From contig CAJXQR010000014.1 in assembly GCA_913058345.1 (NCBI GenBank), forward strand, positions 1-57,508: a DNA stretch of 57,508 bases, read 5' to 3'. This document shows positions 1 to 57,508 of the stretch, piece after piece (position 1 is the first letter of the stretch; each line of letters opens with the position of its first letter). The notes under the pieces are model-generated. The model did not search any database, was not told where the DNA came from, and saw only the letters and a program-made list of their open reading frames with translations. Position numbers and translations under genes: made by a program. This DNA is from an uncultured Gammaproteobacteria bacterium. GTDB taxonomy: Bacteria > Pseudomonadota > Gammaproteobacteria > Pseudomonadales > Porticoccaceae.

Positions 1-2383
1 CACTATTGCGCACGTAGAAAAACTGTAAGCCATCGGGATCAGCACGGTATTCTGGTTCGGCTTGCACAAAAACCTTATACAACCTGCCAAAACGATTGAA
101 ATCATTAACGTAGGCACCGCCGAGAAAAGCGCCTATAGAGGTCTGTAAATCCTGCAAAGGCACGCCCAGCTTTAACGCTTTGCTATTATCAATATCGAGC
201 ATTAATTGGGGAGTATTCACCCGATAGAAGGTGCGGGCGCTGCCAATCGCAGGGTGCTCATTCGCTGCTTTAATAAAAGCCGTACTTTGTTCTGCCAGGT
301 ACTCGGGCGGATGACCCCCTCGATCCTGTAGCATCAAAGTGAAACCAGAGCCGGTGCCGAGCCCCGGAATCGCTGGTGGACCGAAGGCAAAAGCGACGGC
401 GCCTTTCACGCGTTGGGCAAGCGCTCCATTCAGCTGACGCACAATATTATTGGCATGATCTTTTTTGTCAGTTCGTTGATCCCAGTCTTTGAGCTGCAGA
501 AAAACAAAACCAGCATTGGATTGAATCGTGCCTGTCAACAAACTAAAACCTGAAATTGTAGCGGCGTTTTCAACCGCGCCGATCTCCGCGACAATCTCTT
601 CTACGGTTAGCATGACTTCTTGAGTACGCTCTAACGAGGCGGCATCAGGCAACATCACGCTGGCCATGATGTAGCCCTGATCTTCACCCGCGATAAAGCC
701 CCCTGGCAGAGTCTGAAACAGAACCACCATGCCAATGACAAGCCCTAGTAGCAGGATGCCTGTGCGGTACAGCTTCTCACTGAAGAATCGAACGAGCCGC
801 ATAAACGCTTCGGTGATTTTTTCAAACATGCGATTAAAGCCATCGAAAAAACGCTGAACCGCATTTTTATTTTCTGATGGAGGCTTCAATAACATGGCCG
901 CTAACGCCGGGCTCAAGGTCAGGGCATTAAGAGACGAAACTGTCACCGCTACAGCAATGGTAATAGCGAACTGCTGGTAAAGTTGCCCAGTAATACCCGC
1001 CATTGACGCCACAGGGATAAACACAGCGATCAATGCCAGAGACGTCCCGACAATCGGACCAGAAACTTCACGCATTGCTGCAATTGTGGCTTCACTGGAG
1101 GACATGCCTGCCTCCATCTTTGTGGCCACCGCTTCGACCACAACAATGGCATCGTCCACCACGATACCGATCGCTAACACCAAACCCAGCAGGGACAATG
1201 TGTTGACCGAAAACCCCAGCAGGGGAAAGACAACAAATACACCTATCAGCGAAACCGGCACGGCCAAGGCCGGAATAAGCGTAGAGCGACTGTTCTGGAG
1301 GAAGAGATAAACCACCACTATCACCAAAACCAGAGCCTGAAAAAGCGTGATCACTATTTCACGGATGCCCGCGGTAATAGGCTTCGTCGTATCCAGAGAT
1401 ATCACATATTCCATATCATCGGGAAAATCTTCAGCGACCTTTTCCATGCTGGCAATCACTTTTTCAGCGACATCAAGGCCATTGGCATCGGGTAACTGGA
1501 AGACCTGTAGTGCCGCAGAATCTGAACCGTCGAGGCGGGCCTTGATCTGATAACCCTGAGTCCCCAATTCGATACGAGCCACATCTTTCAACAAAACATG
1601 CGACCCATCAGGGTTGGCTCTGACAATAATCCCACCAAACTCTTGCGCGGTTTCAAAGCGTCCACCAGTTTGTACCGTATATGTATGTTCCGTCCCTAAC
1701 GGCGCTGGTGGACCGCCGATTTGCCCAGCGGGTACCAAGACATTTTGCTGTCGAATGGCGGCGGTGATATCCGATACGGTCAAAGCCAGTTTGGAGAGCT
1801 GATCAGGCTTAATCCACACCCGCATGGAATATTCAGTCAAACTACTGCCCAGTACTTCTGCTAAACCCACACCTCGGATACGTGACAGCTGATCAATAAT
1901 ATTGATGGTGGCATAATTCATCAAAAAGCTTTCGTCGTAGGTACCGTTAGGCGAAACCAGTGAAATCAAAAGCAACGGGAAAGATAGCCTCTTTTTCACC
2001 GTAACACCTTGTCGTGCCACGTCTTCAGGTAGCACTGCTGTCGCCTCAGACACACGGTTTTGCACCAGTACATTGGCCATATCGAGATCGGTACCCACCT
2101 CGAAAGAAACCGACAGGTTCATGGTGCCGTTACTGGTGTTGGTCGATTTCATGTAAAGCATGTTCTCAACACCATTGACCTTCTGCTCAATAGGCGTCGC
2201 CACCGATTGCTCAACAACAACCGAATTAGCCCCCCGATAAGTGCCTGAAACACTCACCACTGGCGGCGTTATTTCGGGGTACTGAGCAATCGGCAAATTG
2301 CCCAGGGAGAGAAGACCCAATAAGACAATAAAGATCGCAATGACGATCGCCACGATGGGACGTCTTACAAAAAACTCGGCCAT
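1..2383 (-). CDS. RND efflux transporter, inner-membrane HAE1-type pump (partial, C-terminus off the left edge)
   Basis: The reading frame runs open from an ATG at 2383 to the left edge, so about 794 residues of a protein usually near 1,040 are visible. The N-terminus (MAEFFVRRPIVAIVIAIFIV) is the classic first membrane helix of AcrB/MexB-type proton-driven drug pumps. It is followed by the porter-domain opening (GNLPIAQYPEITPP) and later by the helix carrying GIVVDDAIVVVE, whose Asp pair belongs to the proton relay of the family. The start lies 3 bases after the stop of the adaptor gene at 2387-3640, so the two are co-transcribed as adaptor-pump. The outer-membrane partner is not in view. 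The substrate cannot be told from sequence. It is unrelated to nitrogen fixation and marks the left flank of the island. Confidence 0.93.
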   Translation of the reverse strand, partial: MAEFFVRRPIVAIVIAIFIVLLGLLSLGNLPIAQYPEITPPVVSVSGTYRGANSVVVEQSVATPIEQKVNGVENMLYMKSTNTSNGTMNLSVSFEVGTDLDMANVLVQNRVSEATAVLPEDVARQGVTVKKRLSFPLLLISLVSPNGTYDESFLMNYATINIIDQLSRIRGVGLAEVLGSSLTEYSMRVWIKPDQLSKLALTVSDITAAIRQQNVLVPAGQIGGPPAPLGTEHTYTVQTGGRFETAQEFGGIIVRANPDGSHVLLKDVARIELGTQGYQIKARLDGSDSAALQVFQLPDANGLDVAEKVIASMEKVAEDFPDDMEYVISLDTTKPITAGIREIVITLFQALVLVIVVVYLFLQNSRSTLIPALAVPVSLIGVFVVFPLLGFSVNTLSLLGLVLAIGIVVDDAIVVVEAVATKMEAGMSSSEATIAAMREVSGPIVGTSLALIAVFIPVASMAGITGQLYQQFAITIAVAVTVSSLNALTLSPALAAMLLKPPSENKNAVQRFFDGFNRMFEKITEAFMRLVRFFSEKLYRTGILLLGLVIGMVVLFQTLPGGFIAGEDQGYIMASVMLPDAASLERTQEVMLTVEEIVAEIGAVENAATISGFSLLTGTIQSNAGFVFLQLKDWDQRTDKKDHANNIVRQLNGALAQRVKGAVAFAFGPPAIPGLGTGSGFTLMLQDRGGHPPEYLAEQSTAFIKAANEHPAIGSARTFYRVNTPQLMLDIDNSKALKLGVPLQDLQTSIGAFLGGAYVNDFNRFGRLYKVFVQAEPEYRADPDGLQFFYVRNS

Positions 2384-2386
2384 GAT

Positions 2387-3640
2387 CTAAGCCTTCGGTG
2401 CCTTACTGTTCGATGAATTACCGTTTGCTGTTTTACGGGAAGGCGCTGCAGCCCTTTCCTCAAAGTCAGTTACTGTCGGTTGAATGGTCATACCATTTTT
2501 GAGCTTTTGTACGCCTTCAAGTACGACCCTTTCACCGGGCTGCAAACCCTCTGTAATAATTTGCAGCCTGTTAATTTTGGCACCGACACTGACATTGCGC
2601 CGCTCTACCTTGCCACCCGCGTCCACAACAAACAGACTAAAAAGCCCCTGTTGTTCAACGAGACTCCTCTGGGGCACCAACAGGGCATCTTTACGTACCG
2701 CTGTGTTAGCACGGATTCGTGCATATTGACCGGCAATGACTAAGCCATCCGGGTTGGGGAAATCGGCTTCTAACGTGAAGGTGCCTGTCTTTGGGTCAAT
2801 CGCAGCATTAGTGGTCACGATGTGCCCTGAACCATCAAATACCGAACCGTCTGACAGAATCAGCGCCAACTCCAAGTCTTTCCTGTTGTGTGATCCTTCC
2901 CGCTTCCCATTCGCACGCATCGCAATAGCATGACGTGCAATTCTCAGATAACTTTGCTCGTCAATAGAAAACCTGACTCGGATCGGGTCAACCTGTGAAA
3001 CAAAATTAAGCGCCTCGCTGCCTGGCCCTCCAACGTACTCCCCCACCTCAACCCTGGAAATCCCAATGAGGCCGTCAATCGGCGAATAAATTCGGCAATA
3101 GCCCAACTGTATTTTTGCCTGGTCGAGCTGAGCATTAGCCGCCTGAACTGCACCCATTGCCGCTTTGTGCATGGCCTCTGCACTGTCAAGTTCCATCTGG
3201 CTCATGGCGTTGATCTCAGCCAAGGGGCGGATCCGATCAAGGTTAGACTTTGCATTAGCCAGCGTAGTCAGCGCTTCAGCCAAATAGCCCTGAGCTTCAA
3301 TGACGCCAGCCTGAAACGGCACATCATCAATGCTATACAACAAATCACCTTTTTTGACGTTACCCCCTTCATGAAAAGCGATACTTTCGAGGAAACCGTC
3401 GACACGAGCGCGAATGGGGATATCAGAGGAGCCAAGGGTCTGGCCCACCATTTCAATTTTGATCGCTTGATCACGCTGAATAACATTCACTACGGGTAGC
3501 TCAAGTGGGAGCCGCGCCGGTGGTGTCTGTTTAGAACAGGCTCCCAGAAAAACCAGAATCAGGAATAATGGAATGAATGCGTCTGCACGAAAAGTTGAAG
3601 CCCACCGATAAGAACAACGGGAAAATAACATCTGCAACAC
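2387..3640 (-). CDS. RND periplasmic adaptor (membrane fusion) lipoprotein, AcrA/MexA family
   Basis: 417 residues, first gene of a two-gene pump operon. A GTG start at 3640 is preceded by AAGGAG six bases upstream, which supports it. A hydrophobic stretch ends in the lipobox FLGAC (Cys about residue 35), so the protein is probably a lipoprotein anchored in the inner membrane. After it come the barrel-sandwich hybrid half-motifs (RARVDGFLESIAFHEGGNVKKGDLLYSID and its partner IYSPIDGLIGISRVEVGEY), an alpha-hairpin coiled coil between them, and the beta-barrel segment with AIDPKTGTFTLEADFPNP. This order is diagnostic of HlyD/AcrA adaptors. It bridges the inner-membrane pump encoded just downstream to an unidentified TolC-type channel. 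Confidence 0.93.
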   Translation of the reverse strand: MLQMLFSRCSYRWASTFRADAFIPLFLILVFLGACSKQTPPARLPLELPVVNVIQRDQAIKIEMVGQTLGSSDIPIRARVDGFLESIAFHEGGNVKKGDLLYSIDDVPFQAGVIEAQGYLAEALTTLANAKSNLDRIRPLAEINAMSQMELDSAEAMHKAAMGAVQAANAQLDQAKIQLGYCRIYSPIDGLIGISRVEVGEYVGGPGSEALNFVSQVDPIRVRFSIDEQSYLRIARHAIAMRANGKREGSHNRKDLELALILSDGSVFDGSGHIVTTNAAIDPKTGTFTLEADFPNPDGLVIAGQYARIRANTAVRKDALLVPQRSLVEQQGLFSLFVVDAGGKVERRNVSVGAKINRLQIITEGLQPGERVVLEGVQKLKNGMTIQPTVTDFEERAAAPSRKTANGNSSNSKAPKA

Positions 3641-3820
3641 ATTGAACTCCTTGTCATGATTTGAAATTATACCGCCCCGGACTCTAGCACAGTCAACCAG
3701 ACGATATAGAGAAGGACCTTAAAAATAACCCGGCAGCACTGCAATATGGCAGCATGCCCACTTTTGGAGCATAGCGATCAGTTCATCCTCTGCCAAAACC
3801 CCATAACTAATTGTTAAGCG

Positions 3821-3837
3821 TTGGCACAGCTATTGCT
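3821..3837 (+). promoter_or_regulatory. Sigma-54 (-24/-12) promoter of the FNT transporter gene
   Basis: TTGGCAC and TTGCT are placed so that the -24 GG and -12 GC are separated by exactly 10 bases, matching the RpoN consensus TGGCACG-N4-TTGCA closely. Transcription would begin near 3848, about 60 bases before the ATG at 3908. No TGT-N10-ACA NifA site was found in the 180 bases upstream, so another enhancer protein such as NtrC is more likely; no clear NtrC palindrome was seen either. Confidence 0.7.
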
Positions 3838-3907
3838 TACTCCGGCTGTAGAAATCAACACTTTCGCAGGTAAGTGCAAGCACTTTTATCAATAACGAGT
3901 AACTACT

Positions 3908-4720
3908 ATGTCTTATTTAGTCCCCGCAGAATTTGTCACCAAAATGGTGGATGCTGGCGAATCCAAAATCTTTATGTCGACGCGCGATACACTCATTCGA
4001 GCTTTCATGGCGGGGGCCATTCTCGCGTTAGCCGCAGTCTTCGCCATCAACACTGCCGTACAAACCGGCTCACCACTGATCGGTGCCATCCTTTTCCCGG
4101 TTGGATTTTGCATGTTGTACTTAATGGGCTTCGATTTACTCACGGGCGTTTTTGTACTCGCCCCCCTGGCCCTGTTGGATAAAAGACCGGGGGTCACCGT
4201 CGGTGGCGTATTGCGCAACTGGGGCCTGGTGTTTATTGGTAACTTTGGGGGGGCACTCACCGTCGCCTTTATGATGGCCTATGTCTATACCTACGGTTTT
4301 TCGATTGATCCCGGCCCGGTTGGACAAAAAATTGCGACCATCGGTGAATCTCGAACTGTAGGCTATGCTGAATACGGAGCCGCTGGTTGGATCACTATCT
4401 TTTTCCGCGGCATGCTATGTAACTGGATGGTTTCCATGGGCGTGGTCGGCGCGATGATCTCCACCACCGTCAGCGGTAAAGTCATCGCCATGTGGATGCC
4501 CATTATGCTGTTCTTCGCCATGGGTTTTGAGCACTCTGTGGTCAATATGTTTCTCTTCCCCTCCGGCATAATTATGGGCGGTGACTTTTCTATAATGGAC
4601 TATTTAGTGTGGAACGAAATTCCCACGGTCATCGGCAATTTAGTCGGCGGCTTATCACTCACCGGCCTGACGCTCTACACCACGCACGTCAGGACTGCCG
4701 CGAAACGTCCTATTAATTAG
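3908..4720 (+). CDS. Formate/nitrite transporter (FNT) family channel, NirC-like
   Basis: 270 residues with about six hydrophobic helices, the usual size of FNT pentameric channels. Family marks seen are the N-terminal LVPAEFV...AG segment, FPVGFCMLYLMGFDLLTG in the second helix region, GNFGGA, GMLCNWMVSMGV (the NWLV-type motif of FNT proteins), and FFAMGFEHSVVNMFLFP, which holds the GFEHSVANM signature with the central pore His. The likely cargo is nitrite or formate, with nitrite favoured because the promoter is sigma-54 type and the next gene is a PP2C-kinase fusion often found near nitrate/nitrite assimilation genes. That choice is inference. It is a single-gene unit closed by a strong terminator at 4765-4794. 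Confidence 0.9.
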   Translation: MSYLVPAEFVTKMVDAGESKIFMSTRDTLIRAFMAGAILALAAVFAINTAVQTGSPLIGAILFPVGFCMLYLMGFDLLTGVFVLAPLALLDKRPGVTVGGVLRNWGLVFIGNFGGALTVAFMMAYVYTYGFSIDPGPVGQKIATIGESRTVGYAEYGAAGWITIFFRGMLCNWMVSMGVVGAMISTTVSGKVIAMWMPIMLFFAMGFEHSVVNMFLFPSGIIMGGDFSIMDYLVWNEIPTVIGNLVGGLSLTGLTLYTTHVRTAAKRPIN

Positions 4721-4764
4721 TTGATAAAAAACCACTTAGATAAAGTTAGCTTATACAATCAGAA

Positions 4765-4794
4765 GCGTCCTGGCTTCAACACCAGGGCGCTTTT
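4765..4794 (+). terminator. Rho-independent terminator after the FNT gene
   Basis: A 9-base-pair stem (GCGTCCTGG pairing with CCAGGGCGC, one G-T wobble) closes an 8-base loop and is followed by TTTT. It lies 45 bases after the FNT stop and separates it from the kinase gene. Confidence 0.8.
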
Positions 4795-4876
4795 GCATAA
4801 ACACTCCAACACAGGGTAATCAAGCTCGAAAAAAACAAGCCCAATAAAAGAGCGTACAACAAAATAGGGCCAAAAC

Positions 4877-6604
4877 GTGTCTCCACACTTGAAAGTCACT
4901 ATCGGTCAATACTCCGATAAAGGTCGTAAGGCCATTAATCAGGATTTCCACGGTACCCACACGCCCAGTGAACCCCTCCTCAGCTCAAAAGGTATCGCCA
5001 TCGCCCTGGCCGATGGCATTAGCAGCAGCGAGGTCAGCCAGGTCGCCAGCAAGGCCGCGGTCACCGGCTTTTTAAACGACTACTTTGACACCTCCGAAGC
5101 CTGGACGGTAAAGACTTCCGCACAACGGGTACTGGTCGCCAGCAACTCCTGGCTCTACGCCCAAAGCCGACAGGGCCAATATCGCTACGAGGCCGACAAA
5201 GGCTATGTTTGCACCCTCAGTGCTCTGGTCATTAAATCGACGACCGCCCATATTTTCCATATCGGCGATGGACGCGTTTACCGCGTGCAAGGTAACGCGC
5301 TAGAACAGCTCACTGAAGATCATCGCCTCTGGGTGTCACAAACAGAAAGCCACCTCAGTCGTGCATTGGGTTTTAGCCAACACCTTGATATTGACTATCA
5401 CTCTCTCGCCATTGAAAAAGGCGACATTTTTTTTCTGGCTACCGATGGTGTTTATGAGTTTGCCGATGCCGACTTTATCACCAGGGCCATCGACAAGCAT
5501 AAAAACAACCTGGACGCTGCCGCGAAGGCTATCATCGACGAGGCCTATGCTCAGGGCAGCGATGACAACTTGAGTGCACAAATTGTCCGCATTGACGATC
5601 TACCCACCCAAAATGCCGATGAGCTTTACCAGCATTTAACCGAGCTGCCTTTCCCGCCGCTGTTAGAAGCACGAATGGATTTTGATGGCTATAAAATTAT
5701 TCGCGAAGTACACGTTAGCAGTCGCAGCCACGTTTACCTGGCGGTGGATAAAGACACCGATACTCAGGTGATACTCAAAGCGCCATCGATTGATCTACGT
5801 AGTGAACCCGCCTACCTCGAGCGCTTCCTGATGGAAGAGTGGGTGGGGCGGCGCATCAACAGCCCCTACGTCGTCAAGTCTTGTGAGCAAACCCGCAAGC
5901 GCAATTACCTCTACATTGTCAGTGAATTTATTGCAGGCCAAACCCTGGCGCAATGGATGAAGGACAACCCCAGGCCGACTATAGAAACGGTGCGTAGTAT
6001 CGTTGAGCAAATCGCCAAAGGTCTGGGCAGCTTCCATCGGCAAGAGATGTTGCATCAAGATTTAAGACCCGCCAACATTATGATCGACAACACCGGCACG
6101 GTAAAAATCATTGATTTTGGTTCGACCAAAGTCGCTGGCATCAATGAAATGGCAAAACCCATCGACCAGGAAGCCATACTTGGCACCGCCCAGTACAGTG
6201 CTCCGGAATATTTTCTCGGGGAAAGCCCCACCACCCGCTCCGACCTGTTTTCGCTGGGCGTAATAACCTACCAGATGCTCACTGGAAAATTACCCTACGG
6301 CATCAAAGTATCGCAGGCTAGAAGCAGGCTGGCGCAAAGTAAATTGCGCTACAACTCAGCTCTGGCCGCTGATCGCGAGATACCAACCTGGATTGACGAA
6401 GTGATAAAAAAGGCCGTACAGCCCAATCCACAAAAACGTTATCAGGAATTATCAGAGTTTATTTTTGACCTGCGCCAACCGAATAAAGCGTTTTTGAACA
6501 AAACCCGCCCACCATTTTTAGAACGCAATCCTCTTATCTTTTGGAAAAGCGTGTCATTCATTCTGGCAACGTTTGTGCTTATATTGTTGCTTCGCCTCTA
6601 TTAG
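4877..6604 (+). CDS. Bifunctional PP2C-type phosphatase / Ser-Thr protein kinase with C-terminal membrane anchor
   Basis: 575 residues from a GTG start. Residues about 5-245 form a PP2C phosphatase domain with the metal-binding marks (NQDF near the N-terminus, ALADGISSS, HIGDGRVYR, ATDGVYEF, SDDNLSAQIV). Residues about 270-540 form a Hanks-type kinase: VILKAPS holds the ATP-anchoring Lys, HQDLRPANIMID is the catalytic loop, IDFGSTK is the DFG motif, and GTAQYSAPEYF is the APE region. The last about 25 residues are a hydrophobic helix (FILATFVLILLLRLY), so the enzyme is tail-anchored with both domains in the cytoplasm. Its position after an FNT transporter recalls nitrite/nitrate assimilation loci; its targets are unknown. 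All catalytic motifs look intact. Confidence 0.92.
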   Translation: MSPHLKVTIGQYSDKGRKAINQDFHGTHTPSEPLLSSKGIAIALADGISSSEVSQVASKAAVTGFLNDYFDTSEAWTVKTSAQRVLVASNSWLYAQSRQGQYRYEADKGYVCTLSALVIKSTTAHIFHIGDGRVYRVQGNALEQLTEDHRLWVSQTESHLSRALGFSQHLDIDYHSLAIEKGDIFFLATDGVYEFADADFITRAIDKHKNNLDAAAKAIIDEAYAQGSDDNLSAQIVRIDDLPTQNADELYQHLTELPFPPLLEARMDFDGYKIIREVHVSSRSHVYLAVDKDTDTQVILKAPSIDLRSEPAYLERFLMEEWVGRRINSPYVVKSCEQTRKRNYLYIVSEFIAGQTLAQWMKDNPRPTIETVRSIVEQIAKGLGSFHRQEMLHQDLRPANIMIDNTGTVKIIDFGSTKVAGINEMAKPIDQEAILGTAQYSAPEYFLGESPTTRSDLFSLGVITYQMLTGKLPYGIKVSQARSRLAQSKLRYNSALAADREIPTWIDEVIKKAVQPNPQKRYQELSEFIFDLRQPNKAFLNKTRPPFLERNPLIFWKSVSFILATFVLILLLRLY

Positions 6605-6747
6605 CTATAAAGCTTGGTTACCCCCACAGTCTGGTTTGACTTATCTTTTCTCTTACTCGCCCTCATTCAGCACTGATAGTCGAGCAATGTTTATTAGGGC
6701 GTCTCTGATGAAGAAAGATACTAACGTTGTTCGCCATCAACTACGTG

Positions 6748-8076
6748 TCATGACGGGTTGAGAGGCGCCTTCGGCAATCTAGGCACTTGATCGAGCGCTA
6801 CCTGAGCCACAACGACGCTCTCATCCTGTGTCCAGGCGAGAAAAAGCACGTCGTCTAATAGCGCCAATTGCGGAATACCTGTCGACCGATCTGCAGCAAT
6901 CTTAGCCACCTCAAAATAATCGCCCATGGCCCCGCTTTCACCCACCCGGCGCAATAATAAACTGGCGGTATTGTCAGATCCCAACTGAGCGATCCAACTG
7001 ACAATAGCTTCGTCTTGAGCCGTTATGGTTAGGCCTACTCGCCCCATTGGTCCTGCCGGTGAAATAGCGTCGATATCCATTGGGGCGCCAAAATGTTCAC
7101 CGTTATCGCGAGACCAGGCAAGTCTCACTCGGGGCTTCTCGTCTGCTCCGCTGTACCAAACAACCGCCACTCGTTTGCCATTACTCACAGCTTTGGGCCC
7201 ATTCACCGGACAGCCGTTAATTTTCCAGCCCTCGTCGGACAAAGATTTTGGCGGCAACCATTGATCTTGTTGCTGCCTTACATAGTAAATATCGCGTATT
7301 TCTTCGGGTGTGTGATTACGGTAGAAAACTATCGGCCCCTCTTCTGTTTGCACAGCAGTCGTTGTACAGCAACTACAGATATCGCCATCCAGTTCTAAGG
7401 CCATACTTTCATCGCCGCCCAACAAGCGCGTTTGCAACGTCATGCGCGGCTTGATTACACCCTTTAGATTGGGTTTAGAGGGCTCACCCGCTCGGGCACT
7501 AATCCATAAAACCCGTGCCTCATTGCCTACTGGCCCCGCTGGTAGAAAGCTAAGAAAACCATCGTAAGATTGCTGGTGGGCTTTTTGGGCTCGATCAACT
7601 CGACCTAAGTTCTGCCAGTGGTCGCCACCATCCTCTGAGCGAGCGAGGTGGATATCATAGGCATAAGGCACATCAGAGCGGTTTTTCTCCAGCCAATGGG
7701 CGTAAAACTCAGTATCACTCAGGGCAATCATGGACGGCGCATCGGCCCAATTCAAAAACAGCTGAGTCGATGAATAAATAATGGCGCCCGGTGTCCAAAC
7801 TTGCCGTTCTGGCAACCAGCGCGCCCATTTAAGATGCCATAGCCCATTCACGCTATTAGCTTGTGTTGGCTGATCGGGCTCCAGCCATGTCATGTAAAGC
7901 CTTTGCCCTGCCCTGCTCAGTCGTGGTGCCATTGCACCTTGGCCTGCAGGACTACTAAGGTCAAATAATACCGGCTCGGCGCGGGTAGATGTCTTGAAAA
8001 AGTAGAACCCGCCAAAGCCAATGAATAAAAGATTGATGGGAAGTAAACACAGCACAACAAGTTTGGCTCTATCCAC
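6748..8076 (-). CDS. Sialidase-fold (BNR/Asp-box) exported protein with a CSCC motif
   Basis: 442 residues from GTG at 8076. An N-terminal hydrophobic segment (about residues 5-28) suggests export or membrane anchoring. The body resembles a six-bladed beta-propeller of the sialidase superfamily, with Asp-box-like turns (ARSEDGGDHWQNL, AWSRDNGEHFG). The Arg triad of true sialidases is not evident, so glycosidase activity is doubtful. A conspicuous Cys cluster (GDICSCCTT, about residues 232-240) sits mid-protein and suggests metal binding or disulfide chemistry. It lies 120 bases downstream of the TonB receptor gene on the same strand and is probably co-transcribed, so a role in metal or siderophore handling is plausible but unproven. 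Confidence 0.75.
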   Translation of the reverse strand: MDRAKLVVLCLLPINLLFIGFGGFYFFKTSTRAEPVLFDLSSPAGQGAMAPRLSRAGQRLYMTWLEPDQPTQANSVNGLWHLKWARWLPERQVWTPGAIIYSSTQLFLNWADAPSMIALSDTEFYAHWLEKNRSDVPYAYDIHLARSEDGGDHWQNLGRVDRAQKAHQQSYDGFLSFLPAGPVGNEARVLWISARAGEPSKPNLKGVIKPRMTLQTRLLGGDESMALELDGDICSCCTTTAVQTEEGPIVFYRNHTPEEIRDIYYVRQQQDQWLPPKSLSDEGWKINGCPVNGPKAVSNGKRVAVVWYSGADEKPRVRLAWSRDNGEHFGAPMDIDAISPAGPMGRVGLTITAQDEAIVSWIAQLGSDNTASLLLRRVGESGAMGDYFEVAKIAADRSTGIPQLALLDDVLFLAWTQDESVVVAQVALDQVPRLPKAPLNPS

Positions 8077-8196
8077 GCGACACCAGCCCGTTCTGGAGAC
8101 AGAAGCCCTCTGCCTTAGATGTAACTAACAAGCGTGACATCGATTATCCCCCCCCTTTAGCCAGCCCAAAACCCCAGTCATCTATCACTGCAGCAT

Positions 8197-10302
8197 TTAG
8201 TATTTGGCATACCAACCCAGTGTAAAACCACGGGGCTCCCCAAGCATAAATTGACCATCACCGTAGGAGTGATTAGCATAGACTTCGTCGCTGATATTAC
8301 GCAGATGTAAGGTCAATTCACCGGGCCCAACCTGACGGCCAATATAGGCATCCACTGTGGTGTAACTATCCATAAAGACCGTGTTGTCCCGGTTGGCCGC
8401 CCGCTCGGCAACATAGTGAACGCCCAGACCGCTTCGCCACAAACCATTTGGGCGCCAGCTGAGCCACAGGTTGGCAAGCTTTTCCGGCACATCCGTGGGT
8501 ACATTACCGGCTCGAGAAACCGGCACGCCACTGCTGTTATCAATATAGTCATCATACTGAGCGTCGATCAATGACATGTTGGCATGAATAGACCAATACT
8601 CACTGGGGCGATAAGCTATTTCAAACTCAACACCTTCCGATGATTGTTCACCAATTTGCGTGCGTTTATCGGGGTCTACCGGATCGCGAGTAAGAATATT
8701 GCTACGAGTGATATCGAAAAGTGCCACAGTCGCTTCGATCCTACCTTCGGCAAAAATACCTTTAAGGCCCACCTCTGTCTGACGCGACTCCGTCAGTGCA
8801 AATTCCTTAAGCGATTCAGCTAAGGTCACAATCTGACTCGGCGGCTCAAAAGCGCGACCTATTTGTGCGTAAGCACTAACAGTTTCATTGAATTGATAGA
8901 TTCCCCCAATACGCCAAGAGTTGGCCGAGTAGTGTTTGGAAAAATCATTGCTGGCACGCAAATCAAAAGAATCAAGATCCGAGACATCGTGGCGCAGTGC
9001 CAAAGACAGGCTAAACGCTTCCGTTAGCTCAAGAAAATCTTCTAGATAATAACCCAGGCTCTTCACCTCAGTACGCCGCTGAGAGCTAAAAGGGTCTGGT
9101 GAGAAAAAGAGTCCAGATACGGGGTTGTCAAAGTCGACCGTGTCAACACCGCCGTAGGGTGAGTTATTATCACGTTGATGACGGTTGTAAGAATAGTCAA
9201 ACCCGACTAACAAACGGTTCTGCATACCACCAATAGCATGCTTTAAAATCAGGTCAGTGCGGTTACCATAAATGCGTTGATCGTGGGTGATGTGCAAAAA
9301 ATCACCGCGATCGACCAGATGAGTCACTGAATTATAGCTATAGCCTTCTGCATTTTGCCACAAGCGGTCTTCATTGTTGGCGTAGGTTTCGTTGCGCAAG
9401 GTTAACTGCTCGTCGATCTGCCACTGCAATTTTAAACTGGCCCAGAAGACTTTTTTGGAGATACGATCATTACCAATATTATAATTATTATCATCGACAC
9501 TTTCGTCAATCTTGCCATTGACCACCGGCGTGCCGAAATAACCTTCACCCTGATCTTTAAAACTATCAAAACTAAGCGCGGCACTAAAGTCGTCACTAAA
9601 ATTATGGGTGATTTCTCCTGAGAGATGGTAATCCTCGTAACTGGTGTCGTCGACAAAACCATAGGACCCCTGGTTGCCAGAGACAAAATGCCCATCAATA
9701 CGGTAGGCCGTATCCTCGTCCAGGCGCCCACCCTTGCCAATGCCCACGCTCTGGGTGTCAGAACTCCCCATGCTGACAGCGACTTCGGTTTCTTCCCGAC
9801 CATCCGCCTTTTTGGTGACGTAATTCACAGCACCTGTCGTCGCACCAAAACCATGTTGCACAGATGAGGCGCCTTTAATCACTTCAATACGTTCATAGTT
9901 AAAGGTGGAACGCGGAGACATCGCCAAACCGGGGTAACGATTACCGTTAAACAAAAAGGGCAAACTGGTGGTTCCCGCAAAGCCGCGCGTTGAGAAACAC
10001 ACGAGCCCAAAACATTGCCCAGACTGCACCCCGACCACGCTATCGAGAGCTTGCAGGGTAGTACTAAAACCACGTTCGCGCATCGTCTCCTGATCAATAA
10101 TATGGATACTGGCAGGCGTTTCTAAAACACTCAGGTCCAGCCTGCTACCGGTATCATTCTGCCTGTTCAAAATAAGCGCGTCACTCTGCGTACCCGTCAC
10201 CGTTATTTCTTCAATTTTAAGTGGCTTAGCGTCATCGGCAAAAGCACTACAAAGAAACGCCAAAGTGGCTAGAAAAGCGGCTCGGGGAAATTGTTTATTC
10301 AA
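8197..10302 (-). CDS. TonB-dependent outer-membrane receptor, siderophore type
   Basis: About 701 residues. I place the start at TTG 10302 because GGAGG lies five bases upstream and the protein then opens MNKQFPRAAFLATLAFLCSAFA, a clean signal peptide; an upstream TTG at 10314 would put that GGAGG inside the gene. The plug domain follows (IEEITVTGTQ TonB-box region, then ETPASIHIIDQETMRERG and GASSVQHGFGATTGAVNYVTKKA). A 22-stranded beta-barrel ends in GFTLGWYAKY, with the terminal aromatic residue used for outer-membrane insertion. Plug motifs match siderophore receptors of the FhuA/FhuE group. A convincing Fur box was not found upstream. Confidence 0.92.
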   Translation of the reverse strand: MNKQFPRAAFLATLAFLCSAFADDAKPLKIEEITVTGTQSDALILNRQNDTGSRLDLSVLETPASIHIIDQETMRERGFSTTLQALDSVVGVQSGQCFGLVCFSTRGFAGTTSLPFLFNGNRYPGLAMSPRSTFNYERIEVIKGASSVQHGFGATTGAVNYVTKKADGREETEVAVSMGSSDTQSVGIGKGGRLDEDTAYRIDGHFVSGNQGSYGFVDDTSYEDYHLSGEITHNFSDDFSAALSFDSFKDQGEGYFGTPVVNGKIDESVDDNNYNIGNDRISKKVFWASLKLQWQIDEQLTLRNETYANNEDRLWQNAEGYSYNSVTHLVDRGDFLHITHDQRIYGNRTDLILKHAIGGMQNRLLVGFDYSYNRHQRDNNSPYGGVDTVDFDNPVSGLFFSPDPFSSQRRTEVKSLGYYLEDFLELTEAFSLSLALRHDVSDLDSFDLRASNDFSKHYSANSWRIGGIYQFNETVSAYAQIGRAFEPPSQIVTLAESLKEFALTESRQTEVGLKGIFAEGRIEATVALFDITRSNILTRDPVDPDKRTQIGEQSSEGVEFEIAYRPSEYWSIHANMSLIDAQYDDYIDNSSGVPVSRAGNVPTDVPEKLANLWLSWRPNGLWRSGLGVHYVAERAANRDNTVFMDSYTTVDAYIGRQVGPGELTLHLRNISDEVYANHSYGDGQFMLGEPRGFTLGWYAKY

Positions 10303-11089
10303 AAATACCTCCAAATGAATAGCCGATAAATATCAGCGAGACTGTCGATGCAACCCGTTTGTTGAACACGACAAAAGTGGCGCGAAGTATAGGAGGAGGA
10401 AAACTGAAAAGCCTGTGACAAAAAGCCGCAGTTCAGTAAAAGTTCAGAAAATAACGTGGATATAAGTGCGGTATATTGTCGCACCTGCAACACGATATTA
10501 TCCCGCGATGGAAGAACTTAAAACTCGCAATCTTAGAATAAATAGTATTAATCAAGGGTAGTACCCCGCTAAGGGCTTAAAAACCTCTGATTCAGTAGCG
10601 TGTCAGCGTAATTGATGCGAATTCTCACCGAATTTTGTCACGGCCACTGACAGCAATGTCACTGTCAGAATATAAGTTGTAAAGGTCAAATACTACCTGA
10701 CAGAGCTTCAAACGATACTAAGAATCAAAGCCTTCATCGATACCCAAAAGCTACAGGCATCAACTTGATCGGGATGGCTCTATGCCTATCAGCTCTTGGA
10801 TTATGTGAAGTGTCAGTCAAAGCTGATAAACCTCGGATGGAAAATTGACGACGCAGCCATGATAAAACGAGTAATGTACGACTCGATCAGCATCACATTG
10901 TATGGACCCATGGTCGGTAACGTAGCTTTCTGGGCGACACAAGTGTTAAGTCATTATTTGTAGCAAAGCTGACAAAAACTGCTTGCACAGAATTTCACTA
11001 GTTTATTAGAACCCCACCAAGACACGCTGTATAAGGGTTTTTTAATTGGGCACTCAAGTCTCTTCCTTCTGAGAGCGTTCAGCAATGCC
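10303..11089. other. Long intergenic region between the TonB receptor and the second nifX
   Basis: About 790 bases with no recognisable gene. It holds an inverted repeat GTGCG-N9-CGCAC at 10466-10484, a possible operator for the leftward receptor gene, and the NifA site for the rightward nifX at 10959-10974. The stretch 10680-10930 carries short open frames but nothing I can assign to a family; it could be a decayed gene. Confidence 0.5.
10959..10974. promoter_or_regulatory. NifA upstream activator site for the second nifX
   Basis: Exact TGT-N10-ACA (TGT AGCAAAGCTG ACA), about 125 bases upstream of the -24 element at 11090, the normal distance for NifA enhancer sites. The motif alone is expected by chance about once per 4 kb, so the pairing with the promoter carries the weight. 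Confidence 0.6.
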
Positions 11090-11105
11090 TGGCGTGTAAT
11101 TTGCA
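11090..11105 (+). promoter_or_regulatory. Sigma-54 promoter of the second nifX
   Basis: TGGCGTG-TAAT-TTGCA has the exact GG-N10-GC spacing and a perfect -12 box. Transcription should begin near 11116. The element covers the upstream TTG codon at 11101, which therefore cannot be the translation start. Confidence 0.72.
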
Positions 11106-11157
11106 GCACCTCAACGACTATTCGAACAGCTTAATCAAATACCCAAGGGAGAAGAAA

Positions 11158-11634
11158 GTGGTAATAGCACACGAAGTGAACTGCGTAGTAGATGCCCTAA
11201 AAAATAATGATGCATTAATTGTTGCTTTCGCATCGATGGATAACGACATGGTAGACCAGCACTTCGGCTCGGCATCTGCCTTTTTTGTCTATGAGATCAG
11301 TGAAGGTCAAGCTGAGTGCATTGCCCAACAGTCTTTTGGCCATGAGAAAAAAGACGGTAATGAAGATAAGCTTAAACCAAAACTAGCCTGGCTGATGGGT
11401 TGTGACATTGTCTATTGCGGCTCTATTGGTGGCTCGGCGACACGGCAGCTAATCACTCTGGGGGTTAACCCAATTCAAGTCAAAGGTGGACCCGATATCG
11501 AAGAAATCATTGAGGAATTACAGTCTCAGCTTAAAGATAAGCCCCCCTTTTGGCTGGCCAATATCCTCAAACAAAAGCAACGTCAAGATCAGAGTCGCTT
11601 TGAATTAATGGCTAACGAAGGGTGGGATGGATGA
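11158..11634 (+). CDS. NifX-like FeMo-cofactor carrier protein, second copy, divergent and solitary
   Basis: 158 residues from GTG 11158, which has AAGGGAGAAG just upstream and lies inside the transcript predicted from the sigma-54 promoter; the frame itself stays open back to TTG 11101. The protein is a dinitrogenase iron-molybdenum cofactor biosynthesis domain: LIVAFASMDNDMVDQHFGSASAFFVYEI holds the HFG motif thought to bind NifB-co/FeMo-co, followed by the GCDIVYCGSIGGSATRQLI region. The end (RFELMANEGWDG) matches the end of the nifX at 14598 ([12 protein letters not shown]), a NifX-specific tail, so this is a NifX paralogue rather than NifY. It is a single-gene unit pointing towards the convergent end of the nifH operon. 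Confidence 0.85.
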   Translation: MVIAHEVNCVVDALKNNDALIVAFASMDNDMVDQHFGSASAFFVYEISEGQAECIAQQSFGHEKKDGNEDKLKPKLAWLMGCDIVYCGSIGGSATRQLITLGVNPIQVKGGPDIEEIIEELQSQLKDKPPFWLANILKQKQRQDQSRFELMANEGWDG

Positions 11635-11667
11635 CTAAAATCGAATAGCAGGCAAAGAGAGAAGACT

Positions 11668-12567
11668 CTATAAAGCCAATAAGCGATAGTCTACAGCCTG
11701 CGTAAAAATACGGGTTCCACCGGCCTCTGCCGCGATGGTCCACAATTGATCGGCATCTGCTATAGCAACCCCGGCCAGGTAATCGACGCCAAAATTTCGC
11801 CATTCCGCTAACCAGGGCAGGCTAGGGCCCATTAATACCACCTTCGCATCAATGCTTAACTGTAATAGCCGGGGTAAAGTTTTGTTGGCAATACTCGAAG
11901 CGGTAATAAATACCCAGTCCATTTCTGGCAGAACATATTCGGCAGCACTATCGGGCAGGTCACCCGCTTGTGGGTTTCGTTCCAGACACAGCTGGCACGT
12001 AAGACCCTGAATTTCGTCCAGGCCTGGATAATGCCCGATAATTGCAACCTTTTTACTGCGTAATTGCGGAGCAAAATAGTGAAACACGAGCAAATGCGGA
12101 GGACAGGCTCGGTCAACAAAATCGGCAGGGTTAAGTGCTTCAGTTAAACACATGGCCTTGCCATCAGCATTATCGTTAATCAAAGCATTGGCCAGAGCCA
12201 GGGCCACTGCAGACTGACAGGCATCCCAACTCCCTAGCGCAGCGAGTTTTTCAATCAGCAAACCATCACTTAGCTTTCCCGCTTCGGGGAAGGTACGCAG
12301 AGGTGCCGGTGGGCTAAAACACAAACCTGTCGATTGAGTCAGGCGAGGCGATTGGCTTTCATTTTCATCATTTAATTGAGCATTTTTCCTAGTATCGCCC
12401 TGTCTACTTAAATCGACTTGCGCCGCCAGTTGCTCATACTCAATTTTCACCAGACTCCAGTTTAAACCCAATAATACCGTTGAGATACTAGCATTTTTCT
12501 TTCGTGCAATAGCTTCAGCCTGTGAATATATCAGCTGGTAAATATCGTGTTGCAGAACCTGATTCAT
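11668..12567 (-). CDS. DUF364-like protein with Rossmann-fold heavy-metal-chelation domain
   Basis: 299 residues. The C-terminal half (about 145-295) carries KKVAIIGHYPGLDE, a Rossmann-like strand-loop, then LPEMDWVFITASSIANKTLPRLLQL and VVLMGPSLPWLAEW, the pattern of DUF364 proteins; the middle (ALALANALIN) fits their enolase-N-like part. Members are predicted to chelate metals and occur near nif or Mo-related genes. It is the last gene of the long leftward series and lies 115 bases after an unknown gene, possibly still within the nifE operon. The first about 100 residues, rich in Asn/Asp/Gln, are poorly conserved in appearance. A role in Mo or FeMo-co handling is inference. Confidence 0.72.
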   Translation of the reverse strand: MNQVLQHDIYQLIYSQAEAIARKKNASISTVLLGLNWSLVKIEYEQLAAQVDLSRQGDTRKNAQLNDENESQSPRLTQSTGLCFSPPAPLRTFPEAGKLSDGLLIEKLAALGSWDACQSAVALALANALINDNADGKAMCLTEALNPADFVDRACPPHLLVFHYFAPQLRSKKVAIIGHYPGLDEIQGLTCQLCLERNPQAGDLPDSAAEYVLPEMDWVFITASSIANKTLPRLLQLSIDAKVVLMGPSLPWLAEWRNFGVDYLAGVAIADADQLWTIAAEAGGTRIFTQAVDYRLLAL

Positions 12568-12682
12568 AGTGCGATTTCTTATGTCGATAGGCTGGGCGAA
12601 GTGGAAACAAAGGGCTAATCACAGCGGGGTAAATTTCATGAGCGGTAATGACTATGAGGAGTCATAATTGTTAGTTAACACA

Positions 12683-13108
12683 CTACACGGCCGCTAAAAG
12701 GCTTAACTCAGAACCCAGTGCGCCAGCTTTTCCCCAAACTGTCACCGCCTCAACAAACCAGCGCTTATCCTGCGGATGCGCACAGACCACATCCCACTCT
12801 GCGAATACCTGGCCACCCTGATGGATCAACAGACTACCGCATTTGTAACCATCTCTGTCTTTCCACTCACCATATAAGGAGGTCCTTTTGTCATAGCTAT
12901 CGAAGCGCAATTCATAGTGCGCTTTCCCAGGATCAGGTAGAAGCCTGGCTTTTTCAGACAAATCAGCTTTTATCAACTCTGCTTGCATGGCAGCATGGAT
13001 AGCCTTGAGCAGAGATTCTTGCTCGGCAATATATTGTTCCAGAACGGCTGTAATTCTCTCGTCCACAGCGTCATCATCTGCCTCACTGTAAAATGTTTTC
13101 ACCTTCAA
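12683..13108 (-). CDS. Conserved unknown protein in the nifE operon
   Basis: 141 residues, not recognised with certainty. The N-terminus is acidic (SEADDDAVDERI) and helical, about residues 10-60. The C-terminal half is beta-rich: RTSLYGEWKDRDGYKCGSLLIHQGGQVFAEWDVVCAHPQDKRWFVEAVTVWG reads like a small alpha/beta or barrel domain with conserved-looking aromatics and two Cys. It lies 288 bases downstream of fdxB on the same strand, a wide gap for one operon, and no promoter was seen in it. Its position between nif ferredoxin and DUF364 genes suggests a nif accessory role, but no function can be assigned. Confidence 0.65.
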   Translation of the reverse strand: MKVKTFYSEADDDAVDERITAVLEQYIAEQESLLKAIHAAMQAELIKADLSEKARLLPDPGKAHYELRFDSYDKRTSLYGEWKDRDGYKCGSLLIHQGGQVFAEWDVVCAHPQDKRWFVEAVTVWGKAGALGSELSLLAAV

Positions 13109-13395
13109 TCACACCTCATTAATCCAGTTGCGGTGTCAGTTTTTCATTGAATACAATTAATTAATTCAAAATAATATGGCGTATTAATAGCTATTAGCAT
13201 CAATCATTTTATGAGCGAGGCGATGAAAAAAGACACTCACTTAAATACGCCTTTTTCCATCGAAATAACTGTTACTTCGTAGCTACCCGTCGCTAAGCTT
13301 ATGGTCACAAGACATGACGGAGCCCAGACATAGCGCGAACTCCCTGAGTAATGAGATTTTCAGCGTTGATGCTAGTCGAAGAAAGAGTGATCTAC
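13109..13395. other. Intergenic stretch between fdxB and the unknown gene
   Basis: About 290 bases, AT-rich around 13140-13220. No sigma-54 promoter, NifA site or terminator was recognised. It is slightly under the length usually worth noting but is the only wide gap inside this gene series. Confidence 0.4.
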
Positions 13396-13737
13396 CTAGG
13401 CCGCAACTGTTTCCGCTATGGCCGCCGATGTATGGCTATGGCAACCCTTGGGGCAAACTCTGGAACAGGACATACAACCAATGCAGTCGAGTCCATTAGC
13501 TATGCTCATTACCATCATTTCATCATCGTCATCATAAAAATCATCGTCGTCATCGTCATCATCATCACTCAGGCCTTTGAGTGCTTCTCCCCGGTCGACT
13601 AATGTAAAAACATCCCTCGGGCATACCTTATAGCAACGACCACAGCCAATGCAGTTTTGTTGATTAAGATCGACGACAAATTCTGGCACCCATTCTGTCC
13701 CGCCACGGGTATGACCAACTATTACTGCCTTAGACAT
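13396..13737 (-). CDS. fdxB: Nif-specific ferredoxin III (FdxB), 2[4Fe-4S], with poly-Asp insert
   Basis: 113 residues. The first cluster motif is CIGCGRCYKVCPRDV (about 35-49) and the second is CIGCMSCSRVCPKGC (about 85-99), the arrangement of nif-specific ferredoxin III. Between them lies a strikingly acidic insert (nine Asp, then FYDDDDE), encoded by a GTC/ATC-type microsatellite at about 13522-13568. FdxB proteins usually have an acidic linker here, but this one is unusually pure. It lies in the nifE-N-X-DUF269-DUF683 series and probably supplies electrons for cofactor assembly or to NifH. Confidence 0.92.
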   Translation of the reverse strand: MSKAVIVGHTRGGTEWVPEFVVDLNQQNCIGCGRCYKVCPRDVFTLVDRGEALKGLSDDDDDDDDDFYDDDDEMMVMSIANGLDCIGCMSCSRVCPKGCHSHTSAAIAETVAA

Positions 13738-13775
13738 TGCTCTATGACTCCCGCGCTGCTTATACGTTTATAAAC

Positions 13776-14000
13776 TTAGGCCGTCTCACTATTATTGAGC
13801 TCGGCACCTTCAAATTTTTCCTGCGCCTGCTGCCATTCGATACAGGCAACACGCACTTTTTCTGCCATTTCAGGTAACATTTCGTAATCCGACCAAAGAC
13901 GATCTTCAACCAGATCATGCACTTGTGACGCAAACTCTGTGGCAATGCGCTTGCATTTTTTTGCCTGCTTATTAAGGGCCTTTAACTCTTCCTCGTTCAC
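13776..14000 (-). CDS. CCE_0567-family (DUF683) nif-associated small metalloprotein
   Basis: 74 residues, mostly two helices, with an N-terminal LKALNKQAKKCKRIATEFASQVHDLVEDRLW segment that is typical of DUF683 proteins. These sit directly after DUF269 in many nif clusters, as here (about 35 bases after it). A cyanobacterial member has been described as a small metal-binding helical protein. Its exact part in nitrogen fixation is not known. Confidence 0.88.
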   Translation of the reverse strand: MNEEELKALNKQAKKCKRIATEFASQVHDLVEDRLWSDYEMLPEMAEKVRVACIEWQQAQEKFEGAELNNSETA

Positions 14001-14035
14001 CTTTCACCTCAATATTTTCTGACTACATTCATTAA

Positions 14036-14509
14036 TTAAAGCTTGGCAATTTCGCGGTATGCCTCTACTAATTCCAAGGCTTGATCAATTAATTTTCCAC
14101 CCTCAGCCGACAACTTGTCGGTTGAGTCAAAACCAAAGCGGTGGACATCACGCAGGGTTTTATCTAGCACCACCAATTTCCCGATAGTAATTAATACCCG
14201 ACCAAATCCTTCATGACTGATATTGACAATAGGCACGGCCATTAAGTTACAGCCTCGCTCTATCGTGGAGGCAATCGCGTTGTAATAAGCTTTCACCCTG
14301 GAAATAACCACTTCGTCGGGATCGCCGACAATGGGGATTTCGCGCCGACGCTCTTTGGTTAAAATCATTGGGTCCAACACTCTGGCGTCACTCCAGGTAT
14401 CGTAGGTTCCGTAACTATCCATGGCGCGTAACTGCACAATAATTTGCCGAATAAAAGGATCCTCAAGAGCACTTGAATCGTCCATAACAACTGCTTCAGC
14501 TTGACTCAT
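14036..14509 (-). CDS. NifX-associated nitrogen fixation protein (DUF269)
   Basis: 157 residues, the normal size. Family marks are DPFIRQIIVQLRAMDSYGTYD near the N-terminus, the IPIVGDPDE segment, and GFGRVLITIGKLVVLDKTLRDVHRFGF. AGGAGAAAAAT precedes the ATG. DUF269 genes almost always follow nifX, as here, 88 bases after it. The function is unproven; association with FeMo-co synthesis is inferred from constant synteny. Confidence 0.92.
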   Translation of the reverse strand: MSQAEAVVMDDSSALEDPFIRQIIVQLRAMDSYGTYDTWSDARVLDPMILTKERRREIPIVGDPDEVVISRVKAYYNAIASTIERGCNLMAVPIVNISHEGFGRVLITIGKLVVLDKTLRDVHRFGFDSTDKLSAEGGKLIDQALELVEAYREIAKL

Positions 14510-14597
14510 ATTTTTCTCCTAAAAAATGTCCAATACGATAATTTTTCGCCAATTTTTAACGAAACGTACACCCATAAATCAGCAGGTTACAAAAGCG

Positions 14598-15071
14598 TTA
14601 TTTTTCCCAACCTTCACTCGCCATAGAGCCAAAGCGCTCGGGATCAACATCTTCCTGTAGTTGAATTGCCCTGGCCAACCAGTTCGAGGGGCCCTCCCGC
14701 AACTCCATCTGCAATGCCTCAAGCAACTCGGCTATTATCGCCTCATCACTGACCTTCACCGGCTGCACACCTTGCTCCAGTAGCTGAGTGAGCGCCGAGG
14801 CACCGCAAGCTCGGCAGTAAACGGCAATACAGCCTTTAAGTGCCTGTAACTTAATAGGCAGCTTATCTTCGCTACTATCCTTAAAATCACCGAACTCACT
14901 CACCGATATCAAACTGGCCTGATCCATAGATACCGCATAAATCACGAGACAAGAGGTAGAACCAAAATGTTGATTAACATGCTTGCGGTCGGATGAAGCG
15001 AAGGCCACCTTTAGATCAGTGGAATGATCAGCACCATCGAGTACACGCAGTCGGCGGGTAAGCTCAACCAT
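14598..15071 (-). CDS. nifX: NifX, FeMo-cofactor/NifB-co carrier
   Basis: 157 residues. The start is ATG 15071, whose ATGGTTGA overlaps the nifN stop by eight bases, indicating translational coupling; the open frame upstream of it is a shadow of nif[29 protein letters not shown] holds the cofactor-binding HFG motif, followed by the [19 protein letters not shown] region and the NifX tail [12 protein letters not shown]. NifX carries FeMo-co precursors between NifB and NifEN. A second NifX lies at 11158 on the other strand. Confidence 0.95.
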
Positions 15072-16473
15072 AACTTTCAACCAACGTGTGCTCACTGCCT
15101 GTGGCTTCCACATCACGCTTTTGACTATAGACAGAATGATAGGGTGCAATTTCATTGTGCGGTGCATGGAGAAGATTGGCGATATCAAATAAGGCCTGTC
15201 GCACACCTCGATAACCGGACCAACAACGCTGATAGCCGCCCAGTAAATCGTACTGGGGAAAACCCACATGCAATTGTGGGATTCCCAGGCGTATTGCACT
15301 CTCGGTGGCGTGTGAATTACCCAGCAGCACATCTGCTTTGTGCTCTCTGGCGAGCTTTTCGAGATCCTCCAAATCACCCACTTTTACACTTTTTAAGCGC
15401 ATACTTTTAATCGCAGGTGAGGATGCAGGCACAACAGCGGCTACGGTTCTCGCACCAACGCTCGCGATCAGGTCATTAAAAGCAATTAATAAATCAGGAT
15501 CAGCAGCGATGGCGACACGTCTATCACCGATCATAAAGTGAGTATCAAGCAGAGCGTCCTGTAATTGCCGACGCTGTCGATCGAAACGGGGGGGGACAGC
15601 CCGACCACTGAGCTCGGCTAAGGTACTTAGCCAACGATCATTCGACGCAAGATCCATCAAATGATTAAAGCGGTACTCGGGCACCCCACTGCGTTTATGC
15701 AATGCTTTTGCTGCGGGAAAAACACTGGCACCAATCACCAACGTCGCGATACTTTCTCCAGCGATTTTTACATCGGCCACCGAAGTGCCGCCGGTCGTTA
15801 AAGGATCGTACGCCGAGTCGTTCAAATGCCCATCCATAGAGCCCGATAGATCAGGGATCAGGAGGGGACGCAGGCCAAACTGCTCGATACTTTCGCTGAC
15901 AAATTCTAGATCGCCCGGTGTTAGCTGGGCTCCGCACAGCACGTTGACCTGACGTTTGCGCAAGCCCACCCTGTTCTCATCCACAGGGCTGGTATCGGGT
16001 ACCAGGGTTTGTATCATCGCTTTAAGAGCGAGGGCATAACCACTTTCAAAACTTCCGCTAAAATCAGGAGTATTCACCGCGACCACTTCCGTATTGGCGA
16101 ATTGAGGATATTCTTTGCGAAAGTTAAGTAGCCCTCCGCGAAGATCGCAACCCTGAGTTTCAGCGAGCCCCGTGGTCACCAGGCCAATAATATCAGGGCT
16201 GTTTTTCTCACAGATAGCGCGCAGAGCTTCCACAATATTGTCGTCGGCACCCATTACTGAGCTTACCTGGTCCATTGCCGTAGTTTGTAGAGGCACCGGT
16301 TCGCGAAAGTGGCGCACGAAAAAAACAATCGCAAAAGCAGTGCAACCCTGCGCACCGTGCATTAAGGGGATACTGCGTTGCAGACCGAGAAAAGCCAGCG
16401 AAGCACCAACAGTCTGGCTCGCTTTTAGTGGGCTGACCGACATCGCTTTTTTACGTTTCTGAATCTCAGTCAT
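15064..16473 (-). CDS. nifN: NifN, beta subunit of the FeMo-cofactor scaffold NifEN
   Basis: 469 residues, usual for NifN. It aligns with Nif[38 protein letters not shown] holds the NifK-like HGAQGC turn, and [11 protein letters not shown] replaces the NifK P-cluster Cys region. Start ATG 16473 shares one base with the nifE stop (TAATG). It forms a NifE2N2 tetramer on which the NifB-derived core is matured with Mo and homocitrate. Confidence 0.96.
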
Positions 16474-17987
16474 TAGCCCACCTCCCCTGCAACTTGCCTA
16501 CTGGGCAAGGGTGATGTTTCTTTTAAGCTTAAACCGCCAACCATGACCTGATCAGTCGTACTTTGAAGAAATGGGATCGGTGCCGTTAGCGCTTGCCCGG
16601 TCGACGAGGAACCCCAGGGAGCAGGCGTACGTGCTTGTTGCCACACCGGACTTTCTATCGTCAGCGACAACTGGCGCACTAGCTCCAACATACCTTCGTA
16701 GCCCGCGTAGCCAAAATCCCGCTCCTGATTAATATCGAGAAACGGCACTTTGGCTTTTAAGGCCGTGTACATATTGCGTCCACCGGCAATTAAAATATCA
16801 GCGTGATATTCATCGACGATACGCAATAATTCCTTCGGATTACCGTCGTCGATCATCATCGTATCTTCGCCCATTAATTCACGAATACGTGCTTTATCTT
16901 CTTCTGTCGATTTTTTCGTGCCGGTCGCCACCACCACCATGCCCAAATCCTGCAAGGCCGAAATGACTGACCAGGACTTTACGCCACCGGTATAGAGCAA
17001 CACGCGCTTGCCAGCCAGGCGAGCTCGCCAGGGTGCCAGTGCGCTACGAATACGTGCTTCCTCCCGTTGAATAAGCGCCTCGGTTCGGGCGCTTAAGCTG
17101 TCATCTTCAAGTAAACGGGCAAAACTACGCAGCGCCTCAGAGGTGTCAGTAATGCCGTAAAAACTGCCTTCAAACCAGGGGATGTTGTATTTGTCTTCCA
17201 TCTTGCGCGCAATATTCAACATCGCTTTGGAGCAAACCATCATATTCACTTCGGCCCGATGCATGGTTTGCACTTCGTGAAAACGTGCATCCCCCGATAA
17301 GGTACACAATACGCGTATGCCCAACTCATCGAGCAACGGTAGAACATGCCAGAATTCACCGGCGATGTTGTACTCACCCACTAAATTCACATCGTGCACG
17401 ATAATATCTTCGCGTCCATCAATAACAGGTGCCGGAGAAGGTTCAGCCGTACCGATAACATGTTTGAACATGGCATCGCCGGCGATACGATTACCCAGAT
17501 TTTTAGTGCCGTAAAAACCTGCCGAGTCTATGGGCACTACGGGTACCTGACAGTGCTCAGCAGCGGCCAGACACACGGCATCAACATCATCACCAATGAG
17601 GGCCGGTACACAGGTGTTGTAAACAAACACAGCCGGCGGCGCATAGTCGGCAACGGTCTGTTTAATGGCGTGATAAAGACGCTGCTCACCACGGCCCATC
17701 ACCACATCTTCCTCAGTAAGGTCTGTGGTCATACCAATGCGATACAGATCGGGCCCGCTAGAACGAGTACCCCGGTTATCCCAGGAGCTACCCGCACAGG
17801 CAATGGGACCATGAACAATGTGGGCAACATCGGCAATGGGTAGTAGCGCAATCTGGGCGCCGTCAAAAGCACAGCCCCCAGCGGATGCACCAGGCTTGGG
17901 TTTGGCGCAGCCAGACTTTGACTTGGCGTTGTGCTCGCAGGCTGGCTCGTCGAGTAATTCCGCTATGTCTTTTGACTTTAAGGCCAT
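16473..17987 (-). CDS. nifE: NifE, alpha subunit of the FeMo-cofactor scaffold NifEN
   Basis: 504 residues, slightly long because of a C-terminal extension of about 30 residues after the conserved core. NifD-like marks include [35 protein letters not shown] with two cluster Cys, [18 protein letters not shown] with the third, and [17 protein letters not shown]. It opens an operon (nifE-N-X-DUF269-DUF683-fdxB...) with its own sigma-54 promoter at 18055-18070 and a double NifA site. Confidence 0.97.
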
Positions 17988-18054
17988 GATTCAAGCTCCC
18001 AACTTTAATCTACAAAACTCCACAAAGATCTAATGGAACAGACAAATGGAATAG

Positions 18055-18070
18055 TGCAATTCGCCTGCCA
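18055..18070 (-). promoter_or_regulatory. Sigma-54 promoter of nifE
   Basis: On the minus strand TGGCAGG-CGAA-TTGCA, with exact GG-N10-GC spacing and a perfect -12 box. The transcript would start near 18044, leaving a leader of about 57 bases before the nifE ATG at 17987. Confidence 0.75.
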
Positions 18071-18114
18071 ACAACAAAACCCTTGAATTTATTGGTTATT
18101 TAGAGAATTTACAT

Positions 18115-18157
18115 TGTCGTAAAGAGGACAAAGAGTGGCGTTGTAGTACCAGTGACA
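18115..18157. promoter_or_regulatory. Tandem NifA upstream activator sites for nifE
   Basis: Two exact TGT-N10-ACA sites, at 18115-18130 (TGT CGTAAAGAGG ACA) and 18142-18157 (TGT AGTACCAGTG ACA), 27 bases apart start to start. They lie about 50 and 80 bases upstream of the -24 element. Confidence 0.65.
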
Positions 18158-18325
18158 ACTATTTTCACAGGCTAGCATCACCACCAAAAGAAACGGGCAA
18201 TAAAGAATGGTGATGGTGTTAAAAGGTAGCCACGAATTTCTTAATGACGAGAAAGTATTCTTTAATAACGAGCTAGTGACGATTTATTTTATATAAAATA
18301 CTAGAAAAAGTTGAATTTACCCTGT

Positions 18326-19135
18326 CTAGCGCGTGCTCTCTGACGACAGATCTCGCGATTCTAAACGATCCGTAACGGCACGGCGAACTTCTTCGTCGCT
18401 ATCAGTAATCATCCCCACTAATGCCTCTACAGGTGCTCTTTCGACGGCTGTCAGACGCACCGTCCAGTCGGGGTCCTCCAGCAACAAGTCCAGGTCATTA
18501 GGGTTCAAACGGGAAGCCACCACACGGCGCACTTCTGGCTCACTGTCTGTTGCCATCAGCCCGAGACTGACCTGGGGCAAACGATGAGCGACAATTTTTC
18601 TCACTTGCCTGTCGGGGTCGCGAATCATTCTAAACAGCCGACCAGTCGGCAAACGCTGGGCCACATAAGCGCGCACCAAATAATCGGTATCGCCCGCCAA
18701 CTGCTCAAGTTCGTCTACGGCAATCCGGTCTGCAACAGTGATTCGCACTTCCCTGTCGGGATCAATCGCTAAAGCGCCCAGCTGGGCGGGTGGCAGGCGA
18801 TAGGCGACAGCCCGACGCACGACTTCATCCTTGTCGTTGATTAAAGGGCTTAGTTGCTGCAAGGGTGCGTAACGAACTGCTATCGCACGCCGCTCCCAAA
18901 ACACATCATTAAGATAACGAGCAGCTAACTCGGGATTCAACTTAAAAAAACGATCAATTTGACGTCCACTTTCAGCAACCACACAGGCTTCACCTGGACT
19001 ACAACGCCCACCCAGTAAAAGGTTGAGTCGATATTGGCAGATTCTGCAGTCAGCTACTGGCGTGTCGTTATCATCAACAACCCCGCCACTCTTCGAAGTA
19101 CCAGGCCCCGAGCCACCTCTGCCGTGAATCGACAT
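18326..19135 (-). CDS. 4Fe-4S-binding leucine-rich-repeat-variant (LRV) protein, nif-associated
   Basis: 269 residues from ATG 19135, which overlaps the DUF6129 stop by one base (TAATG). An N-terminal Cys cluster (C30, C33, C45, C51 within DCRICQY and GGRCSPGEACVV) matches the [4Fe-4S] site of the A. vinelandii LRV protein. About eight to nine repeats of roughly 24 residues follow, each with a motif like LATDPDREVRRAVADRLP, forming a right-handed superhelix. In A. vinelandii this gene also lies between nifY and nifE. It is thought to be a redox or scaffold accessory; the function is not established. Confidence 0.9.
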   Translation of the reverse strand: MSIHGRGGSGPGTSKSGGVVDDNDTPVADCRICQYRLNLLLGGRCSPGEACVVAESGRQIDRFFKLNPELAARYLNDVFWERRAIAVRYAPLQQLSPLINDKDEVVRRAVAYRLPPAQLGALAIDPDREVRITVADRIAVDELEQLAGDTDYLVRAYVAQRLPTGRLFRMIRDPDRQVRKIVAHRLPQVSLGLMATDSEPEVRRVVASRLNPNDLDLLLEDPDWTVRLTAVERAPVEALVGMITDSDEEVRRAVTDRLESRDLSSESTR

Positions 19136-19404
19136 TACCAATCTTCCACGACTTCAGCCAAAACCAAACCCGTTGCTGTATCGAGTGAGCTGGTCAGTTT
19201 TGAACAGTGTTCACTTGAATCAACGTAATAAACATTAAAGCCCTGGCATTCATTGGGTACACTCATGGCAACCATGTCGTCGTCAAATGCGTACGTCAGA
19301 TGTATACCTGGGTATTCCTTGCGCAAGGTAATAACTGTTTGTTCGCTAAGGCCAACACGTTCTACGTATAAGATAATTGATGCAAGTTGCTGCTCTGCGA
19401 TCAT
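19135..19404 (-). CDS. DUF6129-type small nif-associated protein
   Basis: 89 residues, coupled at both ends: its ATG overlaps the nifY stop (TGATG) and its stop overlaps the LRV start. An N-terminal helix is followed by LRKEYPGIHLTYAFDDDMV and GFNVYYVDSSEHCSKLTSSLDTATGLVLAEV, the pattern I associate with the small protein encoded between nifY and LRV in Azotobacter-type clusters. The family number is from memory. Function unknown. Confidence 0.75.
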   Translation of the reverse strand: MIAEQQLASIILYVERVGLSEQTVITLRKEYPGIHLTYAFDDDMVAMSVPNECQGFNVYYVDSSEHCSKLTSSLDTATGLVLAEVVEDW

Positions 19405-20165
19405 CAGCCCGAACCCTCCAGCTTCTCCTCAATATCGTCATCTCTGCGCGTAGTATCGCCGTAGAGATGAAGAGCATTGGCTATCTCCATGCCCATTGCT
19501 TTCGCTAACCAGGGCGGTGGTGAAATCAGCACTGCCTGAAGTTTGCTCATTTCGTCCAGCGCTGAACCGGCATTGGGTAATTTGATGGGAAACACACCAG
19601 CCTTAACGACTTTAGCTGCAGCCGGTCCTCCGATTGAGCTGGTATACAACAGCGCGCAGTCAGCAATTAATTGCGCCCGATAAGCATTTTTATCTTCATC
19701 GGCATCAGGCTTGCCTACGGCGCGGGCATCGATTAAACGAACTTGGGAAGGAGACACCTGATAAATAAGAAAACGCGCACAGGAACCAAAATGTCCATCA
19801 ATACGTTCAGCTCCATTGGAGGAGCAGGCAACGCGTATCGAGTCGGGAATATCGCCTTCCTGATAGGGCACAACATCCGGGGCTGGCTTCTGATACTCCA
19901 CACCTTTACCTTTAAGATAGGAGACTGCGCGCTGTAAGGACTCCTGCTCGGCACCCTCTTTGCCAAAAATATCGAGTGCTTCAGCGGCTTGGCGCAGGCG
20001 GTTAACCCGCACTTTAGCTAGCTTGGCTTTTGTTATCGGCGCGCCCATCAAATTAATGAGCACTTGCAGCAAATCACCAATTTCGCAATTGGGCAGTTCC
20101 CGTGCTGCGAGTGCAACACACAAAGCCGCCTCTTCAGTCAGCGGCAAATTTGCTTTATCAACCAT
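19404..20165 (-). CDS. nifY: NifY, apo-dinitrogenase/FeMo-co binding protein
   Basis: 253 residues in two domains: an N-terminal helical domain (about 8-75, EEAALCVALAARELPNCEIGDLLQVL) of the kind that binds apo-dinitrogenase, and a C-terminal NifX-like domain (about 108-235) with GAERIDGHFGSCARFLIYQV and the SIGGPAAAKVVKAGVFPIK segment, ending PPPWLAKAMG. It sits directly after nifT in the nifHDKTY order. The related protein at 27142-27879 is closer to NafY. Confidence 0.9.
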   Translation of the reverse strand: MVDKANLPLTEEAALCVALAARELPNCEIGDLLQVLINLMGAPITKAKLAKVRVNRLRQAAEALDIFGKEGAEQESLQRAVSYLKGKGVEYQKPAPDVVPYQEGDIPDSIRVACSSNGAERIDGHFGSCARFLIYQVSPSQVRLIDARAVGKPDADEDKNAYRAQLIADCALLYTSSIGGPAAAKVVKAGVFPIKLPNAGSALDEMSKLQAVLISPPPWLAKAMGMEIANALHLYGDTTRRDDDIEEKLEGSG

Positions 20166-20167
20166 GT

Positions 20168-20389
20168 TTAAGCACCTCCACCACGGCGTGCTCTAAGTGT
20201 AATGGGCAGCTTGGGGGCTTCGGGTAACGGGTCTAGATAAAAAAGACTACCGTCAGAAAGTGTTACCTCCCCTCCCCAACCATCACTACCCTCTTTTTCC
20301 ATAGAGACGACTGTTTCTTCTAGATCTTTTTTGGGGACGTAGAAGGTTAATTGACCCGCTTCGTTCATCCTTAACATGACAGTTGGCAT
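20168..20389 (-). CDS. nifT: NifT/FixU small protein
   Basis: 73 residues, the normal size, with PTVMLRMNEAGQLTFYVPKKDLEE at the N-terminus, GGEVTLSDGSLFYLDPLP in the middle and LPITLRARRGGGA at the end, all typical of NifT. It lies between nifK and nifY, two bases before the latter. Deletion of nifT has little effect in other diazotrophs and its role is unclear. Confidence 0.95.
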   Translation of the reverse strand: MPTVMLRMNEAGQLTFYVPKKDLEETVVSMEKEGSDGWGGEVTLSDGSLFYLDPLPEAPKLPITLRARRGGGA

Positions 20390-20463
20390 AACATGCTTCC
20401 TTTTTCGCTGCGCTAAAACTGTAAATTCAAGATTTTAAACACAAGCGATTAATCAAGGGAAAA

Positions 20464-20488
20464 CACCGAGGCAACATACACCCCGGTG
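20464..20488 (-). terminator. Hairpin between nifK and nifT, possible attenuator
   Basis: On the minus strand an 8-position stem (CACCGGGG with CCTCGGTG, one mismatch) around a 9-base loop, followed by TTTT. It starts shortly after the nifK stop. It could partially terminate transcription, lowering nifT/nifY output relative to nifHDK, or protect the nifHDK 3' end. Confidence 0.45.
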
Positions 20489-20505
20489 CTAATAAAACGA
20501 CCCGT

Positions 20506-22077
20506 CTAACGTATTAAGTCGTAGTTATAGTCGGTGGTTTGCATGCCGCGAGTTGCCGCATCGAGATGCTCAAGCTCAGTATTAACCAATGTAGTCAGAA
20601 TTTGCATCGCACCTTCGTAACCAAGTGTCGTACAACGATGAAGATGATGGCGGTCGAAAATAGGAAAGCCAATACGAATCAGAGGCACCTCAAACTCTTC
20701 ACCTTTATAAAGGGTGTCGCGCTGAATAAACTTGCCGTAGGAGTTACCGATCATATAGTCCGGCTTGTTGGTAAACACCAGTGAGCGCATGTGCCATAGG
20801 TCCTTGCCAATATGCACTTCTGAATTGGCGCCATAGGGTGACTCGGCAAGCATAGCGACCATCGCTTTTTTCCAACGTTTGTTACCATTGTTGGCAAGAA
20901 TATGAATAGGCTCGGCGCCCAGCTCCAAAATAAACTTACTCATGCCCATCACAAAGTCGGGATCACCCCACAAGGCGTAGCGCTTACCGTGTAACCAGGT
21001 GTGGGAGTCGGTCATCATATCGACCAGGCGACCACGCTCCTTGGCCAATTCTGGCGATATCTCCTTGCCGCTAAGTTCGGACATTTTCATTAGAAATTCA
21101 TCCGTCCAATCCAGGCCCATGGGAATGTTGAGCTTAGGTACCTCGTGCTTCCAGGTCGCGGTAATAGACTTTGTCGATTTAGCCGACTGCCAGGGCTGTA
21201 GAAAAACCGTGGTCAAGGCATTAGGCGCATCTTTAATTTCATCCTGCGTGGTGCCACCGGCATACATTCTAAATTCACCATCAGCAGGCGTATCGAGCAC
21301 CTCCTCCGGATCAGACAACAGAGTAAAATCGACATCCATGTCTTTTAGCATGCGTTTAATCACACGGTAATTACCGAGGTAGGTCTCAAAGCCTGGCACG
21401 ATATTGATCTTACCGTTACTACCCACTTCTTTATCGTCCATGTAATTCAAAGTGAAGTAGCGGGCAATGCCTTCAAACATATTGTCCCAACCGGTAGTAT
21501 GACTCCCTACAAAACTGGGTGTATGAGCAAAAGGTGTAGGGTATTCGTCTGGGACGTGTCCTTCGAGCTTGGCATTTCCAATAAATGCATTGAGATCATC
21601 ACCAATAACCTCAGCCATACAGGTTGTAGAGACTGCGATCATATCCGGCTTATAAGTAGCCTTACAGTTTTCAAGGCCGTCCTTCATATTTTGCTGGCCA
21701 CCGAATACTGCTGCATCCTCAGTCATAGAGTCTGATACACATGATATTGGCTCTTTAAAATGACGATTAAAATACGTACGGAAATAGGCAACGCAGCCCT
21801 GACTGCCATGTACGTAGGGCATGGTCTTTTCAAAGCCTAGTGAGCACAATACTGCACCGAGGGGTTGGCAAGCCTTGGCGGGGTTAACTGTCAGCGCCTT
21901 ACGCTCGAAATTAAGCGCCTGGTATTCCTCAGTCGTTGTCCATTCAAAAACTTCGTCAATTTTTTCCTGTGAATGGGGCTCTTCAAAGGACTCACGTTTG
22001 TTTTTCAAGCTTTCCTTATAGTCATCTTCACGAAATAGTGGATAACTGGGTTTGATGTTGTCAACGTCCTGACTCAT
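20506..22077 (-). CDS. nifK: NifK, nitrogenase MoFe protein beta subunit
   Basis: 523 residues, equal to the A. vinelandii length class. The P-cluster ligands fall at Cys70, Cys95 and Cys153, the same numbers as in A. vinelandii NifK, and the N-terminal extension that wraps the alpha subunit is present. HGSQGCVAYFRTYFNRHFKEP is intact. With NifD it forms the alpha2beta2 dinitrogenase holding the P-cluster at the subunit interface. It lies 129 bases after nifD in the nifHDKT operon. Confidence 0.99.
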   Translation of the reverse strand: MSQDVDNIKPSYPLFREDDYKESLKNKRESFEEPHSQEKIDEVFEWTTTEEYQALNFERKALTVNPAKACQPLGAVLCSLGFEKTMPYVHGSQGCVAYFRTYFNRHFKEPISCVSDSMTEDAAVFGGQQNMKDGLENCKATYKPDMIAVSTTCMAEVIGDDLNAFIGNAKLEGHVPDEYPTPFAHTPSFVGSHTTGWDNMFEGIARYFTLNYMDDKEVGSNGKINIVPGFETYLGNYRVIKRMLKDMDVDFTLLSDPEEVLDTPADGEFRMYAGGTTQDEIKDAPNALTTVFLQPWQSAKSTKSITATWKHEVPKLNIPMGLDWTDEFLMKMSELSGKEISPELAKERGRLVDMMTDSHTWLHGKRYALWGDPDFVMGMSKFILELGAEPIHILANNGNKRWKKAMVAMLAESPYGANSEVHIGKDLWHMRSLVFTNKPDYMIGNSYGKFIQRDTLYKGEEFEVPLIRIGFPIFDRHHLHRCTTLGYEGAMQILTTLVNTELEHLDAATRGMQTTDYNYDLIR

Positions 22078-22133
22078 GATAACTTCTCCTGCCGAGCCAC
22101 TAATCTGTGGACTGCGGTATTAGGGATTTAGTG

Positions 22134-22170
22134 AGTGCACTCTTCAATATTTTCCTTCGAACAGTGCACT
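22134..22170 (-). repeat. Inverted-repeat pair AGTGCACT in the nifD-nifK spacer
   Basis: The self-complementary octamer AGTGCACT occurs at 22134-22141 and again at 22163-22170, 21 bases between. They can pair as an 8-base stem in the nifHDK mRNA. No T-run follows, so processing or stabilisation is likelier than termination. Confidence 0.4.
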
Positions 22171-22206
22171 TCCAATAAAAATTTACGTACGACAATAACT
22201 GAATGG

Positions 22207-23688
22207 TTAAGCACTAGCGGCCAGAGCTTCCTCAGCTGACTCATCCTTTAACCATGGCGCTTTGAGTTTGGCCCAACAGGGGTTATTCAACGTCATGTCC
22301 ATATCACGGGCAAAAATGGCAAAGCCGTCAAAGCCGTGATAAGGGCCGGAATAATCCCAGGAGTGCATTTGCCGGAAAGGCACACCCATTTTCTGGAAAA
22401 TGTATTTTTCTTTAATGCCAGAACCAATAAGGTCTGGTTTAACTTTCTTTACAAACTCTTCAAACTCGTAGCCGGTAACATCATCATAGAGTAACGTTGC
22501 ATTACCCATTTCTTTAATGGTTCGATCGTAATCATCATTGTGACCAAACTCGTACCCGGTACCGACAACATCCATACCGAGATCTTCATAAGCACCGATA
22601 ACGTGACGAGGGCGAAGACCACCGACGTACAACATAACGCGTTTGCCTTCTAAGCGAGGACGGTACTTGGCGATCACCTGTTCCCACTCTGTTCGATACT
22701 TTGCAATCACTTCTTCGCACTTTGCCTGAATACTTTCATCAAAGTGTGAAGCGATTTTGCGCATTGATTCTGCGGTTTTTGTCGGACCAAAAAAATTGTA
22801 CTCAATCCAGGGAATGTCGTACTTCTCTTCCATATGACGAGAGATATAGTTCATTGAACGATAACAGTGGACCAGATTAAGTTTAACCTTGGGGGTCAGC
22901 TCTATCTCGGCAATAGAACCATCACCAGACCATTGGGCAACAACACGCAAACCCATTTCTTCGAGCAAAATACGTGAAGACCAGGCATCACCGCCAATAT
23001 TGTAATCACCAATAATGGCGACATCGTAGGGTGTCGTTGCAAAACTGTCATCATCGTCGCGTGCATCCAGTGCCCAGTCTCTTACGGCATCATTTGCAAT
23101 GTGATGACCAAGTGACTGAGAAACGCCCCGAAAGCCCTCACAACGAACCGGCACAACGGTTTTACCTGTTTCCTTGTTCTTCTTTTTCGCGACGGCCTCA
23201 ATATCGTCACCGATCAAACCAATCGGGCATTCGGACTGAATAGTGATACCTTTATTGAGCGGAAACAATTTCTCAATTTCATCGATCATGGTGTCGAGTT
23301 TTTTATCACCACCGAAAACGATATCTTTTTCCTGAAAATCAGACGTAAAGTTCATCGTCACAAAAGTATTAACGCCCGTTGTTCCAATGTAGTAATTACG
23401 ACGTCCCGCTCGTGAGTACTGACCACATCCCACGGGCCCATGGGAAATATGAATCATATCTTTAATCGGTCCCCACACTACACCTTTAGAGCCGGCGTAA
23501 GCACAGCCACGAATGGTCATCATCCCAGGCAGTGATTTTTTGTTAGAAGTAATACATTTTTTAGCTTGTTCTGCCTCGTGGTCGTTCAGCGCTAAATGCG
23601 CGGCACGATCAACTTTTGCTTTCTCAGGATAAATTTCCAGTACTTCCTGGATAAGCGCTTCAGTTTCTTCTCTCGTCATGACAGTCAT
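22207..23688 (-). CDS. nifD: NifD, nitrogenase MoFe protein alpha subunit
   Basis: 493 residues from ATG 23688, chosen because GAGGAG lies seven bases upstream and because it makes residue numbers equal to A. vinelandii: P-cluster ligands Cys62, Cys88, Cys154; FeMo-co ligands Cys275 and His442; active-site Arg96, Gln191 and His195. The frame is open 26 codons further upstream (to 23766) but that part has no NifD similarity and overlaps the nifH-nifD spacer hairpin. A complete, Mo-type catalytic subunit. Confidence 0.99.
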
Positions 23689-23768
23689 GATCTGTCTCCT
23701 CAATGATAGGGTAACAGGGTCCGGGACAGTGGCAGCCGATACGCGACAGCCACCAATCAGGCCCACCT

Positions 23769-23790
23769 GATAGGGCCAATCTGCCCTATC
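23769..23790 (-). repeat. Hairpin in the nifH-nifD spacer
   Basis: A perfect 8-base-pair stem (GATAGGGC / GCCCTATC) with a 6-base loop, about 60 bases after the nifH stop and without a following T-run. Such structures protect the nifH 3' end so that Fe protein is made in excess over NifDK. Confidence 0.6.
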
Positions 23791-23851
23791 CCTTCAAAAA
23801 AAATCGTCCGTGAAATAAATATCTTCCCTAATAGGCTGACAATTAGCGTAC

Positions 23852-24748
<897 letters not shown>

Positions 24749-24798
24749 TTAATATCTCTACGTTTTGCAGAGACGTGTTGGTAACACACCGATGACAT

Positions 24799-24815
24799 TG
24801 CAGGCGGCATGCCAA
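24799..24815 (-). promoter_or_regulatory. Sigma-54 promoter of nifHDK
   Basis: On the minus strand TTGGCATG-CCGC-CTGCA, exact GG-N10-GC spacing. The transcript would start near 24788, about 60 bases before the nifH ATG. A near-match to an IHF site (TATCCCCTTGATTT, 24828-24841) lies between it and the NifA site, as expected where DNA bending is needed, but with one mismatch. Confidence 0.78.
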
Positions 24816-24913
24816 AATATAAAATCAGCGTATCCCCTTGATTTATTAGAGATTTATTTTTCCATTACGGGCGTCAGAGATTGACTACTTCGCGACAAAG
24901 TCAAACAAAAAGG

Positions 24914-24929
24914 TGTTATTTTATCGACA
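24914..24929. promoter_or_regulatory. NifA upstream activator site for nifH
   Basis: Exact TGT-N10-ACA (TGT TATTTTATCG ACA), about 100 bases upstream of the nifH -24 element, the classic position. Confidence 0.72.
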
Positions 24930-25084
24930 AAGGTTCCAGTAAAAATCGACTATAGAGGGGCATGAAAAACCAACTTATTGCCAGTGAATAGATAATGACT
25001 ATCTAGAAAGCATAAAACGTCTATAAGAAGGGATTAATTTTAACGAAACACGGTTTAGTCTCAATGTATCGCTTGAAAAAAGAC

Positions 25085-25100
25085 TGTTGCAAAAACAACA
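25085..25100. promoter_or_regulatory. NifA upstream activator site for the SIR2-like gene
   Basis: Exact TGT-N10-ACA (TGT TGCAAAAACA ACA), about 110 bases upstream of the rightward sigma-54 promoter at 25201, and 156 bases beyond the nifH site. Each divergent promoter thus has its own activator site. Confidence 0.6.
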
Positions 25101-25200
25101 ATGTCACTTAGAGAACCAAATTAATAAGATAATTTTATACGATAAACTGCAAATACAGCGGCGAATCATTAGGTTAAGTAAAATACACAAAATGTAAATG

Positions 25201-25217
25201 TTGGCGCGTATATTGCG
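25201..25217 (+). promoter_or_regulatory. Sigma-54 promoter of the SIR2-like gene
   Basis: TTGGCGCG-TATA-TTGCG with exact GG-N10-GC spacing. The transcript would start near 25228, giving an AT-rich leader of about 185 bases before the gene. Confidence 0.68.
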
Positions 25218-25413
25218 AACATCTTACCAGGACAGAGAAAAACCCTACTAGTTTTCACGCATGATTTGTCGAGAAAATAGATAACTATTTCTATTTTATA
25301 TAGCCATTTTACGACGCTTATCATCAGCAAGAAAGATTGATAATTTTATATAGCTACTTTCATCTACAGGCCATCAATACAAATCAGGTTAAATCAAAAC
25401 AATGGAGACACTC

Positions 25414-26271
25414 GTGGATAAAGATTTTATAGAAAAAATAACTGAAAGTATCAGCCGTGGTGATCTTGTTCCTTATCTCGGACCCCATTCTCTAAAAGGG
25501 GTTACGCATATAAACACAGGACACCCCATACCTGCCGATAGTGAATCGTTAATACTCGCCATGAATAAGGGCACACCAATGGCACCCCGGCTCATGTATG
25601 AATTTCCTCGCGCCGCAATGAATCTTGAATTAAAACGTGGACGAAAATTTGTCGAGGATTTTTTAACGACAACCTATGGCGGCAGTCAATGGACCCAGGG
25701 ACCGATGCATCGCTGGATAGCCTCACTTAATGCACCCTACGTTATTGACATTAATCGCGACACGCAATTGCAAGATCTTTATAGCGACCGGGAATATTTA
25801 TTAATTCTCGGCACGGCTAGAATAAGCGCTACAGACTATCGTTTTAAGTTATTCCACCATAACAAGGGTGTGTATACGGAAATTGAACAAAAACAGGCCG
25901 ATCACAGCTTGCCTGTATTGTTTAAACCTATGGGCTCGCCCGTACCACAAGCTACTTATGTCGCTGCTGATGCTGACTATGTCGATTACATTACCGAGCT
26001 TATGGGTGGCTTCGCTATACCTGATTTCCTGAAGAAATATCGCATAGGAAAAAGCTACCTGCTACTCGGCCTACCCTTAACCCGTGACACCGAGCGGATG
26101 GTTTTGAGCGATTTAATCTACGGCGCTAACGAACAAACGGGCTTTGCATTCATTAGCGAGCCGAATAAAAAAGAGCTGCGCTTTTGCGCCAATAAAAATA
26201 TTGAATTGATTAGTGAAGATTGCTTAACACTACTTTACGACAGCTCTGAGAAAGCTGCTGCCGTTGGCTAG
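25414..26271 (+). CDS. SIR2-like domain protein, nif-associated
   Basis: 285 residues from GTG 25414, which has GGAG six bases upstream; an ATG four codons earlier (25402) is the alternative but lacks a binding site. The N-terminal SRGDLVPYLGPHSL is the nucleotide-binding Gly-rich opening of SIR2/SIR2_2-like proteins, and DINRDTQLQDLY and LLLGLPLTRDTERMVL fit the later core strands. The catalytic His and the Cys-based zinc site of true sirtuins are not evident. It is divergent from nifH, 686 bases apart, with its own sigma-54 promoter and NifA site, so it should be made only during nitrogen fixation. NAD-dependent regulation of nitrogenase is an attractive but unproven idea. Confidence 0.78.
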   Translation: MDKDFIEKITESISRGDLVPYLGPHSLKGVTHINTGHPIPADSESLILAMNKGTPMAPRLMYEFPRAAMNLELKRGRKFVEDFLTTTYGGSQWTQGPMHRWIASLNAPYVIDINRDTQLQDLYSDREYLLILGTARISATDYRFKLFHHNKGVYTEIEQKQADHSLPVLFKPMGSPVPQATYVAADADYVDYITELMGGFAIPDFLKKYRIGKSYLLLGLPLTRDTERMVLSDLIYGANEQTGFAFISEPNKKELRFCANKNIELISEDCLTLLYDSSEKAAAVG

Positions 26272-26364
26272 CTAGCATAGATAATAGTTATCAGTGAGTA
26301 TCCCTGTTTTATACATTTTGCAAATTTAACAGCTTACTATATGCCTTGAAATGAGGATTGAGAA

Positions 26365-26565
26365 ATGGCAGAATTTTATGTAACGAAAGAGTCACAAAGT
26401 GATACCGGCCATCAGGTACATCGCAAGGACTGTGGAGAGCTACCTATAATCGACAGGCTTTGGTACCTGGGTTCCTTTGCTACGGCGCAGGCCGCCACCA
26501 ACAAGGCCAATGGCATTTATAGCCCAGTCACAAAGTGTCCAAACTGTCTAAAAGACATTAGGTGA
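26365..26565 (+). CDS. Small conserved protein with His/Cys and CxxC motif
   Basis: 66 residues. GAGGATTGAG lies just before the ATG. HQVHRKDCGELP near residue 17 and TKCPNCLKDI at the end give one Cys/His pair and one CPNC knuckle, consistent with a small zinc-binding fold. It resembles short bacterial proteins that open MA(E/K)FYVTKESQ; no function is known for them. It follows the SIR2-like gene by 93 bases with no terminator seen between, so it may share the NifA-dependent transcript. Confidence 0.7.
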   Translation: MAEFYVTKESQSDTGHQVHRKDCGELPIIDRLWYLGSFATAQAATNKANGIYSPVTKCPNCLKDIR

Positions 26566-26753
26566 GTCTAATTTTTGTAATTAATCTGACCGTGTATCAA
26601 TCCTGCGGGTTTATTTTATCAATTCGGTCCAGCACCCACCTGGTTTTGAAAATGTGGATTGGCTAAGGTGATGATCATTAAATCCTCACAGCTTTCGCAT
26701 CGCTGTGTCGAGCGGCTGCTAACATCAATCTTTTCTTTCTGTGATTTCACCCC

Positions 26754-27026
26754 ATGCATGCATCGAACTTTATTATCCGGCTTGACGGCAATCTCAGAAT
26801 GACCGTTACTTTACTTCCCGTAGAAAACACTCAGGTGCTAGAAACTGATCTACAATCCTGGTTGCTAAATACAGAAATATTCGATGGTACATACAGAATT
26901 GCCGATACCAGTTTTACTTTACATGCCTACAGCGCTAGCGAGGCAGAGGATCTTGCCAGGAATATTCGTTCTAATCCTGTACTGATGCGCGCCATTGATG
27001 ATGAACTTGCCGGGGATATGGACTGA
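26754..27026 (+). CDS. Hypothetical protein downstream of the SIR2-like gene
   Basis: 90 residues from ATG 26754, or 75 from ATG 26799 (MTVTLLPVEN); neither has a strong ribosome-binding site. The composition is acidic and soluble, with a possible helix SASEAEDLARNIRSNPVLMRAIDDELA at the end. No family was recognised. The codon use looks coding and no longer frame overlaps it, but it might be spurious. Confidence 0.45.
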   Translation: MHASNFIIRLDGNLRMTVTLLPVENTQVLETDLQSWLLNTEIFDGTYRIADTSFTLHAYSASEAEDLARNIRSNPVLMRAIDDELAGDMD

Positions 27027-27141
27027 GCGACCCACTACCGAAACAACAGTAATCCTTAAAACAGATAGCACAACTCATTACAATGCCTAATACGGTCTTA
27101 CTTTTACCACTAATGGCAGAGAGATTTAAAAAATTACAGCA

Positions 27142-27879
27142 TCAACTACTCTCAGCTTCTTTATGCTGATAACGGATGCGGTCTTTGGTGCTAGCACCCA
27201 TAATCTTAGCTAACCAGGGTGGAGGTGAGTCGTTCATTACATCCTGTAGTCGCATTAAAATTTCCTGTGCCTCGCCACCTTCTAATTGTTTAATAGGATA
27301 TATCCCCGCTCTGACTACTTTAGCGGCAGCGGGTCCACCAACTGAAACCACATAAAGCACCTGACAGTCCTTAATTAAATTTGTACGATAGCCATTTTTG
27401 TCTGCTTCAAAATCTGCTTGAAGGGCTGACCGTACGTCTACCAATTGACATTGGGTATTATTCATCTGGTAAATCAAATAGCGAATACAGGAGCCAAAAT
27501 GGCCATTTAGCGTTTCACCACTATTGGACGCAATAGCCACACGGATTGCGTTTTCTAAGGGCTTTGCCAAGGTTTCAGGTTTCGGTATGTTCGCCTCCCA
27601 GTCTTCACCCCACAGTATGCGTACAGCTTCTTTCATTTCATCCAGCCCGATGCCAATATCCTCACCATCCTCTTCACCGTCGAGGCTACTAAAGGCAGTT
27701 TTTAGATCGGTTACCGTCACTAGTTTCAGGCTATTTTCATCAATATCTCCACTAATGCGCTGATGCAACAGCTCTACTAACTGACCGAGTTCGATACCCG
27801 GTAATGTACGCGCTGCCAGCGCGATGCGCAGGGCGGCTTCGCGACCTAAGCAGGGTATAACTGGGGCTGGCATACTCAT
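27142..27879 (-). CDS. nafY: NafY (gamma protein), apo-NifDK chaperone and FeMo-co carrier
   Basis: 245 residues. The N-terminal helical domain (REAALRIALAARTLPGIELGQLVELLHQRISG, about 13-45) is close to the apo-dinitrogenase-binding domain of A. vinelandii NafY. The C-terminal NifX-like domain carries GETLNGHFGSCIRYLIYQM with the FeMo-co-binding His, and SVGGPAAAKVVRAGIYPIK, ending PPPWLAKIMG. In A. vinelandii nafY is at the end of the rnf1 operon; here it ends the nifB-fdxN-nifQ-grx-bolA series instead, 43 bases after bolA. Confidence 0.88.
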   Translation of the reverse strand: MSMPAPVIPCLGREAALRIALAARTLPGIELGQLVELLHQRISGDIDENSLKLVTVTDLKTAFSSLDGEEDGEDIGIGLDEMKEAVRILWGEDWEANIPKPETLAKPLENAIRVAIASNSGETLNGHFGSCIRYLIYQMNNTQCQLVDVRSALQADFEADKNGYRTNLIKDCQVLYVVSVGGPAAAKVVRAGIYPIKQLEGGEAQEILMRLQDVMNDSPPPWLAKIMGASTKDRIRYQHKEAESS

Positions 27880-27922
27880 CTCAATTTCTCCTACATCTTC
27901 TCTTGCAATAACAAACAGACCA

Positions 27923-28189
27923 CTACATCTTTATTGAAACCAGGTGTTGGCTGTACTTGACTTCCCATTCCGCCAAAGTGAATGCGCTAACAGATAAAGC
28001 ATGGATTTCACCACTCGTTAGTTTGTCGTGCACAGTAGCCAACACTTGTTGTTGGCGATTAACTACACTTAAGCCGTCAAAGCCGTCGCTAATAACCGTC
28101 ACCTGAAAGCTACAATCTTCACCATCGAGATTAATGGCCGCATCTGGGAAGGACGATTTAATCGCCTGATGAATCTCATCACTCAACAC
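27923..28189 (-). CDS. BolA-family protein
   Basis: 88 residues, usual BolA size. The fold pattern is helix (SDEIHQAIKSSFPDAAI), strand, then SFQVTVISDGFDGLSVVNRQQQVLATVHDKLTSGEIHALSVSAFTLAEW, ending in the helix-strand element of BolA/IbaG proteins. It begins one base after the stop of a monothiol glutaredoxin gene, and BolA and monothiol Grx are well-known partners that share a [2Fe-2S] cluster. Its presence inside a nif operon is unusual. Confidence 0.82.
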   Translation of the reverse strand: MLSDEIHQAIKSSFPDAAINLDGEDCSFQVTVISDGFDGLSVVNRQQQVLATVHDKLTSGEIHALSVSAFTLAEWEVKYSQHLVSIKM

Positions 28190-28190
28190 C

Positions 28191-28526
28191 TCACACCTCC
28201 TTTAGCGATCCTGCTTGCGCATTTTTTACTAATGGGTGCAGTGTGCCATCGTCGAGCATATCGGTAATGACATCGCTACCGCCTATCAACTCGCCATTGA
28301 CAAATAACTGGGGAAACGTAGGCCAGTGAGATATAGACGGTAATTTCTCACGAATAAAGGGTGCCGCAAGGATATCGATATAACTAAAGTTAACTTCCGT
28401 TTTATTGAGAGCCTCTACCGCATCCTTAGAGAAGCCACATTTTGGCGCGTCCGGCTCACCTTTCATATATAAGAGAACAGGGTTTTCTGAAATTTGCTGA
28501 CGAATTCTTTCTTCTGTTGTGCTCAT
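28191..28526 (-). CDS. Monothiol glutaredoxin (Grx4/Grx5 type), nif-associated
   Basis: 111 residues. The active site is CGFS at Cys30, preceded by VLLYMKGEPDAPKCGFS, and WPTFPQLFVNGELIGGSDVITDMLDDG carries the glutathione-binding TFPQ and GGSD motifs. This is the class that carries [2Fe-2S] clusters with glutathione. A. vinelandii has a comparable nif-region glutaredoxin near nifQ. Together with the adjacent bolA it probably transfers or repairs Fe-S clusters for nitrogenase. Confidence 0.92.
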   Translation of the reverse strand: MSTTEERIRQQISENPVLLYMKGEPDAPKCGFSKDAVEALNKTEVNFSYIDILAAPFIREKLPSISHWPTFPQLFVNGELIGGSDVITDMLDDGTLHPLVKNAQAGSLKEV

Positions 28527-28629
28527 TGTTCACTTCTCCTGATTTCTATCAACTTCTTCTCGGACATTTCTGCCCTATCATTTTCAATTAGAGGAGGAGT
28601 AAGTGCCTAGTCCTCGTACCATTGGCCAG

Positions 28630-29298
28630 TTAATATTCCTCACTGCCAAAGCATTCATCGTATGACACACACGCCTCGCAATTTGGCGAGCGACAAACAT
28701 AGTCGCCGCCCATCTCACACAGTTTTTTATACAGAAATTTTTTCCATTTCATATCACGTGTGTTTTCAAGAAATAAGGCAGGAAAGTTATAGCGCAATAG
28801 TCGGTTCAACACTTTACGGTCTGGCAATCCCAAGTCTCGCCATAAGTGATCACTGCCCATACAGGCAGCGCTGACAATATCCGCCATCCACAACTCCATC
28901 TCTTGTACACCAGCACGATATTCCACCAGGAGTGCGCTTAGCTCTGCCACTTCATCTGTCCGCAGATCAAGCAACTGTTGACGCATGATTGACCGATCTG
29001 TAAGCAATTTATCATCAGAGTTATTAGGGTCACTAGCTGACAGCCTTTCTCTGGCATTGAGCATAAGAATATTTCGAACTTGAGAAAATTTATTTTTGTC
29101 AAGGCCTATATAATGAGGCAAACAACCCAATCCCTGGCGCTGCGAATTAATGATGGTCAGTAAAAACTCTGCATTTAACGAGCACAGAGGCGATGTCAAA
29201 ACAACAGCCTTACTGTGTATAAAATCTTCATTATTTTCTATATCTACAGACTTTGAATTATTACAGCCAGTATTTATCCTCTGGTGCTTATACATCAT
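28630..29298 (-). CDS. nifQ: NifQ, molybdenum donor for FeMo-cofactor
   Basis: 222 residues. The C-terminal Cys motif C-x4-C-x2-C-x5-C (CRSPNCEACVSYDECF) is the Mo-Fe-S binding signature of NifQ. Upstream, GLGCLPHYIGL and WMADIVSAACMGSDHLWRDLGLPDR match the family core. NifQ carries a Mo-Fe-S cluster and donates Mo to NifEN/NifH. It is preceded by 274 bases of spacer after fdxN, in which no sigma-54 promoter was found, so it is probably read from the nifB promoter. Confidence 0.93.
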   Translation of the reverse strand: MMYKHQRINTGCNNSKSVDIENNEDFIHSKAVVLTSPLCSLNAEFLLTIINSQRQGLGCLPHYIGLDKNKFSQVRNILMLNARERLSASDPNNSDDKLLTDRSIMRQQLLDLRTDEVAELSALLVEYRAGVQEMELWMADIVSAACMGSDHLWRDLGLPDRKVLNRLLRYNFPALFLENTRDMKWKKFLYKKLCEMGGDYVCRSPNCEACVSYDECFGSEEY

Positions 29299-29572
29299 TG
29301 ATCACCTTTAATCTGAAGAATAATAAGCCACCATGATTTTCATGCACTAGTGAGCTTGTTTGATCTTGGGTATGTTTCAATATCCATCTTTACAAGCGCA
29401 TTGTGTAGACGCCTTTTGTGGTTGGAAGAGACAGCCTGAGAAAGAACACAATTGTTATTCCCAAACTCTTATTTAAGTGCGCATCACCCAATGAGCTACT
29501 ACGAAGTAGTTTATTCCATTTATATCAAGCAATAAGCGAATTAGGGATAAGTCACAGTCCCACACAACCTGT

Positions 29573-29851
29573 TTAACGCAACTGAATTTCCTTTATCGCC
29601 GCTTCCATTCGTTCCGGTGGAATACCTGTCAATGAACCTGGTGGATTTAACGGCATGCCTTCCGCATCAAGAATGGCACTTTCTATGGGGCATATACTGG
29701 CACACTGAGGGTCAGCATAGTCACCATCGCATTCCGTACATTTTTTCGCAGAGATAACGAAATGCGTATCACCCATGGCAATGGCTTCGCTTGGGCATAC
29801 ATCAATACAGGCCCAGCAGTTAACACAAGATTCAACAATCTCCAGGGACAT
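29573..29851 (-). CDS. fdxN: FdxN-type 2[4Fe-4S] ferredoxin
   Basis: 92 residues with CVNCWACIDVCPSEAI and KKCTECDGDYADPQCASICPIESAI, the second motif having the 8-residue insert typical of nif ferredoxins encoded next to nifB. GGAG precedes the ATG. FdxN in A. vinelandii supports NifB-co formation by NifB. It lies 74 bases after nifB in the same operon. Confidence 0.93.
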   Translation of the reverse strand: MSLEIVESCVNCWACIDVCPSEAIAMGDTHFVISAKKCTECDGDYADPQCASICPIESAILDAEGMPLNPPGSLTGIPPERMEAAIKEIQLR

Positions 29852-29925
29852 AATCTGTACTCCAATAATTACTCATCTAAACAATCGCGAGAAGCGCACC
29901 TGTGCCCGCGCCTCTCGCGTATTCG

Positions 29926-31461
29926 TCACGCGCTGACGCTCTCCTCCATCGGCTGTGCTGTCTCATTTAATTTGCCGCTATCTATCATTTCCTGATAAAC
30001 ACTTTGAATCGCCTCTTCTATGGGTTCCATGGCATGTTCACCATTAGGTTGAATTCCGGCATTTTCTAATTGTTCCCAGGGTTCATAACCAATTTTCGAA
30101 CAAAGTACAACTTCGCAGCCTTGTAAAGATCGAATGCTTCCGGCCAGTGCGCTTTCCTTTTCTCCACACTCATCATCACCAATACAAAATTGGTCAACCT
30201 TGCGATGACTAATAAACCGCACACCTTTTGTCGACGCTTCGTACACTAAAAACTCAGTTGCATGTCCAAAATGTTTGTTGATAACACCGCCGCCGCTGGT
30301 CGCCACGGCCATCAACACCGGGGGTAAATCAAGGCCCTGTGAAGAATCACTCTGAGGCACAACAACACCTGCAATACGGGCTTTTTTCTCTTCTTTTTCT
30401 GCCAGTTCTTCTGCAATTCCAGCATGAACAACAGCCCTGACTTTCATTGCCGCATCGTAATCGATATCCATTTTTGCAATTTTATCCAGGGTAAATTCAG
30501 AACCGCGATCTTCACCCAGAAGACCGACAGCATCAGCGCGACATTGACGACAGTGACGCATCATATTCATATCACCGGCACAGGCGTCTTGCAGATCTTG
30601 TAACTCTTCAGCATCGGGGCTTCGCTGACCCATTACACCGTAGAAAGTACCGTGTTCTGCTTCAGCTATCAGCGGCATAACATTGTGCAGAAAGGCACCT
30701 TTGCTCTTTACTGTCCGACTGACTTCCTTCAAGTGTTCGTCGTTGACGCCAGGAATCAATACCGAATTAACCTTCACTAAAATCCCCCGATCAACGAGCA
30801 TTTCCAGGCCTTTTTGTTGTTGTGCGATGAGAATTTTCGCGCCCTTTTCTCCATAAATACGACGGTTATTCCAATATATCCATGGGTGTATTTGCGCCCC
30901 AATTTTTGGGTCGAGCGTATTAATTGTGATGGTTACATGGTCAATATTATGTTTAGACAGCTCATCGACAGAGTCCGGCAGAGCCAAACCGTTCGTCGAC
31001 ACACAGAGTTTAATATCCGGCGCCTCGGCACTGAGCCGACGGAATGTATCAAAGGTTTTCTCCGGATTGGCTAGGGGATCGCCGGGGCCGGCAATGCCCA
31101 GTACCGTCATCTGCGGAATATTTGCTGCTACAGCCTTGGTTTTCATCACTGCTTCGTCTGGCGTTAATAATTCTGATACAACTCCGGGGCGAGATTCATT
31201 CGCACAATCGTATTTTCTATTGCAGTAATGACACTGAATATTACAGGCAGGTGCTACCGCGACATGCATGCGTGCAAAATAGTGGTGAGCTTCTTCCGAA
31301 TAACACGGATGATTTTGCACCTTCTCACGAATCGATTCAGGCAGCTGGGATACCTGGTCGTCGGTACTACCACAAGCACCAGCGCTACAGCCTTTAACAT
31401 CAGTCTCTGTCGCTATCTCTCCCTCACTTACTGGATCAGAATCTAATACTGTCAAGTCCAT
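29926..31461 (-). CDS. nifB: NifB, radical-SAM FeMo-cofactor core synthase with C-terminal NifX-like domain
   Basis: 511 residues from ATG 31461 (AGGAG eight bases upstream; a GTG one codon earlier is also possible). The radical-SAM Cys motif CNIQCHYC at about residues 73-80 is followed by NRKYDC. Other family marks are GIAGPGDPLANPE, HVTITINTLDP, KVNSVLIPGVND and MRHCRQCRADAVG with the extra cluster Cys. Residues about 375-490 are a fused NifX-like domain (VINKHFGHATEFLVYEA), found in longer NifB forms. NifB builds the 8Fe-9S-C core. Confidence 0.98.
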   Translation of the reverse strand: MDLTVLDSDPVSEGEIATETDVKGCSAGACGSTDDQVSQLPESIREKVQNHPCYSEEAHHYFARMHVAVAPACNIQCHYCNRKYDCANESRPGVVSELLTPDEAVMKTKAVAANIPQMTVLGIAGPGDPLANPEKTFDTFRRLSAEAPDIKLCVSTNGLALPDSVDELSKHNIDHVTITINTLDPKIGAQIHPWIYWNNRRIYGEKGAKILIAQQQKGLEMLVDRGILVKVNSVLIPGVNDEHLKEVSRTVKSKGAFLHNVMPLIAEAEHGTFYGVMGQRSPDAEELQDLQDACAGDMNMMRHCRQCRADAVGLLGEDRGSEFTLDKIAKMDIDYDAAMKVRAVVHAGIAEELAEKEEKKARIAGVVVPQSDSSQGLDLPPVLMAVATSGGGVINKHFGHATEFLVYEASTKGVRFISHRKVDQFCIGDDECGEKESALAGSIRSLQGCEVVLCSKIGYEPWEQLENAGIQPNGEHAMEPIEEAIQSVYQEMIDSGKLNETAQPMEESVSA

Positions 31462-31578
31462 CACTAAAACTCCTCTCGGTTATACACCGTTTGCTCTGTC
31501 ATAAGCCTTCATTAGTGAGGTTAATTGGTTGCCTGTTTTCAGCTGACTTGCGCCAATCACCTACTGCTATTCATATTC

Positions 31579-31595
31579 TGCAACAGTCATACCAA
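31579..31595 (-). promoter_or_regulatory. Sigma-54 promoter of nifB
   Basis: On the minus strand TTGGTATG-ACTG-TTGCA, exact GG-N10-GC spacing with perfect -12 box; the -24 box has TGGTA instead of TGGCA. The transcript would start near 31568, about 107 bases before the nifB ATG. Confidence 0.7.
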
Positions 31596-31687
31596 TCAGG
31601 TAATTCTATTTTTGTTCTATTTTTCAATAGCTTAATAAAACACTTAAATGAATACACAGGGGATAAAGGTACAGCGTGTCCTTACAA

Positions 31688-31703
31688 TGTGGGTTTTATG
31701 ACA
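31688..31703. promoter_or_regulatory. NifA upstream activator site for nifB
   Basis: Exact TGT-N10-ACA (TGT GGGTTTTATG ACA), about 100 bases upstream of the nifB -24 element. Confidence 0.65.
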
Positions 31704-31800
31704 GTCGTCAGTTGATACATGAAAAAATATAAGAACACGACCCGTGTACAGAGCAGTATTGAGGGAATCACCGCTTAACTTAAAGGTTTTAAGCTTTGTC

Positions 31801-31828
31801 TAACTAACAGAAGAACTTCCGTTAGTTA
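31801..31828. repeat. Perfect inverted repeat between nifA and nifB
   Basis: TAACTAAC and GTTAGTTA pair perfectly over 8 bases around a 12-base centre that itself contains GAAG/CTTC. It lies about 185 bases after the nifA stop and 98 bases beyond the nifB activator site. No run of T follows on the minus strand, so it is not a standard terminator for nifA. Confidence 0.45.
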
Positions 31829-32012
31829 TTTCAGTTAGTACGAGAGTAGTCGCGCACTTCAATGCCGTCGAATACAGCTAACCACTACCGGGACTCTTGA
31901 GACACTGAAATCGAATTACAGAAGATCACACCCGAGTTTATTCGTTGTTGCTAAATATACGCGCATTGATCTGTTACAGGGTCAGCTCTAACAGCTGCTT
32001 GAAGCACCTACC

Positions 32013-33596
32013 CTAGATTTTACGCATATTGATATTCATGTTTTGAATACGATAAGCAATTTGTCGAGGGGTCATACCCAGCAGGCGCGCTGCTTTCGCC
32101 TGTACCCAGCCGGCTTGCTCAAGGGCGGCCACCACGCGCTCACGCTCATCCATATCAGCATCTGCAAAATCCATAGCAGGGACATTATTTGTCGGTTGAC
32201 GTGCAGGCGGTGGAAAGTCCACATCAAGACCACTTAAATAAATTACATCGCGATCAATAATGCCGCCCTCGGCCATAACCGCTGCGCGCTCCAGACAATT
32301 TTGGAGGTCTCGAACATTACCCGGCCAACTATGGCTCATTAGCATGCGCACCGCATTATCCGTAATCGTGAGTTCACAGCCTTGCTGCTTGGCTAATTGC
32401 TCGACAATAAACTGGGTCAATTCAGGGATATCTTCAAGACGTTCGCGCAATGGAGGAATTTTAAGTGGCATCACATTGAGTCGATAATAAAGATCTTCCC
32501 TAAACTTACCCTGTTCCACCTCACCCTCAAGGTTGCGATTAGTGGCTGCCACAATACGCACGTCGACCCGAATGGTACTATTGCCTCCAACACGTTCAAA
32601 CTCACCTTCCTGTAAAACCCGTAACAACTTGGCCTGAAATAATGGCGAAATTTCACCAATTTCGTCAAGGAATAACGTACCTCCATTGGCCTGCTCAAAA
32701 CGTCCCTTCCGTTGTTTCATCGCGCCGGTAAAAGCCCCTTTTTCATGTCCGAATAATTCAGACTCCAACAATGTTTCTGGCAGTGCTGCGCAATTTAATT
32801 TAACAAAAGGACTTGTCACTCGTGGCGAGTTGTAGTGAATGGCACTGGCAATTAATTCCTTACCAGTGCCCGACTCACCACGAATAAGTACGGTGCTATC
32901 CCACTTAGCCACCCTGCGCACCTGGTCAAAAACACGGCGCATGGCGTCAGTATTACCCACCACCATATTTTCAAAACCGTATTTACCTCTCACCTCGCGG
33001 CGCAACTCATCACGCTCTTCTGCAATGTCTCGCTTTTCATTTTCGACATTATTTACCAGCGTCACGGTTTGGACGATGAGGTTAGCGATCATCTGCATAA
33101 ACCGGGTACGCTCAGGCAGTAGTTCATCGGCTGGGACATTCGGTTGCGCGGCTAATACACCAATGACGTCACTGCCACGTTTAATAGGTACGCCGATGAA
33201 GGGCAGGTTGATGTCATAAACTTCGAGTTTATCGAGAAAGCGCGGTTCAGACAAAATCTGGCCCAGCACAATGGATTCACCTATTTGTAAAATGCGCCCC
33301 ACTATACCTTCACCCTCGCGATATCGAACCGCATTTGACGACTTTCTAACGCTGTCTGAATTGACGTGGATTGCTCTGACTTTTAATTGACTATTTTCCG
33401 GATCAGACAAGGTCACGAGGCCATGTAACATGCCCGCCTCGTTATGTAAGATTTCCAATAATTCTTTTAGCATTTCCTCCATGTCGAGGGACTTTGTCAA
33501 TACGCGCGACACGCGGTAAAGAACATTGAACTGTAATTCCAGCAACTCGATATGACGATTTGTTGGGGCATCTACGAAGGGCATTGCTGGGTTCAT
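32013..33596 (-). CDS. nifA: NifA, sigma-54-dependent activator of nif genes
   Basis: 527 residues: GAF domain (about 20-185), AAA+ domain (about 210-445) with Walker A GESGTGKE, GAFTGA loop for sigma-54 contact, and Walker B GGTLFLDEIGE; then a Fis-type helix-turn-helix at the end (AKAARLLGMTPRQIAYRIQ). The linker between AAA+ and DNA-binding domain lacks the C-x4-C motif of oxygen-sensing NifA, so control is by the NifL encoded just upstream (64 bases). It should bind the TGT-N10-ACA sites listed here. Confidence 0.98.
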   Translation of the reverse strand: MNPAMPFVDAPTNRHIELLELQFNVLYRVSRVLTKSLDMEEMLKELLEILHNEAGMLHGLVTLSDPENSQLKVRAIHVNSDSVRKSSNAVRYREGEGIVGRILQIGESIVLGQILSEPRFLDKLEVYDINLPFIGVPIKRGSDVIGVLAAQPNVPADELLPERTRFMQMIANLIVQTVTLVNNVENEKRDIAEERDELRREVRGKYGFENMVVGNTDAMRRVFDQVRRVAKWDSTVLIRGESGTGKELIASAIHYNSPRVTSPFVKLNCAALPETLLESELFGHEKGAFTGAMKQRKGRFEQANGGTLFLDEIGEISPLFQAKLLRVLQEGEFERVGGNSTIRVDVRIVAATNRNLEGEVEQGKFREDLYYRLNVMPLKIPPLRERLEDIPELTQFIVEQLAKQQGCELTITDNAVRMLMSHSWPGNVRDLQNCLERAAVMAEGGIIDRDVIYLSGLDVDFPPPARQPTNNVPAMDFADADMDERERVVAALEQAGWVQAKAARLLGMTPRQIAYRIQNMNINMRKI

Positions 33597-33660
33597 AGGT
33601 TCACCACGCAGTCCTTAGACTTTGTATACCCTGACGACAAGAATGGATGACAACAGGAAA

Positions 33661-35292
<1,632 letters not shown>

Positions 35293-35491
35293 TTAAAATT
35301 GTGTTGGTGTACGCACACCCGCTATAAATATAGCCTTCTGGTTTATCGATGCTCATCATTAGCGGCCCGTTGTTACTCTCTCAGTATTACCTATAAGCAG
35401 AAAGCAACTTTTGCGCCACTGCATTAATAAATGCCAAGTTGCTGTTTACTTTAGATAAAGTCGACGGTCTGTTGCCCATACCAGACCATTA

Positions 35492-35550
35492 TGTAGGACA
35501 GATAACATAGCCCGGCTTAGCTATCGTCAATTTTTGTAACGAATACGACA
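35492..35550. promoter_or_regulatory. Tandem NifA upstream activator sites for the rnf operon
   Basis: Two exact TGT-N10-ACA sites: 35492-35507 (TGT AGGACAGATA ACA) and 35535-35550 (TGT AACGAATACG ACA), 43 bases apart, about 140 and 95 bases upstream of the rnfA -24 element. They lie in the nifL-rnfA divergent spacer. Confidence 0.65.
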
Positions 35551-35634
35551 ATCACTCCCTCGACGCCGGTACAACAACGTATCAACTACTTGAAAATATG
35601 CATATTTATTTTCTATTTATCAAAAATCCATCGG

Positions 35635-35650
35635 TGGCACGCTTCATGCA
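35635..35650 (+). promoter_or_regulatory. Sigma-54 promoter of rnfABCDGEH
   Basis: TGGCACG-CTTC-ATGCA: a perfect -24 box, exact GG-N10-GC spacing. The transcript would start near 35662, about 70 bases before the rnfA ATG. Confidence 0.78.
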
Positions 35651-35732
35651 AAACCACCGGTAATTACTGCATAAACAATAGTGTTTCTCATGCAGGACTG
35701 GAAAAATTGAAACGGGGCGTTCGAATTAGACC

Positions 35733-36305
35733 ATGGAATACCTTCATTTATTTATTGGCACGGTGTTGATCAACAATGTTGTTCTGGTCAAATTTCTCGG
35801 CCTGTGCCCCTTTATGGGCGCATCCAATAATTTAAATACGGCCATAGGCATGGGCCTGGCAACAACTTTCGTACTGACTTTATCTTCGGTTTGTAGCTGG
35901 CTATTACAAACTTACTTGTTGGTACCACTCAATATTGAATTTCTTCGTATCCTGACTTTCATTTTAGTGGTTGCCGCTTTGGTGCAATTCACTGAAATGG
36001 TGACGCGAAAAATAAGCCCTGCATTGTATAAAGCTTTGGGCATTTATCTACCACTCATTACTACTAATTGCGCCGTCTTAGGTGTCGCTCTGATTAACGT
36101 CAGTGAACAACATGATTTTATTCAAAGTTTCGTTTATGGGCTGGGTGCTTCGTTGGGCTTCACACTGGTGATGTTCATTTTTGGCGGTTTGCGTCAACGC
36201 CTGGCCCTGGCCGATGTGCCAGAAGTATTTGACGGCGCTCCCGTTGGCCTGGTGACGGCAGGTTTGTTATCAATGATTTTTATGGGATTTTCCGGACTTG
36301 TTTAA
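35733..36305 (+). CDS. rnfA: RnfA, membrane subunit of the Rnf electron-transport complex
   Basis: 190 residues, six hydrophobic helices. [19 protein letters not shown] and [15 protein letters not shown] carry the Cys that bind the intramembrane Fe-S cluster in RnfA/RnfE and NqrE/NqrD. It heads a complete rnfABCDGEH operon of the A. vinelandii rnf1 type that uses ion-motive force to reduce ferredoxin or flavodoxin for nitrogenase. Confidence 0.97.
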
Positions 36306-36373
36306 AGCTCAGTTCACGACTGTACTTCCCACACTGACTTAAACTCGGCAAATCTCTCCACAAGGAGAACACT

Positions 36374-36892
36374 ATGTATATTGCCCTCGGTGTACTGACC
36401 CTTTTAGGCTTATCGATAGGCACCTTATTAGCCTATGCCGATCGCTTTCTGGCTGTTGACGAAGATCCCCTCGCACTCGAAATTCAGAACTTAATGCCCG
36501 GCACACAATGTGGGCAGTGTGGCTTCGCTGGCTGTGCACCCGCTGCCGAAGCCATAGCCAAGCACCAAGCACCGGTGACCAGCTGCCCTCCCGGTGGACG
36601 CCAACTTGCAGACACTCTAGCAGAGATGCTGGGTGTTGATCTCGATGTCAGTGATATAAAAGGACAACTGATCGCACACATCGTGGAAGACAGGTGCACC
36701 GGATGCACACGGTGTTACAAAGTTTGCCCTACCGACGCCATTATGGGTGCCAACAAACAAATGCATAGCGTGTTTGCAGCCGCCTGTACTGGCTGCGGGG
36801 ACTGTCTTGAGGCCTGCCCTGAAGATTGCATCGAACTCTCACCAGAGTCGGTGAATGTAGAAAACTGGCAATGGCCGCGTTTGGTGGCCTGA
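36374..36892 (+). CDS. rnfB: RnfB, ferredoxin-like subunit of the Rnf complex
   Basis: 172 residues. One N-terminal membrane helix (about 3-22), then the four-Cys cluster of RnfB (CGQCGFAGCAPAAEAI plus TSCPPGG), then two ferredoxin motifs (CTGCTRCYKVCPTDAI, CTGCGDCLEACPEDCIEL). AAGGAGAACACT precedes the ATG. It is the probable site of electron exchange with soluble ferredoxins. The length is typical for the shorter proteobacterial RnfB. Confidence 0.97.
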   Translation: MYIALGVLTLLGLSIGTLLAYADRFLAVDEDPLALEIQNLMPGTQCGQCGFAGCAPAAEAIAKHQAPVTSCPPGGRQLADTLAEMLGVDLDVSDIKGQLIAHIVEDRCTGCTRCYKVCPTDAIMGANKQMHSVFAAACTGCGDCLEACPEDCIELSPESVNVENWQWPRLVA

Positions 36893-36893
36893 C

Positions 36894-37007
36894 ATGTCTT
36901 ATTTTAAACCCCGTCTTTACACTAAAGGTTGGCTTCAACAACACGGTTTGAAAAATACCGCTAACGAAGACGGCACTCGCACGAGGAGAAACACGGCTTA
37001 TGTTTAA
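36894..37007 (+). CDS. Possible 37-residue ORF bridging rnfB and rnfC
   Basis: An ATG one base after the rnfB stop opens a 37-codon frame (MSYFKPRLYTKGWLQQHG...) that ends in ATGTTTAA, overlapping the rnfC start by eight bases. It fills the only gap between rnfB and rnfC. It is basic, and unlike any protein I recognise. It could be a coupling ORF or a chance frame. Confidence 0.35.
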   Translation: MSYFKPRLYTKGWLQQHGLKNTANEDGTRTRRNTAYV

Positions 37008-38580
37008 GCTTTCCCAGTTATTTTCCTCGCGTGGAGGTGTCCATCCCGAGCCCCATAAGCAGCATACTGCTGATAAACCCATTGCATACGCTTCTTTACC
37101 ACCACAGCTTTATTTGCCCTTGCGCCAGCATGCTGGCGTGGCAGCCGAGCCTATCGTTAAAATCGGGGATAAAGTATTAAAGGGTCAGCCACTGGCATTA
37201 TCTGCAGGTAATGTGTCAGCACCCGTTCACGCCCCCACCTCCGGTGCCATCGTCGCCATCGACAACATTCAGGTGCCCCACCCAATGGGCCTGTTGGCAC
37301 CCGGCATTATTCTTGAAAGTGACGGTGATGATAAGCCAGTTACGAACATCGATACGGGTAAAACCAACGGCGATCTTTTTCAAGAACCGCCCGAACGATT
37401 AGCAAAACGTATTGCCGATGCTGGCATCGTCGGTATGGGTGGAGCGGTTTTTCCATCCGCAGTGAAATTAAATAAAAGCCGACAAAAAGTTGAACGTGTT
37501 TTGCTCAACGGTAGCGAGTGCGAACCCTATTTAACAGCAGACGATTTACTCATGCGGGAATGGGCCGAGGATATCATCGATGGAGCACGTTTGATTGCCT
37601 ACATCACCGGCGCTCCCCGCTCATCCATCGGTATAGAAGACAACAAGCCCGAAGCCATCGCGGCCATGACTAAAGTATGTGAGAGCTTTAGTGATATTGA
37701 CGTGGTAGTTGTACCCGCCCGCTACCCCATGGGCTCAGCTAAACAGTTAATACATGCCGTGACAGGAAGAGAGGTGCCCAGCGGCGGGCGCTCCTCGGAT
37801 ATCGGTGTAATTATGCACAACGTCGCTACCGCGCGTGCCATTAGTCAGAGTTTGCGCGGTGGCTTGCCGCTTATTTCCCGGGTAGTCACTGTTGCCGGCG
37901 GGGCCGTTAAAAACCCGCAAAATATAGAGGCACTAATCGGTACGCCCATGCGCGATTTAATTGAACAGTGCGGTGGCTTAAGCCATGATCCAGCTCGTCT
38001 GTTAATGGGTGGGCCAATGATGGGTCAGCTTATTCATTCATTGAATGCGCCTATAACCAAGGGTTCATCGGGACTACTGGCGCTCGCGAGCGACGAAGTC
38101 AACGCCACCCCTTCATCGCCCTGTATCCGCTGTGCTCGTTGCGTATCCGCCTGCCCAATGGGGCTGATGCCCCTGGAAATTGCCTCTCGTGCGAAATCTG
38201 ACGACCTTGATGGCGCACAGGATTACGGCCTGGCCGATTGCATCCTCTGTGGCTCGTGCGCCTATGTCTGCCCCTCCCATATTCCTTTAGTGCACTATTT
38301 CCAATATGCCAAAGGCGAGCTCAGCCTGCGTTCCCTCGAACAACGCAAACTCGAATACACCCGAGATTTATCAGCGTCAAAAGAACAACGACTGATAAGA
38401 GAGGCCGCCATAAAGGCCGCAGAAAAAGCCGCTAAAGTAGCGGCAAAGAAAGCTAAGTCTGAAGCTAATAAGAAAGCCCGAGAGGCTAAAGCCGCAGCGG
38501 CTAATGCAAGGGAAAACCAAGCCGGTTCAGAGGCACAAAGCAATAAAATCGTCGATGCAGCTGAAACGGAAGCGCTATAG
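37000..38580 (+). CDS. rnfC: RnfC, NADH-binding subunit of the Rnf complex
   Basis: 526 residues. An N-terminal barrel-sandwich domain (IKIGDKVLKGQPLA-type lipoyl-like motif), the NADH/FMN-binding core (GIVGMGGAVFPSAVKL, LLNGSECEPYLTADD), then two [4Fe-4S] motifs (CIRCARCVSACPMGLMP, CILCGSCAYVCPSHIPLV). The last about 75 residues are an Ala/Lys-rich coiled tail (AAEKAAKVAAKKAKSEANKK region), common in proteobacterial RnfC. GAGGAG lies upstream of the ATG. Confidence 0.97.
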   Translation: MFKLSQLFSSRGGVHPEPHKQHTADKPIAYASLPPQLYLPLRQHAGVAAEPIVKIGDKVLKGQPLALSAGNVSAPVHAPTSGAIVAIDNIQVPHPMGLLAPGIILESDGDDKPVTNIDTGKTNGDLFQEPPERLAKRIADAGIVGMGGAVFPSAVKLNKSRQKVERVLLNGSECEPYLTADDLLMREWAEDIIDGARLIAYITGAPRSSIGIEDNKPEAIAAMTKVCESFSDIDVVVVPARYPMGSAKQLIHAVTGREVPSGGRSSDIGVIMHNVATARAISQSLRGGLPLISRVVTVAGGAVKNPQNIEALIGTPMRDLIEQCGGLSHDPARLLMGGPMMGQLIHSLNAPITKGSSGLLALASDEVNATPSSPCIRCARCVSACPMGLMPLEIASRAKSDDLDGAQDYGLADCILCGSCAYVCPSHIPLVHYFQYAKGELSLRSLEQRKLEYTRDLSASKEQRLIREAAIKAAEKAAKVAAKKAKSEANKKAREAKAAAANARENQAGSEAQSNKIVDAAETEAL

Positions 38581-38601
38581 CCATGACATATAACACGACA
38601 C

Positions 38602-39771
38602 ATGCAGCTGATCATGATTGATCCTATCGCCTCACCCCACGCCCACGACCGTTTCAATGTCGACTGGATGATGCGCCAGGTCTGTTACGCTCTGCTACCC
38701 GCAACACTTTTTGGTTTTTATTTATTTGGCTGGCCCTCCCTTGTGCTGTGGGTAATAACCTGCCTTAGCGCTTTAGTAACGGAGGCTATTTGTCTCATTA
38801 TCCGCGGCAAAAAAAGCCAGCTCATTGCTCGGCTTAGCGACAGTTCTGCCCTGCTAACCGGCTGGCTTCTTGCTATGAGCTTGCCGCCCTGGGCTCCGTG
38901 GTGGATTGGCGTGCTGGGCAGCGCCTTTGCCATCGCCATTGGTAAGCACCTTTACGGCGGTATCGGCCACAATTTATTTAATCCGGCTATGTTAGCGCGC
39001 ACCGCTTTGCTGATTTCTTTCCCGGTGCAGATGACCACGTGGGCACATGTACTGCCAATTAACAGTGCCCAAGCACCGGGGTTAATCGATAGTATCGGTA
39101 TTATTTTTAATCATCAGGTACCTGCCGATGGCAGCACGGGTGCCACCGCCCTTGGACACCTTAAAACCGCACTCAGCCAGGGCCTCGACGCCATTGAGAT
39201 ACTATCCAGCGATAGTGTGTCACCAGCAACGACCTTATGGGGTGCCAGCAGCGGCAGTATGGGAGAGACTTCTGCACTTCTGCTGAGCTTTGGCGGCATC
39301 TGGTTATTGGCTTTACGCATTATTCGTTGGTATATCCCCATCTCAATGCTGCTCTGTGTAGCGATACTTGCCAGCCTGTTTGAAACGATCGATCCACAGC
39401 ACTATGCCCCACCGCTATTTCATCTCTCATCCGGTGGCCTGGTACTCGGTGCGTTTTTTATTGCCACCGATTTAGTCACCTCGCCAAGCAGTCGCCTGGG
39501 ACAACTTATCTTTGGCGCAGGCTGTGGTGCTTTGGCGTTCATCATTCGCACCTGGGGCGGCTACCCCGAAGCAGTAGCCTTTGCGGTAGTGATTATGAAT
39601 GCCGTAACACCCTTAATTGATCTTTACTGTCGACCCCGCATTTATGGGCATCGGCGCAAAATCAGCAGGCAGTCAACTATTCATCCCAACCTTGAACCCA
39701 ACTCGGTAAGCGAAGGTAAGTCCGGTCAGGGTAAAGAGACAAAGCCCCTTGTAAAACCGGAGAGACCTTAA
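38602..39771 (+). CDS. rnfD: RnfD, membrane FMN-carrying subunit of the Rnf complex
   Basis: 389 residues with about ten membrane helices, family size (350-390) including a soluble C-terminal tail rich in Ser, Lys and Pro. The covalent FMN site is in DGSTGATALGHLKTALSQG (about residue 175-180, S-T-G-A-T). GGIGHNLFNPAML and GLVLGAFFIATDLVTSP are RnfD/NqrB signatures. A second ATG four codons on (38614) could also be the start. It ends directly against the rnfG start. Confidence 0.95.
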   Translation: MQLIMIDPIASPHAHDRFNVDWMMRQVCYALLPATLFGFYLFGWPSLVLWVITCLSALVTEAICLIIRGKKSQLIARLSDSSALLTGWLLAMSLPPWAPWWIGVLGSAFAIAIGKHLYGGIGHNLFNPAMLARTALLISFPVQMTTWAHVLPINSAQAPGLIDSIGIIFNHQVPADGSTGATALGHLKTALSQGLDAIEILSSDSVSPATTLWGASSGSMGETSALLLSFGGIWLLALRIIRWYIPISMLLCVAILASLFETIDPQHYAPPLFHLSSGGLVLGAFFIATDLVTSPSSRLGQLIFGAGCGALAFIIRTWGGYPEAVAFAVVIMNAVTPLIDLYCRPRIYGHRRKISRQSTIHPNLEPNSVSEGKSGQGKETKPLVKPERP

Positions 39772-40440
39772 ATGGAAAGATCAACGACACCCGTTGCCAA
39801 TCCTAGTTATCGACAGCGTGTTGGCTATCACGCGGGGCTATTGGGTGGGGTATGTTTTCTGGTCAGTGTACTCATATTACTCGGCCATAGCAGAACGCAA
39901 GGGCCCATTGCCCAACGCCTTGAAGAAGACCGCCTGGCCCTCTTGCAACAGGTCTTGCCACACCACCTCTATGACAACAACCCACTTATTAACGTCGTCA
40001 GGGTCAATGACCCCGCTTATTCGAAGCAAGCGGTGCCTGCCTACGTCGCTATTAAAAAGGGCGAAACCAACGCCGTTGCCTTTGAAAGCATGGGGCGTGG
40101 CTACAGCGGTGATATTCGTCTCATTGTTGGCCTCGCCGCGAGGGGTGAGATTCTTGGCGTGCGGGTAATTAGCCACACTGAAACCCCAGGGCTTGGCGAT
40201 AAGATCGAGCTTGCGAAAGATCCTTGGATCACGACGTTTAATGGCCGGTCGCTAGCTAACACCAGTGAAAAGCAGTGGCATGTGCGTAAAGATGGCGGCG
40301 ATTTCGATCAATTTACGGGTGCCACCATCACCCCGAGAGCAGTCGTTGCCGCGGTTCATAAAGCACTATTGCTCTATCAAAACGAGATTGCCGCAAAAGC
40401 AGAAGCTCGAGGTAAAACTGATGGACAAACCCACCTATAA
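39772..40440 (+). CDS. rnfG: RnfG, periplasmic flavoprotein subunit of the Rnf complex
   Basis: 222 residues. One N-terminal membrane helix (about 22-40), then a periplasmic FMN-binding domain: GRGYSGDIRLIVGLAARGEILGVRVISHTETPGLGDKIE and the covalent FMN motif FTGATITPRAVVAAV near residue 185. Its ATG follows the rnfD stop with no gap. Confidence 0.96.
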   Translation: MERSTTPVANPSYRQRVGYHAGLLGGVCFLVSVLILLGHSRTQGPIAQRLEEDRLALLQQVLPHHLYDNNPLINVVRVNDPAYSKQAVPAYVAIKKGETNAVAFESMGRGYSGDIRLIVGLAARGEILGVRVISHTETPGLGDKIELAKDPWITTFNGRSLANTSEKQWHVRKDGGDFDQFTGATITPRAVVAAVHKALLLYQNEIAAKAEARGKTDGQTHL

Positions 40441-41128
40441 AGAAATTATTAATGACGGCTTCTGGAGCAACAATGTTGCTCTAGAACAAATGTTGGCCCT
40501 TTGCCCACTATTAGCTGTCACCACCACGGCGACTAATGGCCTGGGCATGGGGCTGGCAACCATCGCAGTGATGGTAGCCGCTAGCCTGCTGGTCTCCCTG
40601 TTAAAAGACTCTATCACCCCTCAGGTGCGTATTCCGGTGTTTATCGTCCTCATTGCCACCGTTGTCACACTGGTCGACATGCTTCTCAACGCCTGGATGC
40701 ACGAACTCTACAAAGTACTCGGTCTGTTCATTCCCTTGATTGTCACTAACTGCGCCATTCTCGGACGGGTCGAAGCGTTTGCTTCACGCCAAAGTATAGG
40801 CCATGCCATCGTCGATGCTTTGGCCATGGGTGTGGGTTTTAGCTGGGTACTAGTGGTTGTCGGCGCTATCCGGGAGATTATCAGCAGCGGTACTCTATTT
40901 GCTCACGCATCATTATTACTCGGTGAACAAATGCACTGGGCGGAAACTGTGTTGATGGAGGATTGTCAAGGTGTGCTTATTGTAGCCCTGCCCCCCGGCG
41001 GATTTTTAGTACTGGGCTTGTTGTTGGCCTTAAAACGTCTACTTGATAAACGTTTTAAAAAACCTGCGAAAGAGCAACTGGTCACACTGGAGCCGAACCC
41101 ACAACTTACCCAGCCCCCCGCTGCTTAA
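40421..41128 (+). CDS. rnfE: RnfE, membrane subunit of the Rnf complex
   Basis: 235 residues from ATG 40421, preceded by GAGGTAAAACTG and overlapping rnfG by 20 bases; the open frame upstream of this point is a shadow of rnfG. Helices carry FWSNNVALEQMLALCPLLAVTTTA and LIVTNCAILGRVEAFAS, with the paired Cys that bind the intramembrane cluster together with RnfA. Confidence 0.95.
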   Translation: MDKPTYKEIINDGFWSNNVALEQMLALCPLLAVTTTATNGLGMGLATIAVMVAASLLVSLLKDSITPQVRIPVFIVLIATVVTLVDMLLNAWMHELYKVLGLFIPLIVTNCAILGRVEAFASRQSIGHAIVDALAMGVGFSWVLVVVGAIREIISSGTLFAHASLLLGEQMHWAETVLMEDCQGVLIVALPPGGFLVLGLLLALKRLLDKRFKKPAKEQLVTLEPNPQLTQPPAA

Positions 41129-41229
41129 AGCACCATGCTGGATAAAATGGACTCATATATGAGATCAGTGTCTTCCGCTCATCAGAGAAATGACTGCGCC
41201 TCAAGCAATGAAGAAAACAGGAGAAAACC

Positions 41230-41493
41230 ATGAACGTAAGTGTTGCCTACACAGAGGAAAACCGGCAGGCCTGGTTACCCATCAGCATTGATGACAATGC
41301 CAGTATCGAGGATGTAATTCAGGCCTCCGGCATTACCCAGCGTTTTCCCCACATCGATCTCAAGACCCAGCGCGTCGGTATATTCGGCAAGCTGGCCAAA
41401 CTCGACACCACCGTCAACGAGGGAGATCGTATCGAGATCTATCGCAAGGTCACCCGCGTGCTCGACGAAGATGATGACGACGACGACGAATAA
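41230..41493 (+). CDS. rnfH: RnfH, ubiquitin/ThiS-like accessory protein
   Basis: 87 residues, beta-grasp fold: MNVSVAYTEENRQAWLPISIDDNASIEDVIQASGI, IDLKTQRVGIFGKLAKLDTTVNEGDRIEIYRKV. It ends in an unusually acidic tail (DEDDDDDDE). AGGAGAAAACC precedes the ATG. In A. vinelandii rnfH closes the rnf1 operon. Confidence 0.92.
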   Translation: MNVSVAYTEENRQAWLPISIDDNASIEDVIQASGITQRFPHIDLKTQRVGIFGKLAKLDTTVNEGDRIEIYRKVTRVLDEDDDDDDE

Positions 41494-41513
41494 TTCCGAG
41501 AGAAAAAACCACG

Positions 41514-42581
41514 ATGTTAAAACTGGGCATACCCAAAGAGACCAAGGTGATGGAAGGCAGGGTCAGCTTGTTACCCTCGGCTGTCGCAGAAATCGTCGAC
41601 AAAGGCGGCGAGGTATTTATCGAATCGAATGCCGGTCTACTCAGTGGTTACGACAATCTCAGCTATGGCGATGCTGGCGCGATCATTTGCGCATCCCCCG
41701 AAGCGCTTTATGAAGAAGCGGAGCTCATTGTCAAAGTCAAAGAACCGATAACCACAGACTTACAATATCTACGGAGAGAACATCAGCTTTTTTGTTATCT
41801 CCATCTCGCCGCTAACCCCTGTCTACTTGAACAATTACAGAATATTGGCCTGAGGGCCATAGCCTTTGAAACCGTAGAAGAAGGCAAACAGTTACCTTTA
41901 CTGTCGCCAATGAGTGAAATTGCTGGCCGCGTTGCCGTTCAAAGTGCCTCCTATTGGCTGCAGGGCCACACCGTCTACGGCACGGCGGGCAGAGGTGTAT
42001 TACTCGGTGGTGCCACAGCAACGGAACGCGGTCATGTGACGGTGCTAGGTGCGGGCACAGCGGGAACCTTCGCCATTATGGAAGCTGCGGCACTGGGTGC
42101 TAATGTCACCGTGTTTGATATTAATCCACAAGCGTTGAAGCGAGTTCGCGCAATTGCAGCTAATATTACTGCCCTGCATCCAAGCCGACAGGCGCTGACT
42201 AAAACGCTGACGAATACCGATTTACTCATCGGCGCAGTATTAATTCCAGGTGCAGTCGCGCCGACGTTAATTACCCGCGAGATGGTGCACGCCATGCCTA
42301 AAGGCTCAGTTATCGTCGATATTTCCATCGACCAGGGTGGCTGCATAGAAACCATGCGCGCCACAGATTACAGTGCGCCGACATACCTCGACGAAGGGGT
42401 GATACATGCGGGGGTTACCAATCTACCCGGCAGTGTTCCCCGCACGGCCTCTGCCGCCCTCTCCACCGCACTGTTACCTTATGTCACGACTTTATTGAAA
42501 GGCCGCCTTGAACAGTGCCCCGCACTGGTAAAGGCTATTAATGTCGATGAAGGCGCGACTGTTCACCCCGCACTTATGTAA
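41514..42581 (+). CDS. ald: Alanine dehydrogenase, NAD-dependent
   Basis: 355 residues, slightly short against about 370. MLKLGIPKETKVMEGRVSLLPSAV, the catalytic Lys in LIVKVKEP, His in FCYLHLAAN, the Rossmann motif VTVLGAGTAGTFAIMEAAALGANVTVFDIN, DISIDQGGC, and VTNLPGSVPRTASAAL are all typical. It follows rnfH by 20 bases, so it is in the predicted NifA/sigma-54 rnf operon. It interconverts pyruvate plus ammonia with alanine, and may help assimilate fixed ammonium or supply NADH to RnfC. That link is inference. Confidence 0.92.
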   Translation: MLKLGIPKETKVMEGRVSLLPSAVAEIVDKGGEVFIESNAGLLSGYDNLSYGDAGAIICASPEALYEEAELIVKVKEPITTDLQYLRREHQLFCYLHLAANPCLLEQLQNIGLRAIAFETVEEGKQLPLLSPMSEIAGRVAVQSASYWLQGHTVYGTAGRGVLLGGATATERGHVTVLGAGTAGTFAIMEAAALGANVTVFDINPQALKRVRAIAANITALHPSRQALTKTLTNTDLLIGAVLIPGAVAPTLITREMVHAMPKGSVIVDISIDQGGCIETMRATDYSAPTYLDEGVIHAGVTNLPGSVPRTASAALSTALLPYVTTLLKGRLEQCPALVKAINVDEGATVHPALM

Positions 42582-42604
42582 GCCTAGCCTCAAACAATAC
42601 CCTT

Positions 42605-42663
42605 TGTCGCAATCACCACAATAGCGGGGCTGAGTTAAATTTTGTTATGTTAACAAACCAACA
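42605..42663. promoter_or_regulatory. Tandem NifA upstream activator sites for nifF
   Basis: Two exact TGT-N10-ACA sites: 42605-42620 (TGT CGCAATCACC ACA) and 42648-42663 (TGT TAACAAACCA ACA), again 43 bases apart as at rnfA, about 130 and 90 bases upstream of the -24 element. Confidence 0.62.
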
Positions 42664-42739
42664 AAATTGTTTAATCACGATGAAAACACTTCTATAAGCG
42701 TTGTTTTTCAAAGACTTAAAATAGGAGCGAGAATCATAA

Positions 42740-43393
<654 letters not shown>

Positions 43394-43525
43394 TTCTTTT
43401 GTCAAATCAGATAAGCAGCGGGAAGGCGCAGTTCACAGCTCTTTCCCAATGCTGGCGGCACTCTACTCTTAGGTGTCAGCACCGTACAGTCTAAGCCATA
43501 AACCAGCTACTTCAAGGAGCTAGCC

Positions 43526-43879
43526 ATGAGTACCGTAATAGAGGTTTCTCCGCATGAGGCAAAGATAATTATCGAAACCCATGGCCCAATTCTACTCGAT
43601 ACCCGCGACGCTCATTCCTATAAAGAGCAGCATATCGACGGCGCCATGCTCGCCCACGATTCACTGACCGAATCATTGATTAAGAAAAAAGAGTACAATC
43701 GTTCAATCATTGTGTATTGCTATCAAGGTATCAGCAGTAAAGACCTGGCAGAATTACTCAGTAAAGTAGGCTTTAAATCTGTTTATAGCCTTAAGGGTGG
43801 TTTCACAGCCTGGAAAAGTACGTTTCTGGAAAATAGCGTAAATACTGGCGCTCAAGATAAAGCAGGCCAAGGGTCATAA
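43526..43879 (+). CDS. Rhodanese-like sulfurtransferase, nif-associated (GlpE/RhdN-like)
   Basis: 117 residues, single rhodanese domain. The catalytic Cys is in IIVYCYQGISSKDLAELL (about Cys71); LLDTRDAHSYKEQHIDGAM and VYSLKGGFTAWKS complete the fold. CAAGGAGCTAGCC precedes the ATG. It lies 132 bases after nifF without a recognised promoter between, so it may be read from nifF. A. vinelandii also has a rhodanese (rhdN) in its nif region; sulfur delivery for Fe-S clusters is a likely role. Confidence 0.88.
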   Translation: MSTVIEVSPHEAKIIIETHGPILLDTRDAHSYKEQHIDGAMLAHDSLTESLIKKKEYNRSIIVYCYQGISSKDLAELLSKVGFKSVYSLKGGFTAWKSTFLENSVNTGAQDKAGQGS

Positions 43880-44378
43880 AATACCGATGCCTATTCGTTG
43901 TCGATCAACCTAGCACGTTTCGCTCATTTATCGGGCCGATAAGCTTCAGGTTTTCAACGGTCATCTTACTCGCGAGCTACTGTGTTCTGTATCCGATTAT
44001 GCAATAACGGGTATTGTGCATCATCCCGCTTTAAAAATTATTTAATGACCGGCGGTTCATTCGATACCTTGCTGATCGACATTTTAGTGATGCTCTACGT
44101 CACGACAAAATGTTCCTGTGTAAACCACCAATCTCAATAAATGTTATTGATCAGTAAGACAAACTGGCCCTTCTGCCGGCATTATGCAAACGGCTAAACC
44201 ACTGCACGGCAAAAGATTTCACCACGCATGTTTTAAAAAAACATCAAATTCAATTTATCGCATTCAATTTTTAACAGGACGAATCAACCATGTTGAAAAC
44301 AAGGCGTATCTACTGTCATTGCTTAGGATAGACTTTTCTTGCGAACACTTAGATACCGATGGCTTAACCCAAGCTTTC
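43880..44378. other. Gene-free spacer between convergent rhodanese and clpX genes
   Basis: About 500 bases, AT-rich near 44140-44300. I see no convincing gene, promoter or terminator. A 73-codon frame at 44184-44405 overlaps the end of clpX and has no family likeness. Confidence 0.5.
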
Positions 44379-45707
44379 CTAACCAGGTTCACTCACAACG
44401 GCTAGCGGGTTCTCATCAGAAGATTTTGCAATAGAACCCGAGGCCTGATTCAAAAACTCATCAACAAAAACATCAACCTTATCATCAACTGTCCGCACAT
44501 CAACAACACATTTTTTTAGCCTTTCTTTTGAAGGCATACTAAACATAGTATTGCGCAATATCGATTCGAGGACACCACGTAGGCCGCGAGCGCCGGTATT
44601 GCGATCGACTGCTTCCTGCGCAATGTGCTTAAGGGCCGCATCGGTAAACACCAGCTCTACATTCTGATAGGAAAATAACTTGACGTATTGTTTGATCAGT
44701 GCATTACGAGGCTCTTGCAACACCCGCAATAACGCATCGACATCGAGAGCCTGCAAGAAAGTAATAATAGGAAAGCGGCCAATAAACTCAGGGATTAGAC
44801 CAAAGCGTTGAAGGTCATCAGGCCGCATGGCACTCAGTAACTCTTCAATTTCACTTTCAGATTCGTCGTCATAGGAGGCTTGAAAACCGATACTACGAGT
44901 TTCCGGTTTTATCCGCTTGCCGATCAACTCTTCAAGACCTGCAAAGGCACCACCAACGATGAACAAAATGTGAGTCGTATCAATGGTTTTTTCGTTATCA
45001 TCTCGAGACTGCTGTCGCCCGTTCGACTTTGTGAGTCGAACTTCGCTGCCCTCGACCATTTTTAGCAGGGCCTGCTGTACGCCTTCACCTGACACATCAC
45101 GTACTGCTGTAGCGTTATCACTGCTACGGGCAATCTTGTCTATTTCATCGATGTAAACAATACCCCACTGAGCCAACTGTACATCGTCACCCGCAGCTTC
45201 CAGTAAGCGCTGCAAAATAGTGTCGGCATCGTCACCCACATAGCCCGCCTGAGTAAGCGTTGTGGCGTCGGCAACCACAAAGGGCACGCCAATAATTTTC
45301 GCTAGTGTTTTAACCAACAGAGTTTTACCTGTTCCGGAAGGGCCAGCCATTAATACATTAGATTTTTCCAGCTCTGTATAGTGATCAGCACAAAGAGTGG
45401 TGTGGCTTTCCTGGTTGAGTAAACGCATGTAGTGATTATAAGCAGCGACCGCTAGCGTTGTTTTCGCATTGTCTTGACCGATAATATAGTCATCAAGAAA
45501 ATCTTTGATCTGTTGTGGTGTGCGTAGATTTTCCGCAACAGATTGGCCTTTATTTCGCCCGCCCCAACTACTGACAACCTGGTGGGCTAAGGTCACACAA
45601 TCCTCACAAATCCTGCCGTCATTGCCCGCTATCAATGGCACACTAGCGCTTTGCTCTACACCACAGAAGGAGCAATGAGCATCATCTATTGAAACAGTGT
45701 CAGCCAT
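44379..45707 (-). CDS. clpX: Nif-associated ClpX-type AAA+ unfoldase
   Basis: 442 residues, near full ClpX length. N-terminal zinc-binding domain CSFCG...ICEDC (about 12-37), Walker [17 protein letters not shown], Walker [12 protein letters not shown], pore-loop region [18 protein letters not shown], sensor and IGF-like region reading [10 protein letters not shown]. It lies two bases after nifM at the end of the nifV operon. A. vinelandii has a second clpX at the same place, thought to control turnover of nif assembly proteins. No clpP neighbour, so it must use the housekeeping ClpP. Confidence 0.93.
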
Positions 45708-45709
45708 GA

Positions 45710-46618
45710 TTAAGCCACCTCATTCGTTGCTTCTGATGCACCCGTTTTTAATATCTTGGCAAGCCATTGACGCTGATATTTTTCACGGGCGTCGAGGGTT
45801 AATTTCTCACAAAGGCGTGGTAATATTTCTCTTAGAGGCATAATGCCGGGTGGTTCTATTTCATGACAAAAAAGCAAATGGAGTCCCACCTCCGTTTCAA
45901 TAACAGCGCTTAAATCACCTGCTTTTAGACTAAATAGTTCCCGTTCTAGCTCTGGAAATAAAACACCTTTTTTAACTTTACCCAGCAAACCACCATTCAT
46001 GGCAGTTGGACATTCGGAGTGTTTGCTTGCCTGATCGCTGAAGCTGTACTTTTTTTTATTCAGGCGCACGGCTATTTCATTTATTGTTCGCTGGGCATTG
46101 TCCCGAGTGTTCTCGGGGTAATCATCATTGATAGTGATAAGAATATGGCTGGCTGTACGTGTTTCCGGCCGTTTAAATTTATCTTTATTCACGTAGTAAT
46201 AGAGGCCAGCCTCGGTTTCATCGGTCGCGGGAATTTGGTTTGCCACACGTTCCATCACAGCATCGACTTTTAGCTCTTGTGCAATAGCTTTACGTAACGA
46301 GGCAAGGTTTAACCCATTCGCAATTATTGACTGCTCGAATTCATCTTTACTGTCGTAGCGCGCCCTCACCTTCTCTATGGCTTCGTCAAGTATACTCTCT
46401 GGAATCGTAACCCCTACCGCCATTTCTGTGCCAAGCACTTTATCTTCAATAACAGATTTACGTGCAGCAACCCGCTCAGCCTGTCGCCTTTGTTCATCAT
46501 CAAGTTCAGTAACATGACGACCAAATTGCTCTTGAGCCACGACTAGCAGGTGGTATCGATGGGCTATCTTATCGCTCGTTGGTACTGTCGATGTCACCTC
46601 GTTACAGACCTCAGTCAT
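45710..46618 (-). CDS. nifM: NifM, peptidyl-prolyl cis-trans isomerase for Fe-protein maturation
   Basis: 302 residues. The C-terminal parvulin domain (about 160-285) is shown by ETRTASHILITINDDYPEN, SDQASKHSECPTAMNGGLLGKVKKGVLFPELERELFSLKAGDLSAVIETEVGLHLLFCHEI. The N-terminal half is helical, as in SurA-like chaperones, without a signal peptide, so it is cytoplasmic. NifM activates NifH. It follows nifZ by about 42 bases. Confidence 0.94.
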   Translation of the reverse strand: MTEVCNEVTSTVPTSDKIAHRYHLLVVAQEQFGRHVTELDDEQRRQAERVAARKSVIEDKVLGTEMAVGVTIPESILDEAIEKVRARYDSKDEFEQSIIANGLNLASLRKAIAQELKVDAVMERVANQIPATDETEAGLYYYVNKDKFKRPETRTASHILITINDDYPENTRDNAQRTINEIAVRLNKKKYSFSDQASKHSECPTAMNGGLLGKVKKGVLFPELERELFSLKAGDLSAVIETEVGLHLLFCHEIEPPGIMPLREILPRLCEKLTLDAREKYQRQWLAKILKTGASEATNEVA

Positions 46619-46660
46619 TTGCCCTCACCCAGCTCAGATCAACCATCCGAAATAATAAAT

Positions 46661-47098
46661 TCAACATTTACGACTCAAAACCGATTCCGGCATTGTGAAG
46701 GTGCGTTGATGAAAACGTATGTGATAGTGAAAGCTAGTATCAGATTCACGTACAACCTTAACAACTTCACCCTCATCGCCACAGCGGGCTATTAATTCAC
46801 TGCCAACGGAGATATCCCGATTGGCTACTACTCGGTCTCTAAATTCAAACGCGTTCGACAGCCATTCACGGTCAGCAGCAATCAGCTCTTCGCCACGGCA
46901 GCCCACGGTTCGCCCCGCCGTGACGAAATTAACCCGGTAAATTAATTGATCCTGCAAATATGTACCGACATCATGTACAAAGCCATCGCTGCCCCTTGGA
47001 ATCAAAACCTGACCCACTTCAAGCCCTGGGTAGGTGCCGTCATTACGGACGGTTCGTATCAGGCGCACATGAGAGCCATATTCGTACTCAGGGCGCAT
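46661..47098 (-). CDS. nifZ: NifZ, MoFe-protein maturation factor
   Basis: 145 residues. The N-terminal SH3-like domain holds GSHVRLIRTVRNDGTYPGLEVGQVLIPRGSDGFVHDVGTYLQDQLIYRVNF and VGCRGEELI; a second half repeats a similar pattern (FRDRVVANRDISVGSELIARCGDEGEVVKVV), as in the longer two-domain NifZ. It starts two bases after the nifW stop. NifZ helps form the second P-cluster in NifDK. Confidence 0.95.
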   Translation of the reverse strand: MRPEYEYGSHVRLIRTVRNDGTYPGLEVGQVLIPRGSDGFVHDVGTYLQDQLIYRVNFVTAGRTVGCRGEELIAADREWLSNAFEFRDRVVANRDISVGSELIARCGDEGEVVKVVRESDTSFHYHIRFHQRTFTMPESVLSRKC

Positions 47099-47100
47099 TG

Positions 47101-47427
47101 TTAAGAACCCAAGAGCTGATCGACCGACACAAAACCAACCTGCGGTTCGTCCGCATGGAACACTTTGAATACTTTTTCAGTCTGTGCATCGGAAGCAACA
47201 AAGTCCTCGTAAGCTTGTGTTAGCAGGGTTTTGTACAATCCCGAAAGAGCTTGTCCCTGCTTTGGCAATTCGCTGACTTTATGCAGGTAATCATGGAAAC
47301 GTTGCATAATGTGCAAACGATTCACATGAACAACTTTTGGGTCAAACTCAATCGAGAAGTACTCAAGGAAATCTTCTGCTGAACTCAGCTCTTCTAGGTC
47401 ATTAAAAAAATCGTTGTCTCTCATCAT
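47101..47427 (-). CDS. nifW: NifW, nitrogenase-stabilising protein
   Basis: 108 residues, usual size. FFNDLEELSSAEDFLEYFSIEFDPKVVHVNRLHIMQRFHDYL is the family signature. Its ATG overlaps the stop of the upstream TPR gene by four bases (ATGA). NifW associates with MoFe protein and with NifZ in maturation and oxygen protection. Confidence 0.96.
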   Translation of the reverse strand: MMRDNDFFNDLEELSSAEDFLEYFSIEFDPKVVHVNRLHIMQRFHDYLHKVSELPKQGQALSGLYKTLLTQAYEDFVASDAQTEKVFKVFHADEPQVGFVSVDQLLGS

Positions 47428-47981
47428 AATTCCTCCGCCACTCGCGTTTCGTTTTCAAACTGGCTAATGTCATAAGTATAGACAAGCATCAGTAGCTGTT
47501 TAGCGCCTATCCTGTCCGCCTTATCGAGATCAACTACCTTGTCGAGTATTGCTCTCGCCTCAGTAATTCTTCTTAGTCTTAAGTTTAAAAATGCGATACC
47601 TTTCAAAGCGAATAAATAGAACCGCACCATCTGCATGGAGTTCATTGCGCCAAGGCCCATGTGATCTAGTGTTAAATCGTTCCAGCATTCGGGGAAACTT
47701 ATCTTTTTACCAATCACCTCGAGTACACGATAAGCTACCTGTAAAGCATTTTCATAACGGTGTTGATAGTAGTAAAAGCGATACAGACCCACTAAAACTG
47801 AAAGATTTTCAGGTGAAATAGCGGCCGCCCTCAACAGTAAAGTTTCCGATTCTTTACTGTAGACAATGTCACCGCTTGCCCTACCATAATTTTTTGCAGC
47901 CTCATCAAGCAAAGCGGTAACTGATTCATTATCTTCATCATCGAAGTAAAGATCACCGCCTTCAAATTTCAATAAATCCAT
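47424..47981 (-). CDS. TPR-like nif-associated protein
   Basis: 185 residues from ATG 47981, which has TTGAGGA upstream; a TTG four codons earlier would destroy that binding site. The acidic N-terminus (FEGGDLYFDDEDNES) is followed by three or so tetratricopeptide-like helix pairs (SETLLLRAAAISPENLSVLVGLYRFYYYQHRYENALQVAYRVL; LRRITEARAILDKVVDLD). It lies between cysE and nifW, a place where Azotobacter-type clusters carry a comparable gene. It is probably a protein-interaction adaptor for maturation; function unknown. Confidence 0.78.
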   Translation of the reverse strand: MDLLKFEGGDLYFDDEDNESVTALLDEAAKNYGRASGDIVYSKESETLLLRAAAISPENLSVLVGLYRFYYYQHRYENALQVAYRVLEVIGKKISFPECWNDLTLDHMGLGAMNSMQMVRFYLFALKGIAFLNLRLRRITEARAILDKVVDLDKADRIGAKQLLMLVYTYDISQFENETRVAEEL

Positions 47982-48068
47982 TTTTATCCTCAACGCTTAA
48001 TCAATATCAGTGTCTATTTGTGCGGTAGTAGTAGAACGATAAGTACCACTCGAGTATTGACAAAATAC

Positions 48069-48950
48069 CTACCTTGCTGCGGTCGCACAGTTAATTTCAC
48101 AAATTTCATTATCGGGTTCGCAATACATCTCATCAGCATCCCCTTGAGCGATGCCAGTAAGGTGAACCACACGATTTTCAAGTGTTTCAATGCGCTGTAG
48201 CATGCAGGCAATTAGCTTACCCACAGGGTCTGGAATTAAATGATGGTCGAGATCAACACCATAGGCATTTTGCCGACCCGCTTCACGAACCTTGACGATC
48301 CTACCGGGGATACCGACGACTGTGCATGATTCCGGTACATCCGTAACAACGACTGAATTGGCTCCCACGCGGCTACCGTTACCAATAGTAATTGGGCCAA
48401 GAATTTTTGCACCAGCACCAACCATGACATTATCACCAAGGCTAGGATGGCGCTTACCTTTGCTCCAGCTTGTACCGCCCAAAGTGACACCGTGATAAAG
48501 AGTGACGCCATTGCCTATTACAGACGTTTCACCGATCACCACACCTGCACCGTGATCGATAAAGAAATTCTCGCCGATCACCGCACCAGGATGAATATCA
48601 ACATTGGTTATAAGTCGAGTGATACAGGCTAATAATCGAGCGAGATAACGCGCACCCCGCAACCACAACCGATGATTGATACGATGAATCATGATGGCGT
48701 GAACACCGGGGTAAGTAGTGAGAACCTCCAGGCTATTACGTGCTGCGGGGTCACGTTCCAGTGCCGTTCGGACATCTTTTCGCCACAGGCTCAATACACT
48801 TTTTTTTGGGATAATTTTATTAACCGAGTCATTATTTCTACTATCCCCGTTAACCATAGGCCCTCTCTCTTCACACGCAGAATAACTTCCCGATTCGTCT
48901 ATTATTCCCTCACTGCGTTCAGCACTATTTATGTCGACAAATGTGTTCAC
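48069..48950 (-). CDS. cysE: Serine O-acetyltransferase, nif-associated CysE
   Basis: 293 residues. After an N-terminal extension of about 50 residues come the SATase entry ([31 protein letters not shown]) and the left-handed beta-helix of hexapeptide repeats ([42 protein letters not shown]). The catalytic His/Asp of the family are within DHGAG and YHGVTLGG. It makes O-acetylserine for cysteine, the sulfur source used by NifS. Its ATG overlaps the nifV stop by four bases. A. vinelandii has a cysE after nifV too. Confidence 0.94.
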
Positions 48951-50218
48951 TGTACTCGTCCTCCTTTAGTTATGGGAGTCTTGCTAACATCCCGCTGTAA
49001 TACCAAGGGTTCGAAGTCACAAAGCTGAAGATAGAAATTATGAAGTTCTGAATGTTGGGGAACACGTTTATATTGACTGGTGAACGTCCTCACCATCTGT
49101 AGCAGAGGATCGACCTGCCATACTTGAAGTTCAATACCCAGTTCTGTGTAGCAATGACGAATCGTCCGTCCGCCCGAATGTTTTCCTAGCACCAAGCTGT
49201 GACTTCGTCCCAACTCAGCCGGGTCGAGACCCTGATAATTTCGCGGGTCTTTTATTAATCCATCCACATGAATACCCGCCTCATGGGTGAATACCCCTTC
49301 ACCTACAACACTTTTTTGCCAACCGACGTCTCGCCCTGATGCCCGCTGCACCAAGTCAGACAAGGCCATCAACCGTCCGCTATCAACACCGGTTTCCACC
49401 TGATAGAGATGTCGCAGGGCGACAACTGCCTCCTCAAGTGGCGCATTCCCTGCACGCTCACCTAAGCCATTAACCGTGGTATTGATATGCGTTGCCCCTC
49501 CGTAAACCGCCGCCATTGTATTGGCAGACGCTAGACCAAAATCGTTATGGGCGTGCATTTCAAGTTCCAGGTCACTACCCTCACGCAGCATGCGAAATAT
49601 ATCAGCGACAGAAAAAGGCTCCATAATTCCGACAGTATCAGCAAAGCGAATTCTTCTAGCGCCTACATTTTGTGCTGTTTCCATCACTATTTGTACATAG
49701 TTAAGGTCAGCACGAGAAGCATCTTCACAACCCAAACAGACCTCAAATCCTGCGTCGAGTGCTTTTGGTATAAGGCGTTTAATGTCTTTAAGTACCTCTT
49801 TACGGGTTCGGCCCAGCTTGTGACGAATTTGTTGGTCTGAAACTGGCACCGACAAATCAATCATAGCCACGCCTGTATTTTTCGCCGCTGCCAAATCAGC
49901 ATCGACCAAGCGACACCACCCAAGTAGCTTAAGCGGAAGTCTAAGATCAACGATGGCGCGCATGGTGTACTGTTCTTCTTCACCCATTGCCGGTATACCA
50001 ATCTCTAGCTCTGGCACTCCTGCAGCTGCCAGGCCCTGAGCAATCGCGATTTTCTCTTCCACCGTAAATGCAATGCCCGCGCTCTGCTCACCGTCGCGCA
50101 AAGTGGTGTCATCTATTACCACTTGCTTCCAGCGTGTTGCCGAATACTTCCCCGAATTATCAGGGCAACCGGTCATAGCATCGTTTCTACGATTATCCAG
50201 ACTATTGTTAATCATCAT
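48947..50218 (-). CDS. nifV: NifV, homocitrate synthase
   Basis: 423 residues, about 40 longer than common because of an Asn/Ser-rich N-terminal extension before the TIM-barrel start [55 protein letters not shown] and [18 protein letters not shown] carry the metal and substrate residues of the isopropylmalate/homocitrate synthase family. It condenses acetyl-CoA with 2-oxoglutarate to give the homocitrate of FeMo-co. It is separated from nifS by a terminator and has its own sigma-54 promoter. Confidence 0.96.
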
Positions 50219-50273
50219 TAATCTCTCACTTACCTCTAAGCTGGGGTTAATCCCAATCTTGTGATTTTATTAT

Positions 50274-50290
50274 TGCAAAGCCCGTTCCAA
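50274..50290 (-). promoter_or_regulatory. Sigma-54 promoter of nifV-cysE-TPR-nifWZM-clpX
   Basis: On the minus strand TTGGAACG-GGCT-TTGCA: exact GG-N10-GC spacing and perfect -12 box; the -24 box has one mismatch (A for C). The transcript would start near 50263, about 45 bases before the nifV ATG. Confidence 0.68.
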
Positions 50291-50369
50291 TTTTTAACAA
50301 CGATTAATCAATGACTTATGTCTAAAAATTATTATTTTCGCGTAACAATAATGACGGCTGTGAATCTTT

Positions 50370-50385
50370 TGTCGCAAAACCCACA
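50370..50385. promoter_or_regulatory. NifA upstream activator site for nifV
   Basis: Exact TGT-N10-ACA (TGT CGCAAAACCC ACA), about 90 bases upstream of the nifV -24 element, between the promoter and the nifS terminator. Confidence 0.6.
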
Positions 50386-50453
50386 TCGCATTTTTTTGAC
50401 TTATAATATGTGAAACTAACCACACAGAGATTTTTTATAAAAACAACAGGTAC

Positions 50454-50478
50454 AAAAAAACCCGCAACTCTGCGGGTT
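50454..50478 (-). terminator. Rho-independent terminator after nifS
   Basis: On the minus strand CCCGCA-GAGT-TGCGGG, a perfect 6-base-pair GC stem with a 4-base loop (extendable by AA/TT), followed directly by seven T. It ends the iscA-nifU-nifS transcript about 30 bases after the nifS stop. Confidence 0.88.
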
Positions 50479-50506
50479 AATAAGAAAACTAGAGACCGAT
50501 ATAAAA

Positions 50507-51715
50507 TTATGCGTAAACCGGCTCAAATAGAGCCTCTGGGTTTTCAACCGGACCGTTGCCTTCCCAATAGGGTGAGAGCTTTCGCAACTGGGCAACAATC
50601 GGTGGCAACGTCTCAATAACACGCTCAATTTCTTCCATGGTGTTATAGCGCGATAGTGAAAATCGTGTAGTGCCATGGGCCGCTGTATACGGAATATCCA
50701 TCGCTCGCATAACATGACTGGGCTCAAGGGAGCCCGAGGTGCAGGCCGAACCACTGGAAGCGGCGATACCGATCTTATTCAGCAGTAACAGTATCGCTTC
50801 ACCCTCAATAAATTCGAAGGCTATGCTAGCAGTATTTGGTAGGCGATTCTCTTTATCACCCGTAACAAAACAGTAGGGCACTGCGGTAAGAATCCCTTCC
50901 TCAAGACGATCGCGCATAGCCTTCACTACTGTATTTTCGTACTCCAAATTTTCAAGAGCCAATTCAGCTGCCTTACCGAGTCCAATAATACTTGTGGTAT
51001 TTTCGGTCCCAGCGCGACGACCACGTTCCTGATGGCCGCCCCTTAACAGAGGTCGAAAACGAGTACCCCGTTTTAAATAAAGCACTCCGATACCCTTCGG
51101 TGCGTGTAGCTTATGCCCAGACACCGATAACATGTGGATATCACTGTCAGCCAAATTAATCGGTATTTTTCCCACGGCCTGAACAGCATCGGTATGCAAC
51201 ATTACCCCAGCATCTGCAGCCAATTCGGCCATTTTTTCTACTGGGAAAATAGTTCCACTTTCGTTATTCGCCCACATAACACTGACAATAGCGACTTTAT
51301 CGGAAAGTAAATTTTTGTAGTCATCCAGATCAAGACGTCCCTGCTTATCCACTGGTAGACGATGAACAATGTAACCTTCTGACCCCAGATGTTCACACAA
51401 AGTGAGAACGGCGGGATGCTCGACAACTGTAGTAATAATTTCTTTTCTTTCTGGCTGGGCAGCTAACGCAGAGAGAATTGCAGTGGCATCTGATTCGCTA
51501 CCACAGGAAGTAAAAATTATTTCTGATTCATGCTCTGCACCCAATAATTTTTGCACTTGTTTTCTTGCCTTTTTCAGTGCAAAGCCTACCTTGTTGCCAA
51601 AGTTATGTAGCGAGGAAGGATTGCCAAATTGTTCGCTAAAATAAGGCAACATCTCCTCTACAACGGCAGGGTCAACCATCGTTGTCGCGTTATTATCCAA
51701 ATATATATCAGCCAT
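50507..51715 (-). CDS. nifS: NifS, cysteine desulfurase
   Basis: 402 residues. The PLP Lys is Lys202 (SVSGHKLHAP) and the persulfide Cys is Cys325 (SGSACTSG), the same numbers as in A. vinelandii NifS. It supplies sulfur to NifU for nitrogenase clusters. It starts two bases after the nifU stop. Confidence 0.98.
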   Translation of the reverse strand: MADIYLDNNATTMVDPAVVEEMLPYFSEQFGNPSSLHNFGNKVGFALKKARKQVQKLLGAEHESEIIFTSCGSESDATAILSALAAQPERKEIITTVVEHPAVLTLCEHLGSEGYIVHRLPVDKQGRLDLDDYKNLLSDKVAIVSVMWANNESGTIFPVEKMAELAADAGVMLHTDAVQAVGKIPINLADSDIHMLSVSGHKLHAPKGIGVLYLKRGTRFRPLLRGGHQERGRRAGTENTTSIIGLGKAAELALENLEYENTVVKAMRDRLEEGILTAVPYCFVTGDKENRLPNTASIAFEFIEGEAILLLLNKIGIAASSGSACTSGSLEPSHVMRAMDIPYTAAHGTTRFSLSRYNTMEEIERVIETLPPIVAQLRKLSPYWEGNGPVENPEALFEPVYA

Positions 51716-51717
51716 CT

Positions 51718-52677
51718 TTACGCCTCCGCAGATAATTGTACGGGTATTTCAGTATCTGGAATTACCTTGATGTACTCACCAAGATCTTCAATTAACTGCT
51801 GCTGAATACCACCGAGTGTCATCGCAGCCATTTGGCAGCCACTACAGGCACCGGTCAAATGGACGTAGATATTGCGACCGTCAACGTCTACCAGGTTTAC
51901 ATCACCGCCATCGCGCTGTAAGTTGGGTCGTATCGATTCCAGCACTGTTTCGATACGGCGAATACGCTGCAAGTTGGTCATACCACCCGTTGATGTTGCC
52001 GCGTCGGGTATGGGTTCTGCGGCTGAATTTATGGAATCATCAGCTGGGGCAGGTTGCTTTTTCCGTTTAGGCAGCGCACCGACACCATCAGCAACAAATA
52101 TCTCACCACGCTCTTCAAGCACCCGGCTTAATACGCCTTCAATACCCTCGTGGCAGGAGGCGCAACCACCACCAGCCTTCGTGTAGTTGCTAACCTCTTC
52201 GACTGTACTCAAATTATTTGCGCGAACCGTGTCTTCGATCATCACTTCGTCGATCGCAAAACACTTACAAATCATTGCGCCTTCATCATGATCATCTGTC
52301 CACACCTCCCCCCGAAAATTGGCGACAGCCGATTGCAGCGCTTCACGACCCATAACTGAGCAATGCATTTTCTCTGCTGGTAAGCCGTCGAGGTAATCGG
52401 CAATGTCCTGATTACTAATCTCCAATGATTGATCGACAGTCAGCCCTTTAACCATTTCTGTTAAAGCGGATGATGAAGCTATCGCTGAACCACAGCCGAA
52501 GGTTTGAAATCCTGCATCTAGAATAATTTCGGTCTCGGGTTCAACTTTTAACGTCAGGCGTAATGCGTCACCACAACTCAATGAACCGACATCTCCCACT
52601 GCATTTGCGTCTTCTACTGCGCCTGCGTTTCTTGGACTAAAAAAATGTTCCTTAACTTTTTCCGAATAATCCCACAT
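51718..52677 (-). CDS. nifU: NifU, Fe-S cluster scaffold
   Basis: 319 residues in three domains. IscU-like: Cys35, Cys62 and Cys106. Central [2Fe-2S]: Cys137, Cys139, Cys172 and Cys175. All seven have A. vinelandii numbering. C-terminal Nfu-like domain: GACSGCQM, Cys278 and Cys281. The linker before the Nfu domain (about 200-235) is a few residues longer than in A. vinelandii and is Ala/Pro/Ser-rich. It assembles [4Fe-4S] clusters for NifH and NifB. Confidence 0.98.
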
Positions 52678-52790
52678 GGCTTTAGTCTCCTGAATCTTGA
52701 CAAGCTAATAAATGCCTGCCAATCAATAAATAATTAGAACAGCGTGTGAAAAAAATAAGTTATAAATTGAACAGTGCGGCACCAAAGCCA

Positions 52791-53114
52791 TTAGCTGGAG
52801 AATGATTTTCCGCAACCACAACTATTCTTTGCATTTGGGTTTTCGAACTTAAACCCACTGGATTCCATGGTTTCTACATAATCGATGGTAATGCCTTCTA
52901 ATAGTGGGAAGCTCAGTTCATCAACCAACATGGTTAAACCTGAGACCTTAATTACCTGGTCGTCTTTTCCAACGCTTTCCTCTAACTTCATGCCATACTG
53001 AAATCCAGAACAACCACCACCATCGACCTTAATTCGCAATCCGGCAATGGGCTTGCTTGATGACTCGATAAAGCGATTGACCGCCGTTGCTGCACTACTG
53101 GTTAAATTAATCAT
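52791..53114 (-). CDS. IscA-type Fe-S carrier, nif-specific
   Basis: 107 residues, A-type carrier: KVDGGGCSGFQYGMKLEE with the first Cys and NSCGCGKSF with the terminal CGCG pair. It opens the nifU-nifS unit as iscA-nif does in A. vinelandii, 113 bases before nifU, and its promoter is sigma-54 type. Confidence 0.93.
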   Translation of the reverse strand: MINLTSSAATAVNRFIESSSKPIAGLRIKVDGGGCSGFQYGMKLEESVGKDDQVIKVSGLTMLVDELSFPLLEGITIDYVETMESSGFKFENPNAKNSCGCGKSFSS

Positions 53115-53166
53115 TACTCTATCTCCGCTTGCACAATCTCTGTTGTTGTCGCTGTAAATTTTTTAC

Positions 53167-53182
53167 TGGCAAGAACCTTGCA
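53167..53182 (+). promoter_or_regulatory. Possible sigma-54 promoter of the second nifZ-like gene
   Basis: TGGCAAG-AACC-TTGCA has exact GG-N10-GC spacing and a perfect -12 box, pointing right. The transcript would begin near 53194, about 220 bases before the gene at 53413. No TGT-N10-ACA site was found on its upstream side. It faces the leftward iscA promoter at 53256-53272, so the two transcripts would overlap. Confidence 0.45.
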
Positions 53183-53255
53183 ACGCCTATAAATAGAACT
53201 CGAACTTTGCTTTGAGCGGTACCTGTTCAGTTTATGCTTGACTTAACTTAGGGAT

Positions 53256-53272
53256 TGCAACGCTTGTGCCAA
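53256..53272 (-). promoter_or_regulatory. Sigma-54 promoter of iscA-nifU-nifS
   Basis: On the minus strand TTGGCACA-AGCG-TTGCA, nearly perfect in both boxes, exact GG-N10-GC spacing. The transcript would start near 53245, about 130 bases before the iscA ATG. Confidence 0.78.
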
Positions 53273-53367
53273 TATTTATGTCAGGCCTAACCCCCTGTAA
53301 AACAGGCATTTATTGAGCGATAACAATCAAAGCCTGGGGTAGGTGTGAACCAACAATGAATGTAATT

Positions 53368-53383
53368 TGTCAGCTTTACTACA
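53368..53383. promoter_or_regulatory. NifA upstream activator site for iscA-nifUS
   Basis: Exact TGT-N10-ACA (TGT CAGCTTTACT ACA), about 105 bases upstream of the iscA -24 element and only 30 bases before the second nifZ-like gene. Confidence 0.65.
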
Positions 53384-53412
53384 ACCATAAATAGAACATA
53401 GAGAGAAAACTA

Positions 53413-53769
53413 ATGAACAAGAAAACGAAAGAAATGAACATCAACCAAGACAGCGCCTCCAGCAAAAAGGCAGACAATAAACATGCTAGTGGACATCTTA
53501 TTAGCATTGGAAACCTACAGCAGGGCGATGTCGTTTACGCGGCTCACACAATTTACAACGATGGTAGTCTTCCCGAACATGGTAAAGATGCGGTACTTGC
53601 ACCAGCAGGATCTCGTGGTGTTATTGTCAATATTGGACACCTTGAACAACAGCCGGAGAAGATTCTATTTTTGGTTCGCTTTGAAAGCCAGAACGAGGAA
53701 GCATTGCTAGGCCCACCCGTTGGCTGCTGGCCCGATGACCTTAGCGCAAGTGTTGTGGCTGTTTGCTGA
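53413..53769 (+). CDS. Second NifZ-domain protein
   Basis: 118 residues. After a Lys/Asn/Ser-rich lead of about 35 residues comes GDVVYAAHTIYNDGSLPEHGKDAVLAPAGSRGVIVNIGHLEQQPEKILFLVRFE and PPVGCWPDDLS, which aligns with the first domain of NifZ at 46661 (GSHVRLIRTVRNDGTYPG... VGCRGEELI). Only one NifZ-type domain is present. AGAGAGAAAACTA precedes the ATG. It is monocistronic and divergent from iscA-nifUS. A role in MoFe maturation is inferred from the family. Confidence 0.82.
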   Translation: MNKKTKEMNINQDSASSKKADNKHASGHLISIGNLQQGDVVYAAHTIYNDGSLPEHGKDAVLAPAGSRGVIVNIGHLEQQPEKILFLVRFESQNEEALLGPPVGCWPDDLSASVVAVC

Positions 53770-53928
53770 CATCCTCATCACACAGTCATTGACCTGTATA
53801 AGGAATAACGCACTGGCCTCTAACTTTACGTCTAATGTTGACCTTTACTGTTACGTATAAGATTCGCTTTTAAAGATAGACTCAAACGATCACATTTAAA
53901 TATTCAGCACCCTACTTCCGGAACTACA

Positions 53929-54813
53929 ATGACCCAATCGTTAAATTCAACCCCATTAACTTCACCCCCTTTTATATTTGGCTCATCAGCTCTGAAAAGA
54001 TGCCTACTTCGACTGTGCGCTGGTTTAATTCTCGGGTTCTGTATAAATAGCACTACTCACGCAGAACAAGTGACAGCCGCTGTTGCTGCTAACTTCGCAA
54101 GCGCAATTAAACAATTAAAACCTGTATTTGAGGACGAAACTGGCCACCACTTAACTGCCAGCCTGGCCTCCACTGGGACGCTTTACGCCCAAATCCTTAA
54201 TGGTGCACCTTTTGATGTTTTTCTCTCTGCGGACAACAAACGCCCCCAGCAATTAGTTGATGATGGACTTGCGATTAATAACAGTCTTTTTACCTATGCC
54301 ATTGGCCGACTAACCCTGTGGAGTCGACACCCTGATCTGATTGATGATGAAGGTCAGGTCTTAAGCAAAGGCAAGTGGCCTGCAAAAGCTGTCGAACGCA
54401 TCGCGCTGGCCAACCCTAAAACGGCCCCGTACGGTGCGGCGGCTATCGAAACCTTGAAGGCACTGGATATTAGTGAAGCCATGAATGGAATGCTCGTTAC
54501 TGGGCAGAATGTTGCTCAGGTCTTCCAGTTCGTGGTCTCGGATAATGCTCAGATGGGGTTTCTGGCATACGCTCAGGTTCTCGCCCTGCCTGAAACTGAG
54601 CGTGGTTCCTACTGGCTCATACCCACTGCTTTGTACACGCCTATTCAACAAGCCGCTGTAAAATTGAAAAATGGGAACGGTAATATCGCCAGTGACGCTT
54701 TTCTCGCTTTCCTGAAATCTCCTCAAGCCACCGCGATCATAGAAGCCAATGGTTATCTCAATGGTAATAGCCCCATTGAGACAAATCCTCACGCTAACAA
54801 AAATGACGAATAG
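53929..54813 (+). CDS. modA: ModA, periplasmic molybdate-binding protein
   Basis: 294 residues. A long N-terminus ends in a signal segment (LRLCAGLILGFCINSTTHA), then VTAAVAANFASAIKQLKPVFEDETGHHLTASLASTGTLYAQILNGAPFDVFLSADNKRP, the oxyanion-binding pattern of ModA, and GQNVAQVFQFVVSDNAQMGFLAYAQV. It opens modABC. No sigma-54 promoter or ModE-type palindrome was clear in the 160 bases upstream. Confidence 0.95.
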   Translation: MTQSLNSTPLTSPPFIFGSSALKRCLLRLCAGLILGFCINSTTHAEQVTAAVAANFASAIKQLKPVFEDETGHHLTASLASTGTLYAQILNGAPFDVFLSADNKRPQQLVDDGLAINNSLFTYAIGRLTLWSRHPDLIDDEGQVLSKGKWPAKAVERIALANPKTAPYGAAAIETLKALDISEAMNGMLVTGQNVAQVFQFVVSDNAQMGFLAYAQVLALPETERGSYWLIPTALYTPIQQAAVKLKNGNGNIASDAFLAFLKSPQATAIIEANGYLNGNSPIETNPHANKNDE

Positions 54814-54828
54814 CTGAGAAATATCCCC

Positions 54829-55512
54829 ATGGATTTTACTCAATTTGATCCCCAACCCATCTACCTGACCTTGCGCCTCGCGACGATCACTACCGTGTTA
54901 TTACTGTGTATTGCCACGCCCTTGGCCTGGTGGCTGGCTAATAGTCGCTGGCGTTATCGACAAGTAATCAATGCTTTGGTTGCACTACCGCTGGTACTAC
55001 CGCCGACGGTATTGGGCTTTTATTTATTATTATTACTTGGCCCCCGAGGGTGGGTGGGCCAATTTACCGAGAGCCTCGGCATTGGCATCTTACCCTTTAC
55101 TTTCACGGGTCTTGTTATAGCTTCGGTGATTTACTCCCTGCCCTTTGCGGTGCAACCTATTCAAAATGCTTTTGCTGCTATCGGCAGGCGACCGCTAGAA
55201 GTCGCCGCCACGCTGCGGGCATCGCCCTGGGGTCGTTTTATCAGCGTCGCCCTGCCCTTAGCAAAACCCGGCTTGATAACCGGCGCGGTGCTAGGCTTTG
55301 CCCACACCCTGGGAGAGTTTGGCGTGGTATTGATGATCGGCGGCAATATTCCTGGGGAAACTCAGGTACTTTCGATGGCAATCTTCGATCACGTCGAAGC
55401 TTACGAATACGACAAGGCTCATGTGCTCGCCGCTGGTATGTTGGTGTTTTCCTTTATAGTTCTACTCGTACTTTACTGGCGCACAGATCAATGTCCACCT
55501 CGCCATGTTTAG
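54829..55512 (+). CDS. modB: ModB, molybdate ABC transporter permease
   Basis: 227 residues with five membrane helices. [43 protein letters not shown] and the EAA loop [42 protein letters not shown] are typical ModB. It follows modA by 15 bases. Confidence 0.96.
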
Positions 55513-55555
55513 TTCACAAATGTTTATTCTCAACACGCTTAAATGAGGCCTATGA

Positions 55556-56641
55556 GTGACCGAAAACTATCAGAGCATTGAGGCAAACTTCCGTTTAAAG
55601 CGTAACGAATTCGAGCTCGATGTCGATTTTAAGGCACCGGGCAAAGGTGTCAGCGCAATATTCGGCCAGTCAGGCTCCGGTAAAACCACTCTACTGCGCT
55701 GTATCGCCGGTTTAGAAAACCCTGACCGGGGTTACTTTAATCTTAAAGGCACTTGCTGGCACGACGACAAACAATCCTGGCCCGTTCATCGCCGCCCCAT
55801 CGCTTATGTATTTCAGGAAGCCAGCCTGTTTGCCCATTTAAATGTACGCAAAAATATGGAATACGGCTGGCAACGCATCACCAAAGACCAGCGCAAAATA
55901 CAGATTGATGAGGTTGTTGCCTGGCTCGGCCTGGAAACACTGCTCGACCGCCAGCCCGATCAACTCTCCGGTGGCCAACGTCAGCGTGTAGCCATCGCCC
56001 GAGCCTTGCTCACCAGTCCGCAACTACTGCTAATGGACGAACCCCTGGCCAGCCTGGATACACCCGGAAAAGCTGAGATTTTGCCCTATCTGGAAAGCCT
56101 CTATCAGACACTGGATATTCCCGTGCTGTACGTCAGCCACTCGCCGCAGGAAGTGCAACAACTGGCGGATTATCTCATCCTCTTAGATCAGGGCAAGGTA
56201 AAAGCCGCGGGCGAAATCAATACCCTACTTACCGAACCTCAATTACCCCTTGCTCACTTTGAAGATGCTGCAGCCGTACTGAACGCCTGTGTTGTCGGCC
56301 ACGATAAAACGTTTCATCTTACTAGCCTCGCCTTCAACGGTGGCCAGGTTTCCGTATCCTACAATGCTTTGCCCATCGGCCATAAAGCACGTTTGCGAGT
56401 CTGCGCCCGTGACGTCAGCCTCGCGTTAATACCTCCACAACACATCAGTATTAATAATAGCTTTCCCGTACGGGTCGTGAGCGTTAACCCTGACCGCGAC
56501 CCTTCGCAAATGCTCGTGCGCTGCGATGTTGGCGGACAGAGTCTTTTGTCACGTATCACTCGTCGCTCAGTACAGACCCTAAATATTTCGCCAGACAAAA
56601 TTGTTTATGCCCAGGTTAAAAGTGTTGCCTTGATGAAATAA
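55556..56641 (+). CDS. modC: ModC, molybdate ABC transporter ATPase with TOBE domain
   Basis: 361 residues from GTG 55556 (GAGG eight bases upstream). Walker A FGQSGSGKTTLL, Q-loop YVFQEASLFAHL, signature LSGGQRQRVAIARALL, Walker B LLLMDEPLASLD and H-loop VSHSPQEV are intact. The C-terminal TOBE domain (about 295-360) senses molybdate in the family. It powers uptake of the Mo needed by FeMo-co. No modE is present in the window. Confidence 0.96.
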   Translation: MTENYQSIEANFRLKRNEFELDVDFKAPGKGVSAIFGQSGSGKTTLLRCIAGLENPDRGYFNLKGTCWHDDKQSWPVHRRPIAYVFQEASLFAHLNVRKNMEYGWQRITKDQRKIQIDEVVAWLGLETLLDRQPDQLSGGQRQRVAIARALLTSPQLLLMDEPLASLDTPGKAEILPYLESLYQTLDIPVLYVSHSPQEVQQLADYLILLDQGKVKAAGEINTLLTEPQLPLAHFEDAAAVLNACVVGHDKTFHLTSLAFNGGQVSVSYNALPIGHKARLRVCARDVSLALIPPQHISINNSFPVRVVSVNPDRDPSQMLVRCDVGGQSLLSRITRRSVQTLNISPDKIVYAQVKSVALMK

Positions 56642-56837
56642 GTAATAATAGCTCGGAGCAGCTTATCAATTGATAGGCATAGCCTTGTTACTGAATCTAC
56701 ATTACTGCCACGGCCAACTGGGGTAATAGAAGTGAGGTTAATCGCGCCCCTATTTACCCTTTAAACCCGGCACTTTTTTCGGCCCGTGTCAGGGAACTAT
56801 CAAACTGGCTGACAAAACTCCCTAGCCAAACTTCAGG

Positions 56838-57508
56838 TCAGCGGACACTACGGCGTCGAATCGATGCTGGCGTGAAATATCTCTTCTTCAGACGAAGAGT
56901 AAAATCGGGGGCATCCACTTCATTATCGAGATACAAGGCCAGCATGCGGTTTGCACTCAGGTCATAATGTACGTCGAGAGTAGAGCCGAGGAAACCGATG
57001 TCATACCACATAAGGCTATGTGTCTCCTGTAAACGCCAAATACCAGCATCAGTATCATAGCCATCCATCAGGGCAATCATCCAGGAATCCTCATCAAGAT
57101 AAAACACCCGCTTCGAATAATCATGCCGATAGCCTTCTCTCAAAGAAGCTTCAACCACCCACACTCGGTGTAATTCATAACGCGCGTGATTCTGATTCAA
57201 ACGCCCATTTTGACTGATAACATCTTCGTATTTGAGGTCGCCTGAGTTGATCTTGTAGGAATTATAGGGAATATAGATTTCACGCTTGCCCAGCAACTTA
57301 TAGTTAAATCGATCTTTTGGCCCATTCAAGCCAAACCTCTGATCGGTTGTTGCCAAACCGTCGCTTTCTGGCAACGGGTTGTCGTGAACAATTTGTGGCG
57401 CGCGCTTCACCCGCCGTTGACCTGGGTTATAAATCCAGGCACTACGAAATTTTTCAGTAAAATGCACGGGATCATTTGCAACGATGACCTGTCCTGCAGA
57501 CTTCGCTG
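56838..57508 (-). CDS. DUF1329 family exported protein (partial, N-terminus off the right edge)
   Basis: The frame is open to the right edge, giving about 223 C-terminal residues of a protein usually near 450. RSAWIYNPGQRRVKRAPQIVHDNP, LLGKREIYIPYNSYKIN, ARYELHRVWVVEASLREGYRHDYSKRVFYLDEDSWMIALMDGYDTDAGIWR and the GLNGP...DRFNYKL segment are DUF1329 signatures, a LolA/LolB-like barrel protein often found near RND-type lipid exporters. It marks the right flank of the nif island. A GTG at 57467 lies within the frame but is not the true start. Confidence 0.88.
   Translation of the reverse strand, partial: AKSAGQVIVANDPVHFTEKFRSAWIYNPGQRRVKRAPQIVHDNPLPESDGLATTDQRFGLNGPKDRFNYKLLGKREIYIPYNSYKINSGDLKYEDVISQNGRLNQNHARYELHRVWVVEASLREGYRHDYSKRVFYLDEDSWMIALMDGYDTDAGIWRLQETHSLMWYDIGFLGSTLDVHYDLSANRMLALYLDNEVDAPDFTLRLKKRYFTPASIRRRSVR

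Follow-up and report, generated by a model that had tools for sequence, protein, structure and literature searches.

The closest described counterpart of the gene studied here is PST1325 of Pseudomonas stutzeri A1501. When this gene was disrupted by a non-polar suicide-plasmid insertion, nitrogenase activity under nitrogen-fixing conditions fell to 23% of the wild-type value (PMC2820453); in the section concerned, the result is given as one table entry with no complementation, and the gene is undiscussed there outside the table. Induction of PST1325 under N2 fixation was reported in the same paper and also elsewhere, with a factor of 9.68 in A1501 and of about 9 in an E. coli strain bearing the island (PMC6053447), and a later paper names the product a SIR2 family protein (PMC11332353). 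Like the SIR2-like gene of the window (the whole stretch of 57,508 nucleotides that was analysed here), PST1325 lies next to nifH (PST1326, by numbering) and carries a SIR2 annotation; it is a likely orthologue by synteny and annotation, not by sequence. A nif-bearing Pseudomonas encodes a protein 54% identical to that of the window.

In R. capsulatus, Rcc03262 was detected in the wild type and undetected in a nifA1-A2 deletion strain (PMC6925177). Placed next to NifT by numbering alone, it is probably a member of type II, one of the two sister types described below. ZMO1821 of Zymomonas mobilis, listed in the nif cluster (PMC8594446), is upregulated under N2 fixation and was predicted by the authors to be a deacetylase (PMC8600466). 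It shares with the window protein a SIR2-like domain and a nif cluster, the match being one of annotation and neighbourhood only, and differs from it in the function proposed. In Rhodovulum, a SIR2-like or SIR2 family protein is encoded in or beside the nif genes (PMC9412634, PMC9230146). The searched parts of PMC7860042, PMC11227200 and PMC10581106 contained nothing further on a nif SIR2 gene. Among the literature matches listed (titles and abstract starts, with subscription journals mostly outside the coverage), none dealt with the residues, structure or mechanism of nif-linked SIR2 proteins.

Classical sirtuin deacetylases (CobB type) have a zinc-binding Cys set and a catalytic His. The defence NADases DSR2 and ThsA share a conserved Asn and His in the NAD site, and DSR2 no longer cleaves NAD when N133 and H171 are mutated (PMC11087589); a double mutant has also been used as a negative control (PMC10973363).

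The SIR2-like gene, its promoter region and its neighbours

The gene is divergent from nifH, across a spacer of 674 bp, in a window that also encodes nifA and nifL. Its start was taken as the ATG at 25402, an alternative in-frame GTG lying 12 bp downstream. The genes and the promoter sites in the spacer are as follows:

25402..26271, + strand: SIR2_2-like gene, type I, nif-linked (open reading frame, 289 aa)
23852..24727, - strand: nifH, divergent neighbour, given as context (TIGR01287 over cut-off at 23894-24718)
32013..33596, - strand: nifA, predicted activator, given as context (TIGR01817, 704 bits)
25202..25216, + strand: sigma-54 -24/-12 site TGGCGCGTATATTGC for the SIR2-like gene (sequence match)
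25085..25100, unstranded: NifA-type upstream activator sequence (UAS) TGT-N10-ACA, 117 bp upstream of the sigma-54 site of the SIR2-like gene (motif)
24914..24929, unstranded: second TGT-N10-ACA, placed for nifH (motif)
24799..24814, - strand: sigma-54-like site TGGCATGCCGCCTGCA for nifHDK, 24814 reading down (10 of 12 consensus positions)

The sequence-only reading of this DNA had given the gene a sigma-54 promoter and a TGT-N10-ACA site of its own, and both were located, at 25202 and 25085. When the spacer was shuffled 2000 times by mononucleotides, a sigma-54 score of 10/12 was reached in 11 shuffles, two or more UAS were found in 44, and both occurred in one. The same elements were searched for in the 300-450 bp upstream of 80 relatives, with a threshold of at least 9/12 for the sigma-54-like site and a mononucleotide-shuffle control. 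A UAS was present upstream of 76 of the 80 relatives (mean 8.5 and maximum 17 in shuffles) and a sigma-54-like site upstream of 48 (mean 3.1 and maximum 7 in shuffles); in 44, both elements occurred and the UAS preceded the sigma-54-like site by 40-220 bp. We infer from these sites that the SIR2-like gene would be under NifA control in the window's organism.

Two small ORFs come after the SIR2-like gene, at 26365-26565 (+, 66 aa) and 26754-27026 (+, 90 aa). Neither was matched by Pfam or NCBIfam models; the product of the former shows a His/Cys pattern. An operon of the SIR2-like gene with these two ORFs was considered and was not supported by tblastn over the related loci: homologues of the first were found at four other nif SIR2 loci (L004, L005, L028 and L032) and a homologue of the second at one (L020), in all cases on the opposite strand.

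Further into the nif cluster, at 27923-28526 (-), a gene for a Grx4-type monothiol glutaredoxin (over cut-off) adjoins one for a BolA-like protein, whose match stays below the cut-off; the two might deliver Fe-S clusters to nitrogenase as a pair. On a Methylococcus plasmid, the type II gene is likewise followed by a BolA family gene. At 18326-19141 (-), downstream of nifT and nifX-like genes, the window encodes an LRV protein with an LRV_FeS cluster domain.

Predicted SIR2 fold, family structure and pocket residues

Pfam SIR2_2 (PF13289) matched the window protein with an E value of 1.5e-6 and 28.8 bits, the curated cut-off being 24.5, over residues 163-270 only. No further Pfam domain was found in this ORF, which sets it apart from DSR2 and ThsA, and the DRAT domain (PF07357) was missing too, which sets it apart from DraT. 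NCBIfam gave no match for the window protein at E up to 1. All 17 of 17 members of the family set A2 (types I and II) matched SIR2_2 at E up to 0.1, the best at 6.9e-21. The AlphaFold2 model, built with 44 aligned sequences, had a mean pLDDT of 90.9 and a pTM of 0.90. A Foldseek search with it against the PDB gave, among the 50 matches listed, entries of DSR2, AVAST5 and KomC, with a best E value of 3.9e-9, a TM score of about 0.6 and an rmsd of 4-6 Å. When PDB chains were searched by sequence, no relative was found (the best match, at E 1.5, was a galectin), and the predicted viral structure library gave nothing at E 0.001 or better. On the basis of the Pfam match and of the model, the window protein is predicted to have a SIR2 fold with the scaffold of the SIR2 pocket, in line with the SIR2 character first assigned from its nucleotide-binding opening.

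A one-genome-per-species scan yielded 395 stretches encoding a relative, of which the best 80 were used; at these best 80 of 395 loci the relatives are 54-62% identical to the window protein. Together with the window and one further relative they make up the 82 loci considered here. A survey of linkage with nifH, proposed in the sequence-only reading, was run on these loci: nifH was found in the flank at 62 of the 82, upstream and divergent in all 62, and within 1 kb in 42. At 11 of the 20 loci with no nifH in the flank, the upstream flank is shorter than 3 kb.

These relatives are of type I. Type II proteins (e.g. RHE_RS30545 of R. etli CFN 42) are likewise nif-linked and form a sister clade, with an identity to the window protein of 20-24% (8 compared). 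Their neighbour is nifT rather than nifH: a type II gene adjoins nifT in 13 of 16 loci, made up of 6 of 8 genome loci, with L142 and L143 as the exceptions, and 7 of 8 plasmid regions, with Methylococcus as the exception. The gene order is nifB-fdx-nifZ-nifT-SIR2 in five plasmid regions, the same with one extra gene in another, and nifS-nifT-SIR2-nifB in one. In a phylogenetic tree, types I and II formed one clade of 103 members against 12 canonical SIR2_2 domains with a support of 0.999; support was 0.98 for type II and only 0.743 for type I. Type I distances track those of nifH (n 55), nifD (n 52) and nifK (n 49), with Mantel r of 0.51, 0.66 and 0.66, reached by none of 1000 permutations; L037, L041, L078 and loci with less than 85% of the partner gene were left out of these tests.

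In two listings, plasmid relatives carry the annotation "SIR2 family protein" in 39 of 40 and in 36 of 40 cases among the matches listed. The gene is a member of an already annotated nif-linked SIR2_2 family and is not unique. New here is that the family consists of two types, that these have lost the catalytic dyad in complementary ways, that type I genes are consistently divergent from a flanking nifH, and that type I often occurs together with DraT.

To locate the pocket residues, A2 was compared by hhalign with a profile of 12 canonical SIR2_2 domains, which a script had picked from 32 SIR2_2 loci (L105-L136) for GxGxS-, TTNYD- and HG-like motifs and which are therefore alike in these motifs by construction. 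An earlier choice, the A1 profile against three single canonical proteins, gave an unusable alignment, and the 12-sequence profile worked instead. With the latter, the probability was 98.6 and the E value 4.9e-15, and the motifs were collinear. In the window protein they fall as follows:

25480..25494, + strand: GPHSL, residues 27-31, matching the SIR2 GxGxS loop (hhalign)
25747..25761, + strand: DINRD, residues 116-120, matching TTNYD, with Asn118 and Asp120 kept (hhalign)
25924..25938, + strand: KPMGS, residues 175-179, matching KLHGS, with Met177 replacing the catalytic His (hhalign)
25969..26010, + strand: DADYVDYITELMGG, residues 190-203, near-invariant type I block (82 sequences; variable at 193 and 198 only)

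Residues were counted in 85 type I and 18 type II members. L045 (partial), L089 (identical to L088), L096 (identical to L093), L149 (internal stop) and the weak matches L151 and L152 were left out; the L014 sequence has X from N in the record, and the motif strings of L138 and L153 are identical, perhaps from near-identical sequences, so that type II stands for 17 or 18 independent sequences. At position 29, the window protein has His, where Gly is found in 73 of the 85 type I members. Asn118, Arg119 and Asp120 are invariant in type I (85/85 each), and at position 177 we found Met in 64, Leu in 13, Thr in 4, His in 3 and Val in 1, i.e. the His is absent in 82 of 85. In type II, Trp occupies the Asn position in 18/18 and the His is present in 11/18. 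The complete Asn + His dyad is found in 3 of the 103 members and is incomplete in the other 100. By these alignments, types I and II lack complementary halves of the NAD-cleaving dyad, a feature newly described here. The dyad-keeping type I members L021, L034 and L069 (Marinobacterium) group in a single small clade (support 0.957), which would fit either a regain or a retention of the His.

Other positions are strictly conserved. Asp116 (101/103) and Pro176 (103/103) sit at the canonical Thr and Leu positions. Asp190, Arg214 and Arg232 occur in 103/103 members each, compared with 1, 3 and 2 of the 12 canonical domains, respectively. His103 is invariant (103/103) and is also His in 5 of the 12 canonical domains, which carry their own catalytic His. 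Strict conservation of the scaffold together with loss of the chemistry is what characterises a pseudoenzyme.

The window protein shares with DSR2 and ThsA the fold, the collinear motifs and the Asn of the TTN motif (here Asn118), and differs from them in the missing catalytic His, the Pro before that position, the Asp that comes first in the TTN motif and the NifA-type promoter of its gene. From classical sirtuin deacetylases it differs by Met177 and by having no zinc Cys set: it contains two Cys in all, both near the C-terminus. The absence of a catalytic His and of a zinc Cys set had been noticed from the sequence alone and is borne out. We infer from the residues at these positions that the window protein probably does not cleave NAD.

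Distribution of the gene and company of DraT and DraG

Of 398 genomes drawn evenly from the phylum, 38 passed the nifH cut-off, the window's own included. A member of the SIR2 family was found in 13 of the 37 other nifH genomes, a lower bound since the A1 profile may miss distant type II members, as compared to 2 of 80 genomes with no nifH over the cut-off (Fisher p 3.7e-6); these 80 were taken in table order, not at random, from 360, and G172 and G345, with a partial nifH and both lacking the SIR2 gene, were left out of the 37. The 13 matches comprise 4 close ones of type I and 9 distant ones of type II (E 6e-18 to 7e-25). In the other 24 of the 37 sampled nifH genomes no family member was matched, which indicates that nitrogen fixation as such can do without the gene.

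As for the two exceptions, G099, a fragmented assembly with no nifH over the cut-off, has the gene beside nifT, a ferredoxin gene and nifB. G124, which has no nifH, carries a type I gene with no nif gene within the surrounding 11.8 kb, which end at the contig end; the gene is 3.2 kb from a contig end, and a Grx4-type gene was the sole match of the genes sought. In the class of G181, the A2 profile matched 7 of 337 genomes (5 strongly, 2 weakly).

Nearer to the window, the gene was found in 2 of 58 genomes, the window's own and G052, and in none of 6 other genomes of the window's genus. NifA was over the cut-off in the window's own genome only, among 35 genomes (the window's own, 33 of the same genus or family, and G052; G009, G028 and G035 were excluded from the search), and is an imperfect proxy, as G052 has nifH beside its type I gene but no NifA over the cut-off. 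The nif island is patchy among the window's near relatives, having been either gained by transfer or lost in the relatives.

The window's assembly, which is 95.2% complete, gave no match for DraT (PF07357) or DraG (TIGR02662), and their absence, already seen within the window, holds for the assembly. For this reason the SIR2-like protein may stand in for DraT/DraG locally, in the window's genome, where both are missing. The wider proposal, that nitrogenase modification in place of DraT/DraG is the role of the family, was rejected: of 27 type I genomes tested, 17 encode DraT (PF07357), and draT lies near the gene at 14 of the 82 loci. The 17 comprise 15 of 20 named genomes (hand-picked from the best 80 of 395 and mostly isolates), 2 of 4 from the phylum sample and 0 of 3 others (the window's genome, G052 and G124). 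DraT was present in 2 of 10 type II genomes.

At the 82 loci, draT was found at 19 and draG at 15; in the 14 cases just mentioned, draT is at most 1 kb upstream, on the same strand. At L007, L010, L011, L013, L016, L047, L052, L056, L058, L063, L074, L075, L076 and L080, draG is downstream of the type I gene on the opposite strand; the fifteenth draG-bearing locus is L042. In the phylum sample, by contrast, SIR2 and DraT anticorrelate: DraT was found in 4 of 13 SIR2-bearing nifH genomes as compared to 20 of 24 SIR2-lacking ones (Fisher p 0.003), several of the latter sharing families and so not being independent.

A proposed binding-only role and its alternatives

The reading that we prefer, with a probability of about 0.55, is that the window protein is a nif-dedicated SIR2-fold pseudoenzyme that acts as a binding-only helper of nitrogenase under NifA/sigma-54 control. 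NifA and sigma-54 would turn on its gene together with nifH. The protein, in which the scaffold of the SIR2 pocket is kept, has lost the His used by NAD-cleaving SIR2 proteins; it would therefore probably leave NAD uncleaved and bind a ligand, a nif partner or both. This binding would increase the amount of active nitrogenase, most likely at the stage where the complex is assembled, matured or protected. Participation in nitrogen fixation is suggested by analogy with the likely relatives PST1325 and Rcc03262, for which published data are available. A broader and more tentative proposal is that a sirtuin-derived pseudoenzyme is an old, dedicated nitrogenase factor of Proteobacteria, which split into two types losing complementary halves of the dyad, and that the type I pocket might be a nucleotide sensor, for NAD(H), ADP-ribose or ATP, gating the maturation or activity of nitrogenase alongside DraT.

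An unlikely alternative, which several of the observations nevertheless fit, is a regulator of nitrogenase activity that responds to the NAD(H)/ADP-ribose state or recognises ADP-ribosylated NifH, and that takes part in switch-off together with DraT/DraG or in their place. The invariant N118 and D120 of the type I pocket, the placement of draT just upstream at 14 of 82 loci, the lower frequency of DraT in SIR2-bearing genomes (4/13 vs. 20/24), the lack of DraT and DraG in the window's genome and the report that A1501 switches off without DraT/DraG (PMC2820453) are all consistent with it. On the other hand, the presence of DraT in 17 of 27 type I genomes means that replacement is not a general rule, all 18 type II members carry Trp in place of the Asn, and the phenotype given for PST1325 is a low activity under nitrogen-fixing conditions, switch-off not being reported for this gene in the section concerned (PMC2820453).

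We consider it improbable that the protein is an active NAD-dependent enzyme, either a lysine deacetylase or a NADase/ADP-ribosyltransferase, using another base such as the invariant His103. The prediction of a deacetylase for ZMO1821, upregulated under N2 fixation (PMC8600466), points in this direction, the invariant Asn118, Arg119 and Asp120 would also be compatible with an active enzyme that uses unusual residues, and some members of the family may be catalytic, given the three from Marinobacterium with both Asn and His. However, 82 of the 85 type I members have no His at the catalytic position and all 18 of type II have no Asn at theirs, the window protein has no zinc Cys set, and His103 looks structural, since 5 of the 12 canonical domains share it in addition to a catalytic His of their own. 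Far less plausible still is an anti-phage effector that guards the nif island by NAD depletion, which the sequence-only reading had offered as a second possibility. The fold is that of defence SIR2 domains, and some of 17 members matched PADLOC models: a ThsA model in 8 (best 2e-6), a second ThsA model in 5, LmuA in 6 (best 4.2e-5) and a SIR2 model in 1. Against this, comparison of the window protein with the PADLOC models gave nothing at E up to 0.1, the dyad is incomplete in 100 of 103 members, the promoters are of NifA type, the neighbourhoods at the loci examined are those of nif genes, and the likely orthologue PST1325 has a nitrogenase phenotype (PMC2820453).

The gene of the binding-only helper that we favour belongs to a family present in 13 of 37 sampled nifH genomes, whose mechanism is absent from the searchable literature, and its likely orthologue PST1325 is needed for most of the nitrogenase activity of P. 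stutzeri. The two-way loss of the dyad shifts the question from which NAD reaction is catalysed to what the nif SIR2 protein binds, and the finding is relevant to the choice of genes when nif clusters are moved into new hosts.
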